NCBI GenBank assembly: GCA_017445845.1
Contig: JAFSRY010000060.1
Coordinates: 1 to 57,268, forward strand
Source of the DNA: Prevotella sp.
GTDB lineage: Bacteria > Bacteroidota > Bacteroidia > Bacteroidales > Bacteroidaceae
DNA: 57,268 nt
Reading direction: 5' to 3'
Shown: piece after piece, positions 1 to 57,268 of the stretch
Layout of the letters: each line of letters begins with the position of its first letter
Numbering within the stretch: the first letter of the stretch is position 1
Made by a program: the position numbers and the translations under genes
The notes under the pieces: model-generated
The model's database searches: none
Told to the model about the DNA's origin: nothing
What the model saw: only the letters and a program-made list of their open reading frames with translations

Positions 1-105
1 ACACATTATTATATATATAACGCGCACGGAGTCACGGCCTCTTTCGTACTACTTCTGTCTTGTTCCATGTAATCCTTTCAAAGAACTCTTGTCTCGTATG
101 CCGAC

Positions 106-165
106 GCCCAAGCTTTTTGGGCGAAAGCGGATGCAAAGGTATACACTTTTTCCGAACCGGCAAAA
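106..165 (-). promoter_or_regulatory. Strong promoter and leader, probably of an rRNA operon leaving the window to the left
   Basis: On the minus strand a -33 box TTTG (complement of 161-164, within CAAAA 161-165) lies 19-20 bp before a -7 box TACCTTTG (complement of 134-141). This is an exact fit to the Bacteroidetes consensus TTTG-N19-TAnnTTTG. Downstream, a 6-bp hairpin (GCCCAA 106-111 with TTGGGC 117-122) is followed at about 81-92 by AGAGTTCTTTGA on the minus strand, a string typical of the leader before 16S rRNA in Bacteroidetes. No protein start follows. That this is an rRNA leader is inference; the 16S gene itself is outside the window. Confidence 0.6.
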
Positions 166-256
166 CTTTTCAGGAAATATTTTGAGGCAAAGACGAAAAT
201 TTTCGCGATTTTTGACAAATATCAAGGGAAAGAAGGGCGAAAGAGGAGAAAAGGGA

Positions 257-505
257 GGGGGAAGCCGCGGAAAAACCGCGGCTCACACTCACTAAGGGAA
301 GGAGGGGGCGGAAGGAAAAAGGGAAAAGGGAAAGGGAAAAGGGGGAAAGAAGAAGACAGAAAGAAAAGAAAGGAAGGAAGGGGGAGCCGCGGAAAAAACC
401 GCGGCACACACTCACTAAGGGAAGAAGGGGGCGGAAGAAAAAGGGAAGGGGGAAAGGGGAAAAGGGGGAAAGAAGAAGAAAGGAAGAAAGGAAGAAGGAG
501 ATTTT
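257..505. repeat. Purine-rich direct duplication, two copies with hairpins
   Basis: Two copies of a block of about 123 bp start near 257 and 380. Each begins with a G run, then a 7-bp GC hairpin (GCCGCGG 264-270 with CCGCGGC 276-282; GCCGCGG 386-392 with CCGCGGC 399-405), then CACACTCACTAAGGGAA and a long A/G-only tract ending in AAGAAGAAG. The plus strand from about 290 to 505 is almost entirely purine. Short reading frames here have low-complexity translations and are not taken as genes. The tract lies between the leftward promoter and the rightward gene that starts at 575. Confidence 0.75.
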
Positions 506-561
506 TTGAGGGGGATTGTTGTTTTTTCATGGAAAGGAGGGGGATTGTGGGAAAAAAAACG

Positions 562-569
562 TACTTTTG
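562..569 (+). promoter_or_regulatory. Candidate -7 box of the aspartyl protease gene
   Basis: TACTTTTG matches the Bacteroidetes -7 consensus TAnnTTTG and is followed by C, as is common in this group. No -33 TTTG sits at the expected 19-21 bp; the nearest TTG (545-547) is only 14 bp away. The box ends 5 bp before the ATG at 575, so if it is used the mRNA would be almost leaderless. Confidence 0.35.
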
Positions 570-574
570 CAGCG

Positions 575-1744
575 ATGAAAAGAATGATTTGGATGCTATG
601 GGGGCTGATTATGGCGATGACGGCCTGTGGTCAGACCTATAAATACAAGGTGAACTTCAATGTATCGGAATCGGATTTCTGCGATACTATTCCGATTGTC
701 GTTGAAGAAGGACGTCTCATCCTGATTGTAGAGATGGAGGGCCGCCAGCGTCGGCTGTTGCTTGACACGGGTGCGGGTCAGGGTGTCGTCTACCGTGACG
801 GGAGCATCCGTGGGGAACGGGAGCTGGGTAACGTGGTTGTTGCTGACGGTAACAACCGCCGCGACACGGTGCAGGTGGTGACGATGCCGTCGTTCCGTAT
901 GGGCCGTTTGGTGATCAGTGACTATGTTGCCACGTTAATGCCCCGGCCTATCGGCAACCGCCGCATCGACGGCATCGTCGGCTTCGACCTTTTCAACAAG
1001 GGGCTGTCGGCGAAGATTGACCTGCAGTCGAAGACGCTCATCTTGACGGATCGCCGCAAGTTGTTCGACAATGAGTCGGGCTATGAGGTGCGTTATAAGG
1101 TGTATTGGTTTGTGCCTTATGTGATGGTGAGTCCTTTTATCCGCCACACCGACCAGGTGCTTTTCGACACGGGCTCTACCTCACTCTTCACGATGAACAA
1201 GGAGAGTTTCGACCGCCATGTCTACAAGAGTCAGCAGGTGGCGGCGCAGGTGGAGGCTCGCACCGAGGGCAGTCATTCTATCGGGTTGCTCGGTGCTGAG
1301 CAGCACGATGAAATCGTCTTGCTGCACATGGACCGCTTGGACTGGGGCGGCTTTGCTTTTACCGACCTTCGTGCCATCACCACTCAGGGTGCTTCCCGCA
1401 TCGGAACGCAGCTGCTGCAATATGGTTCTGTGGTCATCAATCCTTGGAAGAAACGCATCAAGTTCCAGCCTTTCAACGGCACGGACACTGTTTCGGTCGG
1501 CAACCGTGTGCCCAACGTGTCGTTCGTTCCCATTGGCGGCAGGCCTGCGGTGGGGCTTATCTGGCCTACCTGTGATGCTTACCGTCTGGGCATGAGACAG
1601 GGTGATGTCATCCTGTCTATCGACGACAAGCCCATGCGGACGTTTGAAGACTTTGTCCTTTTCCATTTTGTCAAAGGACAACAACACCGTTATCGCCTAC
1701 GCGACCGCGAAGGAAATATCAAGGAGATTGCTATCGAACGATAA
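575..1744 (+). CDS. Aspartyl protease family protein with C-terminal PDZ domain, probable lipoprotein
   Basis: A 389-residue retropepsin-like protease with two catalytic half-sites: LLLDTGAG (Asp64) and VLFDTGST (Asp198). A C-terminal PDZ-like segment contains RLGMRQGDVILSIDDKPM. The frame is open further upstream, to 506. The ATG at 575 was chosen because it starts a good signal sequence (MKRMIWMLWGLIMAMTAC) with a lipobox-like end at Cys18. The protein is therefore probably membrane anchored, facing the periplasm or cell surface. Similar two-DTG plus PDZ proteins are common in Bacteroidetes; their substrates are mostly unknown. The gene stands alone and converges on the phosphoesterase gene, leaving 56 bp between the stop codons. 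Confidence 0.85.
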   Translation: MKRMIWMLWGLIMAMTACGQTYKYKVNFNVSESDFCDTIPIVVEEGRLILIVEMEGRQRRLLLDTGAGQGVVYRDGSIRGERELGNVVVADGNNRRDTVQVVTMPSFRMGRLVISDYVATLMPRPIGNRRIDGIVGFDLFNKGLSAKIDLQSKTLILTDRRKLFDNESGYEVRYKVYWFVPYVMVSPFIRHTDQVLFDTGSTSLFTMNKESFDRHVYKSQQVAAQVEARTEGSHSIGLLGAEQHDEIVLLHMDRLDWGGFAFTDLRAITTQGASRIGTQLLQYGSVVINPWKKRIKFQPFNGTDTVSVGNRVPNVSFVPIGGRPAVGLIWPTCDAYRLGMRQGDVILSIDDKPMRTFEDFVLFHFVKGQQHRYRLRDREGNIKEIAIER

Positions 1745-1800
1745 CACGATCATTAGTATCGGGAATGAGACTTGTACCTATCGTGTCTGCCGAAGGTTGT

Positions 1801-3168
1801 TTACGATGCTGTGGAACGTGGTTGAAAGGTGAAGGTATCCTGCACTTTTCCCGTCCGAAGGTTGTGTATGGTGATGGCGAGTCGGCCGTCTTTTACCTGG
1901 CCTTCGATGACTGTCGGGAACTGTTCGGGGCGCTCATTGCTCTTGTCGTCAGCCCTTTCGGGTCCTCCTCCGATGATTTGTGCCCATGTGCGTTCTTTGT
2001 TTGGCGCATCGTAGCGGTAGTGATGCTGATGGGCGGTGATGATGAGTTGGCATCCGGCCTCTTTGAGTTCGGGTGTCCACATATCGGCACATGTTCGCTG
2101 CCACATGGCGAAGTCTGTGGTGTATTGGGGATCTTTATCGGCCGGTGTGACGTCGCCCGGGTTGTGGGTGGGGTCAGCATCGAAGAGCGGAATATGGCAG
2201 AAGGCGACCAGATAGGGTGCTCCGCTGATTTCGGGCCGTTGGAGTGCATTGCGCAGCCAGTCTACCTGAGCACACCGATAGGCCTGGCTGTTGAAGAGTC
2301 CTGCAAAGAGCGGATTGGTGTCGAGTTTGTCTTCGGCTGTGTCGAGTCCGATCATTGCGATGTCTCCCATGCGTACGGCAAAGTTTCTGCCGAGGTCCCA
2401 GTCGCGCGGTGTTCTCTCCTCAGGCTGTCGGTACATCCATACGCGTTCGAGATGGCGGTTGGCCATGCCTCGCGAATCGTGGTTGCCCGGGCAGAAGAGG
2501 TAAGGTGTCTGTGCGGCATAATCTTTCCGGCTGATGTCGGGTGTGAGGAAGATGCGCATCTGGGCTTCAATTGTCTCCTCGACGTTGCTGGCATCTCCGT
2601 TCCATACGACGCAGGAGGGGTTCAGCTGTTCAATCTTGTCGATGGCGCGTCCGAAGGGTACCCATTGCACATGGGTGTCGTTGATGACACAGAAGTGGGA
2701 AGGTGCGCCGGCTCCTGCAGTCGTGAAATGATAGACCTCCGGCAGCACTTCGTTGCCGATGATTTTCATGTCGTAGCCGCCTTTGTAGCTGATGCGGTCT
2801 GCTCCAATCTGATAGTAATAGGTTGTGGCGGGCTTCAGTCCTGTCACCCTGACCTGTATGACGCGGTCGCTGATGTCGGTCGTCCTGTATCCTCCGCACA
2901 TCACTTTCCTTGCACCGCCCATGTCGGGTTGCCGACTGATGAGGACATAACCGTTGGCCATGTCGTTGACGGCAAAGGCGATGCCGACGGACGTTTCGGC
3001 ATAGTTTTGCAACATGGGCGCAGAGGCGATGAGTGACTTTTCGCTGTCGTCGCGTCGGTTTTCATCACTGAGTTCGCTTTTCACGAGCGATGCCGCCTGT
3101 GCGGCTCCGCCTGTTCCGGTGGCCACTGCCAGCAAGGCCGTGCTTTTCAGAAAGTCTCTTCTTTTCAT
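1801..3168 (-). CDS. Tat-exported metallophosphoesterase with purple-acid-phosphatase-like N-terminal domain
   Basis: 455 residues. The N-terminus MKRRDFLKSTALLAVATG carries a twin-arginine motif, a hydrophobic stretch and an AQA-like cleavage region, so export of the folded protein is likely. Residues about 60-150 resemble the fibronectin-like N-terminal domain of purple acid phosphatases (GLKPATTYYYQIG). The catalytic part has the metal-binding motifs in order: NDTH (Asp164, His166), NGD (Asp192), PGNHD (229-231), FCHIP, and TAHQHH near the C-terminus. It is a phosphomonoesterase or phosphodiesterase of unknown substrate. A long antisense frame overlaps it on the plus strand, but the conserved metal ligands show that the minus strand is the coding one. 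Confidence 0.88.
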   Translation of the reverse strand: MKRRDFLKSTALLAVATGTGGAAQAASLVKSELSDENRRDDSEKSLIASAPMLQNYAETSVGIAFAVNDMANGYVLISRQPDMGGARKVMCGGYRTTDISDRVIQVRVTGLKPATTYYYQIGADRISYKGGYDMKIIGNEVLPEVYHFTTAGAGAPSHFCVINDTHVQWVPFGRAIDKIEQLNPSCVVWNGDASNVEETIEAQMRIFLTPDISRKDYAAQTPYLFCPGNHDSRGMANRHLERVWMYRQPEERTPRDWDLGRNFAVRMGDIAMIGLDTAEDKLDTNPLFAGLFNSQAYRCAQVDWLRNALQRPEISGAPYLVAFCHIPLFDADPTHNPGDVTPADKDPQYTTDFAMWQRTCADMWTPELKEAGCQLIITAHQHHYRYDAPNKERTWAQIIGGGPERADDKSNERPEQFPTVIEGQVKDGRLAITIHNLRTGKVQDTFTFQPRSTAS

Positions 3169-3196
3169 GGTTCCGATGATTGTTAATTATCAACTG

Positions 3197-3204
3197 CAAA
3201 GATA
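3197..3204 (-). promoter_or_regulatory. -7 box of the phosphoesterase gene
   Basis: The minus strand reads TATCTTTG, an exact TAnnTTTG, 28 bp upstream of the start codon. Two candidate -33 boxes (complement of CAA 3221-3223 and of CAAA 3217-3220) lie 16 and 12 bp away, closer than usual. Confidence 0.5.
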
Positions 3205-3247
3205 CAAATAGTTTTCCAAACAACCATCGTTTTTTTTATAAAAAAGA

Positions 3248-3272
3248 TGGGAGCCGCCCGAGGCCGCTCCCA
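3248..3272 (-). terminator. Intrinsic terminator of the GLUG-repeat protein gene
   Basis: TGGGAGC (3248-3254) pairs with GCTCCCA (3266-3272), with further G-C pairs inside. On the minus strand the hairpin is followed directly by TCTTTTTT. It lies 24 bp past the stop codon of the gene that ends at 3297. Confidence 0.8.
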
Positions 3273-3296
3273 CCTTTTATATATAAAATATGTGTA

Positions 3297-6266
3297 TTAT
3301 TTCACTATATACTTCTTCACCTTACCATTGGCCATGCGCACGATGTTGATACCGCGCTGCATCTCGTTGATACGAGTGCCGTTGATGGTATAGAGCTTCG
3401 AGCCTTTCTCGATGAGTTGCTCGCTGACGCTCTCGATACCGCTGCCATCGTTGGTGTACTTGGTACCGTCGAAGTAGATCAGACCTGCAGAACCATGCAG
3501 CACGGGGTGCTTATCGGAGCCGATGGTCTGGAAGAAGCGTGCAACACCGCTCTCGCTGCCATTGAGCTTGTAACATAGCTCACCGTCTTGCAACTGGTCG
3601 TCATTGAAGGTCTGAACCTGACTACCCATGTTCTCATAGCAGTTGATGATGGTTGTGCTGTTGTTGTTGTCACGATGGAACGTGCGTTCACCGTCAAGAC
3701 CAGTGACGTAGCCTGAATTGTAGCAGTTCTCGATGGTACCGTTGCTACCCATCCAGCTACATATACCGGCACTCTCACGCATACCAGTGATTTCGCCTGT
3801 ATTGTAGCAGTTGCGGATGGTAACGACCATCTGACTGAGGTCGTTCACGCCGAAGATACCGGCTGAGTTAGCGCTCTCCGTGTAGACTTCAGCTTCGTTA
3901 CCGCAATTCTCGATCAGGAGCGTACCGGTACCGATTGATGCCCCTACGATACCGGCAGCATAGCCAGCCTTATAGAGGAACACGCTGCAGGTAGCGTCGA
4001 CCGTGACATTCTTCACTTCAGCATTGCCACTGACAACACCGATGAGTCCGTGGTTGTCAGACTCTTCGATACTGATGTTCATGCCCGATACGATGTGTCC
4101 CTGTCCGTCGAAGACACCCTTGAAGGGATAATCGCGTGTACCAATACCCTGATAGTCAATCTCAGAGCTCATGTCGAGGTCGGCATCGAGTTTGATTTCA
4201 ATGGTCGGGTCGGCAACACCGAGGTTGATGTCGTCGGCAGCCATCATCAGCTGAGCAGCTGTCTTGACCAGACGGGAGTCGCAGACGCGGCAGATGCCGT
4301 TGTCATCATAGTCGTGTGCATCGCGGGTAGCCTCGCCCTTTTCGTTCGAATAGACCATGTCGTCGGAAGGCTGTCCGTTGCATTTTATATGACCTGTAGC
4401 ATAGACTTTCTTGTGGCTCTTGAAGGGCACGGGATACTTGTCCTCATCCAGTGTCTGATACCAGTTTTCACCACCGCTCACCTTGCCGTTGAGTTTGTAA
4501 GCCAGTTCGCCATTTTCCATGGCTTCCTCTTCAATCTGTTGGCTTCCGGGATTTTCATAGAGTCCGAAGGAGTCGAGGAAGTAGCAGTTGCGTACTGAGG
4601 GGTTATTACGGCAGATGATGTCGTTGCTCTTAGAAGTGTCCACCCAGATTTCTCCTGCCACATAACAGTTGATGAACTGAGTACCGTTGCCGCCGTGTGT
4701 ATAACCGACGAAGCCGCCATTGCCAAAGCAGTTGTCGCCCAGAATGTCGCCCAGAACGGCACAGTTTCGAACGATGAGGTTGTCGTGTCCGATAGCACCG
4801 AGACCTCCGTGTGTACCGTCATCAGCGATAGTGGCAGTGATATCGACATCAGCCAACACGTTTTCAATCACGGTAGCACCCCATGTCTCCACAAACAGTC
4901 CACCGGCAAACTTAGCACTGGTTTCAATATCACCCTTGACAACGAGGTTGCGGATGGCAGCACCCTCGATGTGGCAGAACAGACCCACATTGTCTTTTTC
5001 ACGGTAATAAGAGACATTTACCGTGTGCTCCTGACCATCGAAGACACCCTTGAAGCGGATGCCATCACCAATCATCACGTCTTTCTGCGTGTAAGCAGTG
5101 AAGTCGATGTCGGCTGTCAGACGAGCCTTCGACTCATTGGCTCCCTTGTTGACGAGGGCAGCAAACCAGTTGAGCTGCTGCGGTGTGCCAAGGAGATAGT
5201 AGCCATCGGCACCGACTTCGGTATAGGTCATGTCTACGTTTCCACAGACAGAGCAGACACCGTCGACAAAGGTGTGAGGGGTAGGAATAGAAGCATCGGT
5301 GTTGGAGTAGCCGGTCACATTGTCACCTGCCGTGCCATCGCAATTCAAAGTACCGACAGCATATACGGTGCCGTGTGACTTGAAAGGAACGGGGAACTTG
5401 TCAACCGTCTGGCCATTGTCGAGGTTCTGGAACCAAGTGCAACTGGCAGTGCTGTTGTTGTTCAACATATAAGCCAGTGCGCCCGTGGCAACAATATCCA
5501 GGTCGATGTCCTTCACATTAGTCTGAGTGGTTCCGGCAGAGAAGCAGAGTTCCATCTTTCCACTGCCGATGCCATTGCTGCGGAAGAGGTCGCGGTTTTC
5601 ACCGTCGACACCTACGACAGTACCGATGTTGTAGCAGGCTATGATTTCGGGGTTGTCGCCCAACCAACCAGAGATAGCGGCACTCTCGCGTCCACCGGTA
5701 ATAGAACCAGTGTTGTAGCAATTATGCACAATGAGCTTGGCTGCACTGCCCATGTCTACACCGAAGATACCACCGGCATTGGCCTCCGTAACCTGCACGT
5801 CAGCTTCATTTCCGCAGTTTTCGATGAGCACAGTGCCAGTACCGTTCGAACCTCCGATAAGACCTGCTGCATAGCCCTTTGCAACGATGTAGCAAGACTG
5901 GTCGATGATGATGTTGCGGATGACGGCGCCTCCGGTGACAACGCCGAAGAGTCCCTGATATTCGCTCTCAGCTTGTTCGATAATCAGGTTCTTCACTCGG
6001 TGTTCCTGTCCGTCGAAGGTTCCTTTATAAGCAGCACCTACCTGGCCGATAGGAATGAACTCGGTTTGTCCGGCCATGTCGATGTCTGCTGTCAGAACGG
6101 CCTTCGCATCGTATTCACCGTCAAGAGAAACCACATAACTGAAGTCAACCAAGTCAGCTCCGTTGGTGATTTGATAGACACCGTCTTTCTTATCCAGTGC
6201 CCATGAGGTGTTGGCCAGCAGCATCATACCGCCGACGAACAACATTCGAAGTAAATCTTTTTTCAT
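3297..6266 (-). CDS. Large GLUG-repeat surface protein with C-terminal sorting-like motif
   Basis: 989 residues with a signal peptide (MKKDLLRMLFVGGMMLLANTSWA). It has three homologous modules, at about 24-340, 345-655 and 664-945. Each opens with a DADLDMS-type segment and a KGxFDGQ(E/G)H motif, followed by GLUG-like glycine-rich turns such as AAGLIGGS and AGGIFGV. Each ends in a line like GELAYKLNG...W(Y/F)QTL...(K/F)(Y/F)PVPFKSH. Modules 1 and 2 end in a small CxxC cluster (CSVCG, CRVCD) preceded by histidine. The last 30 residues (YTINGTRINEMQRGINIV) resemble the short sorting tails of type IX-secreted or surface proteins. A right-handed beta-helix fold and an adhesive role are inferences; no enzyme motif was seen. 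Confidence 0.75.
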   Translation of the reverse strand: MKKDLLRMLFVGGMMLLANTSWALDKKDGVYQITNGADLVDFSYVVSLDGEYDAKAVLTADIDMAGQTEFIPIGQVGAAYKGTFDGQEHRVKNLIIEQAESEYQGLFGVVTGGAVIRNIIIDQSCYIVAKGYAAGLIGGSNGTGTVLIENCGNEADVQVTEANAGGIFGVDMGSAAKLIVHNCYNTGSITGGRESAAISGWLGDNPEIIACYNIGTVVGVDGENRDLFRSNGIGSGKMELCFSAGTTQTNVKDIDLDIVATGALAYMLNNNSTASCTWFQNLDNGQTVDKFPVPFKSHGTVYAVGTLNCDGTAGDNVTGYSNTDASIPTPHTFVDGVCSVCGNVDMTYTEVGADGYYLLGTPQQLNWFAALVNKGANESKARLTADIDFTAYTQKDVMIGDGIRFKGVFDGQEHTVNVSYYREKDNVGLFCHIEGAAIRNLVVKGDIETSAKFAGGLFVETWGATVIENVLADVDITATIADDGTHGGLGAIGHDNLIVRNCAVLGDILGDNCFGNGGFVGYTHGGNGTQFINCYVAGEIWVDTSKSNDIICRNNPSVRNCYFLDSFGLYENPGSQQIEEEAMENGELAYKLNGKVSGGENWYQTLDEDKYPVPFKSHKKVYATGHIKCNGQPSDDMVYSNEKGEATRDAHDYDDNGICRVCDSRLVKTAAQLMMAADDINLGVADPTIEIKLDADLDMSSEIDYQGIGTRDYPFKGVFDGQGHIVSGMNISIEESDNHGLIGVVSGNAEVKNVTVDATCSVFLYKAGYAAGIVGASIGTGTLLIENCGNEAEVYTESANSAGIFGVNDLSQMVVTIRNCYNTGEITGMRESAGICSWMGSNGTIENCYNSGYVTGLDGERTFHRDNNNSTTIINCYENMGSQVQTFNDDQLQDGELCYKLNGSESGVARFFQTIGSDKHPVLHGSAGLIYFDGTKYTNDGSGIESVSEQLIEKGSKLYTINGTRINEMQRGINIVRMANGKVKKYIVK

Positions 6267-6308
6267 TCGCTTTAATTGTTATAGGTTTGATAATTAATAA
6301 CTCTGCCG

Positions 6309-6340
6309 CAAAATTACAAAAAACTTTCCCGCACGCGCAA
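6309..6340 (-). promoter_or_regulatory. Promoter of the GLUG-repeat protein gene
   Basis: The minus strand has the -7 box TAATTTTG (complement of 6309-6316) and a TTG (complement of 6338-6340) 21 bp upstream. The box lies about 43 bp before the start codon. Confidence 0.5.
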
Positions 6341-6474
6341 TATAATAATAAAAGTATAACGATATTTTTAAAATCAAAAAATCAAGCATTTGATAATCAG
6401 CCTGTTTCTTCTTCAGAAACCTTCAAAATGTATAATCGTTTTCACGGTCTTTTCAAGCCCGTTCCCATCGAAAA

Positions 6475-8658
6475 TCAGGTCTGTCCGGCCTTCACGAGAT
6501 CAATTTCGGAATAGGTTGTGTCGGGCGGACAGAAAATCTTCACGGCCGTATTCGAGGCATCAGGGCCTGCTTTGAAGATGGCCTCGGTGATGGCCATGTG
6601 GAGCTTCTCGGGAAGGATTTGGTCTACTTGTAGTTTCCCTTCCTTGACAAAACGCGTCAGGTGATTGATGACGGTGGCATAGGTGAGTCCGCGCAACTCA
6701 GCCACTTGCCGGGCTGTATGACCCTCGCAGAAGAGTCGGTAAGAACGTGTGTAGGTATCGGTTGTATCGGCTTTCTGTACAGTCTTCTGTTTCTTTCCTT
6801 TAGAGGCCGCACCTCGGCGACGGTCGGGCGTCTCCAGCTTTTCAAGCGCATGAAGCAGGGCCAACTGCTTCGTCCGCAGATAGTATTCGGTGGTGAAGCC
6901 GTGTTCGGCGATGTGCTGCAGAAGCTGCCGCTTGGCATTGTAGGTCTCAACGAGTTCGTCGATGAGCGGCAGGAGTCGTTTTTTCAGTTCTTGGTTTTTT
7001 GTCTCTATAGTCCGTGTTTTCCCTATGAGATCGTCGAAAATGGCATCAAGCGTCTCATCGAAATACCGGCAACTGCGCTCTACCCTTTGGCGGAACTCCG
7101 GTTCGGTCCGTTTCTGATGCGGTGTTGCCTTAATGACATTAGTCCACTTGTAGGCGACCAGCATCACACGCTGTGTGAAGTCCTGCGTGGCTTGCTTATG
7201 GGCATTGACAAGGGCATTATATTGCTTGTAAAGAAATTCGGTGAGCAGCCGTGACAGCGACTCTTCTGTCCGCCCGATGTTTGAGAAGGTAAAGAGGTCT
7301 ATCAGCAGCAGCATTTCATACTCTTCCTTCAATGCCGGCAGCTGGCGGATGCTGTCTTCGGCAGCCTCGCTCTGATGGAGGATATAGTGGCTGACGCGCT
7401 GGTCGTTGATGATGGCACGCGGCTCAATGGGTGTTGACAATGCCACGCCCTCCAAGGTCCGGCAACGGCTCAGTGCCACATAGACTTGTCCGGGCGCAAA
7501 CGATAGTCCGGCATCAATGATGACGCGGTCGAAGGTGAGTCCCTGGCTCTTGTGGATGGTGATGGCCCACGCCAGTCGTAACGGCAACTGGGTGAAGGTT
7601 CCCTGCACTTCCGTTTCAATCTCTTTCGTCTCGGCGTTGAGGGTGTAACGGGCATTCTCCCATCTCTGCGGCATCACTTCAATCGCCTCATCATCACCTT
7701 CACAATAGACCTTACAGCTATGGTCCGTCAGCTCGGTTATACGGCCGATGCGCCCATTATAATAAAGATGATCAGCGGACGGGTCGTTCTTGACGAACAT
7801 CACCTGAGCGCCTTCCTTCAGGGTCAGCGAAACATCGGTAGGATAGGCATATTCAGGAAAGATGCCTTCGATGTCGGCATCAAACGTAAAAGGATGTGCT
7901 GGGAGGCTGTCGAGTTCCCGCCGGTTGTAGCTGTTGGCAAGATTGTTATGCGTGGTCAGTCGGATGGCAGGCTGGGTGGCAGCCGCAGAATGATGGGGGT
8001 TGGAAACCATCCGGCTGTTGAGCAGCTGAAGGTCTTCTTGGGTTGTCTGCCCGTCGCGGATGTGATTAAGAATATCAAGGAAACGGCCGTCCTGCTGTCT
8101 ATATACCTTTTCGAGTTGAATGGTGACGTAGTCGACTTGCGCCAAGGCCTTCGAACCGAAGAAATAAGGTGTATCGTAATAATTGCGCAACAACTGTTCC
8201 TCCTCGGGAGTCACGACGGGTGTCAGTTGTTGAAGGTCGCCTATCATCACCAACTGCACTCCGCCAAAGGGCCGGCCGTCGCCCCGAAGGCGTCGCAACA
8301 CGGCATCGACGGCATCCAAGAGGTCACTTCGAACCATTGAAATCTCGTCGATGACGACCATGTCGATGGTCCTGATGATTTTCTTTTTCTCCTTACTGAA
8401 GTCAAATCGACTCTTGATGTTGGTCTCGGGAAGAAAGGGCGAAAGGGGCAACTGGAAGAAGGAATGAATGGTGACACCACCGGCATTGATGGCGGCGACA
8501 CCCGTCGGCGCCACCACAACCATCCGCTTGGCACTATGTTCACGAACATAACGCAGGAAGGTCGTCTTTCCCGTCCCGGCCTTTCCCGTCAGGAAGACGC
8601 TGCGACCTGTATGCTCTACAAACTCCCAAGCTAACCGTGTCTCGTTGTTTAACTCCAC
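6475..8658 (-). CDS. Pif1/RecD-like superfamily 1 helicase with C-terminal helix-turn-helix
   Basis: 727 residues. A P-loop GKAGTGKTT (Lys31) and Walker B VVIDEISMV (Asp104, Glu105) are followed by QLVMIGDLQQL (motif III) and, near residue 390, AITIHKSQGLTFD and YVALSRCR (motifs V and VI). This is the order of Pif1/RecD2-type 5'-3' DNA helicases. A linker of about 200 residues leads to a C-terminal segment (CEGHTARQVAELRGLTYATV) matching the helix-turn-helix domain often found at the end of such Bacteroidetes helicases. It probably acts on forked or structured DNA in replication or repair. It is the last gene of the dut operon, 39 bp after envC; nothing shows a functional link to its envelope neighbours. 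Confidence 0.88.
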   Translation of the reverse strand: MELNNETRLAWEFVEHTGRSVFLTGKAGTGKTTFLRYVREHSAKRMVVVAPTGVAAINAGGVTIHSFFQLPLSPFLPETNIKSRFDFSKEKKKIIRTIDMVVIDEISMVRSDLLDAVDAVLRRLRGDGRPFGGVQLVMIGDLQQLTPVVTPEEEQLLRNYYDTPYFFGSKALAQVDYVTIQLEKVYRQQDGRFLDILNHIRDGQTTQEDLQLLNSRMVSNPHHSAAATQPAIRLTTHNNLANSYNRRELDSLPAHPFTFDADIEGIFPEYAYPTDVSLTLKEGAQVMFVKNDPSADHLYYNGRIGRITELTDHSCKVYCEGDDEAIEVMPQRWENARYTLNAETKEIETEVQGTFTQLPLRLAWAITIHKSQGLTFDRVIIDAGLSFAPGQVYVALSRCRTLEGVALSTPIEPRAIINDQRVSHYILHQSEAAEDSIRQLPALKEEYEMLLLIDLFTFSNIGRTEESLSRLLTEFLYKQYNALVNAHKQATQDFTQRVMLVAYKWTNVIKATPHQKRTEPEFRQRVERSCRYFDETLDAIFDDLIGKTRTIETKNQELKKRLLPLIDELVETYNAKRQLLQHIAEHGFTTEYYLRTKQLALLHALEKLETPDRRRGAASKGKKQKTVQKADTTDTYTRSYRLFCEGHTARQVAELRGLTYATVINHLTRFVKEGKLQVDQILPEKLHMAITEAIFKAGPDASNTAVKIFCPPDTTYSEIDLVKAGQT

Positions 8659-8697
8659 GTTTTTCCGCCTCTTTTACTTTTTGACCTTTTCACCCTT

Positions 8698-10317
8698 TCA
8701 TCTTGCCAGCCATTCTTCCGGATTGACGGGTACTTTTCCGTTATACAGCCGGAACTCAAGGAGGTTGTTGGCTGGTGTTCCGATAATCTGCCGGGCCGTC
8801 AGTTGTTGTCCTACTTTCACGGCGACACTCTTCAGATTGCTATATACAGAGATGTAAGAGCCGTGAGTAACAAGGACAATATTCACTCCGCCAGCCTGGG
8901 GTGATATGCCGGAAACAGTACCATTGAAGATGCTTCGTGCCTGCGCACCGGGTTTTCCAAGAATACGAATACCGACGTTGGGCAGTTGTATGCCGGGCAG
9001 ATTTGAATATCGGTTGGCTCCGTGACGACAGGTAATCTGATAAGGACCGGTGATAGGCATCGGCAACCGATGGCGATTGGCTTGGAAAGAACCGTTGAGT
9101 TGTTTGTTGGCGGCTGTCACCCAGGCACGGCTGTCATCGGACTCACGCTTAGCCTGATCTATTTCACGTTTACTGCGGGATGCTTCGGCATCGGCCTTGC
9201 GCTCAGCAGCCTTACGGGCCGCCTCGGCTTCACGAGCCTCCTGTTCAGCCCTCTCGCGGGCGGCAGCATCATTGCTCTTGGCAACCTCCTTGGCATGAGC
9301 CTTCGCTTTAGCCTCACGCTCCTTGGCCTCGGCTATACGCCGTTCGTTTTCCTTCTTTGCCCGTTCGGCCTCAGCTTTCTTACGGGCCAGTTCCTCGGCT
9401 TTCTTCTTGGCAGCAGCCTCACGCTCAGCCTTTTTCTTGGCAGCCTCAGCTTCAGCAGCCTTACGGGCTTTCTCTACTTCAATGGCGATGAGGGCATCAA
9501 TCTTTCTGTTCAGTTCATCGGCCTGCTTGTGTTCCTGCTGAATGACCTGCTGAATGGTCTTCTGTTCACGCTGCAGCGTAGAGATCATCCGCTTCTGTTC
9601 CTCCTGTTTCTTGGTCATGGCCACGCGCGCCTGCTCCTCCTTTTGCATCAACAGTTCCTTCCTGTCGCGGACCTCCTGCAACTGCTTTCGTTTCTCGTCC
9701 ACCTGAGCCTTCTTGGCTTTTAACGCCTCGCCCTGAGCACGCTGATAAGATGCGTAGTTGCGTACGAACTCAGCCCGTTGGTACATCTGGGCGAAGTCGT
9801 CGGCAGAGAAGATGAACATAATCTGGTCTTGCGCCGCATCCTGCCGGGTGAGGTGGCGTACTGACTTCTTGTACTTTTCCTTACGCTCCTGCACCTGTTT
9901 CTCCAAGGTCTCCAACTGAGAAGTGAGGAGGCGGATGTCATCGTCCATTTTCTGCAGCTCATGCCGGATGCTGTTGATGTTACTTTGATAGCCTTCTATC
10001 TCGGCATTGATAACAGTCATCTCTTGCAGGCCTTTCTTCACGTTGGCCTGGTTCTGCTGGAGTTTTTTCTTGTTTTGCTCTATCGACTTGTTGACTTTCT
10101 GCTGCTGGTTTTTCAACTGATTGATTTCTTTCGTCTGATATTGCGGCTTGGCAGGAGCCGTCTTTTTTTTCTGCGTTGTCGTCTTCTTTTGTGTTGTGGT
10201 GGTCTTCTTCCGGGTTGTTGCCGTCTTTTTTTGCGGCACAGAAGTCTTTTTCTGCTGAGCTTCAGCGGGCATCAACAGAAATACCGACAAGAGGAGGATA
10301 AGGAAACGTCGCATCAT
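8698..10317 (-). CDS. EnvC-like murein hydrolase activator, coiled coil plus degenerate LytM domain
   Basis: 539 residues: signal peptide (RRFLILLLSVFLLMPAEAQ), a Lys/Thr/Gln-rich linker, long coiled coils at about 55-270, an Ala/Glu/Lys-rich helical stretch at about 275-400, and a LytM/M23 domain at about 420-539. The zinc-binding His residues of active M23 enzymes are missing: the HxxxD position reads LPNVGIRI and the HxH position reads LEFRLYN. E. coli EnvC is degenerate in the same places and activates amidases instead of cutting murein itself. A role in switching on septal amidases during cell separation follows from the family. The next Met (10314) is also a possible start. Confidence 0.85.
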   Translation of the reverse strand: MMRRFLILLLSVFLLMPAEAQQKKTSVPQKKTATTRKKTTTTQKKTTTQKKKTAPAKPQYQTKEINQLKNQQQKVNKSIEQNKKKLQQNQANVKKGLQEMTVINAEIEGYQSNINSIRHELQKMDDDIRLLTSQLETLEKQVQERKEKYKKSVRHLTRQDAAQDQIMFIFSADDFAQMYQRAEFVRNYASYQRAQGEALKAKKAQVDEKRKQLQEVRDRKELLMQKEEQARVAMTKKQEEQKRMISTLQREQKTIQQVIQQEHKQADELNRKIDALIAIEVEKARKAAEAEAAKKKAEREAAAKKKAEELARKKAEAERAKKENERRIAEAKEREAKAKAHAKEVAKSNDAAARERAEQEAREAEAARKAAERKADAEASRSKREIDQAKRESDDSRAWVTAANKQLNGSFQANRHRLPMPITGPYQITCRHGANRYSNLPGIQLPNVGIRILGKPGAQARSIFNGTVSGISPQAGGVNIVLVTHGSYISVYSNLKSVAVKVGQQLTARQIIGTPANNLLEFRLYNGKVPVNPEEWLAR

Positions 10318-10335
10318 GAGCCTATAGGGTAATGG

Positions 10336-11268
10336 TTACATATTCAATATTTTCTTCAGCAGGGCTTCGCCATCCATCTGCTTATACTTACCTGAAATGG
10401 TTGTCAGGGCATCCCACTTCGCATTCGACGACAGGCTGCCCAGTTCCACATTGACTTCCATGCGGCGGGGTTTCTCGGTGGCATTGGTCGAGAAGGCAAT
10501 GTTATGCTGGGTAGGAAAAGTCTTGCCTTCAAAGGACTTGAAGTCGGAATAAGTCCACTTCAACGACGACTTGCTGCCATTGGAACCGCTGTATTTCACA
10601 CCGGTTTCACTGATCTGTGCCCCTTGCGGCGTCGTAGCCCAGGTGTATGCCATCTTGCCTTGCTGCAGGGTGACTTCCGACTTGTCGATGTCCACCTTGA
10701 AGGCTTTGAAGTCTTTCTGTGTAACCGCCTTCTTTCCGGGCACATGGAGCTGGTTCCAGAAGAGTGCCTGCAGGGCATAGAAGTCAATGCCGTTGTCGCG
10801 CAGGAAGTGAAGGTCGGCATAGGGTGCCTTGATGTATTCCTTGTGGAGCCGGTCGACGATGAGGACATAATCGGGTGTGAACTCCACGCGGGCTATTTCG
10901 GTTCCGAGGATGGGAATGGTGATCTGCAGTCGGATGACCTCATCCTTGCGCATCCGCAGGGTGCCAGGTGCCGAGAGGTCTTTCGAGCCGTTCTTCACGC
11001 TGAAGGTCATGCCTGCCACGATGTTTTCGGTCGAAACAGCATTGTCGGCGACTTTCTTCACATAGTTCATGCGGGCTGTCTCCAAAGAGGCATCACTCTT
11101 CGGAGGCGCAGGGACGGAAACTGTTTCGGGGAGGGTGGACCCCTCTCCCACACTTTTCTTTGTGCCACAGGCCACGAAAAGCAGGGCTGAGAGTAATAAC
11201 AGACAACCCCCTATGCTTGATAAAGATGGCTGCTTCATGCGCAATAGTCTCTTATTCTTCATTCTCAT
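10336..11268 (-). CDS. DUF4292 family lipoprotein
   Basis: 310 residues with a clear lipoprotein signal (GGCLLLLSALLFVACG). The body, about residues 60-300, matches the Bacteroidetes family DUF4292, whose suggested fold resembles the periplasmic lipoprotein carriers LolA/LolB. The biochemical role is unknown. The first ATG (11268) overlaps the end of the TPR gene by 17 bp; an internal ATG at 11238 (MKQPSLSS) would give a signal peptide of normal length and no overlap. It lies between a TPR lipoprotein and envC, an order common in this phylum, which suggests a shared envelope function. Confidence 0.75.
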   Translation of the reverse strand: MRMKNKRLLRMKQPSLSSIGGCLLLLSALLFVACGTKKSVGEGSTLPETVSVPAPPKSDASLETARMNYVKKVADNAVSTENIVAGMTFSVKNGSKDLSAPGTLRMRKDEVIRLQITIPILGTEIARVEFTPDYVLIVDRLHKEYIKAPYADLHFLRDNGIDFYALQALFWNQLHVPGKKAVTQKDFKAFKVDIDKSEVTLQQGKMAYTWATTPQGAQISETGVKYSGSNGSKSSLKWTYSDFKSFEGKTFPTQHNIAFSTNATEKPRRMEVNVELGSLSSNAKWDALTTISGKYKQMDGEALLKKILNM

Positions 11269-13072
11269 CGTCTTTGATATATTTCCTTTGCCTTATTTTC
11301 TCGGGTAGCAGTGCATTGTCACTGTCCATGTCGAGGGCCCGCTGCCATAAGAGGATGGCTCCGTCGATATCGTCGTTCATTGCATGGATGTCGCCGGCAT
11401 GTTCGACCACCACCGCCGAGACACGGTCGGCTTCGTCGAGGTCAGCGGTGTCGGCGCGCAGGGCCTGATCGATATAGATTTGTGCCTCGGCATAGCGGTC
11501 CTCCATGAAGAGTATCCACGCATAGGTATCGAGATAGGTAGGATTATTCGGCTCGGCCTTGATGGCCCGATAGCTCATCTGTTCGGCTTTCTGCAGGTTT
11601 TCTCCACGGACGCTGAGGTAATAGGCGTAGTTGTTCAGACAGCCGATGTTGTCATCTTTCCATTGCAGACAACTGTCGTAGGCGGCGAATGCCTCCTTGT
11701 CGAGTCCCTTCTTATGAAGGATGTCACCCATGATGGCATAGAAGTCGCTGACAATATCGGGGTTGCTCTCAGAAGTAATCTCGCCGACTCCGCGCCGGAA
11801 GGCATCGAGGGCCTCGTCGTGCTGGTCCTGCTGGAAATGTGCAAGTCCTAAATAATAATAGAACACCATCTCCTCGGGGTTGAGCTGTACGGCCGGTTCG
11901 CTGAGGGCGATGACACGCGGCCAGTCCTGATGGTTCCATGCCGACTGGATGAGTTGAAGTCGTGCCGCCACATTGTCGGGTTCGATATCGAGCACGCGTT
12001 GCAAAGCCGTGTTGACAGAGTCTTCCGGCATCTTCTTCAACGACCTGTAGGCAGCTGCCATTGTGGCAATGTCGACCTCCTTTGGGCTAATCTCGAGGAC
12101 ACGTTCAAAGAGGTTCAAGACGATGGTGCTGTCACCGCCGTGCTTCTGCTCGTTGTCGCGGATGACCTGTTGGAAGAGGCTGACTTTGGTCTTCGTCGGA
12201 GTCTGCCGGGAGAGGAGGATCTGGTCGCGCAGCTGCGCTGCCAGCGAGTCTTCACCGACCGAATTGTAATAGTCGAACATCGAAGAGAGTGCATAGTTGT
12301 TGTCGGGCTCTTCGTGAAGGGCGTTGGTAAAGATTTTGAATGCCTGCTTCTGCTGGTCGTTTTGCAACAGCCAGTTGCCTATCATCACCCGATAGTTGAC
12401 ATCGCTCGGATGCTGGTCGGAGAGTGACTTCAGGGCTTTATAGGCTTCCTTCTTCCGGCCTTGCAACTCATAGACGCGCATCTTCGTCAGCGTCAGGTCT
12501 TCACTGCTCCCCTCAGCCTGTTCGAGCCGGTTGACCGCAGAGAGTACCCCTTGGTAGTCCTTCTGCCGGTTATAGAGTTGGATGAGGATGCTGAGGACAT
12601 CAATACGGTTGTGGTCGGAGGCATAGAGTTTTTCATAGGCATCAATGGCACGGTCGTAGTTACGGAGTCCATAGTAATACTGTGCAGCCCGCTCATGATA
12701 GATGTCATTGGCAGGAGCCAGTGCCTCTGCCTTTTCCAGATAGCTCAGCGCCTTTTCGTTCTGTTTCAGCGCCAACTCGTAATCGGCCAAGAGATAATAG
12801 ACTTCGGCTGCCGTCGAGTCGATATCCAGGCAATGGCGCAACAGGTCGTAGGCAGCATCATAGTGCTCGGCATTCTGCTGCCGGAGGGCTTCCAGATAGA
12901 AGTATTGGAAACGTTGCCGGTCGTTGGGCGAAAGGAGATGGCGGGTGGGTGATGGGGGTTGGGCGGTCGTGGGCAGCGACTTCTTCGGTGCACAACTGCA
13001 CAGCAAGACAATGCCCACTAACATTGCGGACATACCCCACACTCTCAACAACATCCCGTTTACCTTCTTCAT
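11252..13072 (-). CDS. TPR-repeat lipoprotein
   Basis: 606 residues. The signal peptide ends in a lipobox (IVLLCSC) at about residue 27, so the protein is lipid anchored. From about 45 to 590 it is made of tetratricopeptide repeats, for example AEVYYLLADYELALKQNEKA and YYYLGLAHFQQDQHDEALDA. TPR arrays are protein-binding scaffolds; the partner is not evident. It overlaps the DUF4292 gene and follows dut by 14 bp, so it is cotranscribed with both. Confidence 0.85.
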   Translation of the reverse strand: MKKVNGMLLRVWGMSAMLVGIVLLCSCAPKKSLPTTAQPPSPTRHLLSPNDRQRFQYFYLEALRQQNAEHYDAAYDLLRHCLDIDSTAAEVYYLLADYELALKQNEKALSYLEKAEALAPANDIYHERAAQYYYGLRNYDRAIDAYEKLYASDHNRIDVLSILIQLYNRQKDYQGVLSAVNRLEQAEGSSEDLTLTKMRVYELQGRKKEAYKALKSLSDQHPSDVNYRVMIGNWLLQNDQQKQAFKIFTNALHEEPDNNYALSSMFDYYNSVGEDSLAAQLRDQILLSRQTPTKTKVSLFQQVIRDNEQKHGGDSTIVLNLFERVLEISPKEVDIATMAAAYRSLKKMPEDSVNTALQRVLDIEPDNVAARLQLIQSAWNHQDWPRVIALSEPAVQLNPEEMVFYYYLGLAHFQQDQHDEALDAFRRGVGEITSESNPDIVSDFYAIMGDILHKKGLDKEAFAAYDSCLQWKDDNIGCLNNYAYYLSVRGENLQKAEQMSYRAIKAEPNNPTYLDTYAWILFMEDRYAEAQIYIDQALRADTADLDEADRVSAVVVEHAGDIHAMNDDIDGAILLWQRALDMDSDNALLPEKIRQRKYIKDDENEE

Positions 13073-13086
13073 TTCTGTTTCAACTT

Positions 13087-13524
13087 CTATTTTACGCCTG
13101 TGTGTCCGTAGCCACCAGCGCCCCGCTCGGTTTCATCGAGTTCACTGACCAATACGAAGTCGGCTTGCTCGTGACGAGCGATGACCATCTGTGCTATACG
13201 CTCGCCAGCCTCAATGGTGAAATCCTCTTGCGACAGGTTGATAAGCAACACGCCCACCTCACCGCGATAGTCGGCATCGATGGTGCCGGGCGAATTCAAG
13301 ACGGTGATGCCCCGTTTCAATGCCAACCCGCTGCGGGGCCGCACCTGAGCCTCATAGCCTTCGGGCAAGGCAATGAAAAGACCTGTCGGGATGAGCCGGC
13401 GTTCCATGGGCCGCAAGACGACGGGCTCGTCGATATTGGCACGAAGGTCCATTCCGGCACTCTGCTTCGTTGCGTATGCCGGCAACGGCTGCCGGCCTTT
13501 GTTGATGACCTTTACTTCTATCAT
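13087..13524 (-). CDS. dut: dUTP diphosphatase
   Basis: 145 residues, the usual length for the trimeric dUTPase family. It hydrolyses dUTP to dUMP and PPi, keeping uracil out of DNA and feeding dTMP synthesis. The five family motifs are present in order: [40 protein letters not shown] and the C-terminal [10 protein letters not shown] that closes over the substrate. The frame is open upstream to 13716, but the added residues are not conserved and would run past the promoter; the ATG at 13524 gives the standard MIEVKVINK start. It is the first gene of a five-gene operon and divergent from dgt. Confidence 0.95.
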
Positions 13525-13551
13525 GCGCGTACTATATATTATAAAGAAATG

Positions 13552-13582
13552 CAAAGGTAAGGAAATAACGGTGAAAAACAAA
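13552..13582 (-). promoter_or_regulatory. Promoter of the dut operon
   Basis: The minus strand has TTTG (complement of 13579-13582), 19 bp, then TACCTTTG (complement of 13552-13559). Both boxes and the spacing match the Bacteroidetes sigma consensus exactly. The -7 box is 27 bp upstream of the dut start. Confidence 0.75.
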
Positions 13583-13623
13583 ATAAATCCTCCGTTTTTA
13601 AGTATCTTTTCACAAAAATATTG

Positions 13624-13631
13624 TAACTTTG
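13624..13631 (+). promoter_or_regulatory. -7 box of dgt
   Basis: TAACTTTG, followed by C, lies 19 bp before the dgt start codon. No good TTTG is present 19-21 bp upstream; that stretch is a T run. The box is 42 bp from the dut -33 box, so the two divergent promoters sit back to back. Confidence 0.55.
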
Positions 13632-13650
13632 CATCATAAAGCAGAACAAT

Positions 13651-14991
13651 ATGAACTGGCAACAACTTATTTCCAACCAACGGCTCGGACAAGAACACCG
13701 GCATACCGAACGGCACGACGACCGCACTGAGTTTAAACGCGACTACGACCGACTGATATTCTCGGCACCATTCCGAAGACTACAGAACAAAACGCAGGTG
13801 TTTCCTCTTCCCGGCAGTATCTTCGTCCACAATCGGCTGACGCACTCGCTCGAAGTAGCCTCGGTGGGCATGTCGCTGGGCAACGATGTGACGCGCATCC
13901 TCACCCAGAAGCATCCCGAACTCAGAGGAACAAACTTTGAGCAAATAGGAACTATCGTTGCCACAGCCTGTCTGGCTCATGACATGGGTAATCCGCCCTT
14001 CGGCCACAGCGGCGAGAAAGCCATACAGACATTCTTTTCAGAAGGTCCGGGGCAAGAGCTGAAATCGGCGGTTTCATCGGGATTTTGGGACGACATCACC
14101 CACTTCGAAGGAAACGCCTATGCCTTTCGGCTGCTCACCCACAGCTTCAACGGGCGACGCAAGGGCGGCTTCGTCATGACCTACAGCACGTTGGGAAGCA
14201 TTGTCAAATATCCCTACTCGTCTTCCTGCCCGAGCAAGAAAGGAAAGTTCGGGTTCTTCTATTCCGAGGCCGACACTTTCCGAAAAATTGCCGATGAAAT
14301 GGGCATTATCGAAACTTCCTCACCCACAGAAGGGGCTTTCCGTTTTGTCCGTCACCCGTTGGTCTACCTCGTAGAGGCTGCCGACGACATCTGCTACGAA
14401 ATCATGGACATCGAGGATGCTCATAAGCTGAAGCTCATCAGCTACGAGGAGACAAAGGAACTGATGTTAGCCTTCTTCGATGAAATGGACCAAAAACGCA
14501 TCCTAAAGCGTATAGAAGACGAGGAATTGACGGACGAAAACGAGCGCGTGGTCTACCTCCGTGCCTGCGTCATCGGCAAACTTGAAAACGAATGTGTCCA
14601 CGTCTTTACCGACCATGAGGAGGAAATCCTGGCAGGAACCTTCGAGGGTACGCTCATCAAGCGCACACCCGAGAACATCCGCAAAGCCTATGAGCGGTGT
14701 GCAGAACTCTCCGTGGAACGCATCTACCGGAGCAAGCCCGTGCTGGATGTGGAACTGAGCGGATATAAAATCATCGAGACCCTGCTGACTACTTTCACCG
14801 ATGCTGCCATCCATCCCGAGCGTTTCCATTCGAAACAGCTGCTCAACCTTGTCAGTCCGCAGTACGACATCCGAAACCCGAACCTCGAGTCCCGCATCAT
14901 GGCCGTCATCGACTATCTCTGCGGAATGACAGATGTCTTCGCCCTCGACATCTATCAGAAAATCAACGGCATATCCCTTCCCATCGTCTGA
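13651..14991 (+). CDS. dgt: Deoxyguanosinetriphosphate triphosphohydrolase (dGTPase-like HD hydrolase)
   Basis: 446 residues of the HD superfamily. Metal ligands are seen in [10 protein letters not shown], in [16 protein letters not shown] (the HD pair) and in [18 protein letters not shown], the order expected for dGTP triphosphohydrolases. These release triphosphate from dNTPs and so limit dNTP pools. The start [14 protein letters not shown] is typical of the family and fits the -7 box 19 bp upstream. The true nucleotide specificity cannot be read from sequence. Its divergence from dut is notable because both enzymes act on dNTP pools. Confidence 0.9.
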
Positions 14992-15076
14992 AAACAGTCC
15001 ATCGAAACTCACGATAGAAAGTATCGCCACACACGATACTTTGCTTTGTTATTCGTACCTCATTGACGTATGCCTA

Positions 15077-15141
15077 TTATCAGTGTGAGATAATCCTGTT
15101 ATCAGTGTGAGATAATCCTGTTACCAGTGTGAGATAATAAG
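15077..15141. repeat. 22-bp tandem repeat, three copies, between dgt and ftsZ
   Basis: Copies start at 15077, 15099 and 15121. The unit is TTATCAGTGTGAGATAATCC plus TG; copy 3 has one change and is cut short. Each unit holds the inverted pair TTATC / GATAA with a 7-nt loop. The array lies between two convergent genes, so it is in neither promoter. Confidence 0.85.
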
Positions 15142-15193
15142 CGTAGCAAACAGGGGCGCCTGTCCTGATACACAGAACCGACGGAAACGAAAG

Positions 15194-15232
15194 AGCCGCC
15201 CCATGTCGTGAAAAGACAGACTTGGGACGGCT
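15194..15232 (-). terminator. Terminator of the dcw operon, after ftsZ
   Basis: AGCCGCCCCA (15194-15203) faces TGGGACGGCT (15223-15232). In minus-strand RNA this forms a 10-bp stem with one G-U pair; in plus-strand RNA the same position is a C-A mismatch. Past the stem the minus strand reads CTTTCGTTTCC, which is moderately U-rich. This favours termination of the leftward ftsZ transcript. Confidence 0.65.
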
Positions 15233-15268
15233 GCAGAATCTTATAATGTTATGCTATGGTTCGCCTGA

Positions 15269-16603
15269 CTAAGCGAAGGAGATAAGGCCCTGCACGGGTT
15301 CGGCAGTGCTTTCATCGGTGTGCTCGCGCTGCCCGCCGTTGGCGATGCTGCGGATTTCCTCGAGCATGGCTCGCGTGCGTTTATACGTCGGCGTGCCTTC
15401 GACAGCCAGGATGATGTCCTCGTTGTCGAGGTCTTCTGGCCGGAAGAGATAGATGTGCGGACGACGCTTATACATGCTGGTCTTTCCGTTGTCGCCATAA
15501 TAGTGTTCGCGACGCGAGAGTTTCTCAGCACGCTTCTCCTCTTCGCGGGCAATACGGTCGGCTTCCTCTGCCGAGAGTTTCTTGCCCACATGGGCATTCA
15601 TTCCGTCGACATCCTCGATGCCGAAGCCCGTTGCCAAGATGGTAATCTTCACTTGCTTGCCAAGGCTCGGATCGACACACATGCCCCACTTGTACTCGTA
15701 GTCGCTGGAGAACTGGGCGAGGAACTCGTGAACGTCGTTCATTTCTTCCATCATCAGTTCAGACTTGCCGTCATCGCCATTGCTGAAGCTGATGGAAAGG
15801 AGGATTTTCTTTGCATTGAAGATATCGTTGTCGTTGAGCAACGGTGAGTGGAGAGCATTCTTGATGGCTTGCTTGACGCGGCCTTCGCCTTCGCCGTAAC
15901 CCGTCGACATGATGGCGACGCCACCGTCCTTGAGCACCGTCTTGACATCGTTGAAGTCAAGGTTCATGAAGCCTCTGTTGGTGATGATTTCTGCAATGGA
16001 ACGGGCGGCGATGGAAAGGGTGTCGTCAGCCTTGCTGAAGGCTCCGAGCAACGAGAAGTCGCTGTAGATTTCGCGCAGGCGTTCGTTGTTGATGACCAAC
16101 AGGGCATCAACGTGCTTGGCCATTTCTTCGACACCGTCGAGGGCCTGGTCTATCTTGCGTTCACCTTCGAAACGGAAGGGAATGGTGACAATACCCACGG
16201 TGAGGATGCCCATCTCTTTCGACACGCGGGCAATGACCGGGGCGGCGCCAGTGCCGGTGCCGCCACCCATACCGGCGGTGATGAAGGCCATGCGGGTTCC
16301 GTCGTTCAACATGGATTTGATATCGTCCATGCTCTCCTCGGCTGCCATACGAGCCTTTTCCGGTTTGTTGCCGGCACCGAGACCTTCGTGTCCGAGCTGC
16401 AGGTGAACAGGCACGGGAGAGTCGTTGAGGGCTTGGTTGTCGGTGTTGCAGAGCACAAAGGAGACATCGTGAATGCCTTCACGATACATGTGGTTCACAG
16501 CATTACCGCCGCCACCGCCTACGCCGATGACTTTGATGATGCTCTGCTGTTCTTCGGGGTCGCCGAAGTTCAGTATTTCTGATGAATTGAAGCTATCGTT
16601 CAT
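15269..16603 (-). CDS. ftsZ: Cell division protein FtsZ
   Basis: 444 residues. The tubulin-like GTPase polymerises under the membrane at midcell as the division ring. The nucleotide-binding loop VGGGGGNAVNHM lies near residue 30 and the tubulin signature GGGTGTGAAPV at 113-123; NLDFNDVKTVLKDGG is the catalytic T7-loop region. The core ends near residue 325 and is followed by a charged linker with many Arg/Glu residues and a conserved-looking tail segment (EGTPTYKRTRAM), as in other Bacteroidetes FtsZ proteins. It is the last gene of the dcw cluster, 73 bp after ftsA. Confidence 0.97.
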   Translation of the reverse strand: MNDSFNSSEILNFGDPEEQQSIIKVIGVGGGGGNAVNHMYREGIHDVSFVLCNTDNQALNDSPVPVHLQLGHEGLGAGNKPEKARMAAEESMDDIKSMLNDGTRMAFITAGMGGGTGTGAAPVIARVSKEMGILTVGIVTIPFRFEGERKIDQALDGVEEMAKHVDALLVINNERLREIYSDFSLLGAFSKADDTLSIAARSIAEIITNRGFMNLDFNDVKTVLKDGGVAIMSTGYGEGEGRVKQAIKNALHSPLLNDNDIFNAKKILLSISFSNGDDGKSELMMEEMNDVHEFLAQFSSDYEYKWGMCVDPSLGKQVKITILATGFGIEDVDGMNAHVGKKLSAEEADRIAREEEKRAEKLSRREHYYGDNGKTSMYKRRPHIYLFRPEDLDNEDIILAVEGTPTYKRTRAMLEEIRSIANGGQREHTDESTAEPVQGLISFA

Positions 16604-16676
16604 AATGATTGGTTATTTCAAGGGGTTTCTATATTCTTTATTGCAGTGTTTTCGATTATTCGCCATGACGCCGTCA

Positions 16677-18110
16677 CTATTCATCATCGCCGGTGAGCGC
16701 ATCTATAAACTTTCGGAAACTGCGCATGAGTTTCTTGCCGGTAGTGTTCTGACGACGCTCTTCCTCTTGTCGGCGAGCCTCTTCTTCGGCTTCCCTGCGC
16801 AGACGGGCCTCTTCTTCCTCCTTACGCAGGCGGGCCTCTTCCTCTGCCTTTTGCTTTTCGGCTTCGGTCTGAACGACGCCACGGCCAGTGGTCTGCTGAC
16901 GAGGCTGCTCGTTGACAACGGTAGGCTTCTGCTCGTCGGGAGCAAAGAGGTCTACGCGCAATTCCTCACCGGCACAGTTGAGGTCGCCCTTGGCAAGAAT
17001 GCTCAAGACAGTGTTCATAGTGCCGTCAGGATGGCTAAGCTCTCCGTGAGACGAAGTAACGGTGGCGATGATAGCCTTGGCAATACGAATCTTATCCATA
17101 CGGGTATGATTGCGGAAGGCCTGCTCGATGTTCTTCAGATTAGAGCCTCCACCCGTGAGGATGATGCCGCCAAGGAGTTTGTCGACGTATTCATTGGGCA
17201 CCTGGAACCAGACGTTCTCGACAATTTCCTCCACCCGGCCCTCGACGATGTCGATGAACTTGCGGCTGTCGACAGAACGGTCGCTGTCGATAGGCAGCAT
17301 GAGCGAATTGTCGATGTCGGCATTGTCGGTATATGCCGAGCCATACTTCAGCTTCATGGCTTCGGCTTCTTTCTCTTCCATCTGCAAGGAAGCAATGTCC
17401 TTCGTGATGTTATTCGCACCAAGCGGAATAACAGCCAGATGGCGGAGGATGTTCTTATAATAGACACTGACGGTGGTCGTGTCGGCACCAAGGTCGACGA
17501 GCACACTGCCTGCGCGTTTCTCGGCTTCGGTGAGGACGCTGTCAGCCATTGCCAACGGAGCCAGATACATCTCTGCTATGGGCAGATTGGCATTGGCGAA
17601 GCACTTGTTGAGGTTGCGATAGAAGGTCTTCCGCCAAAGGATGTTGAGGAAATTGCCTTCCAAGCGAGTGCATTCGATGCCTACAGGGTCTAACTGATAC
17701 TGCTGGTCAACCTTGTATTCCTGAGTGACAGCATCCAGTATTTCCATTTCCGGATAAGTCATGCTGCGGTTGCCATCCATGAGCTCATTAATCATATCCT
17801 GATTGACAATGGTAGCTGCCGGCATGTCTTTCACGATTACATTGCGGACACTGCGGATGCTTTGTCCGCCTACACCCACATAGACCTGGGTGATTTTGGT
17901 CTTTAGCTGATTCTCTAACTTCTTGACGATGCTCTGAAGGCATTGCACTGTCTTGTCGATGTTGTAGACAACACCCTTACGGATACAGGAGGTGCTGTCT
18001 TCTTTCACCACGGCAAGAACCGACAGGCTGCCGTCAAGATTCTTTCTTCCTGCGACACCGGTCATCTTTGATGAGCCGAGTTCGATAGCAACGATAAATT
18101 CTTGTGGCAT
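16677..18110 (-). CDS. ftsA: Cell division protein FtsA
   Basis: 477 residues of the actin/Hsp70 fold. It tethers FtsZ to the membrane and recruits later division proteins. The phosphate loops are AIELGSSKMTGV (near residue 9) and VDLGADTTTVSVY, and the adenosine motif is LTGGGSNLKNIEQ. After the core, at about 385-450, comes a long Glu/Arg/Ala-rich stretch likely to form a charged helix, then the C-terminal helix KKLMRSFRKFIDALTG, a good amphipathic membrane anchor. The charged insert makes it longer than E. coli FtsA (420). It lies between ftsQ and ftsZ. Confidence 0.95.
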   Translation of the reverse strand: MPQEFIVAIELGSSKMTGVAGRKNLDGSLSVLAVVKEDSTSCIRKGVVYNIDKTVQCLQSIVKKLENQLKTKITQVYVGVGGQSIRSVRNVIVKDMPAATIVNQDMINELMDGNRSMTYPEMEILDAVTQEYKVDQQYQLDPVGIECTRLEGNFLNILWRKTFYRNLNKCFANANLPIAEMYLAPLAMADSVLTEAEKRAGSVLVDLGADTTTVSVYYKNILRHLAVIPLGANNITKDIASLQMEEKEAEAMKLKYGSAYTDNADIDNSLMLPIDSDRSVDSRKFIDIVEGRVEEIVENVWFQVPNEYVDKLLGGIILTGGGSNLKNIEQAFRNHTRMDKIRIAKAIIATVTSSHGELSHPDGTMNTVLSILAKGDLNCAGEELRVDLFAPDEQKPTVVNEQPRQQTTGRGVVQTEAEKQKAEEEARLRKEEEEARLRREAEEEARRQEEERRQNTTGKKLMRSFRKFIDALTGDDE

Positions 18111-18124
18111 AACTTATAAGATTT

Positions 18125-19042
18125 TTAATTTGTATGTACTTTTGTCTGGGGCTGGGGTGTGGGAGTACCCGCTGTTTCCGGAGTTTCCGTTGTTGCCGGA
18201 GCAGCGAGGCTGTCTTTCTTTTCTTCCACGACCGGAACGACAGGTTTCTTCTCTGTGTCGCGGCGGGTGCAGACGATTTGATTGTCAAAGGCTACATTGA
18301 TGCAGCTGTATTTATTCCATCCGGCATCCGACAGACCATAGCGATAGAACTTCATCAGTCGGGTTAGCTTCTTGTCGACAAAGGCCTCGATGACCTTCTT
18401 TCGCTCCTTCTTGTCACTGACGACGGGCAGCGGACCGAGTTTCACGACATGACTGCCGACACGCGGTATCATCTCGATGTCAAGGTCATTGAGCACGTTG
18501 ATTTGTTCTACCAGGTCGCGCCAAAGCTCGTTGGACATGAGCGCCTTGCCCAAGGGTGCAAGATAGTTGGTGGCGTAGCTCCGGCTGATGTGACCGGTGG
18601 CGATGATGAGGTCGCTCGTGTATTGCATGTTGGGCATGATGCTGTCTTTGTCGTCGACATAATAGTCATCACCGTTGGCAGCCTTCACGCGGATGATGGG
18701 CAACCGCTGGGTGATGCTGATGTTGACGCTGTTGTCCTGCGACTTATAACATTCGGCAGTCTCGACAAACGGACTCGATGCGAGCATCTCTTCCATGTTA
18801 CGGATATCGACATCTTTCATCTGCTGCCCGATGGGATAGAGATGATTGTTCTTCAGACGTTCTTCTACCTCCGACTTAGTAATGAAGCCATTGGACGACT
18901 CGTCAGCAATGTCAATGCGGATTGCCTCACAGACATTATTGCTTCCATCGGGTTTATTGAACACGGTGAAAGCCATCAGCAGATAGGCTGCACAGACGAG
19001 TCCGAAGACATAGGTCAATATTCGCTTGATGACACGTTTCAT
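18125..19042 (-). CDS. ftsQ: Cell division protein FtsQ
   Basis: 305 residues: a short cytoplasmic start, one membrane helix (RILTYVFGLVCAAYLLMAFTV, shown here only as residues about 7-27), then a periplasmic POTRA/FtsQ region with SNGFITKSEVEERL and ISITQRLPIIRV. The C-terminus is Pro/Thr-rich. Sequence identity in this family is low, so the call rests on topology, the POTRA-like motifs and the position between murC (2 bp away) and ftsA. FtsQ links early and late division proteins. Confidence 0.88.
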   Translation of the reverse strand: MKRVIKRILTYVFGLVCAAYLLMAFTVFNKPDGSNNVCEAIRIDIADESSNGFITKSEVEERLKNNHLYPIGQQMKDVDIRNMEEMLASSPFVETAECYKSQDNSVNISITQRLPIIRVKAANGDDYYVDDKDSIMPNMQYTSDLIIATGHISRSYATNYLAPLGKALMSNELWRDLVEQINVLNDLDIEMIPRVGSHVVKLGPLPVVSDKKERKKVIEAFVDKKLTRLMKFYRYGLSDAGWNKYSCINVAFDNQIVCTRRDTEKKPVVPVVEEKKDSLAAPATTETPETAGTPTPQPQTKVHTN

Positions 19043-19044
19043 CT

Positions 19045-20421
19045 TTACTTACTTTCGAGTATCTTTGTTATCTGTGGTACATAATTGTCCAAGTCGCCTG
19101 CCCCAAGAACGACAAGAACGTCGAAGTCGCGACTCTTCACCAACGGAAGGACCTCATCGAGATGAATGATGCTGCGGGCGACGCCGGGCTTCAGATGGTC
19201 GTAGATGAGTTGGCTGGTGACACCGGGAATGGGTTCTTCCCGGGCAGGATAGATGTCGAGAAGGATGACTTCGTCAAGCACACTCAACGCATCGGCAAAC
19301 TCGCGGTAGAAGTCGCGGGTGCGGGTGTAGAGGTGGGGTTGGAACATCGCTGTTATTTTCCGGTGGCGATAGAGCTCACGCAGACTGCGGGCACTCTGCA
19401 GGATTTCCATCGGATGATGGGCATAGTCGGAAAGGAACACACAGCGGTCGTTCTTGACTTTAAAGTCGAAACGACGGTCTACTCCGTGGAAGGTCTTCAT
19501 GCCATAGCGCAGTTCTTCGGCATCACAGCCGTTCAGCTGTGCCATTGCCATCGCAGCGACGGCATTCTCAATATTTATCGGTATTGGCTGTCCAAGCTCG
19601 ATGTTCATCACCGACGCTATGGGCGAGATGAAGTCGAAAGTGATTTCTCCGTTATCTATCTTAATGTTCTCTGCATGAAAGTCGCCTTCGTCGCGACTGT
19701 ATTCATAGATGCGGACACCCTCCTGCACGTCGGGTTTCATCTCCAGCCCCGTGCGGATAATCAGTGCGCCGCCGGGCTGGATAAGCGTTGTATAGTGGCG
19801 GAAGCTCTCGAGATAGGCCTCCTTGGTTCCATAGATATCGAGGTGGTCGGGGTCGGTGGAAGTGATGACCGACATCCACGGGCGGAGCCAATGGAAGGAA
19901 CGGTCGAACTCATCGGCCTCAATGACGACATAGTCGCTCTTCGACGACAACAGGTAGTTGGTGCCGTAGTTCTTGGTGATACCGCCAAGGAAGGCGTTAC
20001 ACTCCACATGACTCTGATGCATGATATGGGCACACATGGCTGACGTGGTGGTCTTGCCGTGGGTGCCAGCCACACAAAGTCCTTTATGCGAACGGGTCAG
20101 CTCCCCCAACACCTGGGCGCGCTTCTCGATGGTGAAGCCATTCTCGCGGAAGAAGACCATCTCTTTGTGATCGGCCGGAACGGCAGGCGTATAGATGACG
20201 AGACACGTCTCTTTGTTTCTGCACGCATGAGGAATTGCATCGACGCTCTCCTCATAGTGCACCAACATTCCTTCCTTTTCCAACTGTCGGGTCAGTTCAG
20301 AGGGAGTCTTGTCGTAGCCGGCTACGACCATACCGAGATGCATAAAGTAGCGGGCCAGGGCACTCATGCCTATGCCTCCGGCTCCAACGAAGTAAACTGC
20401 ACGTATATTCTTTATTTCCAT
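19045..20421 (-). CDS. murC: UDP-N-acetylmuramate--L-alanine ligase MurC
   Basis: 458 residues. It adds L-Ala to UDP-MurNAc, the first peptide step of lipid II synthesis. The Rossmann-like N-terminus VGAGGIGMSALARY binds UDP, the ATP loop is GTHGKTTTS (119-127), and DYAHHPMEI and FQPHLYTRT are family motifs of the central and C-terminal domains. It lies between murG (22 bp upstream) and ftsQ (2 bp downstream) on one transcript. Confidence 0.97.
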   Translation of the reverse strand: MEIKNIRAVYFVGAGGIGMSALARYFMHLGMVVAGYDKTPSELTRQLEKEGMLVHYEESVDAIPHACRNKETCLVIYTPAVPADHKEMVFFRENGFTIEKRAQVLGELTRSHKGLCVAGTHGKTTTSAMCAHIMHQSHVECNAFLGGITKNYGTNYLLSSKSDYVVIEADEFDRSFHWLRPWMSVITSTDPDHLDIYGTKEAYLESFRHYTTLIQPGGALIIRTGLEMKPDVQEGVRIYEYSRDEGDFHAENIKIDNGEITFDFISPIASVMNIELGQPIPINIENAVAAMAMAQLNGCDAEELRYGMKTFHGVDRRFDFKVKNDRCVFLSDYAHHPMEILQSARSLRELYRHRKITAMFQPHLYTRTRDFYREFADALSVLDEVILLDIYPAREEPIPGVTSQLIYDHLKPGVARSIIHLDEVLPLVKSRDFDVLVVLGAGDLDNYVPQITKILESK

Positions 20422-20443
20422 TGTTCTTATTATTCTTTGAGGC

Positions 20444-21565
20444 TCATTCTCCTATTGCCAGCCGAATAACTTCGTCGGCGATGATGTTTGCAGAATCGGG
20501 CAATGCCATGAGCTTTGCATTTTGTCCAAGACGAAGATAGTTTTTGTCGGCATTGCCGAGGGTTCTGATGGCCAACGGTATGAGTTTTTCCTGTGCTTCG
20601 GCATCCTTGACAATCATGGCAGCATCGCGGTTGACCAGTGCCATGGCATTATGGGTCTGATGGTCTTCGGCTACATTGGGCGAGGGCACAAGGATAGAAG
20701 GCTTCCCCAGAAGACAGAGTTCACTGATGCTGCTGGCACCCGCCCGACTGATGACCAAGTCGGCAGCCTTATAAGCGGCGCCCATATCGGTGATGAAGTC
20801 CATCATCTTCAGGTTATCGGGACAGCCTTTCTCCTTCAGTTCCTGCTCGATAGAAGCGTAGTAATAGCTTCCCGTCTGCCAGATGAACTGAATATTACTG
20901 TTTCCAATTTCACCGAGGTGGGCCAGCACACTCTCGTTCATCGTCCGCGCGCCGAGGCTGCCACCGATGATGAGGACTACGGGACATTCGGGCTTGAGAC
21001 CGAAGGAACGGACGGCATCCTCTCGAGAGACCTTGCTGTCGAGCAATGCCTGTCGCACGGGGTTGCCGGTAAGCATGAGTTTTTCTTGTGGGAAGAAGCG
21101 CTCCATGCCTTCGTAGGCCACACAGATTCTCTTGGTGTTCTTGTCTTTTGCCAGTATCTTATTGGCTTTGCCTGCAAAGGAGTTCTGCTCCTGTATGACA
21201 CAGGGGATTCCTTTCGAGGCTGCCGCCTTCAACGTCGGGAAACTGACATAGCCGCCGACACCCACAGCTGCCATGGGCTTGAACTGCTTGAGGATTTTTT
21301 TCACCATACGGTCGCTCTTCCACATCTTGTAGGGCAGCGTTATATTCTTCAGCAGATTGCTCCGGTTGAAACCGACAATGGGCAGTGCTACGATTTTGTA
21401 GCCTGCCTGCGGTACCCGTTTCATTTCCATACGTCCTTCGGCTCCGACAAAGAGTATGTCGGCATCGGGATGTTTCTCCCGAATGGCGTTGGCGATGGAT
21501 ACAGCCGGAAAGATATGTCCGCCGGTACCGCCGCCACTGATGACAATTCTTAATTTCTTATCCAT
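20444..21565 (-). CDS. murG: Lipid I GlcNAc transferase MurG
   Basis: 373 residues, a GT-B fold glycosyltransferase of family GT28. It transfers GlcNAc from UDP-GlcNAc to lipid I, giving lipid II, on the inner face of the cytoplasmic membrane. Seen: the N-terminal loop SGGGTGGHIFPAVSIA, the second glycine loop IIGGSLGARTMNE, and the UDP-GlcNAc site SRAGASSISELCLLGKP. The start overlaps the end of ftsW by 8 bp, which implies coupled translation. Confidence 0.97.
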   Translation of the reverse strand: MDKKLRIVISGGGTGGHIFPAVSIANAIREKHPDADILFVGAEGRMEMKRVPQAGYKIVALPIVGFNRSNLLKNITLPYKMWKSDRMVKKILKQFKPMAAVGVGGYVSFPTLKAAASKGIPCVIQEQNSFAGKANKILAKDKNTKRICVAYEGMERFFPQEKLMLTGNPVRQALLDSKVSREDAVRSFGLKPECPVVLIIGGSLGARTMNESVLAHLGEIGNSNIQFIWQTGSYYYASIEQELKEKGCPDNLKMMDFITDMGAAYKAADLVISRAGASSISELCLLGKPSILVPSPNVAEDHQTHNAMALVNRDAAMIVKDAEAQEKLIPLAIRTLGNADKNYLRLGQNAKLMALPDSANIIADEVIRLAIGE

Positions 21566-22853
21566 TATTGACTACTTGCATTTCTGGTTTCAGTTCTTCC
21601 TCGCCGCCCTTGTCTTTGGCAACCTTTGCCGTCCGGCTGATGCTGAGGAGTACTCCGATATAGATACAGTTGATAATCGACGACGTGCCGCCCTTACTGA
21701 TCAGCGGCAGCGGCTGGCCCGTGATTGGCGCAAGGTCGACGGCCACATACATATTGAAACAAGCCTGCACCACGAGCAACAGTGCAATCCCGATGGCAAG
21801 GAAGGCCGGGAAGTTATTCTCACAGCGCCGGGCGATACGGGCGGTCCTGAATAATAATATAATGTATAGGGCCGCAACGGCAATGCCTCCGATTAGTCCC
21901 ATTTCCTCAATGATGATGGCATAGATGAAGTCGCAGTGGGCAGCGGGCAGGAAGTCGCGTTCCACAGAGTTGCCGGGCCCTTTTCCCAGGAGGCTTGACG
22001 TTCCGATGGCAATGTTTCCATGCACACGCTGGGGTTTGTTCTTCAAGTCGTATTTCTTCTGAGGGTCTTTGTTGGTGAAGTCTTCTATACGCATCTTCCA
22101 GGCACCGAGCCGGTGGAACACTTTCTGGGCAAGGCTCTTTTCTTCCTTAGAGTCCTTATCAGTCTTTCCGGTATTGGCTGCCATTTCCGTCTGAGTGCCT
22201 TCTTCGTCATTCTTTTGGGAGGTGTCGCCGAAATTCATGATGAGCATCACTGCCAGCACGCCCGCGATAATGACTGCTGAGACCAGTTTTCCAAGCTGTT
22301 GCCAAGGCACTCTGCCTATCACCATCATGAGGAAGATGACGAACGAAAGCAAGGCTGCCGTCGAGAAGTTCTCGATGAAGATAAGCGGAATGATGAAGGC
22401 ACAAATCCAAAGGATATAGGGCATGGCGTTCTTATCGGCTCCTTTCTCTCGTTGCAGGGCACTGAGTATCTGTGCCGTTGCCAGAATGAGTGCTCCCTTG
22501 GCAATCTCCGACGGTTGGAATTTTATGCCGAAGATGCCTATCCATCGGGCCGCATCATTCTCCTTATGCCCGATGAAGAATACTGCTATGAGGGTCACAA
22601 GCGACAGTATCAGAGCCAATGGTGTTGCTATCTTGAAGAACCTGCACGGGATGTTGAGGGTGACAATGGCGCAGAAGACCCCCACAAGTAGGATCGCCGT
22701 GTGGTAGATGACAGGATATAGGTAGTTTCCGCTTTTATACGTCAGCATGGATGAAGCCGAGTAGACTTCAATGACGCTGACGACGCAAAGGAAGAAGAAC
22801 ACCATCCAGATGACTTTGTCGCCTTTGAAAAGGTTGGTAAACTTTTTTTCCAT
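21558..22853 (-). CDS. ftsW: Septal peptidoglycan polymerase FtsW (SEDS family)
   Basis: 431 residues from the chosen start (MEKKFTNLFKGDKVIW). The frame is open 19 codons further up, but that extension is Pro/Lys-rich and begins right behind murD. Multiple membrane helices and SEDS motifs are visible: RWIGIFGIKFQPSEIAKGAL, GPGNSVERDFLPAAHCDFI, EEMGLIGG and QPLPLISKGGTSSI. FtsW polymerises glycan strands from lipid II together with FtsI. A hydrophilic loop at about 215-275 (rich in Asp, Glu, Lys) is longer than in E. coli. Confidence 0.94.
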   Translation of the reverse strand: MEKKFTNLFKGDKVIWMVFFFLCVVSVIEVYSASSMLTYKSGNYLYPVIYHTAILLVGVFCAIVTLNIPCRFFKIATPLALILSLVTLIAVFFIGHKENDAARWIGIFGIKFQPSEIAKGALILATAQILSALQREKGADKNAMPYILWICAFIIPLIFIENFSTAALLSFVIFLMMVIGRVPWQQLGKLVSAVIIAGVLAVMLIMNFGDTSQKNDEEGTQTEMAANTGKTDKDSKEEKSLAQKVFHRLGAWKMRIEDFTNKDPQKKYDLKNKPQRVHGNIAIGTSSLLGKGPGNSVERDFLPAAHCDFIYAIIIEEMGLIGGIAVAALYIILLFRTARIARRCENNFPAFLAIGIALLLVVQACFNMYVAVDLAPITGQPLPLISKGGTSSIINCIYIGVLLSISRTAKVAKDKGGEEELKPEMQVVNNG

Positions 22854-22920
22854 TTCTTTCTTTTCTTTCTTTTGGGGTGATAGCGGTGGCATTGACCGGG
22901 TCGCTGCCAACCAGGAAGAC

Positions 22921-24252
22921 TCAGAGCGTACGGGCTATGGCCTTGAACTGTTCTCCCCGATCCTCCATGTTTTTGAAGAGGTCGAACGAGGCGCAGCAGG
23001 GTGAGAGCAAGACGGTGTCGCCTTCCTTTGCAAAGCCCACGCAAGCTTTCATACAGTCGGCCATCGACGCCGTATCGGCCACAGGCAGTCCCATCGAGTC
23101 GAAGCTCTCATGGAGTTTCCGGTTGTCAACACCCATGTAGACCAACGCACGGCATTTCTCGCTGATGAGGGGTTTCAGCGGCTCATAGTCGTTGCCTTTG
23201 TCGAGTCCGCCGAGGATGAGAACGGTGGGTGTCGTCATGCTTTCCAAAGCCCAGTAGCAGGCATCGACATTTGTTGCCTTCGAGTCGTTGACGTAGTGAA
23301 CGCCGTGAGCCGTGCAGACCTTCTCTAACCTATGCTCTACGCCGGGGAAGTCGCCGAGGCACCGGCGGATGACCTCGTGAGAGATGCCAGCCTGATTAGC
23401 TGCCAGCCCGGCTGCCAGCATATTATAAAGATTGTGGCGGCCTGGCAGCGACAGTTCGGCACGCGGCATCTCGAAGGGTGTCGGAGCCGTCAGCACATAC
23501 TGTCCGTTGCGGATGAAGCCGGCAAGACCTTCTGCCTCATTGATTTCGAAGGGACAGGCCTGCGCCGTCACCGTGCGCCGGGTCAGTTCCTTTTGAATGA
23601 CCGGGTCGGCAGCCCAATAGATGAAGGCATCGTCATGGGTCTGGTTCTGCAGGATGCGCATCTTTGCAGCCGCATACTTGTCGAAGCAGAAGTCGTAGCG
23701 GTCAAGGTGGTCGGGCGTGATATTGAGCAACACGGCGATGTTGGCGCGGAAGTCGAACATATCGTCGAGTTGGAACGAGCTGAGTTCGATGACATACCAC
23801 TCATGCGGAGTCTCTGCGACCTGCAGGGCCAGCGAGTGTCCGATGTTTCCAGCCAGACCGACGTCGAGGCCTGCCTCGCGGAAGATATGATAGGTGAGCG
23901 ACGTTGTCGTCGTCTTGCCGTTAGAGCCCGTTATGCAGACCATTTTCGCATCTGTATAACGGCCGGCAAACTCAATCTCGCTCACCACGGGAATACCCCG
24001 TTCTACAATCTTGCGCACCATAGGCACCTCCTTCGGAATGCCCGGACTCTTCACCACTTCGTCGGCCATGAGGATGCGCTCCTCGCTGTGCCGGCCCTCT
24101 TCCCACTCGATGTGGTGGCTGTCGAGCATGTCCTTATAGTGGGGTTTTATCATCGACTTGTCCGACACGAACACGTCGAAGCCCTGTTTCTGAGCCAGTA
24201 TGGCTGCTCCTACGCCGCTTTCTGCGGCTCCCAGTATGACGATTTTTCTCAT
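22921..24252 (-). CDS. murD: UDP-N-acetylmuramoylalanine--D-glutamate ligase MurD
   Basis: 443 residues. It adds D-Glu to UDP-MurNAc-L-Ala. The N-terminal dinucleotide-like fold starts ILGAAESGVGAAIL, the ATP loop is GSNGKTTTTS (109-118), and NITPDHLDRY and VNDSKATNVDACYWAL are the central and C-terminal Mur ligase motifs. It is separated from mraY by 207 bp holding a 22-bp tandem repeat, the widest gap inside the dcw cluster. Confidence 0.96.
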   Translation of the reverse strand: MRKIVILGAAESGVGAAILAQKQGFDVFVSDKSMIKPHYKDMLDSHHIEWEEGRHSEERILMADEVVKSPGIPKEVPMVRKIVERGIPVVSEIEFAGRYTDAKMVCITGSNGKTTTTSLTYHIFREAGLDVGLAGNIGHSLALQVAETPHEWYVIELSSFQLDDMFDFRANIAVLLNITPDHLDRYDFCFDKYAAAKMRILQNQTHDDAFIYWAADPVIQKELTRRTVTAQACPFEINEAEGLAGFIRNGQYVLTAPTPFEMPRAELSLPGRHNLYNMLAAGLAANQAGISHEVIRRCLGDFPGVEHRLEKVCTAHGVHYVNDSKATNVDACYWALESMTTPTVLILGGLDKGNDYEPLKPLISEKCRALVYMGVDNRKLHESFDSMGLPVADTASMADCMKACVGFAKEGDTVLLSPCCASFDLFKNMEDRGEQFKAIARTL

Positions 24253-24325
24253 TGTCGTTTCTATCTATCGTTTATCACGATGTTAATTATCTGTATTTCA
24301 ACTACTTATATATGCCACTATTTCC

Positions 24326-24428
24326 AAGCACTGTTAATACTGTTATCAAGCACTGTTAATACTGTTATCAAGCACTGTTAATACTGTTATCAAGCACTGT
24401 TAATACTGTTATCAAGCACTGTTAATAC
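24326..24428. repeat. 22-bp tandem repeat, 4.7 copies, inside the dcw operon
   Basis: Copies start at 24326, 24348, 24370, 24392 and 24414 with period 22 and almost no divergence; the unit is AAGCACTGTTAATACTGTTA plus TC. Within the unit the word ACTGTTA occurs twice. The array fills about half of the 207-bp gap between mraY and murD, so it would be transcribed as part of the long dcw mRNA. Confidence 0.9.
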
Positions 24429-24459
24429 TTCGGCTTCTTTCTGTCGTCCCTGCCAAGTC

Positions 24460-25731
24460 TTATCTTACCTTCAGCGTAATGATAGCAATGGCGGCAAGGA
24501 TAATGCTGACAATCCAGAAGCGCACGGTAATCTTCTGCTCGGAGAACTGTCGTTGGGGCCAGTTACGGAAGATGAAGCGGCTCTCCGGGTCGAGGTCTTT
24601 GTCGAGTTTGCGGAAGTTATCGTGGATGGGCGTGGCACGGAATACGCGCACCTTCTGTCCGCGTTTCTTATAGTAGGCGAAGACACGCGTCTGGACGATG
24701 ACACTGAGACTCTCCACGAGGAAGATGCCGCAGAGGATGGGCAGGAGCAGTTCCTTGTGGATGATGACGGCGCAGACACCGATGATGCCGCCAATCATCA
24801 GCGAACCGGTGTCGCCCATGAATACCTGAGCCGGGTTGGCGTTATACCAGAGGAAGCCTATCATCGCTCCGACGAAGGCACAGATGAAGACGACGAGTTC
24901 CTGTGAACCCGGGATATACATGATGTTGAAGTAGGACGCATAGCCTATATGACTCGACACATAGGCGAAGATGCCCAACGCCACGCCGACGATGGCAGAG
25001 TTGCCGGCACACATGCCGTCCATGCCGTCGTTGAGGTTGGCTCCGTTGGATACGGCTGTCACGATGAACACCGTCACCAAGACAAAAAGTATCCAGCCTG
25101 CCATGTTCTTATACTGGCCGAAAAACGACATCACCGACGAATAGTCGAGGTTGTGCTCCTTGACGAAGGGGATGGTGGTCTTCAGCGACTTCACTGGCTC
25201 TGACTTATAGGTGACCATGATTTCCTGTCCCTGTTTCTCAGTGATAATGTTCTCATGGATCTTGGCATCGGGGCTGAACCACAACACCAGGCCGACAATC
25301 AGGCCGACGAGCATCTGGCCGATGAGCTTATAGGCAGGACGCAGGCCGTCCTTGCTCTTCTTGATGACTTTGATGTAGTCGTCGAGAAATCCCAGCAGGC
25401 CCAGCCACAATGTCGTGCCGATCATGAGCAACAGGTAGATGTTGCGCATACGACCCAACAAGAGCACGGGCACGAGGATGGAGACGGCGATGATGATGCC
25501 GCCCATGGTAGGCACGCCTTTCTTCTTTTCTCCATACGGGTCGACCGACGCATCGCGCGCCGTTTCGCCGATGTTTCGGCGGCGCATGTTCTTAATGAAC
25601 TTCTCGCCGAACCATGCCGAGATGATGAGCGACAGGATCAGCGTCAGCAGGGCACGGAAGGAAATATAGCTCCAGACGTGAGCACCAGGTATATCGTATT
25701 GTTCTAAGAACCGAAACAGATAGTATAGCAT
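24460..25731 (-). CDS. mraY: Phospho-MurNAc-pentapeptide translocase MraY
   Basis: 423 residues, polytopic. It moves phospho-MurNAc-pentapeptide from UDP to undecaprenyl phosphate, making lipid I. Catalytic motifs: LDDYIKVIKKSKDGL (Asp117, Asp118), NGANLNDGMDGMCAG, and MGDTGSLMIGG. The substrate loop motif GVPTMGGI lies near residue 73. At 423 residues it is longer than the E. coli enzyme (360); the extra length is mostly a periplasmic loop at about 155-195, as is usual in Bacteroidetes. It is 48 bp after murE. Confidence 0.97.
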   Translation of the reverse strand: MLYYLFRFLEQYDIPGAHVWSYISFRALLTLILSLIISAWFGEKFIKNMRRRNIGETARDASVDPYGEKKKGVPTMGGIIIAVSILVPVLLLGRMRNIYLLLMIGTTLWLGLLGFLDDYIKVIKKSKDGLRPAYKLIGQMLVGLIVGLVLWFSPDAKIHENIITEKQGQEIMVTYKSEPVKSLKTTIPFVKEHNLDYSSVMSFFGQYKNMAGWILFVLVTVFIVTAVSNGANLNDGMDGMCAGNSAIVGVALGIFAYVSSHIGYASYFNIMYIPGSQELVVFICAFVGAMIGFLWYNANPAQVFMGDTGSLMIGGIIGVCAVIIHKELLLPILCGIFLVESLSVIVQTRVFAYYKKRGQKVRVFRATPIHDNFRKLDKDLDPESRFIFRNWPQRQFSEQKITVRFWIVSIILAAIAIITLKVR

Positions 25732-25779
25732 TTTGAATAATGAATTATGCGGTTGAATGTTGTATGATGACGGTTGATT

Positions 25780-27240
25780 TTATCCAAAGGCTTCGCGCAC
25801 CACCTCCTTGTCGTCGAAGTGGTGTTTGACGCCCTTTACCTCCTGATAGTCCTCATGGCCTTTGCCGGCGATGAGGATGACATCGCCCTTCTGAGCCATC
25901 ATGACGGCCGTTCGGATGGCTTCACGACGGTCGACAATGGAGATGACTTTCTTCATCTGCTGCGGTGTCAGGCCTGCCAGCATGTCGTTGATGATTTCCT
26001 GCGGTTCTTCAAAACGAGGGTTGTCTGAGGTGATGATGACACGGTCGCTCTGACGTACGGCCTCCTGCGCCATCAGCGGACGCTTGCCCTTGTCGCGGTT
26101 GCCGCCGGCACCACAGACCGTGATGACTTGCCCCTTGCCGTTGAGGACTTCGTGAATGGCCTTGAGCACATTCTCCAACGCATCGGGCGTATGGGCATAG
26201 TCGACGATGGCGGTCACACCCTCAGCCGAGCGGACGGGTTCCAGTCGGCCACTGACACTCTTCAACGTGCTCATGACGAGAAGGATGTCGTCGGGTTGCT
26301 TGCCTAACAGGCGGGCTGCGCCATAGACAGCCAGCAGGTTGGAGACATTGAACTTTCCGATGAACTGAACGCCCACCTCGTGACCGTCCATCTCGAGATA
26401 CATGCCTTCGAAGTGACACTCCAGGATTTTGGCCCTATAGTCTGCCATACGCTGTGTGCTGTAGGTCTTGACCGTAGCCTTTGTGTTCTGCACCATGAAG
26501 AGGCCGTTTTTGTCATCGGCATTTGTGAGGGCAAACGCCCCTTTAGGCAATTTGTCGAAGAAGAGCTTCTTCGCGTCGCGATAATTCTCGAATGTCTTGT
26601 GATAGTCCAGATGGTCGCGGGTGAGATTGGTGAAGATGCCGCCGGCAAAACGAAGACCTCCGATGCGACGCTGAGCGATGGCATGGCTCGAACACTCCAT
26701 GAAGGCATACTCGCAGCCAGCCTCCACCATGCGATGAAGCAGCTGGTTCAACTCGATGGCATCGGGCGTCGTATGAGAGGCCGGTATAGCCTCTTCCTCG
26801 ATATAATTGCAAACCGTTGAGAGCAGGCCGCACTTGTGACCCAGCTTTCGGAACATATTATAGAGCAGCGTGGCAATGGTCGTCTTGCCATTGGTGCCGG
26901 TCACGCCGACCAGCTTGAGCCTTGTTGAGGGACGGCCGTAGAACACCGTTGCTGCCAGACCCACAGCCTCGTCGGCAGAGGTCACCTGAACGTAAGTGAC
27001 TTGCTCTTCGCACTGCTCGGGAAGGTCTTCACAGACAATGGCACGGGCACCCTGGGCAATGGCCTTGGGAATGAATTGGTGACCGTCGACCTGCGTGCCG
27101 CGCTGGGCTACAAAGATGTCGCCTGGCTGAATCTTGCGCGAGTCGATATTGATGCCGGTGACATCAGGATTTTCCGGTCCTACTACGGCTTTCAGCAGAC
27201 CATTCTCCTTGATTTCGGTGATGATGTCGGATAGCTTCAT
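25780..27240 (-). CDS. murE: UDP-MurNAc-tripeptide synthetase MurE, meso-diaminopimelate type
   Basis: 486 residues. The ATP loop is [10 protein letters not shown] (115-124). The specificity motif DNPR (406-409, in SDNPRFEEP) is the signature of enzymes that add meso-diaminopimelate; lysine-adding enzymes differ here. The cell wall should therefore be DAP type, which fits the lysine/DAP pathway gene dapB further along in the window. [10 protein letters not shown] and GKGHEDYQ are further family motifs. Confidence 0.97.
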
Positions 27241-27306
27241 ATTCTTTATATATATAATAATGTGTACGATAAGTAACTTTTCGATGTTTCTCTTCCACGA
27301 CTCTCC

Positions 27307-29571
27307 TTATGGCTTCAACTCAAGGATGCAGACATGGCCGCGGCGGAACGGCTGGCCGGGCGACAGACTCTGGGCCACTACCCTACCCCGTCCGCTGAGC
27401 GACACCTTGAGGCCGCGCTTCTCCATGAGGTAGACGGCGTCGCGGGCTCCCATGCCGATGACGCTGGGCACAAGGCTGTCAGCGGCGGCACTGTGTGGGC
27501 TGAGTGACATCGTACGGTCGCCGACGGCTGTAACGACACCCCACGGAGAGGCTTCGTCGGAGACTCTTTCGGCAGCTGCCCATTGCCGCTTGATACCAAT
27601 GGAACTTAACACATTGCCTGCCGATTGCAGGTTGCCGTTCTTCACGTCGGGCAGAGGCTGTGAGTCCTTGGTATGGGCTTTCTTGGCATTATAGACAATG
27701 CTCTGTGCCATCACGCCCTCTGCCACCTTCTTGAAGACAGGACCGCCGACACCGGCACCGCCGCCCGTTCGCGTCTTGACGACCACGATGCAGCTATACT
27801 GTGGGTCGTTGGCGGGGAAGTAGCCGGCAAAACTTGCCGTATAGACAACGCCGCCCGACTTATATCCCTTGGAGCCGTCGGCAATCTGGGCGGTGCCCGT
27901 CTTTCCGGCAATGGGAAAGCGCTTCGACTTGGCGGTCTTCTTGGCGGTGCCCTGCTCGACGACAAGTTCCAACATCCGCTGCACTTTCTTCAATGCCTCA
28001 GGATGACGGCAGATGCTCTCGCGCATCACCTCCGTAGGATATTCTTTGACGACCTGATCGCCCTTGACGATTGACTTGACGAGACGCGGACGCATCATCT
28101 TTCCGTTGTTGGCGATGGCATTGTAGAAGGCCAGCGTAGAGATGGGCGGTATCTGCGTTTCATAGCCGATGCTCATCCAGGGCAATGCCGTCGGGTGCCA
28201 CTGTGCCTGGTCGAGCTTGCCATTGGGCAGTCGCTTCGGCATACGGATGCGAGGACGCTTCATTTCCTTCAACGGCAGACCGAGGGAGTCGTGGATACCC
28301 GTGCGGTAGATGCCTTTCACGAAGTCTTCGGGATGGTTCTTGTAATGTTCGTCGATAAGGCGGCTGATGCCGATGTTCGAACTCTGCTGCATGGCCTTGC
28401 TGAGATTGATGGTGCCGAAGCCGAAACCTTTGCTTGCCGACCAGTCGCGCATGGGGCTGCCGTACATCTTCAGCACGCCACCACCGGTATCGACCATACT
28501 GGTCGTATCGATGACACCGTCGTCGAGGGCCACCAGCGACGATACGGTCTTGAAGACCGAACCGGGTTCGATGAGGTCGCTCACGGCATGATTGTATCCG
28601 TCAATATAGCGTCCGTTCCAATAGTGATGGCCGGCGCCATCAATGTTGAACGTGTCTTTGTCGAGGTTTACAAGGGCCTTGATATCACCGGTTTTCACCT
28701 CCATCACGATGCAGCAGCCGTGTTCGGCATGAATGCTGTCTATCATGTGGAGCAGCGCCTGCTCGGCAAGGTCTTGGATGCCTATGTCGATGGTCGTGAC
28801 AATGTCGCAGCCGTCTTCCTCGTCTTGCAGGTTGATGTCGAGATAGCTGTAAAGCACTTTCTTCCGATTGACGAAACCGTCGCGACCCGCCAACTCTTCA
28901 TTGAAGTAGCGTTCGAGTCCGTAACGGCCCTGATTGTTGCTGAAGGAACCGATGACGCTGGCAGCCAACGAACCATAGGGCTTCTTGCGGGCACTCAGCA
29001 GGGTGTTCTTCTCGATAAGGCCGCCACGATAGGACGGGAAACGGAACAGCGGCAGCTGCTTCACCTCCTGAAACTGCTCGTAGGTGAGTTGGTCGCTATA
29101 CTTCGGCATCACCTTATACCAGCGGCTCCAGCGTCTCACACCCAACGTGTCTACCCATCCTTCGAAGCCTTTGTCCAGACGCTCGAGGTAGTACTGCTTG
29201 GAGTATTTGGGATAGATGCGGTGGAGTCCGTCGGCAATGCTGTCCTTGACAAGCGGATAGAGCGTATCGTTCTTCGCATTATGGATGGCATCGAAATCCA
29301 CGATGAGCTGATAGACGGGAAGCGACGATGCCAACAGTTCGCCGTTGGCACTGAGTATGTCTCCGCGATGGGCTGCCCTGGGCACGCTGTCGAGTTTGAG
29401 CTTCTGGGCGATGCTGTCCCATTCGGCACTCTCGCGCGTCATCATCACACCGGCCTTTCCCACAGCGGCCACAATGGCCAATGCGAGCAATATGGCGATG
29501 ATGACATATCTCCGCATGATGCCCTTGCTGTTGAAGGGTTCCTTTTTCTCGTTATCTTTGTTTCTTTTCAT
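27307..29571 (-). CDS. ftsI: Septal transpeptidase FtsI (class B penicillin-binding protein) with PASTA domain
   Basis: 754 residues from the ATG at 29571. It crosslinks septal peptidoglycan in partnership with FtsW. One membrane helix (YVIIAILLALAIVAAVG) is followed by the dimerisation domain and a transpeptidase domain with EPGSVFKT (nucleophile Ser338 in this numbering), SSN, and GKTGTAQ. A C-terminal PASTA-like segment (VPSVIGMGARDAVYLMEKRG) is present; E. coli FtsI lacks one. The frame also allows a TTG start at 29622 that would overlap the ftsL stop by 4 bp; the ATG was preferred as it leaves a normal short cytoplasmic tail. Confidence 0.94.
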   Translation of the reverse strand: MKRNKDNEKKEPFNSKGIMRRYVIIAILLALAIVAAVGKAGVMMTRESAEWDSIAQKLKLDSVPRAAHRGDILSANGELLASSLPVYQLIVDFDAIHNAKNDTLYPLVKDSIADGLHRIYPKYSKQYYLERLDKGFEGWVDTLGVRRWSRWYKVMPKYSDQLTYEQFQEVKQLPLFRFPSYRGGLIEKNTLLSARKKPYGSLAASVIGSFSNNQGRYGLERYFNEELAGRDGFVNRKKVLYSYLDINLQDEEDGCDIVTTIDIGIQDLAEQALLHMIDSIHAEHGCCIVMEVKTGDIKALVNLDKDTFNIDGAGHHYWNGRYIDGYNHAVSDLIEPGSVFKTVSSLVALDDGVIDTTSMVDTGGGVLKMYGSPMRDWSASKGFGFGTINLSKAMQQSSNIGISRLIDEHYKNHPEDFVKGIYRTGIHDSLGLPLKEMKRPRIRMPKRLPNGKLDQAQWHPTALPWMSIGYETQIPPISTLAFYNAIANNGKMMRPRLVKSIVKGDQVVKEYPTEVMRESICRHPEALKKVQRMLELVVEQGTAKKTAKSKRFPIAGKTGTAQIADGSKGYKSGGVVYTASFAGYFPANDPQYSCIVVVKTRTGGGAGVGGPVFKKVAEGVMAQSIVYNAKKAHTKDSQPLPDVKNGNLQSAGNVLSSIGIKRQWAAAERVSDEASPWGVVTAVGDRTMSLSPHSAAADSLVPSVIGMGARDAVYLMEKRGLKVSLSGRGRVVAQSLSPGQPFRRGHVCILELKP

Positions 29572-29618
29572 CTTTGTCAGAGGTGGCTTGGGGTAGGTAT
29601 GTTTGGGGTGACTATTGC

Positions 29619-30155
29619 TCAATCTTCTTCGGGGATATAAATCTCGTAGGGAGGACGGTCAGGGATTTGCAGCTCCGAACTCTGGCTCTCCTGAAGCTTT
29701 CGGATGACATTGCCCTGTCGGCTTTCCTGAGTCAGCCGGCTTTTGTTTGACAGCGTACGGTATTTCATATCCTGTATATTCTTCTCCAGACGGTCTATCT
29801 TGATGAGTCGCTGCTCACATCCGTAGCGGTTGCTGATGTTGACGACAATGAAGAAGGCGATGAGGATGATGACTCCTATCTGCTCGCGAAGGACCGATGT
29901 GTTGAACATCTCACCGGCAATGATATTGCTCAGGCGGAAGTTGCCTTTCAAGGCCGACTCGTCTTCGGTGGCACGCTCGTTGAGGAGTTCCGACAAGGGG
30001 CGCGGGTCCTTCTCGGGCTTTTCGCCGGATGGTTTCCTCTCGGCAGCATCGGCGCCGGCATTGTTCTCAGCCGCCGACGATGTCACAACCTGTTCGACGA
30101 CAGGCTCGGTCACCGTCAGTTTGGGTTGCTCTATGGAGTTGTCTTTGTTGCTCAT
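29619..30155 (-). CDS. ftsL: FtsL-like small division protein
   Basis: 178 residues: a disordered cytoplasmic region of about 90 residues rich in Glu, Ala and Lys; one membrane helix (IGVIILIAFFIVVNIS); then a short periplasmic coiled coil (LIKIDRLEKNIQDMKYRTLS). This topology, and the place between rsmH and ftsI, identify the FtsL slot of the cluster. In Bacteroidetes this protein is often annotated only as a hypothetical or FtsL-like protein. Its start overlaps the rsmH stop in an ATGA. Confidence 0.8.
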   Translation of the reverse strand: MSNKDNSIEQPKLTVTEPVVEQVVTSSAAENNAGADAAERKPSGEKPEKDPRPLSELLNERATEDESALKGNFRLSNIIAGEMFNTSVLREQIGVIILIAFFIVVNISNRYGCEQRLIKIDRLEKNIQDMKYRTLSNKSRLTQESRQGNVIRKLQESQSSELQIPDRPPYEIYIPEED

Positions 30156-31135
30156 GACTGTTTCTCTGCTATTCTCAGTTTGGCCGAACGGCTGCGCGGA
30201 TTGCGCTCTTGCTCGTCTGGACCGGGGGTGATGACTTTGTTGTTGACTAAGGCGAAGGGCGACCGGATGCGACCGTAGAAGTCCTGTTCGATGTGCCCCT
30301 CGGCGTTGCCGGCTCGCATGACGTTCTTCACGATGCGGTCTTCAAGCGAGTGGTAGGTGATGACCGACAGCCGCCCGCCCGCCTTGAGCAGTGCGGCGGC
30401 ACCGAGGAGCATTTCCTGAAGGGCCTCCATTTCGTGGTTCACCTCAATGCGAAGGGCTTGGAAGATGCGGGCCTGGTCTTTCTTTTCACGTTCGCGATGC
30501 ATCAGGGGCTCGAGTACTTTCAGCAGCTGTCCCGTCGTGGTGACGGGTTCCTGTTCGCGGGCTTTACAGATGGCGGCGGCAAGGCGACGGGACTGACGCA
30601 GTTCGCCGTAGAGGTAGAAGACATCGGACAGCTGTTCTTCCGTATAGTCGGCGATGACGTCGGCAGCTGTCATTCCGGCTCTCTTGTTCATGCGCATATC
30701 CAAAGGGGCGTCGAACCGGAGGGAGAAGCCGCGCTCAGCATCGTCGAAGTGGTGACTCGATACACCCAGGTCGGCCAGCAGACCGTCTATCTGTTCCACA
30801 CCGTAATAGCGCATCCAGTTGCGGAGATACCTGAAGTTGCTCCTGACGAAGGTAAACCTGTCATCGGCGGTGATATTTTTCTCGGCGTCGGCATCTTGGT
30901 CGAAACTATACAGGTGGCCTTTCGTCGACAGGCGTGAAAGTATTTCGCGTGAGTGGCCGCCACCACCGAAAGTAACGTCGACATAGATGCCGTCGGGGCG
31001 GATGTTCAGACCGTCGATGCTCTCCTGAAGAAGGACCGGCACATGATAGACGTCTCCACCTGCCTCACTTAAGGTGGGGAACGGGTGGTTGGCTGTTACC
31101 GCTGACTCTATATTCCGACGTTCTTTCCTGGCCAT
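30152..31135 (-). CDS. rsmH: 16S rRNA m4C1402 methyltransferase RsmH
   Basis: 327 residues. It methylates N4 of C1402 in the decoding centre of 16S rRNA. The start of the conserved region is HVPVLLQESIDGL, the SAM loop is VDVTFGGGGHSREIL, and DLGVSSHHFDDAERGFSLR and ITYHSLEDRIVKN are hallmark motifs. It is the second gene of the dcw cluster, 55 bp after mraZ, as in most bacteria, and overlaps ftsL by 4 bp. Confidence 0.96.
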   Translation of the reverse strand: MARKERRNIESAVTANHPFPTLSEAGGDVYHVPVLLQESIDGLNIRPDGIYVDVTFGGGGHSREILSRLSTKGHLYSFDQDADAEKNITADDRFTFVRSNFRYLRNWMRYYGVEQIDGLLADLGVSSHHFDDAERGFSLRFDAPLDMRMNKRAGMTAADVIADYTEEQLSDVFYLYGELRQSRRLAAAICKAREQEPVTTTGQLLKVLEPLMHREREKKDQARIFQALRIEVNHEMEALQEMLLGAAALLKAGGRLSVITYHSLEDRIVKNVMRAGNAEGHIEQDFYGRIRSPFALVNNKVITPGPDEQERNPRSRSAKLRIAEKQS

Positions 31136-31190
31136 CTCTCTTTCTCTCTTTTCAACGTTCTTTCTTACTCTTTGGACTTCCGAATCCCTC

Positions 31191-31661
31191 TTATTCTCCT
31201 ACTTGGGAAGCATTGGGAGTGCCCCCCATCACAGCCTCTATCGCAGCGGAGAAAGCTTCTGGCGAAAGCATGACCTTCTCTTCTTCCTCTGGACTCCAAA
31301 TCTCGATGGTGTCGCCGAGACCCTTGAAGAGGATGTTCTGTTTGATGGCAGCCAAATCCAGATAACGACGCGGCAACAGCAGACGCCCGCTACCGTCGGT
31401 CGCCAGCATCTCAACGCCTGTCATAAACTGACGCAGAATCTGCTTGTGCGTGGCATTCCAACTGTTCAGGTTGGCGTTCAGCGCGTCGAGCTGCTTGTTC
31501 CAGACGCTCTCGGGGTAGAGCACAAGGCATGCCTGGTGGATGTCCTTGCGCATCACCAGCCGCTCTTCACCTGCCGCCATAAGTTCCTTACGGAACACGG
31601 ACGGGAGGAAAACGCGCCCCTTCGCGTCGGTCTTAGCTTCTATATTACCAAAAAATCGCAT
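31191..31661 (-). CDS. mraZ: Transcriptional regulator MraZ
   Basis: 156 residues with two AbrB-like swapped-hairpin repeats: DAKGRVFLPSVFRKEL in the N-terminal half and GSGRLLLPRRYLDLA in the second. In E. coli MraZ forms a ring-shaped oligomer that represses the dcw promoter by binding direct TGGGN repeats. A matching triple repeat is present next to this promoter (31708-31732), so autoregulation is likely here too. First gene of the cluster. Confidence 0.94.
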   Translation of the reverse strand: MRFFGNIEAKTDAKGRVFLPSVFRKELMAAGEERLVMRKDIHQACLVLYPESVWNKQLDALNANLNSWNATHKQILRQFMTGVEMLATDGSGRLLLPRRYLDLAAIKQNILFKGLGDTIEIWSPEEEEKVMLSPEAFSAAIEAVMGGTPNASQVGE

Positions 31662-31690
31662 GCGTTCTTATTTAAAAAGTGAATTTGGCG

Positions 31691-31732
31691 CAAAGTTAAA
31701 CAATTTTCCCCACTTTCCCCCACTTTTCTCCA
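31691..31732 (-). promoter_or_regulatory. mraZ/dcw promoter with three MraZ boxes
   Basis: The -7 box TAACTTTG (complement of 31691-31698) lies 29 bp before the mraZ start. Upstream on the minus strand are TGGAG, TGGGG and TGGGG (complements of 31728-31732, 31718-31722 and 31708-31712), spaced exactly 10 bp. This is the TGGGN-N5 pattern known for E. coli MraZ operators. The middle box covers the place where a -33 element should be, and no TTTG is seen there. Confidence 0.75.
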
Positions 31733-31765
31733 CAATTTTTTATTCAAAACGCTTATTTTTTTGAT

Positions 31766-32397
31766 TTTTGCTCAAAAAAAATGTTTTGTGCAGCAACCGC
31801 TAAAATGTTAAAATCGTGATAATATTTTGACAAAGCATCTTTCATAATCCGGTTCGGCAGAAAGAGATGGAGCCTTGGTCGGAAAATACCGCAAAAATGA
31901 AGACTTTCGCCAAGTTGGTGTGTATCACTCAGTTAGGCACAAAGTGCAACTTGTTTTCAACAAAAAAGAAGGGCAATTGGAACGACAAAGGTGCAAAAAG
32001 CTGCCATTTCATCGAGTCAAAACTAAGGTTTGGGACTGTCGAAAGGCTGCTTCGGACAAGCCAACCCATTGCTTCGACCTCGCCAAAAAGTAGCTTCGGA
32101 ACCGCCAACTCATAGTTTCGGCTCCCTAAAGACTGTCTTTTGGCTTTTTTCTCACTTAGAACCGAGCAAACCAAAATGTTAAAAACCGTGACTAAAAATA
32201 TACATTTCAGCAAATCAAAGCATAAAGGCCTTTTTCCCGTTTAAAAGAGTTCATAATCATACCGCGGCCAATGATGATTCATCCGGCAAACATACACTAA
32301 GCCTGTTTCCAAGCTGCATCAAAGACACTTGTGAGAGTCTGTTTCCTTATTATAAGGGAGAAAAATGCGCCCCTCACAACATTTTTTTGAGCAAAAA
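31766..32397. repeat. 632-bp noncoding segment bounded by inverted repeats
   Basis: TTTTTGCTCAAAAAAAATG with TTTTGTG (31766-31790) is matched in inverse orientation by CACAACATTTTTTTGAGC with AAAAA (32375-32397): about 22 of 25 positions agree, with small gaps in the A run and before GTG. No convincing gene lies inside. The interior holds a degenerate 22-bp tandem repeat and two copies of AAAATGTTAAAA (31802, 32173). No target-site duplication could be recognised. Confidence 0.55.
32027..32136. repeat. Degenerate 22-bp tandem repeat, about five copies
   Basis: Units start at 32027, 32049, 32071, 32093 and 32115. The three central ones share GCTTCG at the start and CGCCAA or GCCAA in the middle; the outer two are more diverged. 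It occupies part of the 802-bp gap between mraZ and the acyltransferase pair. Small frames crossing it on both strands have no recognisable protein character. Confidence 0.6.
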
Positions 32398-32400
32398 GGA

Positions 32401-32429
32401 TTGTTTCTTAAAAAAAATAGTTAATTTTG
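32401..32429 (+). promoter_or_regulatory. Promoter of the acyltransferase pair
   Basis: TTG (32401-32403), 18 bp, then TAATTTTG (32422-32429), 34 bp before the ATG at 32464. Spacing and boxes fit the Bacteroidetes consensus. Confidence 0.6.
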
Positions 32430-32463
32430 TAGCTTCTTAATATAATAACGTGCACGAAGGATA

Positions 32464-33306
32464 ATGAGCAACGAGAACAAGCCTATTGAGAAAATTATCG
32501 ACATCGAGGCCATCCTGCGCCAGAAATTGGGAAGCAGGATGAGGTTCGTGCCACGTTTTCTTGTTTCATGGTTGAAGCACATTGCACACGAAGACCTTGT
32601 CAACCAATGCCTCACCGAACACAAAGAGAAACGCGGAGTGGAATGGATCGACGGATGCGTTGACTTTCTGGGGATGCAGTTGACGGTGAAAGGGCGCGAA
32701 AACCTGCCCGCTGCCGACGATGCGCAACGCTACACCTTCGTATCGAACCATCCGTTGGGCGGCATCGACGGACTTGCTTTAGGCAGTATCATCGGACACC
32801 AATACAACGGGCAGTTCCGCTATCTCGTCAACGACCTGCTGCACTTTCTTCCTGGCTTTGCCGACCTTAGCGTGGGCATCAACAAGACGGGCAAGCAGGG
32901 GCGCGACTTCCCCAAGCGCGTAGAAGAGGTCTTTTCGAGCCAATACCATGTACTGATGTTCCCAGCCGGACTGTGCTCGCGGCGCATCAACGGCGAAATC
33001 CACGACATCCCCTGGACGAAAACCTTCATCACCAAGAGCATCCAACACCAGCGACACATCGTACCAATCCACTTCAGCGGACAGAACTCTACTTTCTTCT
33101 ATCGGCTGGCTAACGTATGCAAGGCTTTAAAAATCAAATTCAACATTGCCATGCTTTTCCTCGTCGACGAGATGTATAAGAACATGAACAAACCCTTCAC
33201 CATCACCATCGGCAAACCCATCCCCTGGCAGACCTTCGACCATTCGAAGACTCCGATAGAATGGGCACAATGGGTCGAGGATAAAGTCTACGAACTGAAC
33301 AAATAA
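32464..33306 (+). CDS. Lysophospholipid-type O-acyltransferase (GlsA/OlsA-like)
   Basis: 280 residues of the PlsC-like glycerolipid acyltransferase superfamily. The active-site motif reads NHPLGGID (His96, Asp102), with five residues between His and Asp where classical PlsC has four; the glycine-rich variant is typical of Bacteroidetes members. A later block MLFPAGLCSRRINGEI corresponds to the substrate motif with an Arg. In Bacteroides the neighbouring GNAT and PlsC-like genes make glycine lipids (N-acyl then O-acyl transfer), so this would be the O-acyltransferase. It is 18 bp before its partner. The exact lipid product is an inference. Confidence 0.8.
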   Translation: MSNENKPIEKIIDIEAILRQKLGSRMRFVPRFLVSWLKHIAHEDLVNQCLTEHKEKRGVEWIDGCVDFLGMQLTVKGRENLPAADDAQRYTFVSNHPLGGIDGLALGSIIGHQYNGQFRYLVNDLLHFLPGFADLSVGINKTGKQGRDFPKRVEEVFSSQYHVLMFPAGLCSRRINGEIHDIPWTKTFITKSIQHQRHIVPIHFSGQNSTFFYRLANVCKALKIKFNIAMLFLVDEMYKNMNKPFTITIGKPIPWQTFDHSKTPIEWAQWVEDKVYELNK

Positions 33307-33324
33307 ATACACTATAAGAAAAAA

Positions 33325-34320
33325 ATGGAAGAACCCATTATCGCCCCGATTGACAAAGCGCTGCTCAAAAGCGAGCTGACCGCTGACCGGCTGTTACGAA
33401 TGACCAATAAAAGTAACAACGAAGTCTATATCATTACGGCACACAACGCACCCAATGTGATGCGCGAGATTGGACGACTGCGCGAGATTGCCTTCCGCGC
33501 TGCCGGCGGAGGAACAGGAAAGGAGGTTGACATCGATGAGTTCGACACTTGTGAGAACTGCTACAAACAACTCATCGTGTGGAACCCGGAAGCCCAGGAA
33601 ATCATTGGCGGATACCGCTATCTGTATGGCAACGAGTGGGAGATACTGCCCAACGGACAACCCCACCTCGCCACCAGCCACATGTTTCACTTCTCTGAAA
33701 AGTTCCTGCGCGACTACATGCCCTACACCGTTGAACTCGGCCGATCGTTCGTTTCTCTCGAATACCAAAACGTCAGAGCCAACACAAAAAGCATCTTCGC
33801 ACTCGACAACCTTTGGGACGGACTCGGAGCACTGCCCGTCATCAATCCACAGGTACGCTACTTCTTCGGAAAGGTGACCATGTATCCCTCCTATATCCGA
33901 CGAGGGCGCGACATGATTCTCTATTTCCTCAACAAACACTTTGGCGACAAAGAAGGACTGGTCATTCCACTCAAGCCCCTCAAGATAGAGGAAGACCCCA
34001 AAGAACTGGCAAAACTTTTCTGCGAAGACGACTTCAAGGCCGACTACCGCATTCTCAACCGAGAGGTGCGCAAACTCGGTTATAACATCCCGCCGTTGGT
34101 CAATGCCTACATGAGCCTGTCACCCACAATGAAACTCTTCGGAACAGCAATCAACTATGGCTTTGGAGATGTTGAAGAGACAGGCATCCTCATCGCTATG
34201 GACGAGATTCTTGAGGAGAAGCGCGTGCGCCACATAGACTCCTTCATCAAAGAGCACCCCGAGGCCCTCAAGATTACTTCCGGCGTCAACAAGGTCATCA
34301 CCCCCGACCACCCGCTATAA
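33325..34320 (+). CDS. GNAT-fold N-acyltransferase (GlsB/OlsB-like)
   Basis: 331 residues, matching the hemolysin-like/OlsB acyltransferase family. Motifs: REIGRLREIAFRAAGGGTG, EVDIDEFD, IIGGYRYLYG, and the central VELGRSFVSLEYQ, followed by GLGALP and PSYIRRGRDMILYFLNKHF. OlsB/GlsB transfers a 3-hydroxyacyl group from ACP to the amino group of ornithine or glycine, the first step of ornithine- or glycine-lipid synthesis. A Bacteroides homologue makes glycine lipids. It shares an operon with the PlsC-like gene upstream. Confidence 0.82.
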   Translation: MEEPIIAPIDKALLKSELTADRLLRMTNKSNNEVYIITAHNAPNVMREIGRLREIAFRAAGGGTGKEVDIDEFDTCENCYKQLIVWNPEAQEIIGGYRYLYGNEWEILPNGQPHLATSHMFHFSEKFLRDYMPYTVELGRSFVSLEYQNVRANTKSIFALDNLWDGLGALPVINPQVRYFFGKVTMYPSYIRRGRDMILYFLNKHFGDKEGLVIPLKPLKIEEDPKELAKLFCEDDFKADYRILNREVRKLGYNIPPLVNAYMSLSPTMKLFGTAINYGFGDVEETGILIAMDEILEEKRVRHIDSFIKEHPEALKITSGVNKVITPDHPL

Positions 34321-34422
34321 ACAGTGTGGCCGACGGTTTTTCCTTCGGTTCCCTTCCCCGTATGTCGCAAGGCTGTCACAACTCCCACCTGAATAAAAGC
34401 ACCATTAAATAAAATACCAAAT

Positions 34423-36252
34423 ATGAAAGCAAAAACCATCCTTACCGCCCTCGCCCTCATCATGGGCTTCGGCACAATGATGGCGCAACCTCGCGCCGAG
34501 TATCCACGACCTCAGTTTGAGCGAAACAACTGGGTGAACCTCAACGGAACATGGACCTACACCTTCGACTTCGGCCGCACCGGTGATGCCCGAAAGCTCT
34601 ACGAAAGCAAAGGTTTCGACGGACATATCACCGTTCCCTTCTGTCCCGAGAGTTCGCTCTCCGGCGTTCAGTATGTTGACTTCATCAACACCATTTGGTA
34701 TCAGCGCACCCTCAACATCCCGGCTGCATGGAAAGGAAAGAAAATCTTCCTCAATTTCGGAGCCGTCGACTACGAGGCACATATCTATATCGACGGAAAG
34801 TTCGTGCAGACACATTATGGTGCCGGCTCGTCGTTCGCCGTCGACCTCACCCGCTTTGTCGAGCCTGGAAAGAGTCACAACCTCGTCGTACGAGTCAATG
34901 ACGACCTCCGCGCACAACGCCAGCCCGGTGGCAAGCAGAGTCCTGCCTTCTATTCCTCAGGATGCCTCTACACCCGCGTGACCGGCATCTGGCAGACCGT
35001 ATGGATGGAAGCCGTCGACCGTGAAGGACTCAAGAGTGTCTTTGCCGTTCCCGACATCGACCAGAAGCAACTCGTCGTAACGCCACAGTTCTATACGGAA
35101 TCGAACACCAACAAGTTCATAGTCACCGTATACGACGGAAAGAAAGTCGTTGCCACCAAGACCGTCCCTGCCACCAACAACAGCATCGTCGTGCTGCCCT
35201 TCAAGACTGTCAAGCTCTGGACTCCCGAAGAGCCCAACCTCTATGATGTCACTTATCAGGTCATCGCTCAGGATGGTAAGGTTATCGACGAAGTGAAGTC
35301 CTATGCCGGTATGCGCAAAATACACTGCGCCAATGGATACTTCTACCTGAACAACAAACCCTATTATCAGCGCCTCGTACTCGACCAGGGCTACTATCCA
35401 GACGGCATCTGGACAGCTCCCTCCGACGAAGCTCTCCGCCACGACATCGAAATGTCAAAAGCAGTCGGTTTCAACGGAGCCCGACTCCACCAGAAGAACT
35501 TCGAAGAGCGCTACTTCTACTGGGCCGACAAACTGGGCTATATCACCTGGGCTGAGTTCCCGTCATGGGGACTCAACGTCAACGACGAACTGGCCGCACG
35601 CAATTCCATCAGCGAGTGGACAGAACTCGTAGAACGCGACCGCAACCATCCGAGCATCGTCACATGGACCCCGTTCAACGAGACATGGGGAGCACGCGAC
35701 ACAGGTGCCTATCCCCGAATGATGCGCGACATCTACAACATCACCAAGGCTATGGACCCCACACGTCCCATCAACGATGCATCAGGCGACTCTCACGTCA
35801 TCACCGACATCTGGAGCGTTCATAACTATGCCCGCGGCGAAGAGCTCCAGCGCGCCCTCGTCTTCGAAAATGGCAAGGAACCCTATCGTAACATCAACAT
35901 CAACGACCGAGGAAAGCAGAACTTCGCCCGCTACGAAGGCCAGCCCTACATGGTCGACGAGTTCGGCGGACTGCCCTGGATCAAGAAGGAAGAACGTGCC
36001 TCCTCATGGGGCTACGGCGGAAACATCGACTCCGAAGAAGAATTCTTCAAGATTCTCCGCGACGAAGTCCTTGCCTTGAAAGCCTCGAAGCACGTCGTCG
36101 GATTCTGCTACACACAGATTACCGACGTGGAACAGGAGAAGAACGGTGTCTACTACTACAACCGCACACCGAAGTTTGACGCCGAGAAGTGGCGCGAAAT
36201 CTTCATGCTCATTCCGTCGGTCATCGAAGACCCCGTCGACCTGAGCTATTAA
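34423..36252 (+). CDS. GH2 family glycosidase, secreted
   Basis: 609 residues, signal peptide cleaved near MMAQ (residue 22). It has the three-domain GH2 core: a sugar-binding jelly roll (LNGTWTYTFDFGRTGDA, IWYQRTLNIP), an immunoglobulin-like domain, and a TIM barrel. The acid/base is Glu420 in TPFNETWG and the likely nucleophile Glu513 in VDEFGG. Family members cleave beta-galactosides, beta-glucuronides or beta-mannosides; this compact form with an FNETWG acid/base motif cannot be given a substrate from sequence alone. It is followed by a strong terminator, so it is probably its own unit, 102 bp after the acyltransferases. Confidence 0.88.
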   Translation: MKAKTILTALALIMGFGTMMAQPRAEYPRPQFERNNWVNLNGTWTYTFDFGRTGDARKLYESKGFDGHITVPFCPESSLSGVQYVDFINTIWYQRTLNIPAAWKGKKIFLNFGAVDYEAHIYIDGKFVQTHYGAGSSFAVDLTRFVEPGKSHNLVVRVNDDLRAQRQPGGKQSPAFYSSGCLYTRVTGIWQTVWMEAVDREGLKSVFAVPDIDQKQLVVTPQFYTESNTNKFIVTVYDGKKVVATKTVPATNNSIVVLPFKTVKLWTPEEPNLYDVTYQVIAQDGKVIDEVKSYAGMRKIHCANGYFYLNNKPYYQRLVLDQGYYPDGIWTAPSDEALRHDIEMSKAVGFNGARLHQKNFEERYFYWADKLGYITWAEFPSWGLNVNDELAARNSISEWTELVERDRNHPSIVTWTPFNETWGARDTGAYPRMMRDIYNITKAMDPTRPINDASGDSHVITDIWSVHNYARGEELQRALVFENGKEPYRNININDRGKQNFARYEGQPYMVDEFGGLPWIKKEERASSWGYGGNIDSEEEFFKILRDEVLALKASKHVVGFCYTQITDVEQEKNGVYYYNRTPKFDAEKWREIFMLIPSVIEDPVDLSY

Positions 36253-36262
36253 ACAATACATC

Positions 36263-36293
36263 ATGGAGGCGCCACGCATCGTGACGCCTCCAT
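36263..36293 (+). terminator. Terminator after the first GH2 gene
   Basis: ATGGAGGCG (36263-36271) pairs perfectly with CGCCTCCAT (36285-36293), and inside it CACG pairs with CGTG after one mismatch. CCGATTTTATTT follows. It begins 10 bp after the stop codon. Confidence 0.8.
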
Positions 36294-36324
36294 CCGATTT
36301 TATTTCACCAAACAAACAACACTA

Positions 36325-36942
36325 ATGAGAAAGATTTTTGTCTCCATCCTTTTCCTGCTGTCCCTGACATGTGGAACGCTGAACATCTCGGCACAAACCG
36401 ACTTCACCGGCCGTGTCTACAGAAATCCGAACATCATGGAAAAGACCTTAAAGGAAGCCACCAAAGACCTCGACTCCAAGATGGGAGAAGCACGAAAACA
36501 AGCCATCGGAGAAGCCGAAAAGAAGAAAGGACGCAAGCTCACGACGGAGGAATTGGCCGAGATTGACAAGAAAGTGGAAGAGGCAAAGACCATGGCTAAC
36601 GCCATGAAGAAAGGGATGAAGGTCGGCATCGCCGTTGAGTTCAAGAGCGACAAAGACCTCGTGATGAAGACCGACATGAAGATTGACGACGAGGCTCTGA
36701 AGGCGGCCGGCGTCAGCTGGGTCAAACGTAAGGCTATTAAGGCTGCCTTAGCTATAGCTCCTTCGTCAGAGAAAGACACCTACGTCGTCAAAGGAAACCT
36801 CATCATCGTCGGCACAGGCAAGGATATGGACACCCTCTATATCGTCAACAACGGACAACAGCTTCAAGGTAACTTCGACAAGGACACCAAGTTCACACTA
36901 AACCGTGTGACTACGTCTGATGCGACAGCCAAGAAAAAATAA
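36325..36942 (+). CDS. Small secreted protein, possibly lipocalin-like
   Basis: 205 residues with a signal peptide (RKIFVSILFLLSLTCGTLNISAQ, residues 2-24). A Lys/Glu-rich helical part (about 38-100) is followed by a beta-rich C-terminal half: VGIAVEFKSDKDLVMKTDM, TYVVKGNLIIVG and MDTLYIVNNGQQLQG. This looks like the small lipocalin-like or DUF4923-type proteins of Bacteroidales, but the match is by impression only and no function is assigned. It lies between two GH2 genes, 27 bp before the second. Confidence 0.6.
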   Translation: MRKIFVSILFLLSLTCGTLNISAQTDFTGRVYRNPNIMEKTLKEATKDLDSKMGEARKQAIGEAEKKKGRKLTTEELAEIDKKVEEAKTMANAMKKGMKVGIAVEFKSDKDLVMKTDMKIDDEALKAAGVSWVKRKAIKAALAIAPSSEKDTYVVKGNLIIVGTGKDMDTLYIVNNGQQLQGNFDKDTKFTLNRVTTSDATAKKK

Positions 36943-41379
<4,437 letters not shown>

Positions 41380-41413
41380 TTCCACTGAATAATAAGAGAT
41401 AACGTCTATACTT

Positions 41414-41848
41414 ATGAAAATAAAAACATGGATCCGCCGCTATCCGCTGACCGCCGCGCTATCGGTATTGATTTGGATAGCGTGTATGATTCCGGTGCCG
41501 GAGACACCGCTGAGTGACGTCAACATGATTGACAAATGGACACACCTGGTGATGTTCGGCACGTTGAGTGCCGTCGTCCTGGCAGAAAGAATAATGAATG
41601 AGAAAAAGAAAGCATCAAACCATGGACAGGAGGTTGCTTCCTTTTCATGGCTTCATGCTTTGCTTTGTTCGTTTCTCTTTGCCTGGTGCACGGGCGGTCT
41701 GATAGAACTGGCACAGGCCCATCTGACCTGTGGTATACGCAGTGGCGAATGGCTTGACTTCTTCGCCGACGGCATTGGCGCGCTGCTGGGGCTTCCTATC
41801 GGTATTCTTCTGGCAAAGTGTGTCGCCAGGTGGAAAAAGGCTCCTTGA
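41414..41848 (+). CDS. VanZ-like membrane protein
   Basis: 144 residues with four predicted membrane segments: LTAALSVLIWIACMIPVPE, KWTHLVMFGTLSAVVLAE, HALLCSFLFAWCTGGLIEL and GALLGLPIGILLAKCV. The DKWTHLVMFGTLS and GEWLDFFADGIGALLG segments are the VanZ-family signature. The role of stand-alone VanZ-like proteins is unclear; the name comes from teicoplanin resistance clusters and does not imply resistance. Its 3' end overlaps the convergent CYTH gene by 53 bp. Confidence 0.8.
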   Translation: MKIKTWIRRYPLTAALSVLIWIACMIPVPETPLSDVNMIDKWTHLVMFGTLSAVVLAERIMNEKKKASNHGQEVASFSWLHALLCSFLFAWCTGGLIELAQAHLTCGIRSGEWLDFFADGIGALLGLPIGILLAKCVARWKKAP

Positions 41849-42305
41849 GCATGTGCTTGTTATAGAAGCGACGGTCGCCCGTCACCTCTGCCCCGATGAA
41901 ATCGGGCTTTTTGAACGTTTCGTCGGCTGACGACAGCTCCACTTCGGCCATCACAAGACCGTCGTTGTCACCATGAAACTCATCGACTTCAAAGATGTGC
42001 TGACCGTCGGGACTCTTCACTAAGTAGCGATGCTTATCAATGATGCCACCCCGGCAAAGCCTCAACAACTGGAGGGCTTCGTCGAGGGTAATCTCCTTTT
42101 CAAACTCATAGCGCGAGAGACCGCCGTCTTGCGACTTTCCCTTGATGGTAAGGAAGGCGTGGTCGTCGCGTCGGCGGATGCGTACGGTGGCGGCATCCGA
42201 AGGGATGTAGCCCTGCTGGATGTGGCTACAGGAAAAGGCGGCACGCTTATAGGTGTCGCCTTTCTTCTTCACAAGAAATTTGCGTTCGATTTCGAGTCCG
42301 CTCAT
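41796..42305 (-). CDS. CYTH domain protein (triphosphate tunnel enzyme)
   Basis: 169 residues. The N-terminal EIERKFLVKK is the ExExK signature of the CYTH/triphosphate tunnel metalloenzyme family; VRIRRRDDHAFLTIKGK and FEVDEFHG, with alternating basic and acidic residues, are the inward-facing strands. Bacterial members hydrolyse inorganic or organic triphosphates; a cyclase activity is less likely for this short form. The frame is open further up, but the ATG at 42305 overlaps the stop of the preceding small gene as TGATG, which marks the real start and suggests coupled translation. Confidence 0.85.
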   Translation of the reverse strand: MSGLEIERKFLVKKKGDTYKRAAFSCSHIQQGYIPSDAATVRIRRRDDHAFLTIKGKSQDGGLSRYEFEKEITLDEALQLLRLCRGGIIDKHRYLVKSPDGQHIFEVDEFHGDNDGLVMAEVELSSADETFKKPDFIGAEVTGDRRFYNKHMLKEPFSTWRHTLPEEYR

Positions 42306-42448
42306 CAGCTCATAGCATAAATGATTGAACCGATGAAGATGACTGCGATGGAAATCAATCCACAGATAATCCATGTGATGACTTTCTTGGCCTGTGCTTC
42401 CTGCTTCTTCTCGTAAGCGGCACGCTTTGCATTCTTTTGTTTACTCAT
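42305..42448 (-). CDS. 47-residue single-span membrane protein
   Basis: The frame runs from ATG (42448) to TGA (42305-42307) and gives 47 residues. A basic, Ala/Lys-rich N-terminal half (MSKQKNAKRAAYEKKQEAQA) is followed by one membrane helix (VITWIICGLISIAVIFIGSI). No family is recognised with certainty. Its stop overlaps the start of the CYTH gene (TGATG), so it is very likely translated and coupled to it. Function unknown. Confidence 0.7.
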   Translation of the reverse strand: MSKQKNAKRAAYEKKQEAQAKKVITWIICGLISIAVIFIGSIIYAMS

Positions 42449-42455
42449 TTTTTGA

Positions 42456-42517
42456 AACCCCTCCCTACCTCCTCCAAGGGGAGGAGGGCCTGCCGGTTAG
42501 TGGAAGGGATGGCAGGC
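42456..42517. repeat. REP-like double hairpin between prfB and the small membrane protein
   Basis: CCTCCTCC (42468-42475) pairs with GGAGGAGG (42480-42487), and GCCTGCC (42488-42494) pairs with GGCAGGC (42511-42517). The two hairpins adjoin. No U run follows on either strand, so a plain terminator is unlikely; a dispersed extragenic palindrome is the better reading. Confidence 0.5.
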
Positions 42518-42541
42518 AATGGTATTATAGATTTATGACAT

Positions 42542-43663
42542 TTACTCTTCATCCGCTACTGGGAACTCCATGAGGTAGGCTTTGATGAAACCGTCGATTT
42601 TGCCATCCATGACGGCGTCGACATCGGAGGTCTGGTAGTTGGTACGATGGTCTTTCACGCGGCGGTCATCGAAGACGTAGGAGCGTATCTGCGAGCCCCA
42701 CTCAATCTTCTTCTTTCCTGCCTCGATTTTTGCCTGAGCCTCAAGGCGCTTCTTCATGGCACGATCGTAGAGCTGTGAGCGGAGCAGTGCCATCGCACGC
42801 TCCTTGTTCTTCGGCTGGTCACGCGTCTCGGTGTTCTCGATGAGGATTTCTTCTTCCTCACCGGTGTCAGGGTCGGTATACCAATAGCGCAGGCGGACAC
42901 CCGACTCCACCTTGTTGACATTCTGACCGCCGGCGCCGCTGCTTCGGAAGGTGTCCCACGAGAGCTTGGCGGGGTCTACATAGACTTCAATGGTATCGTC
43001 GACCAAGGGTGTGACGAAGACGGAGGCGAAGGACGTCATGCGCTTACCCTGTGCATTGAAGGGACTGACGCGCACCAGCCGATGGACGCCATTCTCACTC
43101 TTCAGGTAGCCGTAGGCATATTCGCCGCCTTCAATCTCCATGGTAACACTCTTGATGCCGGCCTCATCGCCTTCCTGCAGGTTAGAAATGGTTACCTTAT
43201 GACCATTGGCCTCAGCCCAGCGCATATACATACGCATGAGCATCGATGCCCAGTCCTGACTCTCGGTGCCCCCGGCACCCGAATTGATCTTCAGCACACA
43301 GTCCATCGGGTCTTCCTTCTGGCGGAGCATGTTCTTCAGTTCCAGGTCTTCAATGGTAGCGATGGCCTTACGGTAGTCATCGTCGACTTCCTGTTCAGTG
43401 ACAAGTTCATCCCGATAGAAGTCGAAGGCCAGCTGCAGTTCGTCGGCCTGTTGTCGGGCCTCTTTATATCCTTTGAGCCATCTCTCGATGCCCTTTACCT
43501 TCTTCATCTGTTCCTGCGCCCGCTTGGGGTCCTCCCAGAAGTCAGGGGCCTGCGTGCGCAGCTGTTCCTCTTCGAACTCCACCTGCTTCTGTTCGATATT
43601 CAGGTATTTATAGAGTGCTTCAACGCGTGTCAACACGTCCTTCAATTGCTCTTGCGTAATCAT
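42542..43663 (-). CDS. prfB: Peptide chain release factor 2
   Basis: 373 residues. RF2 reads UAA and UGA stop codons. Signatures: the tripeptide anticodon SPF (200-202) that marks RF2, and GGQ (245-247) in RSSGAGGQNVNKVESGVR, which triggers peptide release. Many prfB genes need a +1 frameshift near codon 25. Here the corresponding stretch (YKYLNIEQK) reads straight through, with no in-frame UGA and no CUUUGA slip site, so synthesis is not autoregulated that way. An array of heptad repeats lies directly upstream of the start. Confidence 0.96.
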   Translation of the reverse strand: MITQEQLKDVLTRVEALYKYLNIEQKQVEFEEEQLRTQAPDFWEDPKRAQEQMKKVKGIERWLKGYKEARQQADELQLAFDFYRDELVTEQEVDDDYRKAIATIEDLELKNMLRQKEDPMDCVLKINSGAGGTESQDWASMLMRMYMRWAEANGHKVTISNLQEGDEAGIKSVTMEIEGGEYAYGYLKSENGVHRLVRVSPFNAQGKRMTSFASVFVTPLVDDTIEVYVDPAKLSWDTFRSSGAGGQNVNKVESGVRLRYWYTDPDTGEEEEILIENTETRDQPKNKERAMALLRSQLYDRAMKKRLEAQAKIEAGKKKIEWGSQIRSYVFDDRRVKDHRTNYQTSDVDAVMDGKIDGFIKAYLMEFPVADEE

Positions 43664-43669
43664 TTGCCT

Positions 43670-43711
43670 TAATTAGTAATTAGAAATCAGTAATGAGTAA
43701 TTATGATTACT
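43670..43711. repeat. Heptanucleotide tract, left arm of an inverted pair
   Basis: In perfect 7-bp register: TAATTAG, TAATTAG, AAATCAG, TAATGAG, TAATTAT, GATTACT. The same series in inverse orientation occurs at 44136-44176. It starts 7 bp upstream of the prfB start codon and runs into the 3' end of the four-helix-bundle gene. Confidence 0.8.
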
Positions 43712-44080
43712 CAGACTGTTTTCGTTTTACTGTTCCTGTTATGCTCGTTAATAATTTTATTATCTCTTCATTATCACTGACGATAGAATTGAATTCCTTA
43801 TTAGAAAGATACCCACCGGAATGAAGACGGTTTATCCAAAAAAACGTGTTTCGTTGGCTTCCTTTAGGGCTATTGTGAGTTTCGTTAGAAAGTCCGGTCT
43901 GCTCTGCGCATATTGGCTTTCGGCGATGTTGGCACCTATGCTCGTGCCGCTTCTCAGTACCTGCTTAAGTATTTCAACATTGCTGTTTGGCTTTTCCATC
44001 AGATATTGGTACATATTGACCACTCTATTACCGAATTCTTCCGTCTTTCCCACAATTATATTTGGCCGCTTCTCCAACAT
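43707..44080 (-). pseudogene. Four-helix-bundle (S23/IVP family) protein gene, frameshifted
   Basis: The intact frame from 44080 gives 82 residues (EFGNRVVNMYQYLMEK, LRSGTSIGANIAESQYAQS, FLTKLTIALKEANETR), the first two thirds of a four-helix-bundle protein of the 23S-rRNA intervening-sequence family. It stops at 43832 just after a run of seven T (minus strand; A run 43838-43844). One extra T would restore the frame and give FWINRLHSGGYLSNKEFNS and a tail to 43707, a total of about 124 residues, the normal family length. So it is a fresh frameshift, a slippage switch, or a sequencing error. The gene lies inside an inverted pair of heptad tracts. The function of free-standing members is not established. 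Confidence 0.8.
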
Positions 44081-44135
44081 TCCAACAGTACTAACTACTT
44101 TTCTTTATTAATAATCATTCTTCACCATCGAAGGT

Positions 44136-44176
44136 AATCATAATTACTAATTACTCATTACTAATTACTAATTATT
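44136..44176. repeat. Heptanucleotide tract, right arm of the inverted pair
   Basis: AATTACT, AATTACT, CATTACT, AATTACT, AATTATT in 7-bp register at 44142-44176, preceded by TAATCAT. Its complement repeats the left arm, including the shared inner end GTAATTATGATTA. It abuts the stop codon of the acyl-CoA synthetase gene. Confidence 0.8.
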
Positions 44177-45985
44177 TTATTCCTCGTACATCTTGTCAAT
44201 GACTTCCTTGTAATTCTTGGCGATGGTGGCACGTTTGATTTTCAGAGTGTTCGTCAGTTCACCGTTTTCCATGGTGAAGTGGTGAGGAAGGAGGGTGATG
44301 CGCTTCACCTGCTCATAGTAGGCCAGGGGCTGCTGGAGGGTGTTGATGCGCTCCATCACCATGTCGTGAATCTGCTTGTTCTGACACAGTTCCTCTTTGG
44401 TGGTATATTTGATGCCGTGTTCCTTGGCATAGTCTTCGAGCAGGGAGAATTCCGGCACGATGAGGGCCGACACGAACTTCCGTTCGTTGGCGATGATGGT
44501 AATCTGGTCGATGTACCGGTCGACGAGCAGCATGGCCTCGACCATCTGTGGAGCGATGTATTTGCCGTTCGAGGTCTTGAAGAGGTCCTTGATGCGTTCG
44601 GTGAGGAACAGCTCGCCGTTGCGAATGTAACCGGCATCACCTGTATGGAAGAAGCCGTCGGCGTCGAAGGCCTGCTTGTTGGCATCGTCACGCTTGTAGT
44701 AGCCTTGGGTGATAGTCGGGCCCTTCAGCAGAATCTCGTTCTCGTCGGAAATCTTAATCTCGATACCTTCCACAGGCCGACCCACCGAACCGATGGTATA
44801 GGGCTCGTTCATGTGGTCGCACGACACCGTGGCGAGACTCTCGGTAAGACCGTAGCCCACCATCATGAAGATACCGAGCGAGTGGATGAACTCCTCCACC
44901 TCGGGCGACACCGTGGCACCCGCCGTCGGAAAGAAATGGGCGTTCTCCAGTCCGAGTTGCTTACGCACGAGGCTGAGCACCGACGAATTGATCATCTTGT
45001 ATTCCAATGCCAAGGCCAGCGAGGGACGCTTGCCGTGGGCCAGACAGTCTACATTGTATTTCTTTCCTACTTCCAGTGCGTGGCGGAACAGTTTCTGTTG
45101 CATGGCACCCGAGCTTTCTATCTTCTGCTTGACACCCATGTAGACCTTCTCCCAGAAACGCGGCACACTCGACATACACGTCGGATGGGTCTCGCGCATC
45201 GACTGCTGTATCTCCTGCGGATAGGTGTTCACGATGAGTTCGGCACCTTCCGTCAGTGCCAGATAACTCCAGCCACGCTCGAAGATATGTGTCACAGGCA
45301 GGAACTGCATCACACGGTCTTTCTCACCCACAGGCACACACTTGTCGTTTGCGGTCATGGCTGCATGATACTGGCCGTAAGTCAAGATGACGCCCTTCGA
45401 CTCGCCAGTCGTACCGCTGGTATAGAGAATGTTGCATACATCTTCCATCCGACGCTCTGCCCACAAGGCCTCCACCTGAGCCTGACGCGGCAGGTTCTCA
45501 CCCAAGGCGATAAAGTCTTCGAAGAAAAGTGAGTTGGGGTCGTGCTTCGAGACACGCACCGACGGGTCAAAAATGATGATGCGCTCCAGCGTCGGACACA
45601 GGCCGATGATACGGTGAGCCTTGTCATACTGCGCCTGCTCGCCAACAAAGAGGAAGCGAATCTGCGCATCGTTCACCATGTATTGAATCTGCTGTTCTGA
45701 ACTGGTGGCATAGAAAGGGATTGTCACCGCACGGATACCATAGGCTCCGAAATCAACATAATGATACTGCACACAGTTCTGCGCAAACACACCAATGTTC
45801 TCCTGAACGCCGACACCCAGATTCAACAGTGCATTCGACACCTGCTTCACGCGCAGCGAAAACTGGTTCCACGACAGCTGCTTCCACTTCAGCGAACCGA
45901 ACTGGCGGAATGTCATCACCGCTTTCTGTCCGTATTTCTTCGCCTGCTCATGGACGAGCACTGCCAGATGTTGATTGTTTTGCAT
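44177..45985 (-). CDS. Long-chain fatty acid--CoA ligase (AMP-forming)
   Basis: 602 residues of the ANL superfamily. The P-loop ILYTSGTTGESKGVILTY lies near residue 190; GYGLTESLATVS and TGDAGYIRNGELFLTERIKD are motifs A5 and A7/A8; SNGKYIAPQ precedes the C-terminal domain. It activates a fatty acid to acyl-CoA through an acyl-AMP. Bacteroidales carry several such long-chain ligases; the chain length cannot be read from sequence. It has its own promoter and is not in an operon with prfB. Confidence 0.92.
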   Translation of the reverse strand: MQNNQHLAVLVHEQAKKYGQKAVMTFRQFGSLKWKQLSWNQFSLRVKQVSNALLNLGVGVQENIGVFAQNCVQYHYVDFGAYGIRAVTIPFYATSSEQQIQYMVNDAQIRFLFVGEQAQYDKAHRIIGLCPTLERIIIFDPSVRVSKHDPNSLFFEDFIALGENLPRQAQVEALWAERRMEDVCNILYTSGTTGESKGVILTYGQYHAAMTANDKCVPVGEKDRVMQFLPVTHIFERGWSYLALTEGAELIVNTYPQEIQQSMRETHPTCMSSVPRFWEKVYMGVKQKIESSGAMQQKLFRHALEVGKKYNVDCLAHGKRPSLALALEYKMINSSVLSLVRKQLGLENAHFFPTAGATVSPEVEEFIHSLGIFMMVGYGLTESLATVSCDHMNEPYTIGSVGRPVEGIEIKISDENEILLKGPTITQGYYKRDDANKQAFDADGFFHTGDAGYIRNGELFLTERIKDLFKTSNGKYIAPQMVEAMLLVDRYIDQITIIANERKFVSALIVPEFSLLEDYAKEHGIKYTTKEELCQNKQIHDMVMERINTLQQPLAYYEQVKRITLLPHHFTMENGELTNTLKIKRATIAKNYKEVIDKMYEE

Positions 45986-46013
45986 AGGCTAAGTTCTTTT
46001 TCATTTCAAAAGG

Positions 46014-46044
46014 CAAAGATACGCATTATTATGCGGAATGCAAA
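46014..46044 (-). promoter_or_regulatory. Promoter of the acyl-CoA ligase gene
   Basis: The minus strand has TTTG (complement of 46041-46044), 19 bp, then TATCTTTG (complement of 46014-46021), an exact consensus match 28 bp before the start codon. A 22-bp tandem repeat begins 35 bp further upstream. Confidence 0.75.
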
Positions 46045-46078
46045 ACTTTTTCCGAACTTTTTTTCCTTTCGTCCTCTC

Positions 46079-46144
46079 CGAAAGCACCTTTCGACACACT
46101 CGAAAGCACCATTCGTCCATCCCGAAACGTAACTATGACACCCC
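46079..46144. repeat. 22-bp tandem repeat, three copies, upstream of the acyl-CoA ligase gene
   Basis: Units start at 46079, 46101 and 46123. The first two share CGAAAGCACC(T/A)TTCG; the third keeps only CGAAA at the start and a C-rich end. Unit 1 holds a CGAAA / TTTCG inverted pair. Confidence 0.65.
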
Positions 46145-46319
46145 ACGACCCATGATTTTCACCTTTTGATGGCAGGGTACCCTACAGCGGTTTCCACATT
46201 CTGCCCTTTTTGTGGCCAAAATGAGGTCGAATTGTTGGTGTATGATTAGGATCATCTTATTACTGAATTTTTGTCTTATTTCAGGCGTTTCTTTAATACA
46301 TTAATATACGAGGACTGCC

Positions 46320-46350
46320 AACCCCTGTGAGTGTTAAGCTCGCAGGGGTT
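46320..46350. other. Hairpin in the 671-bp gap between the acyl-CoA ligase and GH76 genes
   Basis: AACCCCTG (46320-46327) pairs with CAGGGGTT (46343-46350), extended inside by GAG with CTC. It is not followed by a T run on either strand. Apart from the repeats listed here (46079-46144, 46358-46385, 46411-46477), the gap 45986-46656 shows no gene. Confidence 0.55.
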
Positions 46351-46357
46351 ATAAATC

Positions 46358-46385
46358 AATCATAATTACTGATTACTAATTAAGG
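46358..46385. repeat. Solo heptad tract, matching one arm of the four-helix cassette
   Basis: AATCATAATTACT, GATTACT, AATTAAG: the same inner end and heptads as the right arm at 44136-44176, but with no partner arm and no gene beside it. Confidence 0.6.
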
Positions 46386-46410
46386 AACTGAACAAAATTA
46401 TTATATGACA

Positions 46411-46477
46411 ATTCGTGTTCAATTCGTGATAATTATATGTTTATATAAACACGAATTACCATTAATTGAACACGAAT
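46411..46477. repeat. Nested 67-bp palindrome
   Basis: ATTCGTGTTCAATT (46411-46424) has a perfect inverted copy at 46464-46477. Inside, AATTCGTG (46421-46428) pairs with CACGAATT (46450-46457), and GTTTATATAAAC (46439-46450) is itself a perfect palindrome. Confidence 0.8.
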
Positions 46478-46656
46478 ATCTCATTTTTCATTGGCATTCC
46501 CTTCGGCCGCCGACCTTCGGTTCCTCATTTCTCATTTAATTGGGGAGTGCTCTACGGGCAGAACTTCTGGTAGTCTAACCAAATCACTCAAAAAATCTAT
46601 CTTGCTGTCCCGCCTGTTTGTGAATCTTTTTTTATGCTTTTTCCCGATGAAATGGA

Positions 46657-48720
46657 CTATTTTACGACCCATTTACGTCCGCCGCTGATGTAGAGACCTT
46701 TGCGGAGCGGGGCTTCGCGTGTGGTACCGACAGGCCGGCCTTGCAGGTCGTAGACGGGTGTCGGTTGGTGGGTGTCAGTTGTCGTCTCTTGGGGCATGAG
46801 GATGCCGTTGGTGGTGTCTTCGAATCGGAAGCAGCGCAGTTGTACGCCGGTGCCTTCGAAAGTGAAGAAGATGGGATGGCTGCCGGTGATTGTCTGCTCG
46901 ATGTTGATGGTGACATCGCTCCATTCGGTGGGTATGTATTCGGCGCTTCGCCCGATGAGTTGGCTGTCGGCGATGGAGTCTGCATAGACGAGGATGCGCG
47001 ACCGGCTGCTGTTGCCTTTGGCTCGTACGATGATGCGGTCAGCATTGAGGGTGCGTCCGAAGTTGACGTTTCTGAATCCGAGGTATGACTTTGCGGTGGA
47101 TTCGGTGGTGACGAGGTCGCCTTCCTCGTTGTTGGCTTCCAGTTGCATTTGCTGGATGTCATCGAAGTAGCGTACGGCAGTTTCTTCGTAGGCATCCTTA
47201 CTGAAGCGCCGGTTAAAGTGTGCATTGAATGCTACGGAGACGGCTGTCGAGGCACTGAAGGGTTCGCATATCTTGGTCTCATCGCCTTCCATTCGTCGCA
47301 GGTTGTCGGCAGTCTTGGTGAGCCATGCTGACCAAATGATGCCTTCGTAGCTTCTGTTCTGATAGGCGTGCCATGCGTTCAGTTCCATCCATTTGAATGC
47401 ATCTTCGTGGTTGAGTTCCTGTGCATATCGTCGTGCGTAGCGCATGTAGATGCCTTTGAATCCGCATAGGTCGCCGGCGATGGTCTGGCATACACTGACG
47501 AGGTGTTTGTTGTTGCAGAGGTTTTTGTATGTCCAGTTGTGTATGCGCTCGGCGTCTTGCTTGTAGCTTTCGTCTTTCGTGAGGTTGTAGAGCATGAGTG
47601 CCGCTCCGAGCATGGTGCCCTGGTTGTAGGTGGATGCCCAGCCGTTGTTGACCTTTGTTCCTCCGTTTGCGGTCCATTCTCCGCTGTCGTTGACCTTTCC
47701 TGTAGAGGCTTCAAAGAGCAGCTTTCGCTGTGCAGCGTAGAGTGAGATGGCCTTGTCGTAGTACGTCTGGTCGCCTGTCATCTCTGCGAGATAGCAGGCG
47801 GCGATGGTTGCCGGGCAGTTGATGCATGAGTTGGTGGAGAGCTTGTTGCCCTGGGTTTGACACCAAATCAGTGTGCCGTAGGTCTGCAGAGCACGCCGGT
47901 ACATCTTATCGAAGTTGTTCTTGGCCTTGCTCAGATAGTCGGTCGTACCGAAATATTTGTAGGCTCTGATGCAGGCGAGTACCATCCATGTGATGTCGTC
48001 GTTGAAGTCGTTTCCGCTCCAGTCGGTACCGTTGCGGCTGCAGAAGTTGGTATAGAGTTGCTGGAAGTAGCTCTGGTAGGTGCGGTCGCCGGTGGTCTCG
48101 AAGGCGTCGAGGATGGTTTCAAACATCTCTGCATCGCCCCACCATCCGCCGTTTCCGAGGACGTAGCCTGTGCCGGCTTTCTTATAGTATTTCTTGATGA
48201 AGCAGTGCATGATGTCGTCGCGCACGTCCTCGCTGAATTCTGTGTAGATGTCGTCGTCTTCAGTCAGTGTCCATTCGATGTTTGTGGTGGTTTCGGCAGG
48301 GTCGCCCATGGTGGCCTGTGTTCCTGTCGCCATTGATGTGGCAGTGAGGATTTTGTCTCGGAGGATGAATTTATATGTATTTTCTTTTCCTTCTACGGGC
48401 TGCAGTGTCCATGTGCCATAGTTTCGTGCTGTTGCTGCAGGCCGCTGAATGACGTTTTCGTTGGTGATGGCGAGGTATAGTCCTGAGTAGGCATTCATGA
48501 ACTGGAAGTTGCCGTCGCCAAGGTCAATGGCTTTCCAGCGTTGTGCCGCCACTTCCGTATCTGACCACAGCAGGACTTTGTCTACAGCTGTCAGCCCGGC
48601 ATTCTCGACGAATAGCGAGCGTGTGCCTATTCCAATTTTGTAATAACGGCCATCGGTCGGCATTGCCTGAGTGGCAGTGCCGACGATGACAGTCATGAGG
48701 ATGGTCAATAGTCTTTTCAT
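46657..48720 (-). CDS. GH76 family glycosidase with C-terminal carbohydrate-binding and sorting domains
   Basis: 687 residues with a signal peptide (RLLTILMTVIVGTATQA). A beta-trefoil-like N-terminal domain (about 25-155) precedes a GH76 (alpha/alpha)6 barrel at about 165-520, with the catalytic Asp pair Asp241-Asp242 in GNDFNDDITWMV and NNGWASTYNQGTMLGAAL. GH76 enzymes are endo-alpha-1,6-mannanases acting on fungal-type mannan. A CBM6-like sandwich follows (about 560-640), then a tail VYDLQGRPVG...GLYISGGRKWVVK. It is 16 bp after the C10 protease gene, so the two are cotranscribed. Confidence 0.87.
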   Translation of the reverse strand: MKRLLTILMTVIVGTATQAMPTDGRYYKIGIGTRSLFVENAGLTAVDKVLLWSDTEVAAQRWKAIDLGDGNFQFMNAYSGLYLAITNENVIQRPAATARNYGTWTLQPVEGKENTYKFILRDKILTATSMATGTQATMGDPAETTTNIEWTLTEDDDIYTEFSEDVRDDIMHCFIKKYYKKAGTGYVLGNGGWWGDAEMFETILDAFETTGDRTYQSYFQQLYTNFCSRNGTDWSGNDFNDDITWMVLACIRAYKYFGTTDYLSKAKNNFDKMYRRALQTYGTLIWCQTQGNKLSTNSCINCPATIAACYLAEMTGDQTYYDKAISLYAAQRKLLFEASTGKVNDSGEWTANGGTKVNNGWASTYNQGTMLGAALMLYNLTKDESYKQDAERIHNWTYKNLCNNKHLVSVCQTIAGDLCGFKGIYMRYARRYAQELNHEDAFKWMELNAWHAYQNRSYEGIIWSAWLTKTADNLRRMEGDETKICEPFSASTAVSVAFNAHFNRRFSKDAYEETAVRYFDDIQQMQLEANNEEGDLVTTESTAKSYLGFRNVNFGRTLNADRIIVRAKGNSSRSRILVYADSIADSQLIGRSAEYIPTEWSDVTINIEQTITGSHPIFFTFEGTGVQLRCFRFEDTTNGILMPQETTTDTHQPTPVYDLQGRPVGTTREAPLRKGLYISGGRKWVVK

Positions 48721-48736
48721 TTTGATGTCTTTTTTC

Positions 48737-51700
48737 TTACTTTCTTACTTTCTGTCCGTCGATGATGTAGAGGCCCTTGTGCATGGTCGAGACACGCTGA
48801 CCCTGCAGGTTGAATATCGCCTTTGCTTCCTTGGCTTCGTTGATGTTACGGATGCCCACGGTGCCATTGTCTGCCACGACATAGAGTGTGCTTTCGGCTT
48901 CGGCATCGACGTTATTGGCCATGAAGTAGGCACTGAAGGGTGCAACGGTGGGTGTCGGCTGCTGGCTGAAGCGCTGTCCGTCGGTGGTGACGGTGTATGC
49001 CTTTTCGACGTTGCCCCCGCCGAGGGTGCCTACGAACTTATGGTCGGAGGCATAGGTGGATGCGTTGGCGGTGACGCCGACCTCGATGTCTTCGCCTCCG
49101 AAGACTACTTCTTTACCTGTCAGGTCGAAAGCGGTGCCGTTGAGGGTTCCGCTGTAGGCTACGAGGTATGGGCGGTAGGCTTTGAGTTCGTCGGCGTAGT
49201 CGAAGTAGACGCGGTTGCCTTTCTGTGCTGCATATTCCTTGATGACGATTTGTCCGTCGGTGGCTCGCTTGTCGGAGAACTGTTTGATTTCGGTGCCGTC
49301 GGCGGTGATGGTTTTCGGTGCGTAGGGCAGCACGAGGGTTCCCCATGGGGTCTCGGGCGTTACCGCTGTCGAGGCTTTCTTGGCGGTGAAGGGTTTGGGA
49401 ACGTATGCGGGATAGCGGGCATCGAAGGTGATTTCTTCGATTTCATCTCCTATGACGATGTTCTTCACATGGCTCTTCATGACGTTCATGACGCGTGACG
49501 GAACATTTGCTCCCTGTTGGTAGTAGACGATGAGGTTGGGGTTGATGTCGTCTTCGAGCAGAATGGTCGGGATGGTCGTCGTTCCGGGAATAGCGACGGC
49601 TGCGATGTCGCTGTTGACCCTGAGCTTGTTGTTCTGCGGTGCGATGCCCTCCATGATGCCGTCGGCGGTCCAATAGAGGATGCCGCCTGCGGTGATGGTG
49701 GGTCCGTCGAGGTTATACTTGGCAGCGCGAGTGAGCATGGCTTCGTTGCCTTCGAAGTCGAGGCCATAGTGCGACGTGTATTCCAGGTTGCTCATAGTGC
49801 AGTAGAAAATGGTGTCTTTTCCTGCAGGGATGTCAACGTCGAAATATTTCGATGAGAGACCATATCCCCATCCGCTGGTGGTCCAACGCCATCCGCTGAG
49901 TTTGATCCAGCTGTTGTAGCGTTCTGTTCCGCGGTTGTAGACGCTGACGGCCATGCGCATCTCGTCGCAGTATAGCTTTCCGCTTTCGTGTTTGTTCAGC
50001 AGCTGTGCCCGTATGCTGATGGTTGTCTTGGGTGCTTCCTCGAGGGTTCGGGAGGTCTGGTAGAGACGGCCGGTGTTTCCCTTCTGTGTCGAAATGACGA
50101 AGGTATGGCGTCCCAGAGTCTCGGGCTTATACTTGAAATAGACGTCCATGGTGCGTCCGGCAGGGATGGCGATGCAATTGCCCGACACCCACTGTCCGTC
50201 GACGACGAGGAAGGTGTTACGGTAGTATTCGCCCGTTCCGGTGTTGGTGACGTTGACGCGCACTTTCTGCTCACTGCCTACGGCACTTGCTCCGATGAGT
50301 TCAAACTCATTGAACACCAGTTTGTAGTCGCCTGCGATAGGAGTCTCTGCTTCAATATGGAGTTTCGTTCCTCCTTCGGAGATGGTTGCCTTGAGGGCAT
50401 AGTCGTCGTTGTCGATCATGTCGAACCATTCGTTGGTGCCGTTGATGCGGCAGAGGGCTTTCAGCGAATATTGGCCGTCCTCAAGTCCTGAGAAGCGGGC
50501 ATATTTATTCTGGCTGACCTTTGAGTTCGGGTTCATGGTGACTTTCTGTGCGGTGGTTTCCTTAACGAGCTGCCCTGAAGCATCGTAGATGCCGAAGGTG
50601 GTGTCGAATGTATAGCTGTTGCTGAGTGACGACGACAGCTCGTAGCTGACAGACAGGTTGAAGTCGCTGTCGATGCTGGCGCGGGTGTAGTCGTTCTTGC
50701 CAGGTTTCACGTTGGCAATGGCCACTCGGATGTCCTTGTCTTCAGTCTCTCCGGCCATATATGAAGGTTGCAGGCCGACGACGATGGTGTGGCTCATGGA
50801 GTAGCCATCGGACGATGTCGAGCCGCCGATGCCCTGATTGTCGGGTTGCATGACGGTGAGGACAAAGTATCCGTCGGACATGCCTCCCCACCCCCAGTTC
50901 TGATGGAAACAGCCATTGCCGTCGTAGCCGTCGCACACCCATTCGTGACCGCCGGTGAGGTCGCTGTTGTCGCCCGAGATGAGGACGGGCCGTCCGGCAG
51001 CCAGTTCATTGTAGATGAGGTCTTCCCACTCTTGGTAGGTATAGCTGCCATGGTCGGCATGATAGAGATTGCGGTCGTAGTCGTAGTAGTCGCGCAGGGC
51101 AATGGCACAGTTGCCTGACCATGCACCCGATGCGGGACCGTAACCCATCTTAATGGAGTGGCCGACGTAGAGCATCAGTTCGGCAACGGCATTCTTCTGT
51201 TTCGATGTGGCGCTGGAGGTGTAGACGTCGAGCATGTTGTCCCAATCAAACACTTTAGGTTCGAGTTCGGGCAGGGTGCGCTGCATGTTCCAGTCGGATG
51301 AGTAGGAGGGTATGGTCTTGCAGGCTTCCTGCGGCCACTTCCAATAGTACATGACCTGGGCCATGGCTGTGGCGACGCATCCCGTTGCTGAGTGGGGCTG
51401 CATGTTGCCATCGTCATCCTTGTATTCGGGAGTCAGCAGGTTGTAGGGGTCGCCCTGGTTCCATCGTGAGCTGACAAGGACGGGAATGGCATTCTTGGTC
51501 TTCACTTTCGGAGCCTTGCGGCGGCCGGGAGCCAGGGAACGCTGCTGGGGGATTCCCATTTCCATACTCTTGACGGCGATGGGTAATTCGTTGAACCACT
51601 GCTTCAGAGGCTCGGGCATGTGTTTCGGATCGATGCTACCGGTGTCGGAATAGCCGAAGATGGGCTGTGTCTTGTCACTGCCTGAGGCGATAACGAATCC

Positions 51701-51922
51701 TTGATTGCTACCAACGTTGAAGACGTAATAGTCTTTGTGTTCGATGACAGTCTGCAAAGAGGCCTGGCGGTTGATGCCGGGGGCTTTCTTGGCATTGCCG
51801 CTGAGGGTTCCGCCGATGAAAGCACGTGCTTTTTCCATAGCGGCTTCCTTTGACACTGGGCCTGCCCACACCGTTACCGATGCAAGCAGAAAGAGAACGG
51901 AGATAAAGGTGTTTCTTCTCAT
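48737..51922 (-). CDS. C10 family cysteine protease (interpain/streptopain type), secreted
   Basis: 1061 residues. Signal peptide ends SVTVWA; a propeptide (about 21-140) begins VSKEAAMEKARAFIGG. The catalytic domain has Cys182 in SATGCVATAMAQVMYYW and His326 in GGHEWVCDGYDGNGCFHQNW, with the WGWGG loop typical of family C10 (SpeB, interpain A of Prevotella intermedia). A long C-terminal part (about 370-1030) of beta-rich domains follows, then the tail IFNLQGQRVSTMHKGLYIID. The interpain homologue degrades host proteins; the substrate here is not known. First gene of the pair with GH76. Confidence 0.9.
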   Translation of the reverse strand: MRRNTFISVLFLLASVTVWAGPVSKEAAMEKARAFIGGTLSGNAKKAPGINRQASLQTVIEHKDYYVFNVGSNQGFVIASGSDKTQPIFGYSDTGSIDPKHMPEPLKQWFNELPIAVKSMEMGIPQQRSLAPGRRKAPKVKTKNAIPVLVSSRWNQGDPYNLLTPEYKDDDGNMQPHSATGCVATAMAQVMYYWKWPQEACKTIPSYSSDWNMQRTLPELEPKVFDWDNMLDVYTSSATSKQKNAVAELMLYVGHSIKMGYGPASGAWSGNCAIALRDYYDYDRNLYHADHGSYTYQEWEDLIYNELAAGRPVLISGDNSDLTGGHEWVCDGYDGNGCFHQNWGWGGMSDGYFVLTVMQPDNQGIGGSTSSDGYSMSHTIVVGLQPSYMAGETEDKDIRVAIANVKPGKNDYTRASIDSDFNLSVSYELSSSLSNSYTFDTTFGIYDASGQLVKETTAQKVTMNPNSKVSQNKYARFSGLEDGQYSLKALCRINGTNEWFDMIDNDDYALKATISEGGTKLHIEAETPIAGDYKLVFNEFELIGASAVGSEQKVRVNVTNTGTGEYYRNTFLVVDGQWVSGNCIAIPAGRTMDVYFKYKPETLGRHTFVISTQKGNTGRLYQTSRTLEEAPKTTISIRAQLLNKHESGKLYCDEMRMAVSVYNRGTERYNSWIKLSGWRWTTSGWGYGLSSKYFDVDIPAGKDTIFYCTMSNLEYTSHYGLDFEGNEAMLTRAAKYNLDGPTITAGGILYWTADGIMEGIAPQNNKLRVNSDIAAVAIPGTTTIPTILLEDDINPNLIVYYQQGANVPSRVMNVMKSHVKNIVIGDEIEEITFDARYPAYVPKPFTAKKASTAVTPETPWGTLVLPYAPKTITADGTEIKQFSDKRATDGQIVIKEYAAQKGNRVYFDYADELKAYRPYLVAYSGTLNGTAFDLTGKEVVFGGEDIEVGVTANASTYASDHKFVGTLGGGNVEKAYTVTTDGQRFSQQPTPTVAPFSAYFMANNVDAEAESTLYVVADNGTVGIRNINEAKEAKAIFNLQGQRVSTMHKGLYIIDGQKVRK

Positions 51923-51997
51923 TGTTGTAATTGGATATAATGGTTGTTACTTAATTATTCAAGTTTCTGAACATTAGAATGGGTATACAATACTTTG

Positions 51998-52005
51998 CAA
52001 AGTTA
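51998..52005 (-). promoter_or_regulatory. -7 box of the C10 protease gene
   Basis: The minus strand reads TAACTTTG, 75 bp before the start codon. The surrounding TACTTTGCAAAGTTA is nearly palindromic, so a -7-like word occurs on both strands. No -33 TTTG was found at 19-21 bp. Confidence 0.4.
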
Positions 52006-52066
52006 CGACTTTTTCTTGTGACTTTGTGTTGTTGGGTGTTAAAAGAGTATAAAATGAGAAATGAAG

Positions 52067-52663
52067 TCAGAGGAAGAGCGGTGCTTCAGGTCCCATGTTG
52101 AATAGGAGGTCGAGGATGCTGAGGTTGGGCTGGAATCCGTTTCGTTGTCGATAGACCTGATAATAGGGCCGCGGCAGAAAGTCAGGGTCGGGCTGTTGGT
52201 GCTTGGGGTGGATGACTTGTCGGAAGTCGGCGAAGTCTTCCTTGATGGGCTCAGACAGTAGGGTTGGAGGCTCGATGTCGAGCAAACGGCAGAGCGTCAG
52301 GGTGATGTCCATGTTGTAATCGTAGAGGTCTGTCCATCGGCGTTCCTCGAAGAAAGGCCTGATGTCATCGGCATAAAAGAGGAAGAAGGGGCTGTCGCCA
52401 TAGGCTGTGCAGAGGGCATTCCAATGTTCGCTTCGCCATTTGCCGTGGTTTGAAGTTTTAGGTTTGGGATTTGAGGATTTGGAGGTGTGTTCTACGGGAA
52501 CGGTGAGGGTTTGCAGTCCGTTGGAAGTGGCGATGGTGCAACGGTTGTGGAAAGACTGTTTACGAAATGGTTCGCCATGATCAATGAATACGTTGTCATA
52601 GCGAACCAGTTTCTGATACCACTGAATGGGTCCGAAGTAAGTAGACGAAAGGACAGCTTTCAT
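52067..52663 (-). CDS. WbqC family protein
   Basis: 198 residues matching the WbqC-like family: LSSTYFGPIQWYQKLVRYD at the start, NRCTIATSNGLQTLTVPV, and a C-terminal PYYQVYRQRNGFQPNLSILDLLFNMG. WbqC proteins occur in O-antigen and other clusters, but their activity is not well defined. The middle (residues about 65-72) has an odd Ser/Lys/Asn/Pro-rich insert. It lies last in a dapB-lepB-wbqC run, an order common in Bacteroidales, with a duplicated intergenic block separating it from lepB. Confidence 0.8.
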   Translation of the reverse strand: MKAVLSSTYFGPIQWYQKLVRYDNVFIDHGEPFRKQSFHNRCTIATSNGLQTLTVPVEHTSKSSNPKPKTSNHGKWRSEHWNALCTAYGDSPFFLFYADDIRPFFEERRWTDLYDYNMDITLTLCRLLDIEPPTLLSEPIKEDFADFRQVIHPKHQQPDPDFLPRPYYQVYRQRNGFQPNLSILDLLFNMGPEAPLFL

Positions 52664-52785
52664 AAAATGAGTAATGAGTAATGAGTTAGTCGTTTGGTCA
52701 TTTTGTCGTTTAGTAGATTAGGAAAGTTACCTGCCAGCCAAGGTATTATCCCCAATCTACTAAACCACCAATCTACCAAACCATC
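52656..52785. repeat. Duplicated intergenic block, copy A (lepB-wbqC gap)
   Basis: Shares about 130 bp with 54307-54450. In order: CTTTCATAAAATGAGTAAT, heptads AATGAGT, TTAGTCGTTTGGTCATTT, GTTTAGTAGATT, AGGAAAGTTACCTGCCAGCC, AAGGTA, then CAATCTAC-rich words. In this copy GTTTAGTAGATT (52708-52719) has a perfect inverted partner (52754-52765). It begins inside the first codons of wbqC. Confidence 0.85.
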
Positions 52786-52792
52786 AACCTAC

Positions 52793-54304
52793 CTATTTGA
52801 TTTTGTCCACTATTTTGCCCAAACGGTTCCAGCGGATGCCGGAGAATCCTCGGCGGTCGGGATCTGACGACCACCAGATGAAGATGGGTTTGCCCACTAT
52901 ATGATCTTCGGGTACGAAGCCCCAATAGCGGGAGTCGGCAGAGTTGTGGCGGTTGTCGCCCTGCATCCAGTAGTAGTCGAGTTTGAAGGTATAGCTCGTT
53001 GCGAGTTGCCCGTTGATGTATATCTGTTCATTTTTCACCTCGAGTTCGTTGTCTTCGTAGACGCGGATGGGACGTTCGTAGATGGCGATGTTATCGACGG
53101 TAAGCTCGATGGAATCGCCTTTTTTGGGTATCCATATAGGTCCGTAGTTGTCGCAGGTCCATCCCGTTATCATGTTTTGCGGATAGAGGTCGCCAACGTG
53201 GTAGTCGTCGACGATGGCAAGGGAGTCAACCAGGTCGGTACGTTCCTTCAGTGCCTTGGCGGCACGGGCCGTCAGCGGCATCTGGATGAAGCGGTTGTAG
53301 GGTGTGACGGCTCCGTTCTGATGTAGCATTTCCTTTCCTCCACTTGAGAGGTTGAGGTCTTCGGCCGTAATTGCCAGTTCTTTCAGTAGGTCGTCGGTGA
53401 GTTGAGCCCCTTCGCGGAAGGTGACGTTATATCGGTACTGCACATTGTCAGGTTCCTTGTTGGGTTGGCCGTCGAGATAGACGATGTGGTCCTTGATCTG
53501 CAGTGTCTGGCCGGGCAGTCCCACGCACCGCTTCACATAGTTCTCGCGGCGGTCGGTCGGCCGTGAGTCGATGTCGCCATATTCGTGAGGATTGTTCTTG
53601 ATATAGTTTCGTCCGACCGCATAGATGAAGGCGAAGTAGTCGTGTTGCTGCTGATGATTGAGGTCGGCAGGGTTGACGGGATTAGGGTAGTTGTTCTCGT
53701 ATATTTCCCGTCCCAGCTCGTAGCACATGCGGTAGTATTCAGTCTGGTAACGGATATCGGTGCAGATGGTGTCGCCTGCAGGATAGTTGAAGACGACGAT
53801 GTCATTCAACTGCACGTCGCCCAATCCTTTTACTCGTCGATAGTCCCAGTGTGGCCACTCGATATACGACTTTGTTCCGAAGAGCGGCATCGTGTGCTGA
53901 GTGAGCGGCATGGTGAGCGGCGTCTGCGGAATGCGCGGACCGTAGGCCACTTTGGAGACGAAGAGGTAGTCGCCAGTCAACAGAGACTTCTCCAATGATG
54001 ATGACGGGATGACGTAGTTCTGGAAGAAGAACTGGTTGATGAAATAGACTGCGACGAGGGCAAAGACGATAGCGTCGACCCACGACATGACGGCGCGCAC
54101 GGGTTTCTCGGCATCCTTCCACCACTGCCAGTTGATTTTCTTTGATATATAGGCGTCGTAGATGAACGGAATGACGATGAGTCCGAGCCACGACTTCACC
54201 CAATAGAGGAATGCGAGATAGCAGGCGAGTGCGATGATGAACTTCACCCATTGCAGAGTCTTGTTGACCTCTTTCTTCTCCTTTACACGTTTCTTTGTTG
54301 ACAT
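52793..54304 (-). CDS. lepB: Signal peptidase I
   Basis: 503 residues from the ATG at 54304; a longer frame exists but enters the repeat block. It removes signal peptides from exported proteins. Membrane helices lie at about 20-50 and 75-95; the nucleophile is Ser103 in VIPSSSLEKSL and the general base Lys258 in NYVKRCVGLPG; GDNRHNSADSRYWGFVP is box E. It is larger than E. coli LepB (324), with insertions between the boxes, as usual in Bacteroidetes. Many Bacteroidales carry two lepB genes in tandem here; this locus has one. Confidence 0.93.
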   Translation of the reverse strand: MSTKKRVKEKKEVNKTLQWVKFIIALACYLAFLYWVKSWLGLIVIPFIYDAYISKKINWQWWKDAEKPVRAVMSWVDAIVFALVAVYFINQFFFQNYVIPSSSLEKSLLTGDYLFVSKVAYGPRIPQTPLTMPLTQHTMPLFGTKSYIEWPHWDYRRVKGLGDVQLNDIVVFNYPAGDTICTDIRYQTEYYRMCYELGREIYENNYPNPVNPADLNHQQQHDYFAFIYAVGRNYIKNNPHEYGDIDSRPTDRRENYVKRCVGLPGQTLQIKDHIVYLDGQPNKEPDNVQYRYNVTFREGAQLTDDLLKELAITAEDLNLSSGGKEMLHQNGAVTPYNRFIQMPLTARAAKALKERTDLVDSLAIVDDYHVGDLYPQNMITGWTCDNYGPIWIPKKGDSIELTVDNIAIYERPIRVYEDNELEVKNEQIYINGQLATSYTFKLDYYWMQGDNRHNSADSRYWGFVPEDHIVGKPIFIWWSSDPDRRGFSGIRWNRLGKIVDKIK

Positions 54305-54306
54305 AC

Positions 54307-54450
54307 TTTCATAAAATGAGTAATTAGTAATGAGTAATGAGTAATTAGTTAGTCGTTTGGTCATTTAGTCGTTTAGTAGATTAGGAAAGTTACCTGCCAG
54401 CCAAGGTAATATCTCCAATCTAACAATCTACCAAACCACCAATCTACCAA
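54307..54450. repeat. Duplicated intergenic block, copy B (dapB-lepB gap)
   Basis: The partner of 52656-52785, with two more heptads and some changes in the right part, where the inverted partner of GTTTAGTAGATT is degraded. It retains the words CTTTCATAAAATGAG that in copy A include the wbqC start codon. Confidence 0.85.
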
Positions 54451-54461
54451 GATATAACTAA

Positions 54462-55181
54462 TCAACTAAATTTAACCATGTCGCTGATGGTGAGCAGCCC
54501 CGAGTGGTCGAGGGTGTATTCGGCAGCGATGACGGCACCGAGGGCAAACCCCTTGCGGTTGTGGGCATCGTGACTGATAGTGATGAGGTCGGCATCCGAG
54601 TCGTAGCGTATGGTGTGGATGCCTGCCACTTCACCCCTTCGGATGTGGTCGATACGCAGCAGAGAGGGGTCGGTAGTATCCTCAGCCCATGCCGTTTTGC
54701 GGTCTATCTGGCCGACGATGTCTTCCGCCAGCGTGATGGCAGTGCCGGAGGGGTGGTCGAGTTTGTGCACATGATGGGTTTCTTCCATTTCCACGTCGTA
54801 CTGTGGAAAACGGTTCATGATGTTGGCCAGATAGCGATTGACGGCAGCGAAGATGGCGACGCCAATGGAAAAGTTAGAAGCCCAGAAGAGCGTATGTCCC
54901 TCTTCCGTGCAGAGGCGGCGCACGTCGTCGCCGTGGTCGTTCATCCACCCCGTCGTGCCGCTGACCACCTTCACGCCCTTGCTGAACGCCCTCAGGCAGT
55001 TGTCGTAGGCAGCCGTGGGCGATGTGAATTCGATGGCGACGTCAGCCGAGGCAAAGGCCTCGCTGTCAAAGTCCTGCCGGTTGCCGACGTCGATGATGCT
55101 GACAATTTCGTGGCCCCGGCTTCGGGCGACATCCTCTATCAGATGCCCCATTTTTCCATAGCCAATCAAAGCAATCTTCAT
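54462..55181 (-). CDS. dapB: 4-hydroxy-tetrahydrodipicolinate reductase
   Basis: 239 residues. It reduces the DapA product with NAD(P)H on the way to meso-DAP and lysine. The dinucleotide loop is ALIGYGKMGHLIE; VSGTTGW and the catalytic EETHHVHKLDHPSGTAITLA follow. It is shorter than E. coli DapB (273), the usual size in Bacteroidetes. It provides the amino acid that the MurE encoded in this window is predicted to use. First gene of the dapB-lepB-wbqC run. Confidence 0.95.
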   Translation of the reverse strand: MKIALIGYGKMGHLIEDVARSRGHEIVSIIDVGNRQDFDSEAFASADVAIEFTSPTAAYDNCLRAFSKGVKVVSGTTGWMNDHGDDVRRLCTEEGHTLFWASNFSIGVAIFAAVNRYLANIMNRFPQYDVEMEETHHVHKLDHPSGTAITLAEDIVGQIDRKTAWAEDTTDPSLLRIDHIRRGEVAGIHTIRYDSDADLITISHDAHNRKGFALGAVIAAEYTLDHSGLLTISDMVKFS

Positions 55182-55203
55182 AGTCTTTTATGTAAATCCG
55201 TTG

Positions 55204-55211
55204 CAAAGGTA
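55204..55211 (-). promoter_or_regulatory. -7 box of dapB
   Basis: The minus strand reads TACCTTTG, 22 bp before the start codon, preceded by no clear TTTG at 19-21 bp. Confidence 0.5.
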
Positions 55212-55253
55212 ATGATTTTCGCCCACACTACCATCTTTTTGCCACTTAATTTA

Positions 55254-56879
55254 TTAAAAAGAGTGTGAATTTTGTTTTTTACCGAACAGGACGATGGCCG
55301 TGGCACAAGGATGAAGCGTCATCGACTGTGATTTCATGTCCGTTTGTCCGCTTTTCAGCAGGGTGCGGTTGTCTGCAGAATTCTCTGCACAGACATCCGT
55401 AGCCGAGACCTTAAAGACCGTCAGAGGTCTGTAGCCGGCAGGAACAGTCAGCTTTATTTTTTGCGCCTTGTCATACGACCTGTTAACCAAGGCAACCGCC
55501 AGCCCGTCACTGTTGGTAACGGCAGCCGCATCGATGAAGCAACAGTCGGCCAACCGTCCTTTCTGCGAGTCGTCGGTATCGCCTTCCACCCTCAGCGCAC
55601 TGAGTTCCAAGTCTTTAACGCCAGGTCCCACGACCTCCACGCCGACCGTTCTTCCCGTCATGAGCTTCCGGTAGAGTTGATAAAGATGATAGCAAGCCGA
55701 CGGATAGGCGTCTTGCTGACCGACGGTTTTTACGAGTCCGTGGCTGTTGACCGGGAAGATATAGTTGGCCATTCCTACATAAGGACTGGTCCGAATGAAA
55801 ACATTCAACATTCCCGCCATGATGGCAGCGTCGTAGAGTCGGCGGGCATCTTTCCGGGTGAAATGATATTTGTTCCCGTCGAAGACACTGTGTCGGCAGT
55901 TCCATTCGTCGATGCTGAGTCGTATGGGGGTTTCATTTCGTCCAAAGACTGCATTGTATTCCTTCAGACTTCCGATGAAATGGCGCAAATTTGCTTCTAC
56001 GAGCTCTGGCGCGAACAGTGTCAGTTGAGGCTCTTGCAGCTGACGGTCTTTTATGCGCGCAGTCATATAATAATGCATGGTGAGGAAGTCGAGATAAGGA
56101 CCGCATTTATCGGTCACCACCTTGTTCCACGAGCCTTTGTGTCCTACGCCCAGCAGCTTCGCCTCGGGCCACTTTTTCTTGATGGCTGTGGCATGGAGGA
56201 GCAGTAGTCCGGCATATTCTTCAGCCGATTCCACTTTATGGAACTTGTTACCAAGATAGTTCTCGTTGCCCAGGCAGAAATAGCTGACGCCATAAGGTTC
56301 CTCGTGTCCGTTGTGACTCCTGTAGGCCCCCCATGGTGTTTTGGGGTCTCCATTGACATATTCCACCCATTCCATCGAGTTTTCCACGGAATGATTGAAG
56401 GCATTGTTGTTGCCGATGGGGATGTTGATATAAGGCTGCGTTCCCACCTTTCGGCACCATTCGACGAACTCATCGGTACCAAAAGTGTAGTATTCATAAC
56501 CGCCCCAGATAAGCTCTTTCTGTGGTCTCCGTTCGCTGCCGACTCCCTTTTTCCAGTCATAGTCGTAGATGGCGGTCCCTGCTGGCCACCGCATGACAGG
56601 AATCTGCAGGTCCTTCAGCATTTTGGTGACGGTATTGTTTTCTGTTCCGTCCTTGTCGACAATGCCGCCATAGACAACACTATCGTTGCAGTCTTCCAGC
56701 ATTAGTCCATAGATCATCGGGTCTATGGCAGCGGAAAGTTCCAAGTCGGTGATGGTGACAGTCGTTGTAGTCTTACCTGTCACAGTCTGCCGGCAGATAG
56801 GATCTTGAGCGTTCAGCGTTGTCATGCCGTTGGCCAAGACTATTGACAGCAGCAAATTATTAAATATGTGATGTTTCAT
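55254..56879 (-). CDS. GH51 alpha-L-arabinofuranosidase-like enzyme, secreted
   Basis: 541 residues with a signal peptide (NNLLLSIVLANGMTTLNAQ). The (beta/alpha)8 barrel shows PVMRWPAG, IWGGYEYYTFGTDEF, the acid/base Glu206 in CLGNENYLGN, and the nucleophile Glu325 in LSIDEWN, followed by an alpha-L-arabinofuranosidase C-terminal beta-sandwich (about 400-535). GH51 enzymes release terminal arabinofuranose from arabinan or arabinoxylan. The acid/base region reads GNEN where many members have GNEMDG, so substrate may differ. It is not flanked by SusC/SusD genes. Confidence 0.87.
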   Translation of the reverse strand: MKHHIFNNLLLSIVLANGMTTLNAQDPICRQTVTGKTTTTVTITDLELSAAIDPMIYGLMLEDCNDSVVYGGIVDKDGTENNTVTKMLKDLQIPVMRWPAGTAIYDYDWKKGVGSERRPQKELIWGGYEYYTFGTDEFVEWCRKVGTQPYINIPIGNNNAFNHSVENSMEWVEYVNGDPKTPWGAYRSHNGHEEPYGVSYFCLGNENYLGNKFHKVESAEEYAGLLLLHATAIKKKWPEAKLLGVGHKGSWNKVVTDKCGPYLDFLTMHYYMTARIKDRQLQEPQLTLFAPELVEANLRHFIGSLKEYNAVFGRNETPIRLSIDEWNCRHSVFDGNKYHFTRKDARRLYDAAIMAGMLNVFIRTSPYVGMANYIFPVNSHGLVKTVGQQDAYPSACYHLYQLYRKLMTGRTVGVEVVGPGVKDLELSALRVEGDTDDSQKGRLADCCFIDAAAVTNSDGLAVALVNRSYDKAQKIKLTVPAGYRPLTVFKVSATDVCAENSADNRTLLKSGQTDMKSQSMTLHPCATAIVLFGKKQNSHSF

Positions 56880-56902
56880 GATTTTTTATGGTTTTGTGTC
56901 GG

Positions 56903-56910
56903 CAAAGTTA
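56903..56910 (-). promoter_or_regulatory. -7 box of the GH51 gene
   Basis: The minus strand reads TAACTTTG, 23 bp before the start codon. A TTTG (complement of 56927-56930) is 16 bp upstream, slightly closer than consensus. Confidence 0.5.
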
Positions 56911-56992
56911 CGAAAAAAGCTTGTAACAAAGAAGCAATTTTCTAAGATTAACGCAGAATCACCGTAAATAAAAGGCAAGACGGGGATTTAGA

Positions 56993-57144
56993 GAGGGTGT
57001 GTCAAAATGAAATACAGTCGTCCTACGGACGAGAAATCCAACAAATCTATACAAATCAATGTCCTGATACACAAGATGAAAGATTTTGGATAGATTTGTG
57101 AGATTTCTGCGCGAAGCGCACTACCTTCGTTTTGACACGCCCTC
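56993..57144. mobile_element. 152-bp MITE-like element with terminal inverted repeats and side hairpins
   Basis: GAGGGTGTGTCAAAATGAA (56993-57011) is matched by the inverse of 57126-57144 at 17 of 19 positions. Inside, 57033-57058 and about 57081-57107 form a second imperfect stem (GAAATC, ACAAATCTAT on one side, ATAGATTTGT, GATTTC on the other). Between outer and inner stems each side carries its own hairpin: CGTCC-TAC-GGACG (57019-57031) and TGCGC-GAA-GCGCA (57108-57120). There is no coding capacity. The rest of 56880-57268 shows only the GH51 promoter and a short AGAATT/AATTCT hairpin (57167-57181). Confidence 0.65.
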
Positions 57145-57268
57145 CTGACTTTTATCCTCCGTCGGTAGAATTAGCAATTCTTATGGGCGTTTTTTTATTT
57201 ATCCCGAATTTGTGAATTAGAGAAAGCGCAAGAAGAACAGTGCCCTCCGCTCGGAAATATTTACAAAA

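Follow-up and report, generated by a model that had tools for sequence, protein, structure and literature searches.

An S23 gene between inverted heptad arrays in Prevotella as a putative DNA-level mobile element outside ribosomal RNA

Between prfB and an acyl-CoA ligase-like gene of a Prevotella sp. contig lies a 505-nt cassette that is probably a now-broken copy of a small, putative mobile element that acts at the DNA level and carries no gene other than S23. The cassette consists of a 41-nt heptad tract, a minus-strand gene of the S23 family (23S_rRNA_IVP; PF05635), whose members are four-helix-bundle proteins, and an inverted 41-nt tract; it lies in a stretch of 57,268 nucleotides analysed as a whole (the window). 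A wider reading, to which we give an even chance, places the cassette in a class of elements found in many phyla, with ends set by their architecture (two matching inverted arrays of free 7–8-nt units) and a single small non-transposase gene, S23. Such a class would be the source of the heptamers of Xanthomonas, Nostoc/Anabaena and perhaps Beggiatoaceae, and the intervening sequences (IVSs) of 23S rRNA would be its insertions in rRNA. The presence of S23p in rRNA IVSs, the IVS stems and RNase III excision are already known, and mobility of IVSs has already been proposed. What appears to be new, within a search largely confined to open-access literature, is the general occurrence of S23 cassettes outside rRNA, with arms that match within a locus, differ between loci and co-vary with the S23 protein, together with copies that have no gene, pairs of filled and empty sites and the link to orphan heptamers of other phyla. 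That search yielded no paper recognised as connecting free-standing S23 genes to heptamer arrays.

The two arms of the window cassette occupy positions 43670–43710, 3′ of the S23 gene, where TAATTAG/TAATGAG heptads are read on the plus strand, and 44134–44174, 5′ of it. They are inverted, 41 nt long each, 93% complementary and spaced 423 nt apart; both have a period of 7, and the sequence GTAATTATGATTA, at 43697–43709 (+) and 44135–44147 (−), forms the inner end common to both. The flanks reach a local score of 32, versus a best of 13 in 2000 shuffles and a best of 17 in 4000 random window pairs off the site, which rules out chance AT-rich tracts as the origin of the arms. A preliminary description, made from the letters alone, had reported inverted heptad tracts of about 40 bp with a common inner end, almost touching both neighbours, and the measurements agree. 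The downstream gene, prfB (42542–43663, −; TIGR00020), starts at 43663, 6 nt from the nearer arm, and the stop codon of the upstream long-chain acyl-CoA ligase-like gene (44177–45985, −; PF00501) lies at 44177, 2 nt from the other; both are co-directional with S23. The same description had proposed an IVS-like layout living outside rRNA. This holds: as in rRNA IVSs, complementary ends able to form a stem enclose an S23p ORF in the loop, the location between prfB and the ligase gene is not inside an rRNA gene, and an Rfam search of 20 S23 loci returned no match, excluding rRNA or a known RNA family as their location. Used as a query in a phage search, the cassette found no match. Elsewhere in the window, perfect or near-perfect 22-nt tandem repeats at 24325–24429 and 15073–15138 (CAAGCACTGTTAATACTGTTAT ×4.8 and CCTGTTATCAGTGTGAGATAAT ×3) are unrelated to the heptads, and positions 224–497 form a low-complexity purine-rich stretch with a 123-nt direct repeat.

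Is the gene between the arms a genuine S23 gene? Over 82 codons it matches both PF05635 (E 1.3e-14; 54.8 bits versus a cut-off of 33.8) and TIGR02436 (E 1.7e-16; 60.4 bits versus a cut-off of 24), so that the family named in the preliminary description stands, while the gene as an intact reading frame does not. The 82-aa ORF (43832–44080, −) ends early at a frameshift, with a stop after 'ETRFFG', and the C-terminal part (43713–43841, −) continues in another frame past a seven-T run; this 43-aa remainder alone gave no match in a Pfam search. Intact S23 ORFs of about 120 aa, the length usual for PF05635/TIGR02436, are present at the prfB/ligase site in two relatives (120 and 123 aa). The single S23 copy of a gammaproteobacterial genome, G667, also breaks at a mid-gene T run (L363:1690), as the window copy does at 43841, in a different codon. 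These frameshifts may be decay, assembly error or slippage, which look alike here. At another locus of the genome that contains the window (L010; G000 C94 76563–79787), we noted a weak PF05635 match, below the cut-off, in a 267-codon open frame that is surrounded by 9-nt repeats ATGAGTCCC; the single weak RVT_1 match of that genome lies about 25 kb away on the same contig. We know of no catalytic motif in S23. By sequence, its only solved relative is 2gsc, an uncharacterised protein (PDB sequence match), and the S23p of X. campestris is described as a homopentamer (PMC4990558). A multi-subunit toroid might face an array of 7-nt period, an attractive but speculative picture.

PF05635 was detected in 87 of 100 genomes of the genus, with up to 15 copies each, in 157 of the 198 genomes of a phylum sample and in 77 of 369 in a sample that is gammaproteobacterial by its centre, an Alcanivorax. 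Most of the S23 genes sampled have matching arms. The two flanks of one gene score at least 16 in 81 of 115 cases in the genus, versus 44 of 1364 pairs that combine the flanks of two loci and none of 345 shuffles; this genus sample comprises 30 program-chosen loci and 80 regions picked from among the matches listed, and is not random because the latter were mostly taken best-scoring first. In it, one broken gene (L014) is counted twice, and the S23 profile found a match in only 110 of 120 loci (none in L004, L005 and L009). Since the profile also misses the window copy, that copy stands outside the sample and was assessed with Pfam instead. At the same threshold, other Bacteroidota gave 10 of 30 versus 2 of 236 mixed pairs. 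A threshold of 14 was used for the remaining sets, for the counts of periods and for the mismatches outside the genus. At this level, own flanks match in 14 of 25 loci of named Bacteroidota (versus 7 of 191) and 33 of 53 in other named phyla (versus 4 of 418), with 78 of 80 named-genome loci usable, in 19 of 29 of the gammaproteobacterial sample (versus 6 of 279) and in 15 of 21 for three named genomes together with ten cyanobacterial plasmid loci (versus 5 of 201; 23 loci given). One locus of the gammaproteobacterial and cyanobacterial set (L306) is the same place as one in the named set (L262). Loci L302–L305 were omitted from the flank-score and mismatch counts of that set, L302 actually being a new gene. 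The 34 of 115 genus flank pairs that score below 16, some with no visible arms, count against the reading as an element.

The arms of one locus match each other, and their 7–8-nt units differ between loci: GGAGTTAAG, GTTGACGAG, GTCGTTTA, GGTGAGA, TAATGCA, TAGGGAA, GGGAACA and more. The best period is 7 in 15 of 16 gammaproteobacterial, 23 of 37 named and 32 of 86 genus arms, with period 8 best in a further 21 of the 86, and in 12 of 15 cyanobacterial arms, a set in which L302–L305 were kept and which may therefore repeat arms of the named set. Arms with no clear period number 19 in the genus, 6 in the named, 3 in the cyanobacterial and 1 in the gammaproteobacterial set, versus 80, 34, 14 and 16 after shuffling. 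Most upstream arms are rich in G and poor in C (71 of 81 in the genus, 85 of 92 elsewhere). At one locus (L069; G094 C4 43500–52200), three similar S23 copies stand within 6 kb, with arms whose unit contains an inner GCAGC..GCTGC hairpin.

Armed S23 genes recur beside different neighbours, a check that the preliminary description had proposed: the genus sample alone contains 68 flanking-gene pairs, two of them with one neighbour missing, and other phyla add more. Neighbours were taken by a crude longest-ORF rule and named by eye, except prfB, the ligase gene and annotated plasmid genes such as frdA/frdB and accB/accC. Most cassettes abut their neighbours, lying within 30 nt of the upstream gene in 67 of 79 cases and of the downstream gene in 55 of 79. 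At 52 distinct sites of the genus, S23 lies in sense between two co-directional genes and at none in antisense (14 mixed, 2 incomplete), and control genes gave 48 sense, 8 antisense and 34 mixed. Antisense copies do occur outside the genus: 1 of 30 in other Bacteroidota, 0 of 25 in named Bacteroidota and 4 of 53 in other named phyla, 3 of 29 in the gammaproteobacterial sample, and 6 of 21 in the combined named and cyanobacterial plasmid set. Might S23 be a domesticated regulator of host operons? Sense orientation and close abutment would fit this role, as would the long vertical occupation of the largest site (see below). The wide variety of neighbours, the patchy presence at the prfB site and the decay of copies such as those of the window and G667 argue the other way, and we consider a regulatory role hardly likely at all.

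Do arms and gene travel as one unit, as expected of an element? Across pairs at different sites and in different genomes, the similarity of S23 predicts that of the arms (Spearman 0.386 versus a maximum of 0.117 in 1000 permutations; 3125 pairs drawn from the 81 genus loci with arms scoring at least 16). For two loci at different sites, L027 and L063, DNA similarity extends from arm to arm, beginning 75 nt ahead of the domain and ending 88 nt past the stop. When cassettes at the same site are compared, a locus matches its own arms at 16 or above in 44 of 63 cases, versus 63 of 382 across genomes. At the largest site (16 rows, with L014 entered twice), many arms are gapped; own arms reach this score in only 5 of 16 and cross pairs in 25 of 238. 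Its 16 rows form one S23 clade and, because the occupants of such sites do so, much of the distribution in the genus is old and vertical, which counts against the element reading.

Empty sites exist as well. Among 30 prfB loci, 26 have the ligase gene upstream, and three of these contain S23 (the window, G047 and G056). In 22 of the 26, the gap measures −1 to 122 bp with no S23, some retaining a short lone tract, and in the remaining one a DUF4160 and DUF2442 pair occupies the site, as another insert of about 517 bp (L122:952–1486). This comparison is between species of the genus rather than strains; closer pairs were found on cyanobacterial plasmids, where five sites exist in filled and empty forms and arms and gene are present or absent together. 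The 11 aligned empty plasmid loci are 85.7–96.3% identical to the filled query and have no heptads at the site, and the idea that the arms preceded the gene there was rejected on this ground. At site 2, the filled form (pNsp_c) has 506 additional bases; in the heptad-free empty form (pC052_B), the stop codon of one gene overlaps the start of the following one. Site 1 exists in three states, namely empty, S23-bearing and occupied by a gene-less element of 208 bp whose arms are inverted (L384); part of the empty spacer is missing from its filled form. Site 4 is empty in Calothrix NIES-4105; in Nostoc edaphicum it holds the cassette, in antisense, with nrdB and nrdA as neighbours. Inspection by eye of the five filled and empty plasmid sites revealed no common target-site duplication, which counts against the element reading. 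Together with the recurrence beside different neighbours, the empty sites support the free-standing mobile cassette that the preliminary description had put forward. At site 3 (L385:910–1260), an S23 gene appears by eye to be split by a smaller inverted-arm element, a nested insertion. At other cyanobacterial plasmid loci (L318, L321, L327), S23 is flanked by cas6 and cas4 in two cases and by cmr2 and cmr3 in one. A figure legend in PMC10910872 names a 23S rRNA IVP domain, and S23–CRISPR links of this kind may reflect insertions.

The window also carries two gene-less palindromic relatives 1.7 kb apart. The first (52660–52800, +; ends set by eye, match 52686–52793) combines AATGAGT heptads, GTCGTTTG octads, a core GTTACC..GGTA and an CCAATCTACCAAACC array; the second (54315–54455, +; ends by eye) is 87% identical to it. 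The genome to which the window belongs (75.5% complete) contains 38 matches to one such element, 19 of which are 70–110 nt long, the query included. In this family, variable arrays enclose a conserved core, TTTAGGAAAGTTACC..GGTAATATCCCC, which by eye looks like the inner ends of GTCGTTTA-armed S23 cassettes in a relative (L012: TTTAGGGATATTAC..GTAACATCCCC). The inner arm end GTAATTATGATTA recurs at 7 further places of the same genome; the 6 that were read adjoin heptad tracts, some of them not in inverted pairs, and gave no PF05635 match. Here the search went against the preliminary description, for which arms lying widely unpaired and with no S23 gene would tell against a cassette. In our reading, S23-less tracts are gene-less relatives and do not refute the cassette, since gene-less and gene-bearing hairpins have borders in common. 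Lone tracts in one orientation do exist and count against the element reading.

These tracts are the main support for a different view, in which heptad tracts are pre-existing intergenic repeats with a life of their own and S23 genes merely insert into them. Of 11 strict intergenic heptad tracts in about 450 kb, 10 have no S23, some ligase/prfB gaps hold a lone tract, and one gammaproteobacterial genome (G566, see below) has heptad arrays with no detected S23. Pre-existing repeats would nevertheless be expected at the empty plasmid sites, which read without heptads, and would explain neither why arms match best within their own locus even when the site is the same nor why arm type tracks S23 relatedness across sites. 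We therefore rate this view as very unlikely.

Does the element act as DNA or as RNA? The preliminary description had noted that the cassette could fold as one long hairpin, and this is possible: in the predicted transcript the arms pair end to end, at −123.6 versus −104.2 ± 5.9 kcal/mol for 100 shuffles. An RNA-level element would be transcribed into this hairpin, lose its S23 loop to RNase III, keep its arms complementary through RNA pairing and possibly spread by an RNA step. The exclusively sense orientation in the genus favours such a scheme, as does the cutting of S23-bearing rRNA IVSs by RNase III (PMC4990558). Selection on RNA pairing should leave a wobble signature, and both mismatch counts were negative: G-U and C-A mismatches number 107 versus 96 in genus arms, with no excess, and 48 versus 72 in arms from outside the genus, in the opposite direction (p 0.035). 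Moreover, the 19 gene-less copies are randomly oriented (8 sense, 7 antisense, 4 mixed), gene-bearing copies outside the genus can be antisense (e.g., nrdB/nrdA, Nostoc), and a reverse transcriptase match is lacking from 13 of the 23 genus genomes that are at least 90% complete and contain four or more S23 genes. An RNA-level element is thus unlikely, and the lack of a G-U excess, together with the random gene-less orientation, points to matching and movement at the DNA level. Because gene-less copies are random and gene-bearing copies in the genus are sense, never antisense, between co-directional genes, the orientation rule is tied to having the gene, not the hairpin.

A DNA-level element might still depend on others. 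S23 cassettes could be passengers, mobilised in trans by a transposase or reverse transcriptase of a known kind, either Y1/RAYT-like or a DGR or group II RT. The coexistence of a gene-bearing form and gene-less hairpins, as in RAYT and REPIN, is in keeping with this, and S23 shares its fold with Avd, an RT partner (PMC10053308). Among the 23 S23-rich genomes, the 13 lacking RVT_1 stand beside 8 lacking Y1_Tnp, and 6 lack both, so that an RT or Y1 partner is not required in the same genome; the search covered RVT_1 and Y1_Tnp only, and a partner may have been lost. Since S23-rich genomes at least 90% complete exist with no RT or Y1 match, neither is needed to keep many copies. The tally covers 52 genomes, two with 6–7% contamination; among its 9 genus genomes at least 90% complete and devoid of S23, 4 have no RT match and 3 no Y1 match. 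In the genome containing the window, the only RVT_1 match, a weak one (E 6e-4), lies on contig C94, the window being on C16. We consider the passenger reading distinctly unlikely.

How, then, would an S23 element move? In the DNA-level reading that we favour, the S23 protein would recognise, at the level of DNA, the arrays that bound its own element; protein and unit would therefore evolve together. It would promote the copying or insertion of the element and, in trans, of gene-less copies, and the chemistry would fall either to S23 or to the replication and recombination of the host. Template switching or conversion, rather than slow compensatory change, would transfer the sequence of one arm to the other and so keep the two alike, and the array form would ease such copying. 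The element would land between adjacent genes, mostly inside operons, and gene-bearing copies would persist mainly in sense, possibly owing to a dependence on the host transcript. Genes for 23S rRNA would be among the places where the element lands, and the resulting IVSs would be tolerated since RNase III removes the hairpin.

Tandem heptamers have been described in bacteria of other phyla. The intergenic heptamers GGGAATC of Xanthomonas and GGGGA(C/T)T of Nostoc often form inverted pairs (70 cases in Xcc) and show no general association with mobile elements (PMC4692102), and TAACTGA heptamers occur in Beggiatoaceae (PMC4679880); none of the terms S23, 23S and four helix turned up in the main text of either paper. 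We predicted beforehand that a genome rich in GGGAATC would have S23 between GGGAATC arms. Among the 369 gammaproteobacterial genomes, GGGAATC×3 with at most 2 mismatches gave 36 matches in G667 and one in each of four others, overlapping windows of one array being counted separately here and for TAGGGAA below. The prediction is borne out by G667: its single PF05635 match, which is frameshifted, lies between GGGAATC arms, with flanks GGGAATCGGGAATCGTTCAAGC and CGATTCCCTACTCCCCATTCCCGATTCCC, and the inner border CGTTCAAGC is common to this cassette and a gene-less GGGAATC hairpin of the same genome (L364). A backward control pattern (CTAAGGG heptads) gave 10 matches in G455 and 4 in G566, which are heptad arrays of another unit; G455 has one PF05635 match, and G566 is not among the 77 PF05635-positive genomes. 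Heptad arrays thus also occur with no detected S23, which counts against the element reading. The heptamer arrays of cyanobacteria are known as STRR. In Anabaena UHCC 0204, an S23 gene lies between TAGGGAA arms, and TAGGGAA×3 has 120 matches genome-wide, the backward pattern 0.

The element may explain scattered 7-letter repeats of previously unknown origin. If so, two puzzles would become one: the role of S23 and the source of tandem heptamers in bacterial intergenic DNA. Genes for a 'four helix bundle protein' in operons, including CRISPR ones, would then be insertions and not parts of those systems. Because locus-specific units co-vary with the protein, these loci offer many natural protein/target pairs for recognition tests.

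How does the S23 cassette compare with known systems? Avd of diversity-generating retroelements belongs to the same protein family and has the same fold (PMC10053308); it differs in its setting, as the window contig (C16) has no RT and hence none adjacent to S23. In RAYT/REPIN systems, one gene lies between inverted repeats and many gene-less hairpin copies exist. The S23 cassettes likewise combine an inverted-repeat-flanked gene with dispersed gene-less hairpins. They differ from RAYTs in that the gene between the repeats is PF05635 instead of a Y1/HUH transposase, with no Y1_Tnp match in the 75.5%-complete genome of the window, and in that the arms are arrays with free sequence. The cassettes also resemble rRNA IVSs, with which they share a length of about 430–500 nt, a stem of complementary ends and an S23p ORF in the loop. 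In the 23S rRNA IVS of C. burnetii, complementary ends form a 28-bp stem with S23p in its loop, and three tandem heptamers GACAGAT stand just upstream of the S23p start (PMC4990558, which also cites the idea of IVSs as former mobile elements). Excision by RNase III is known for IVSs. Whereas IVSs lie in rRNA, the cassettes described here lie between protein genes and have longer arms, tandem units that vary by locus and gene-less copies. Finally, the heptamers of Xanthomonas, Nostoc and Beggiatoaceae are similarly 7-nt tandem units, mostly intergenic and in many cases inverted pairs, and two such units, GGGAATC and TAGGGAA, are found in this analysis as the arms of S23 genes.
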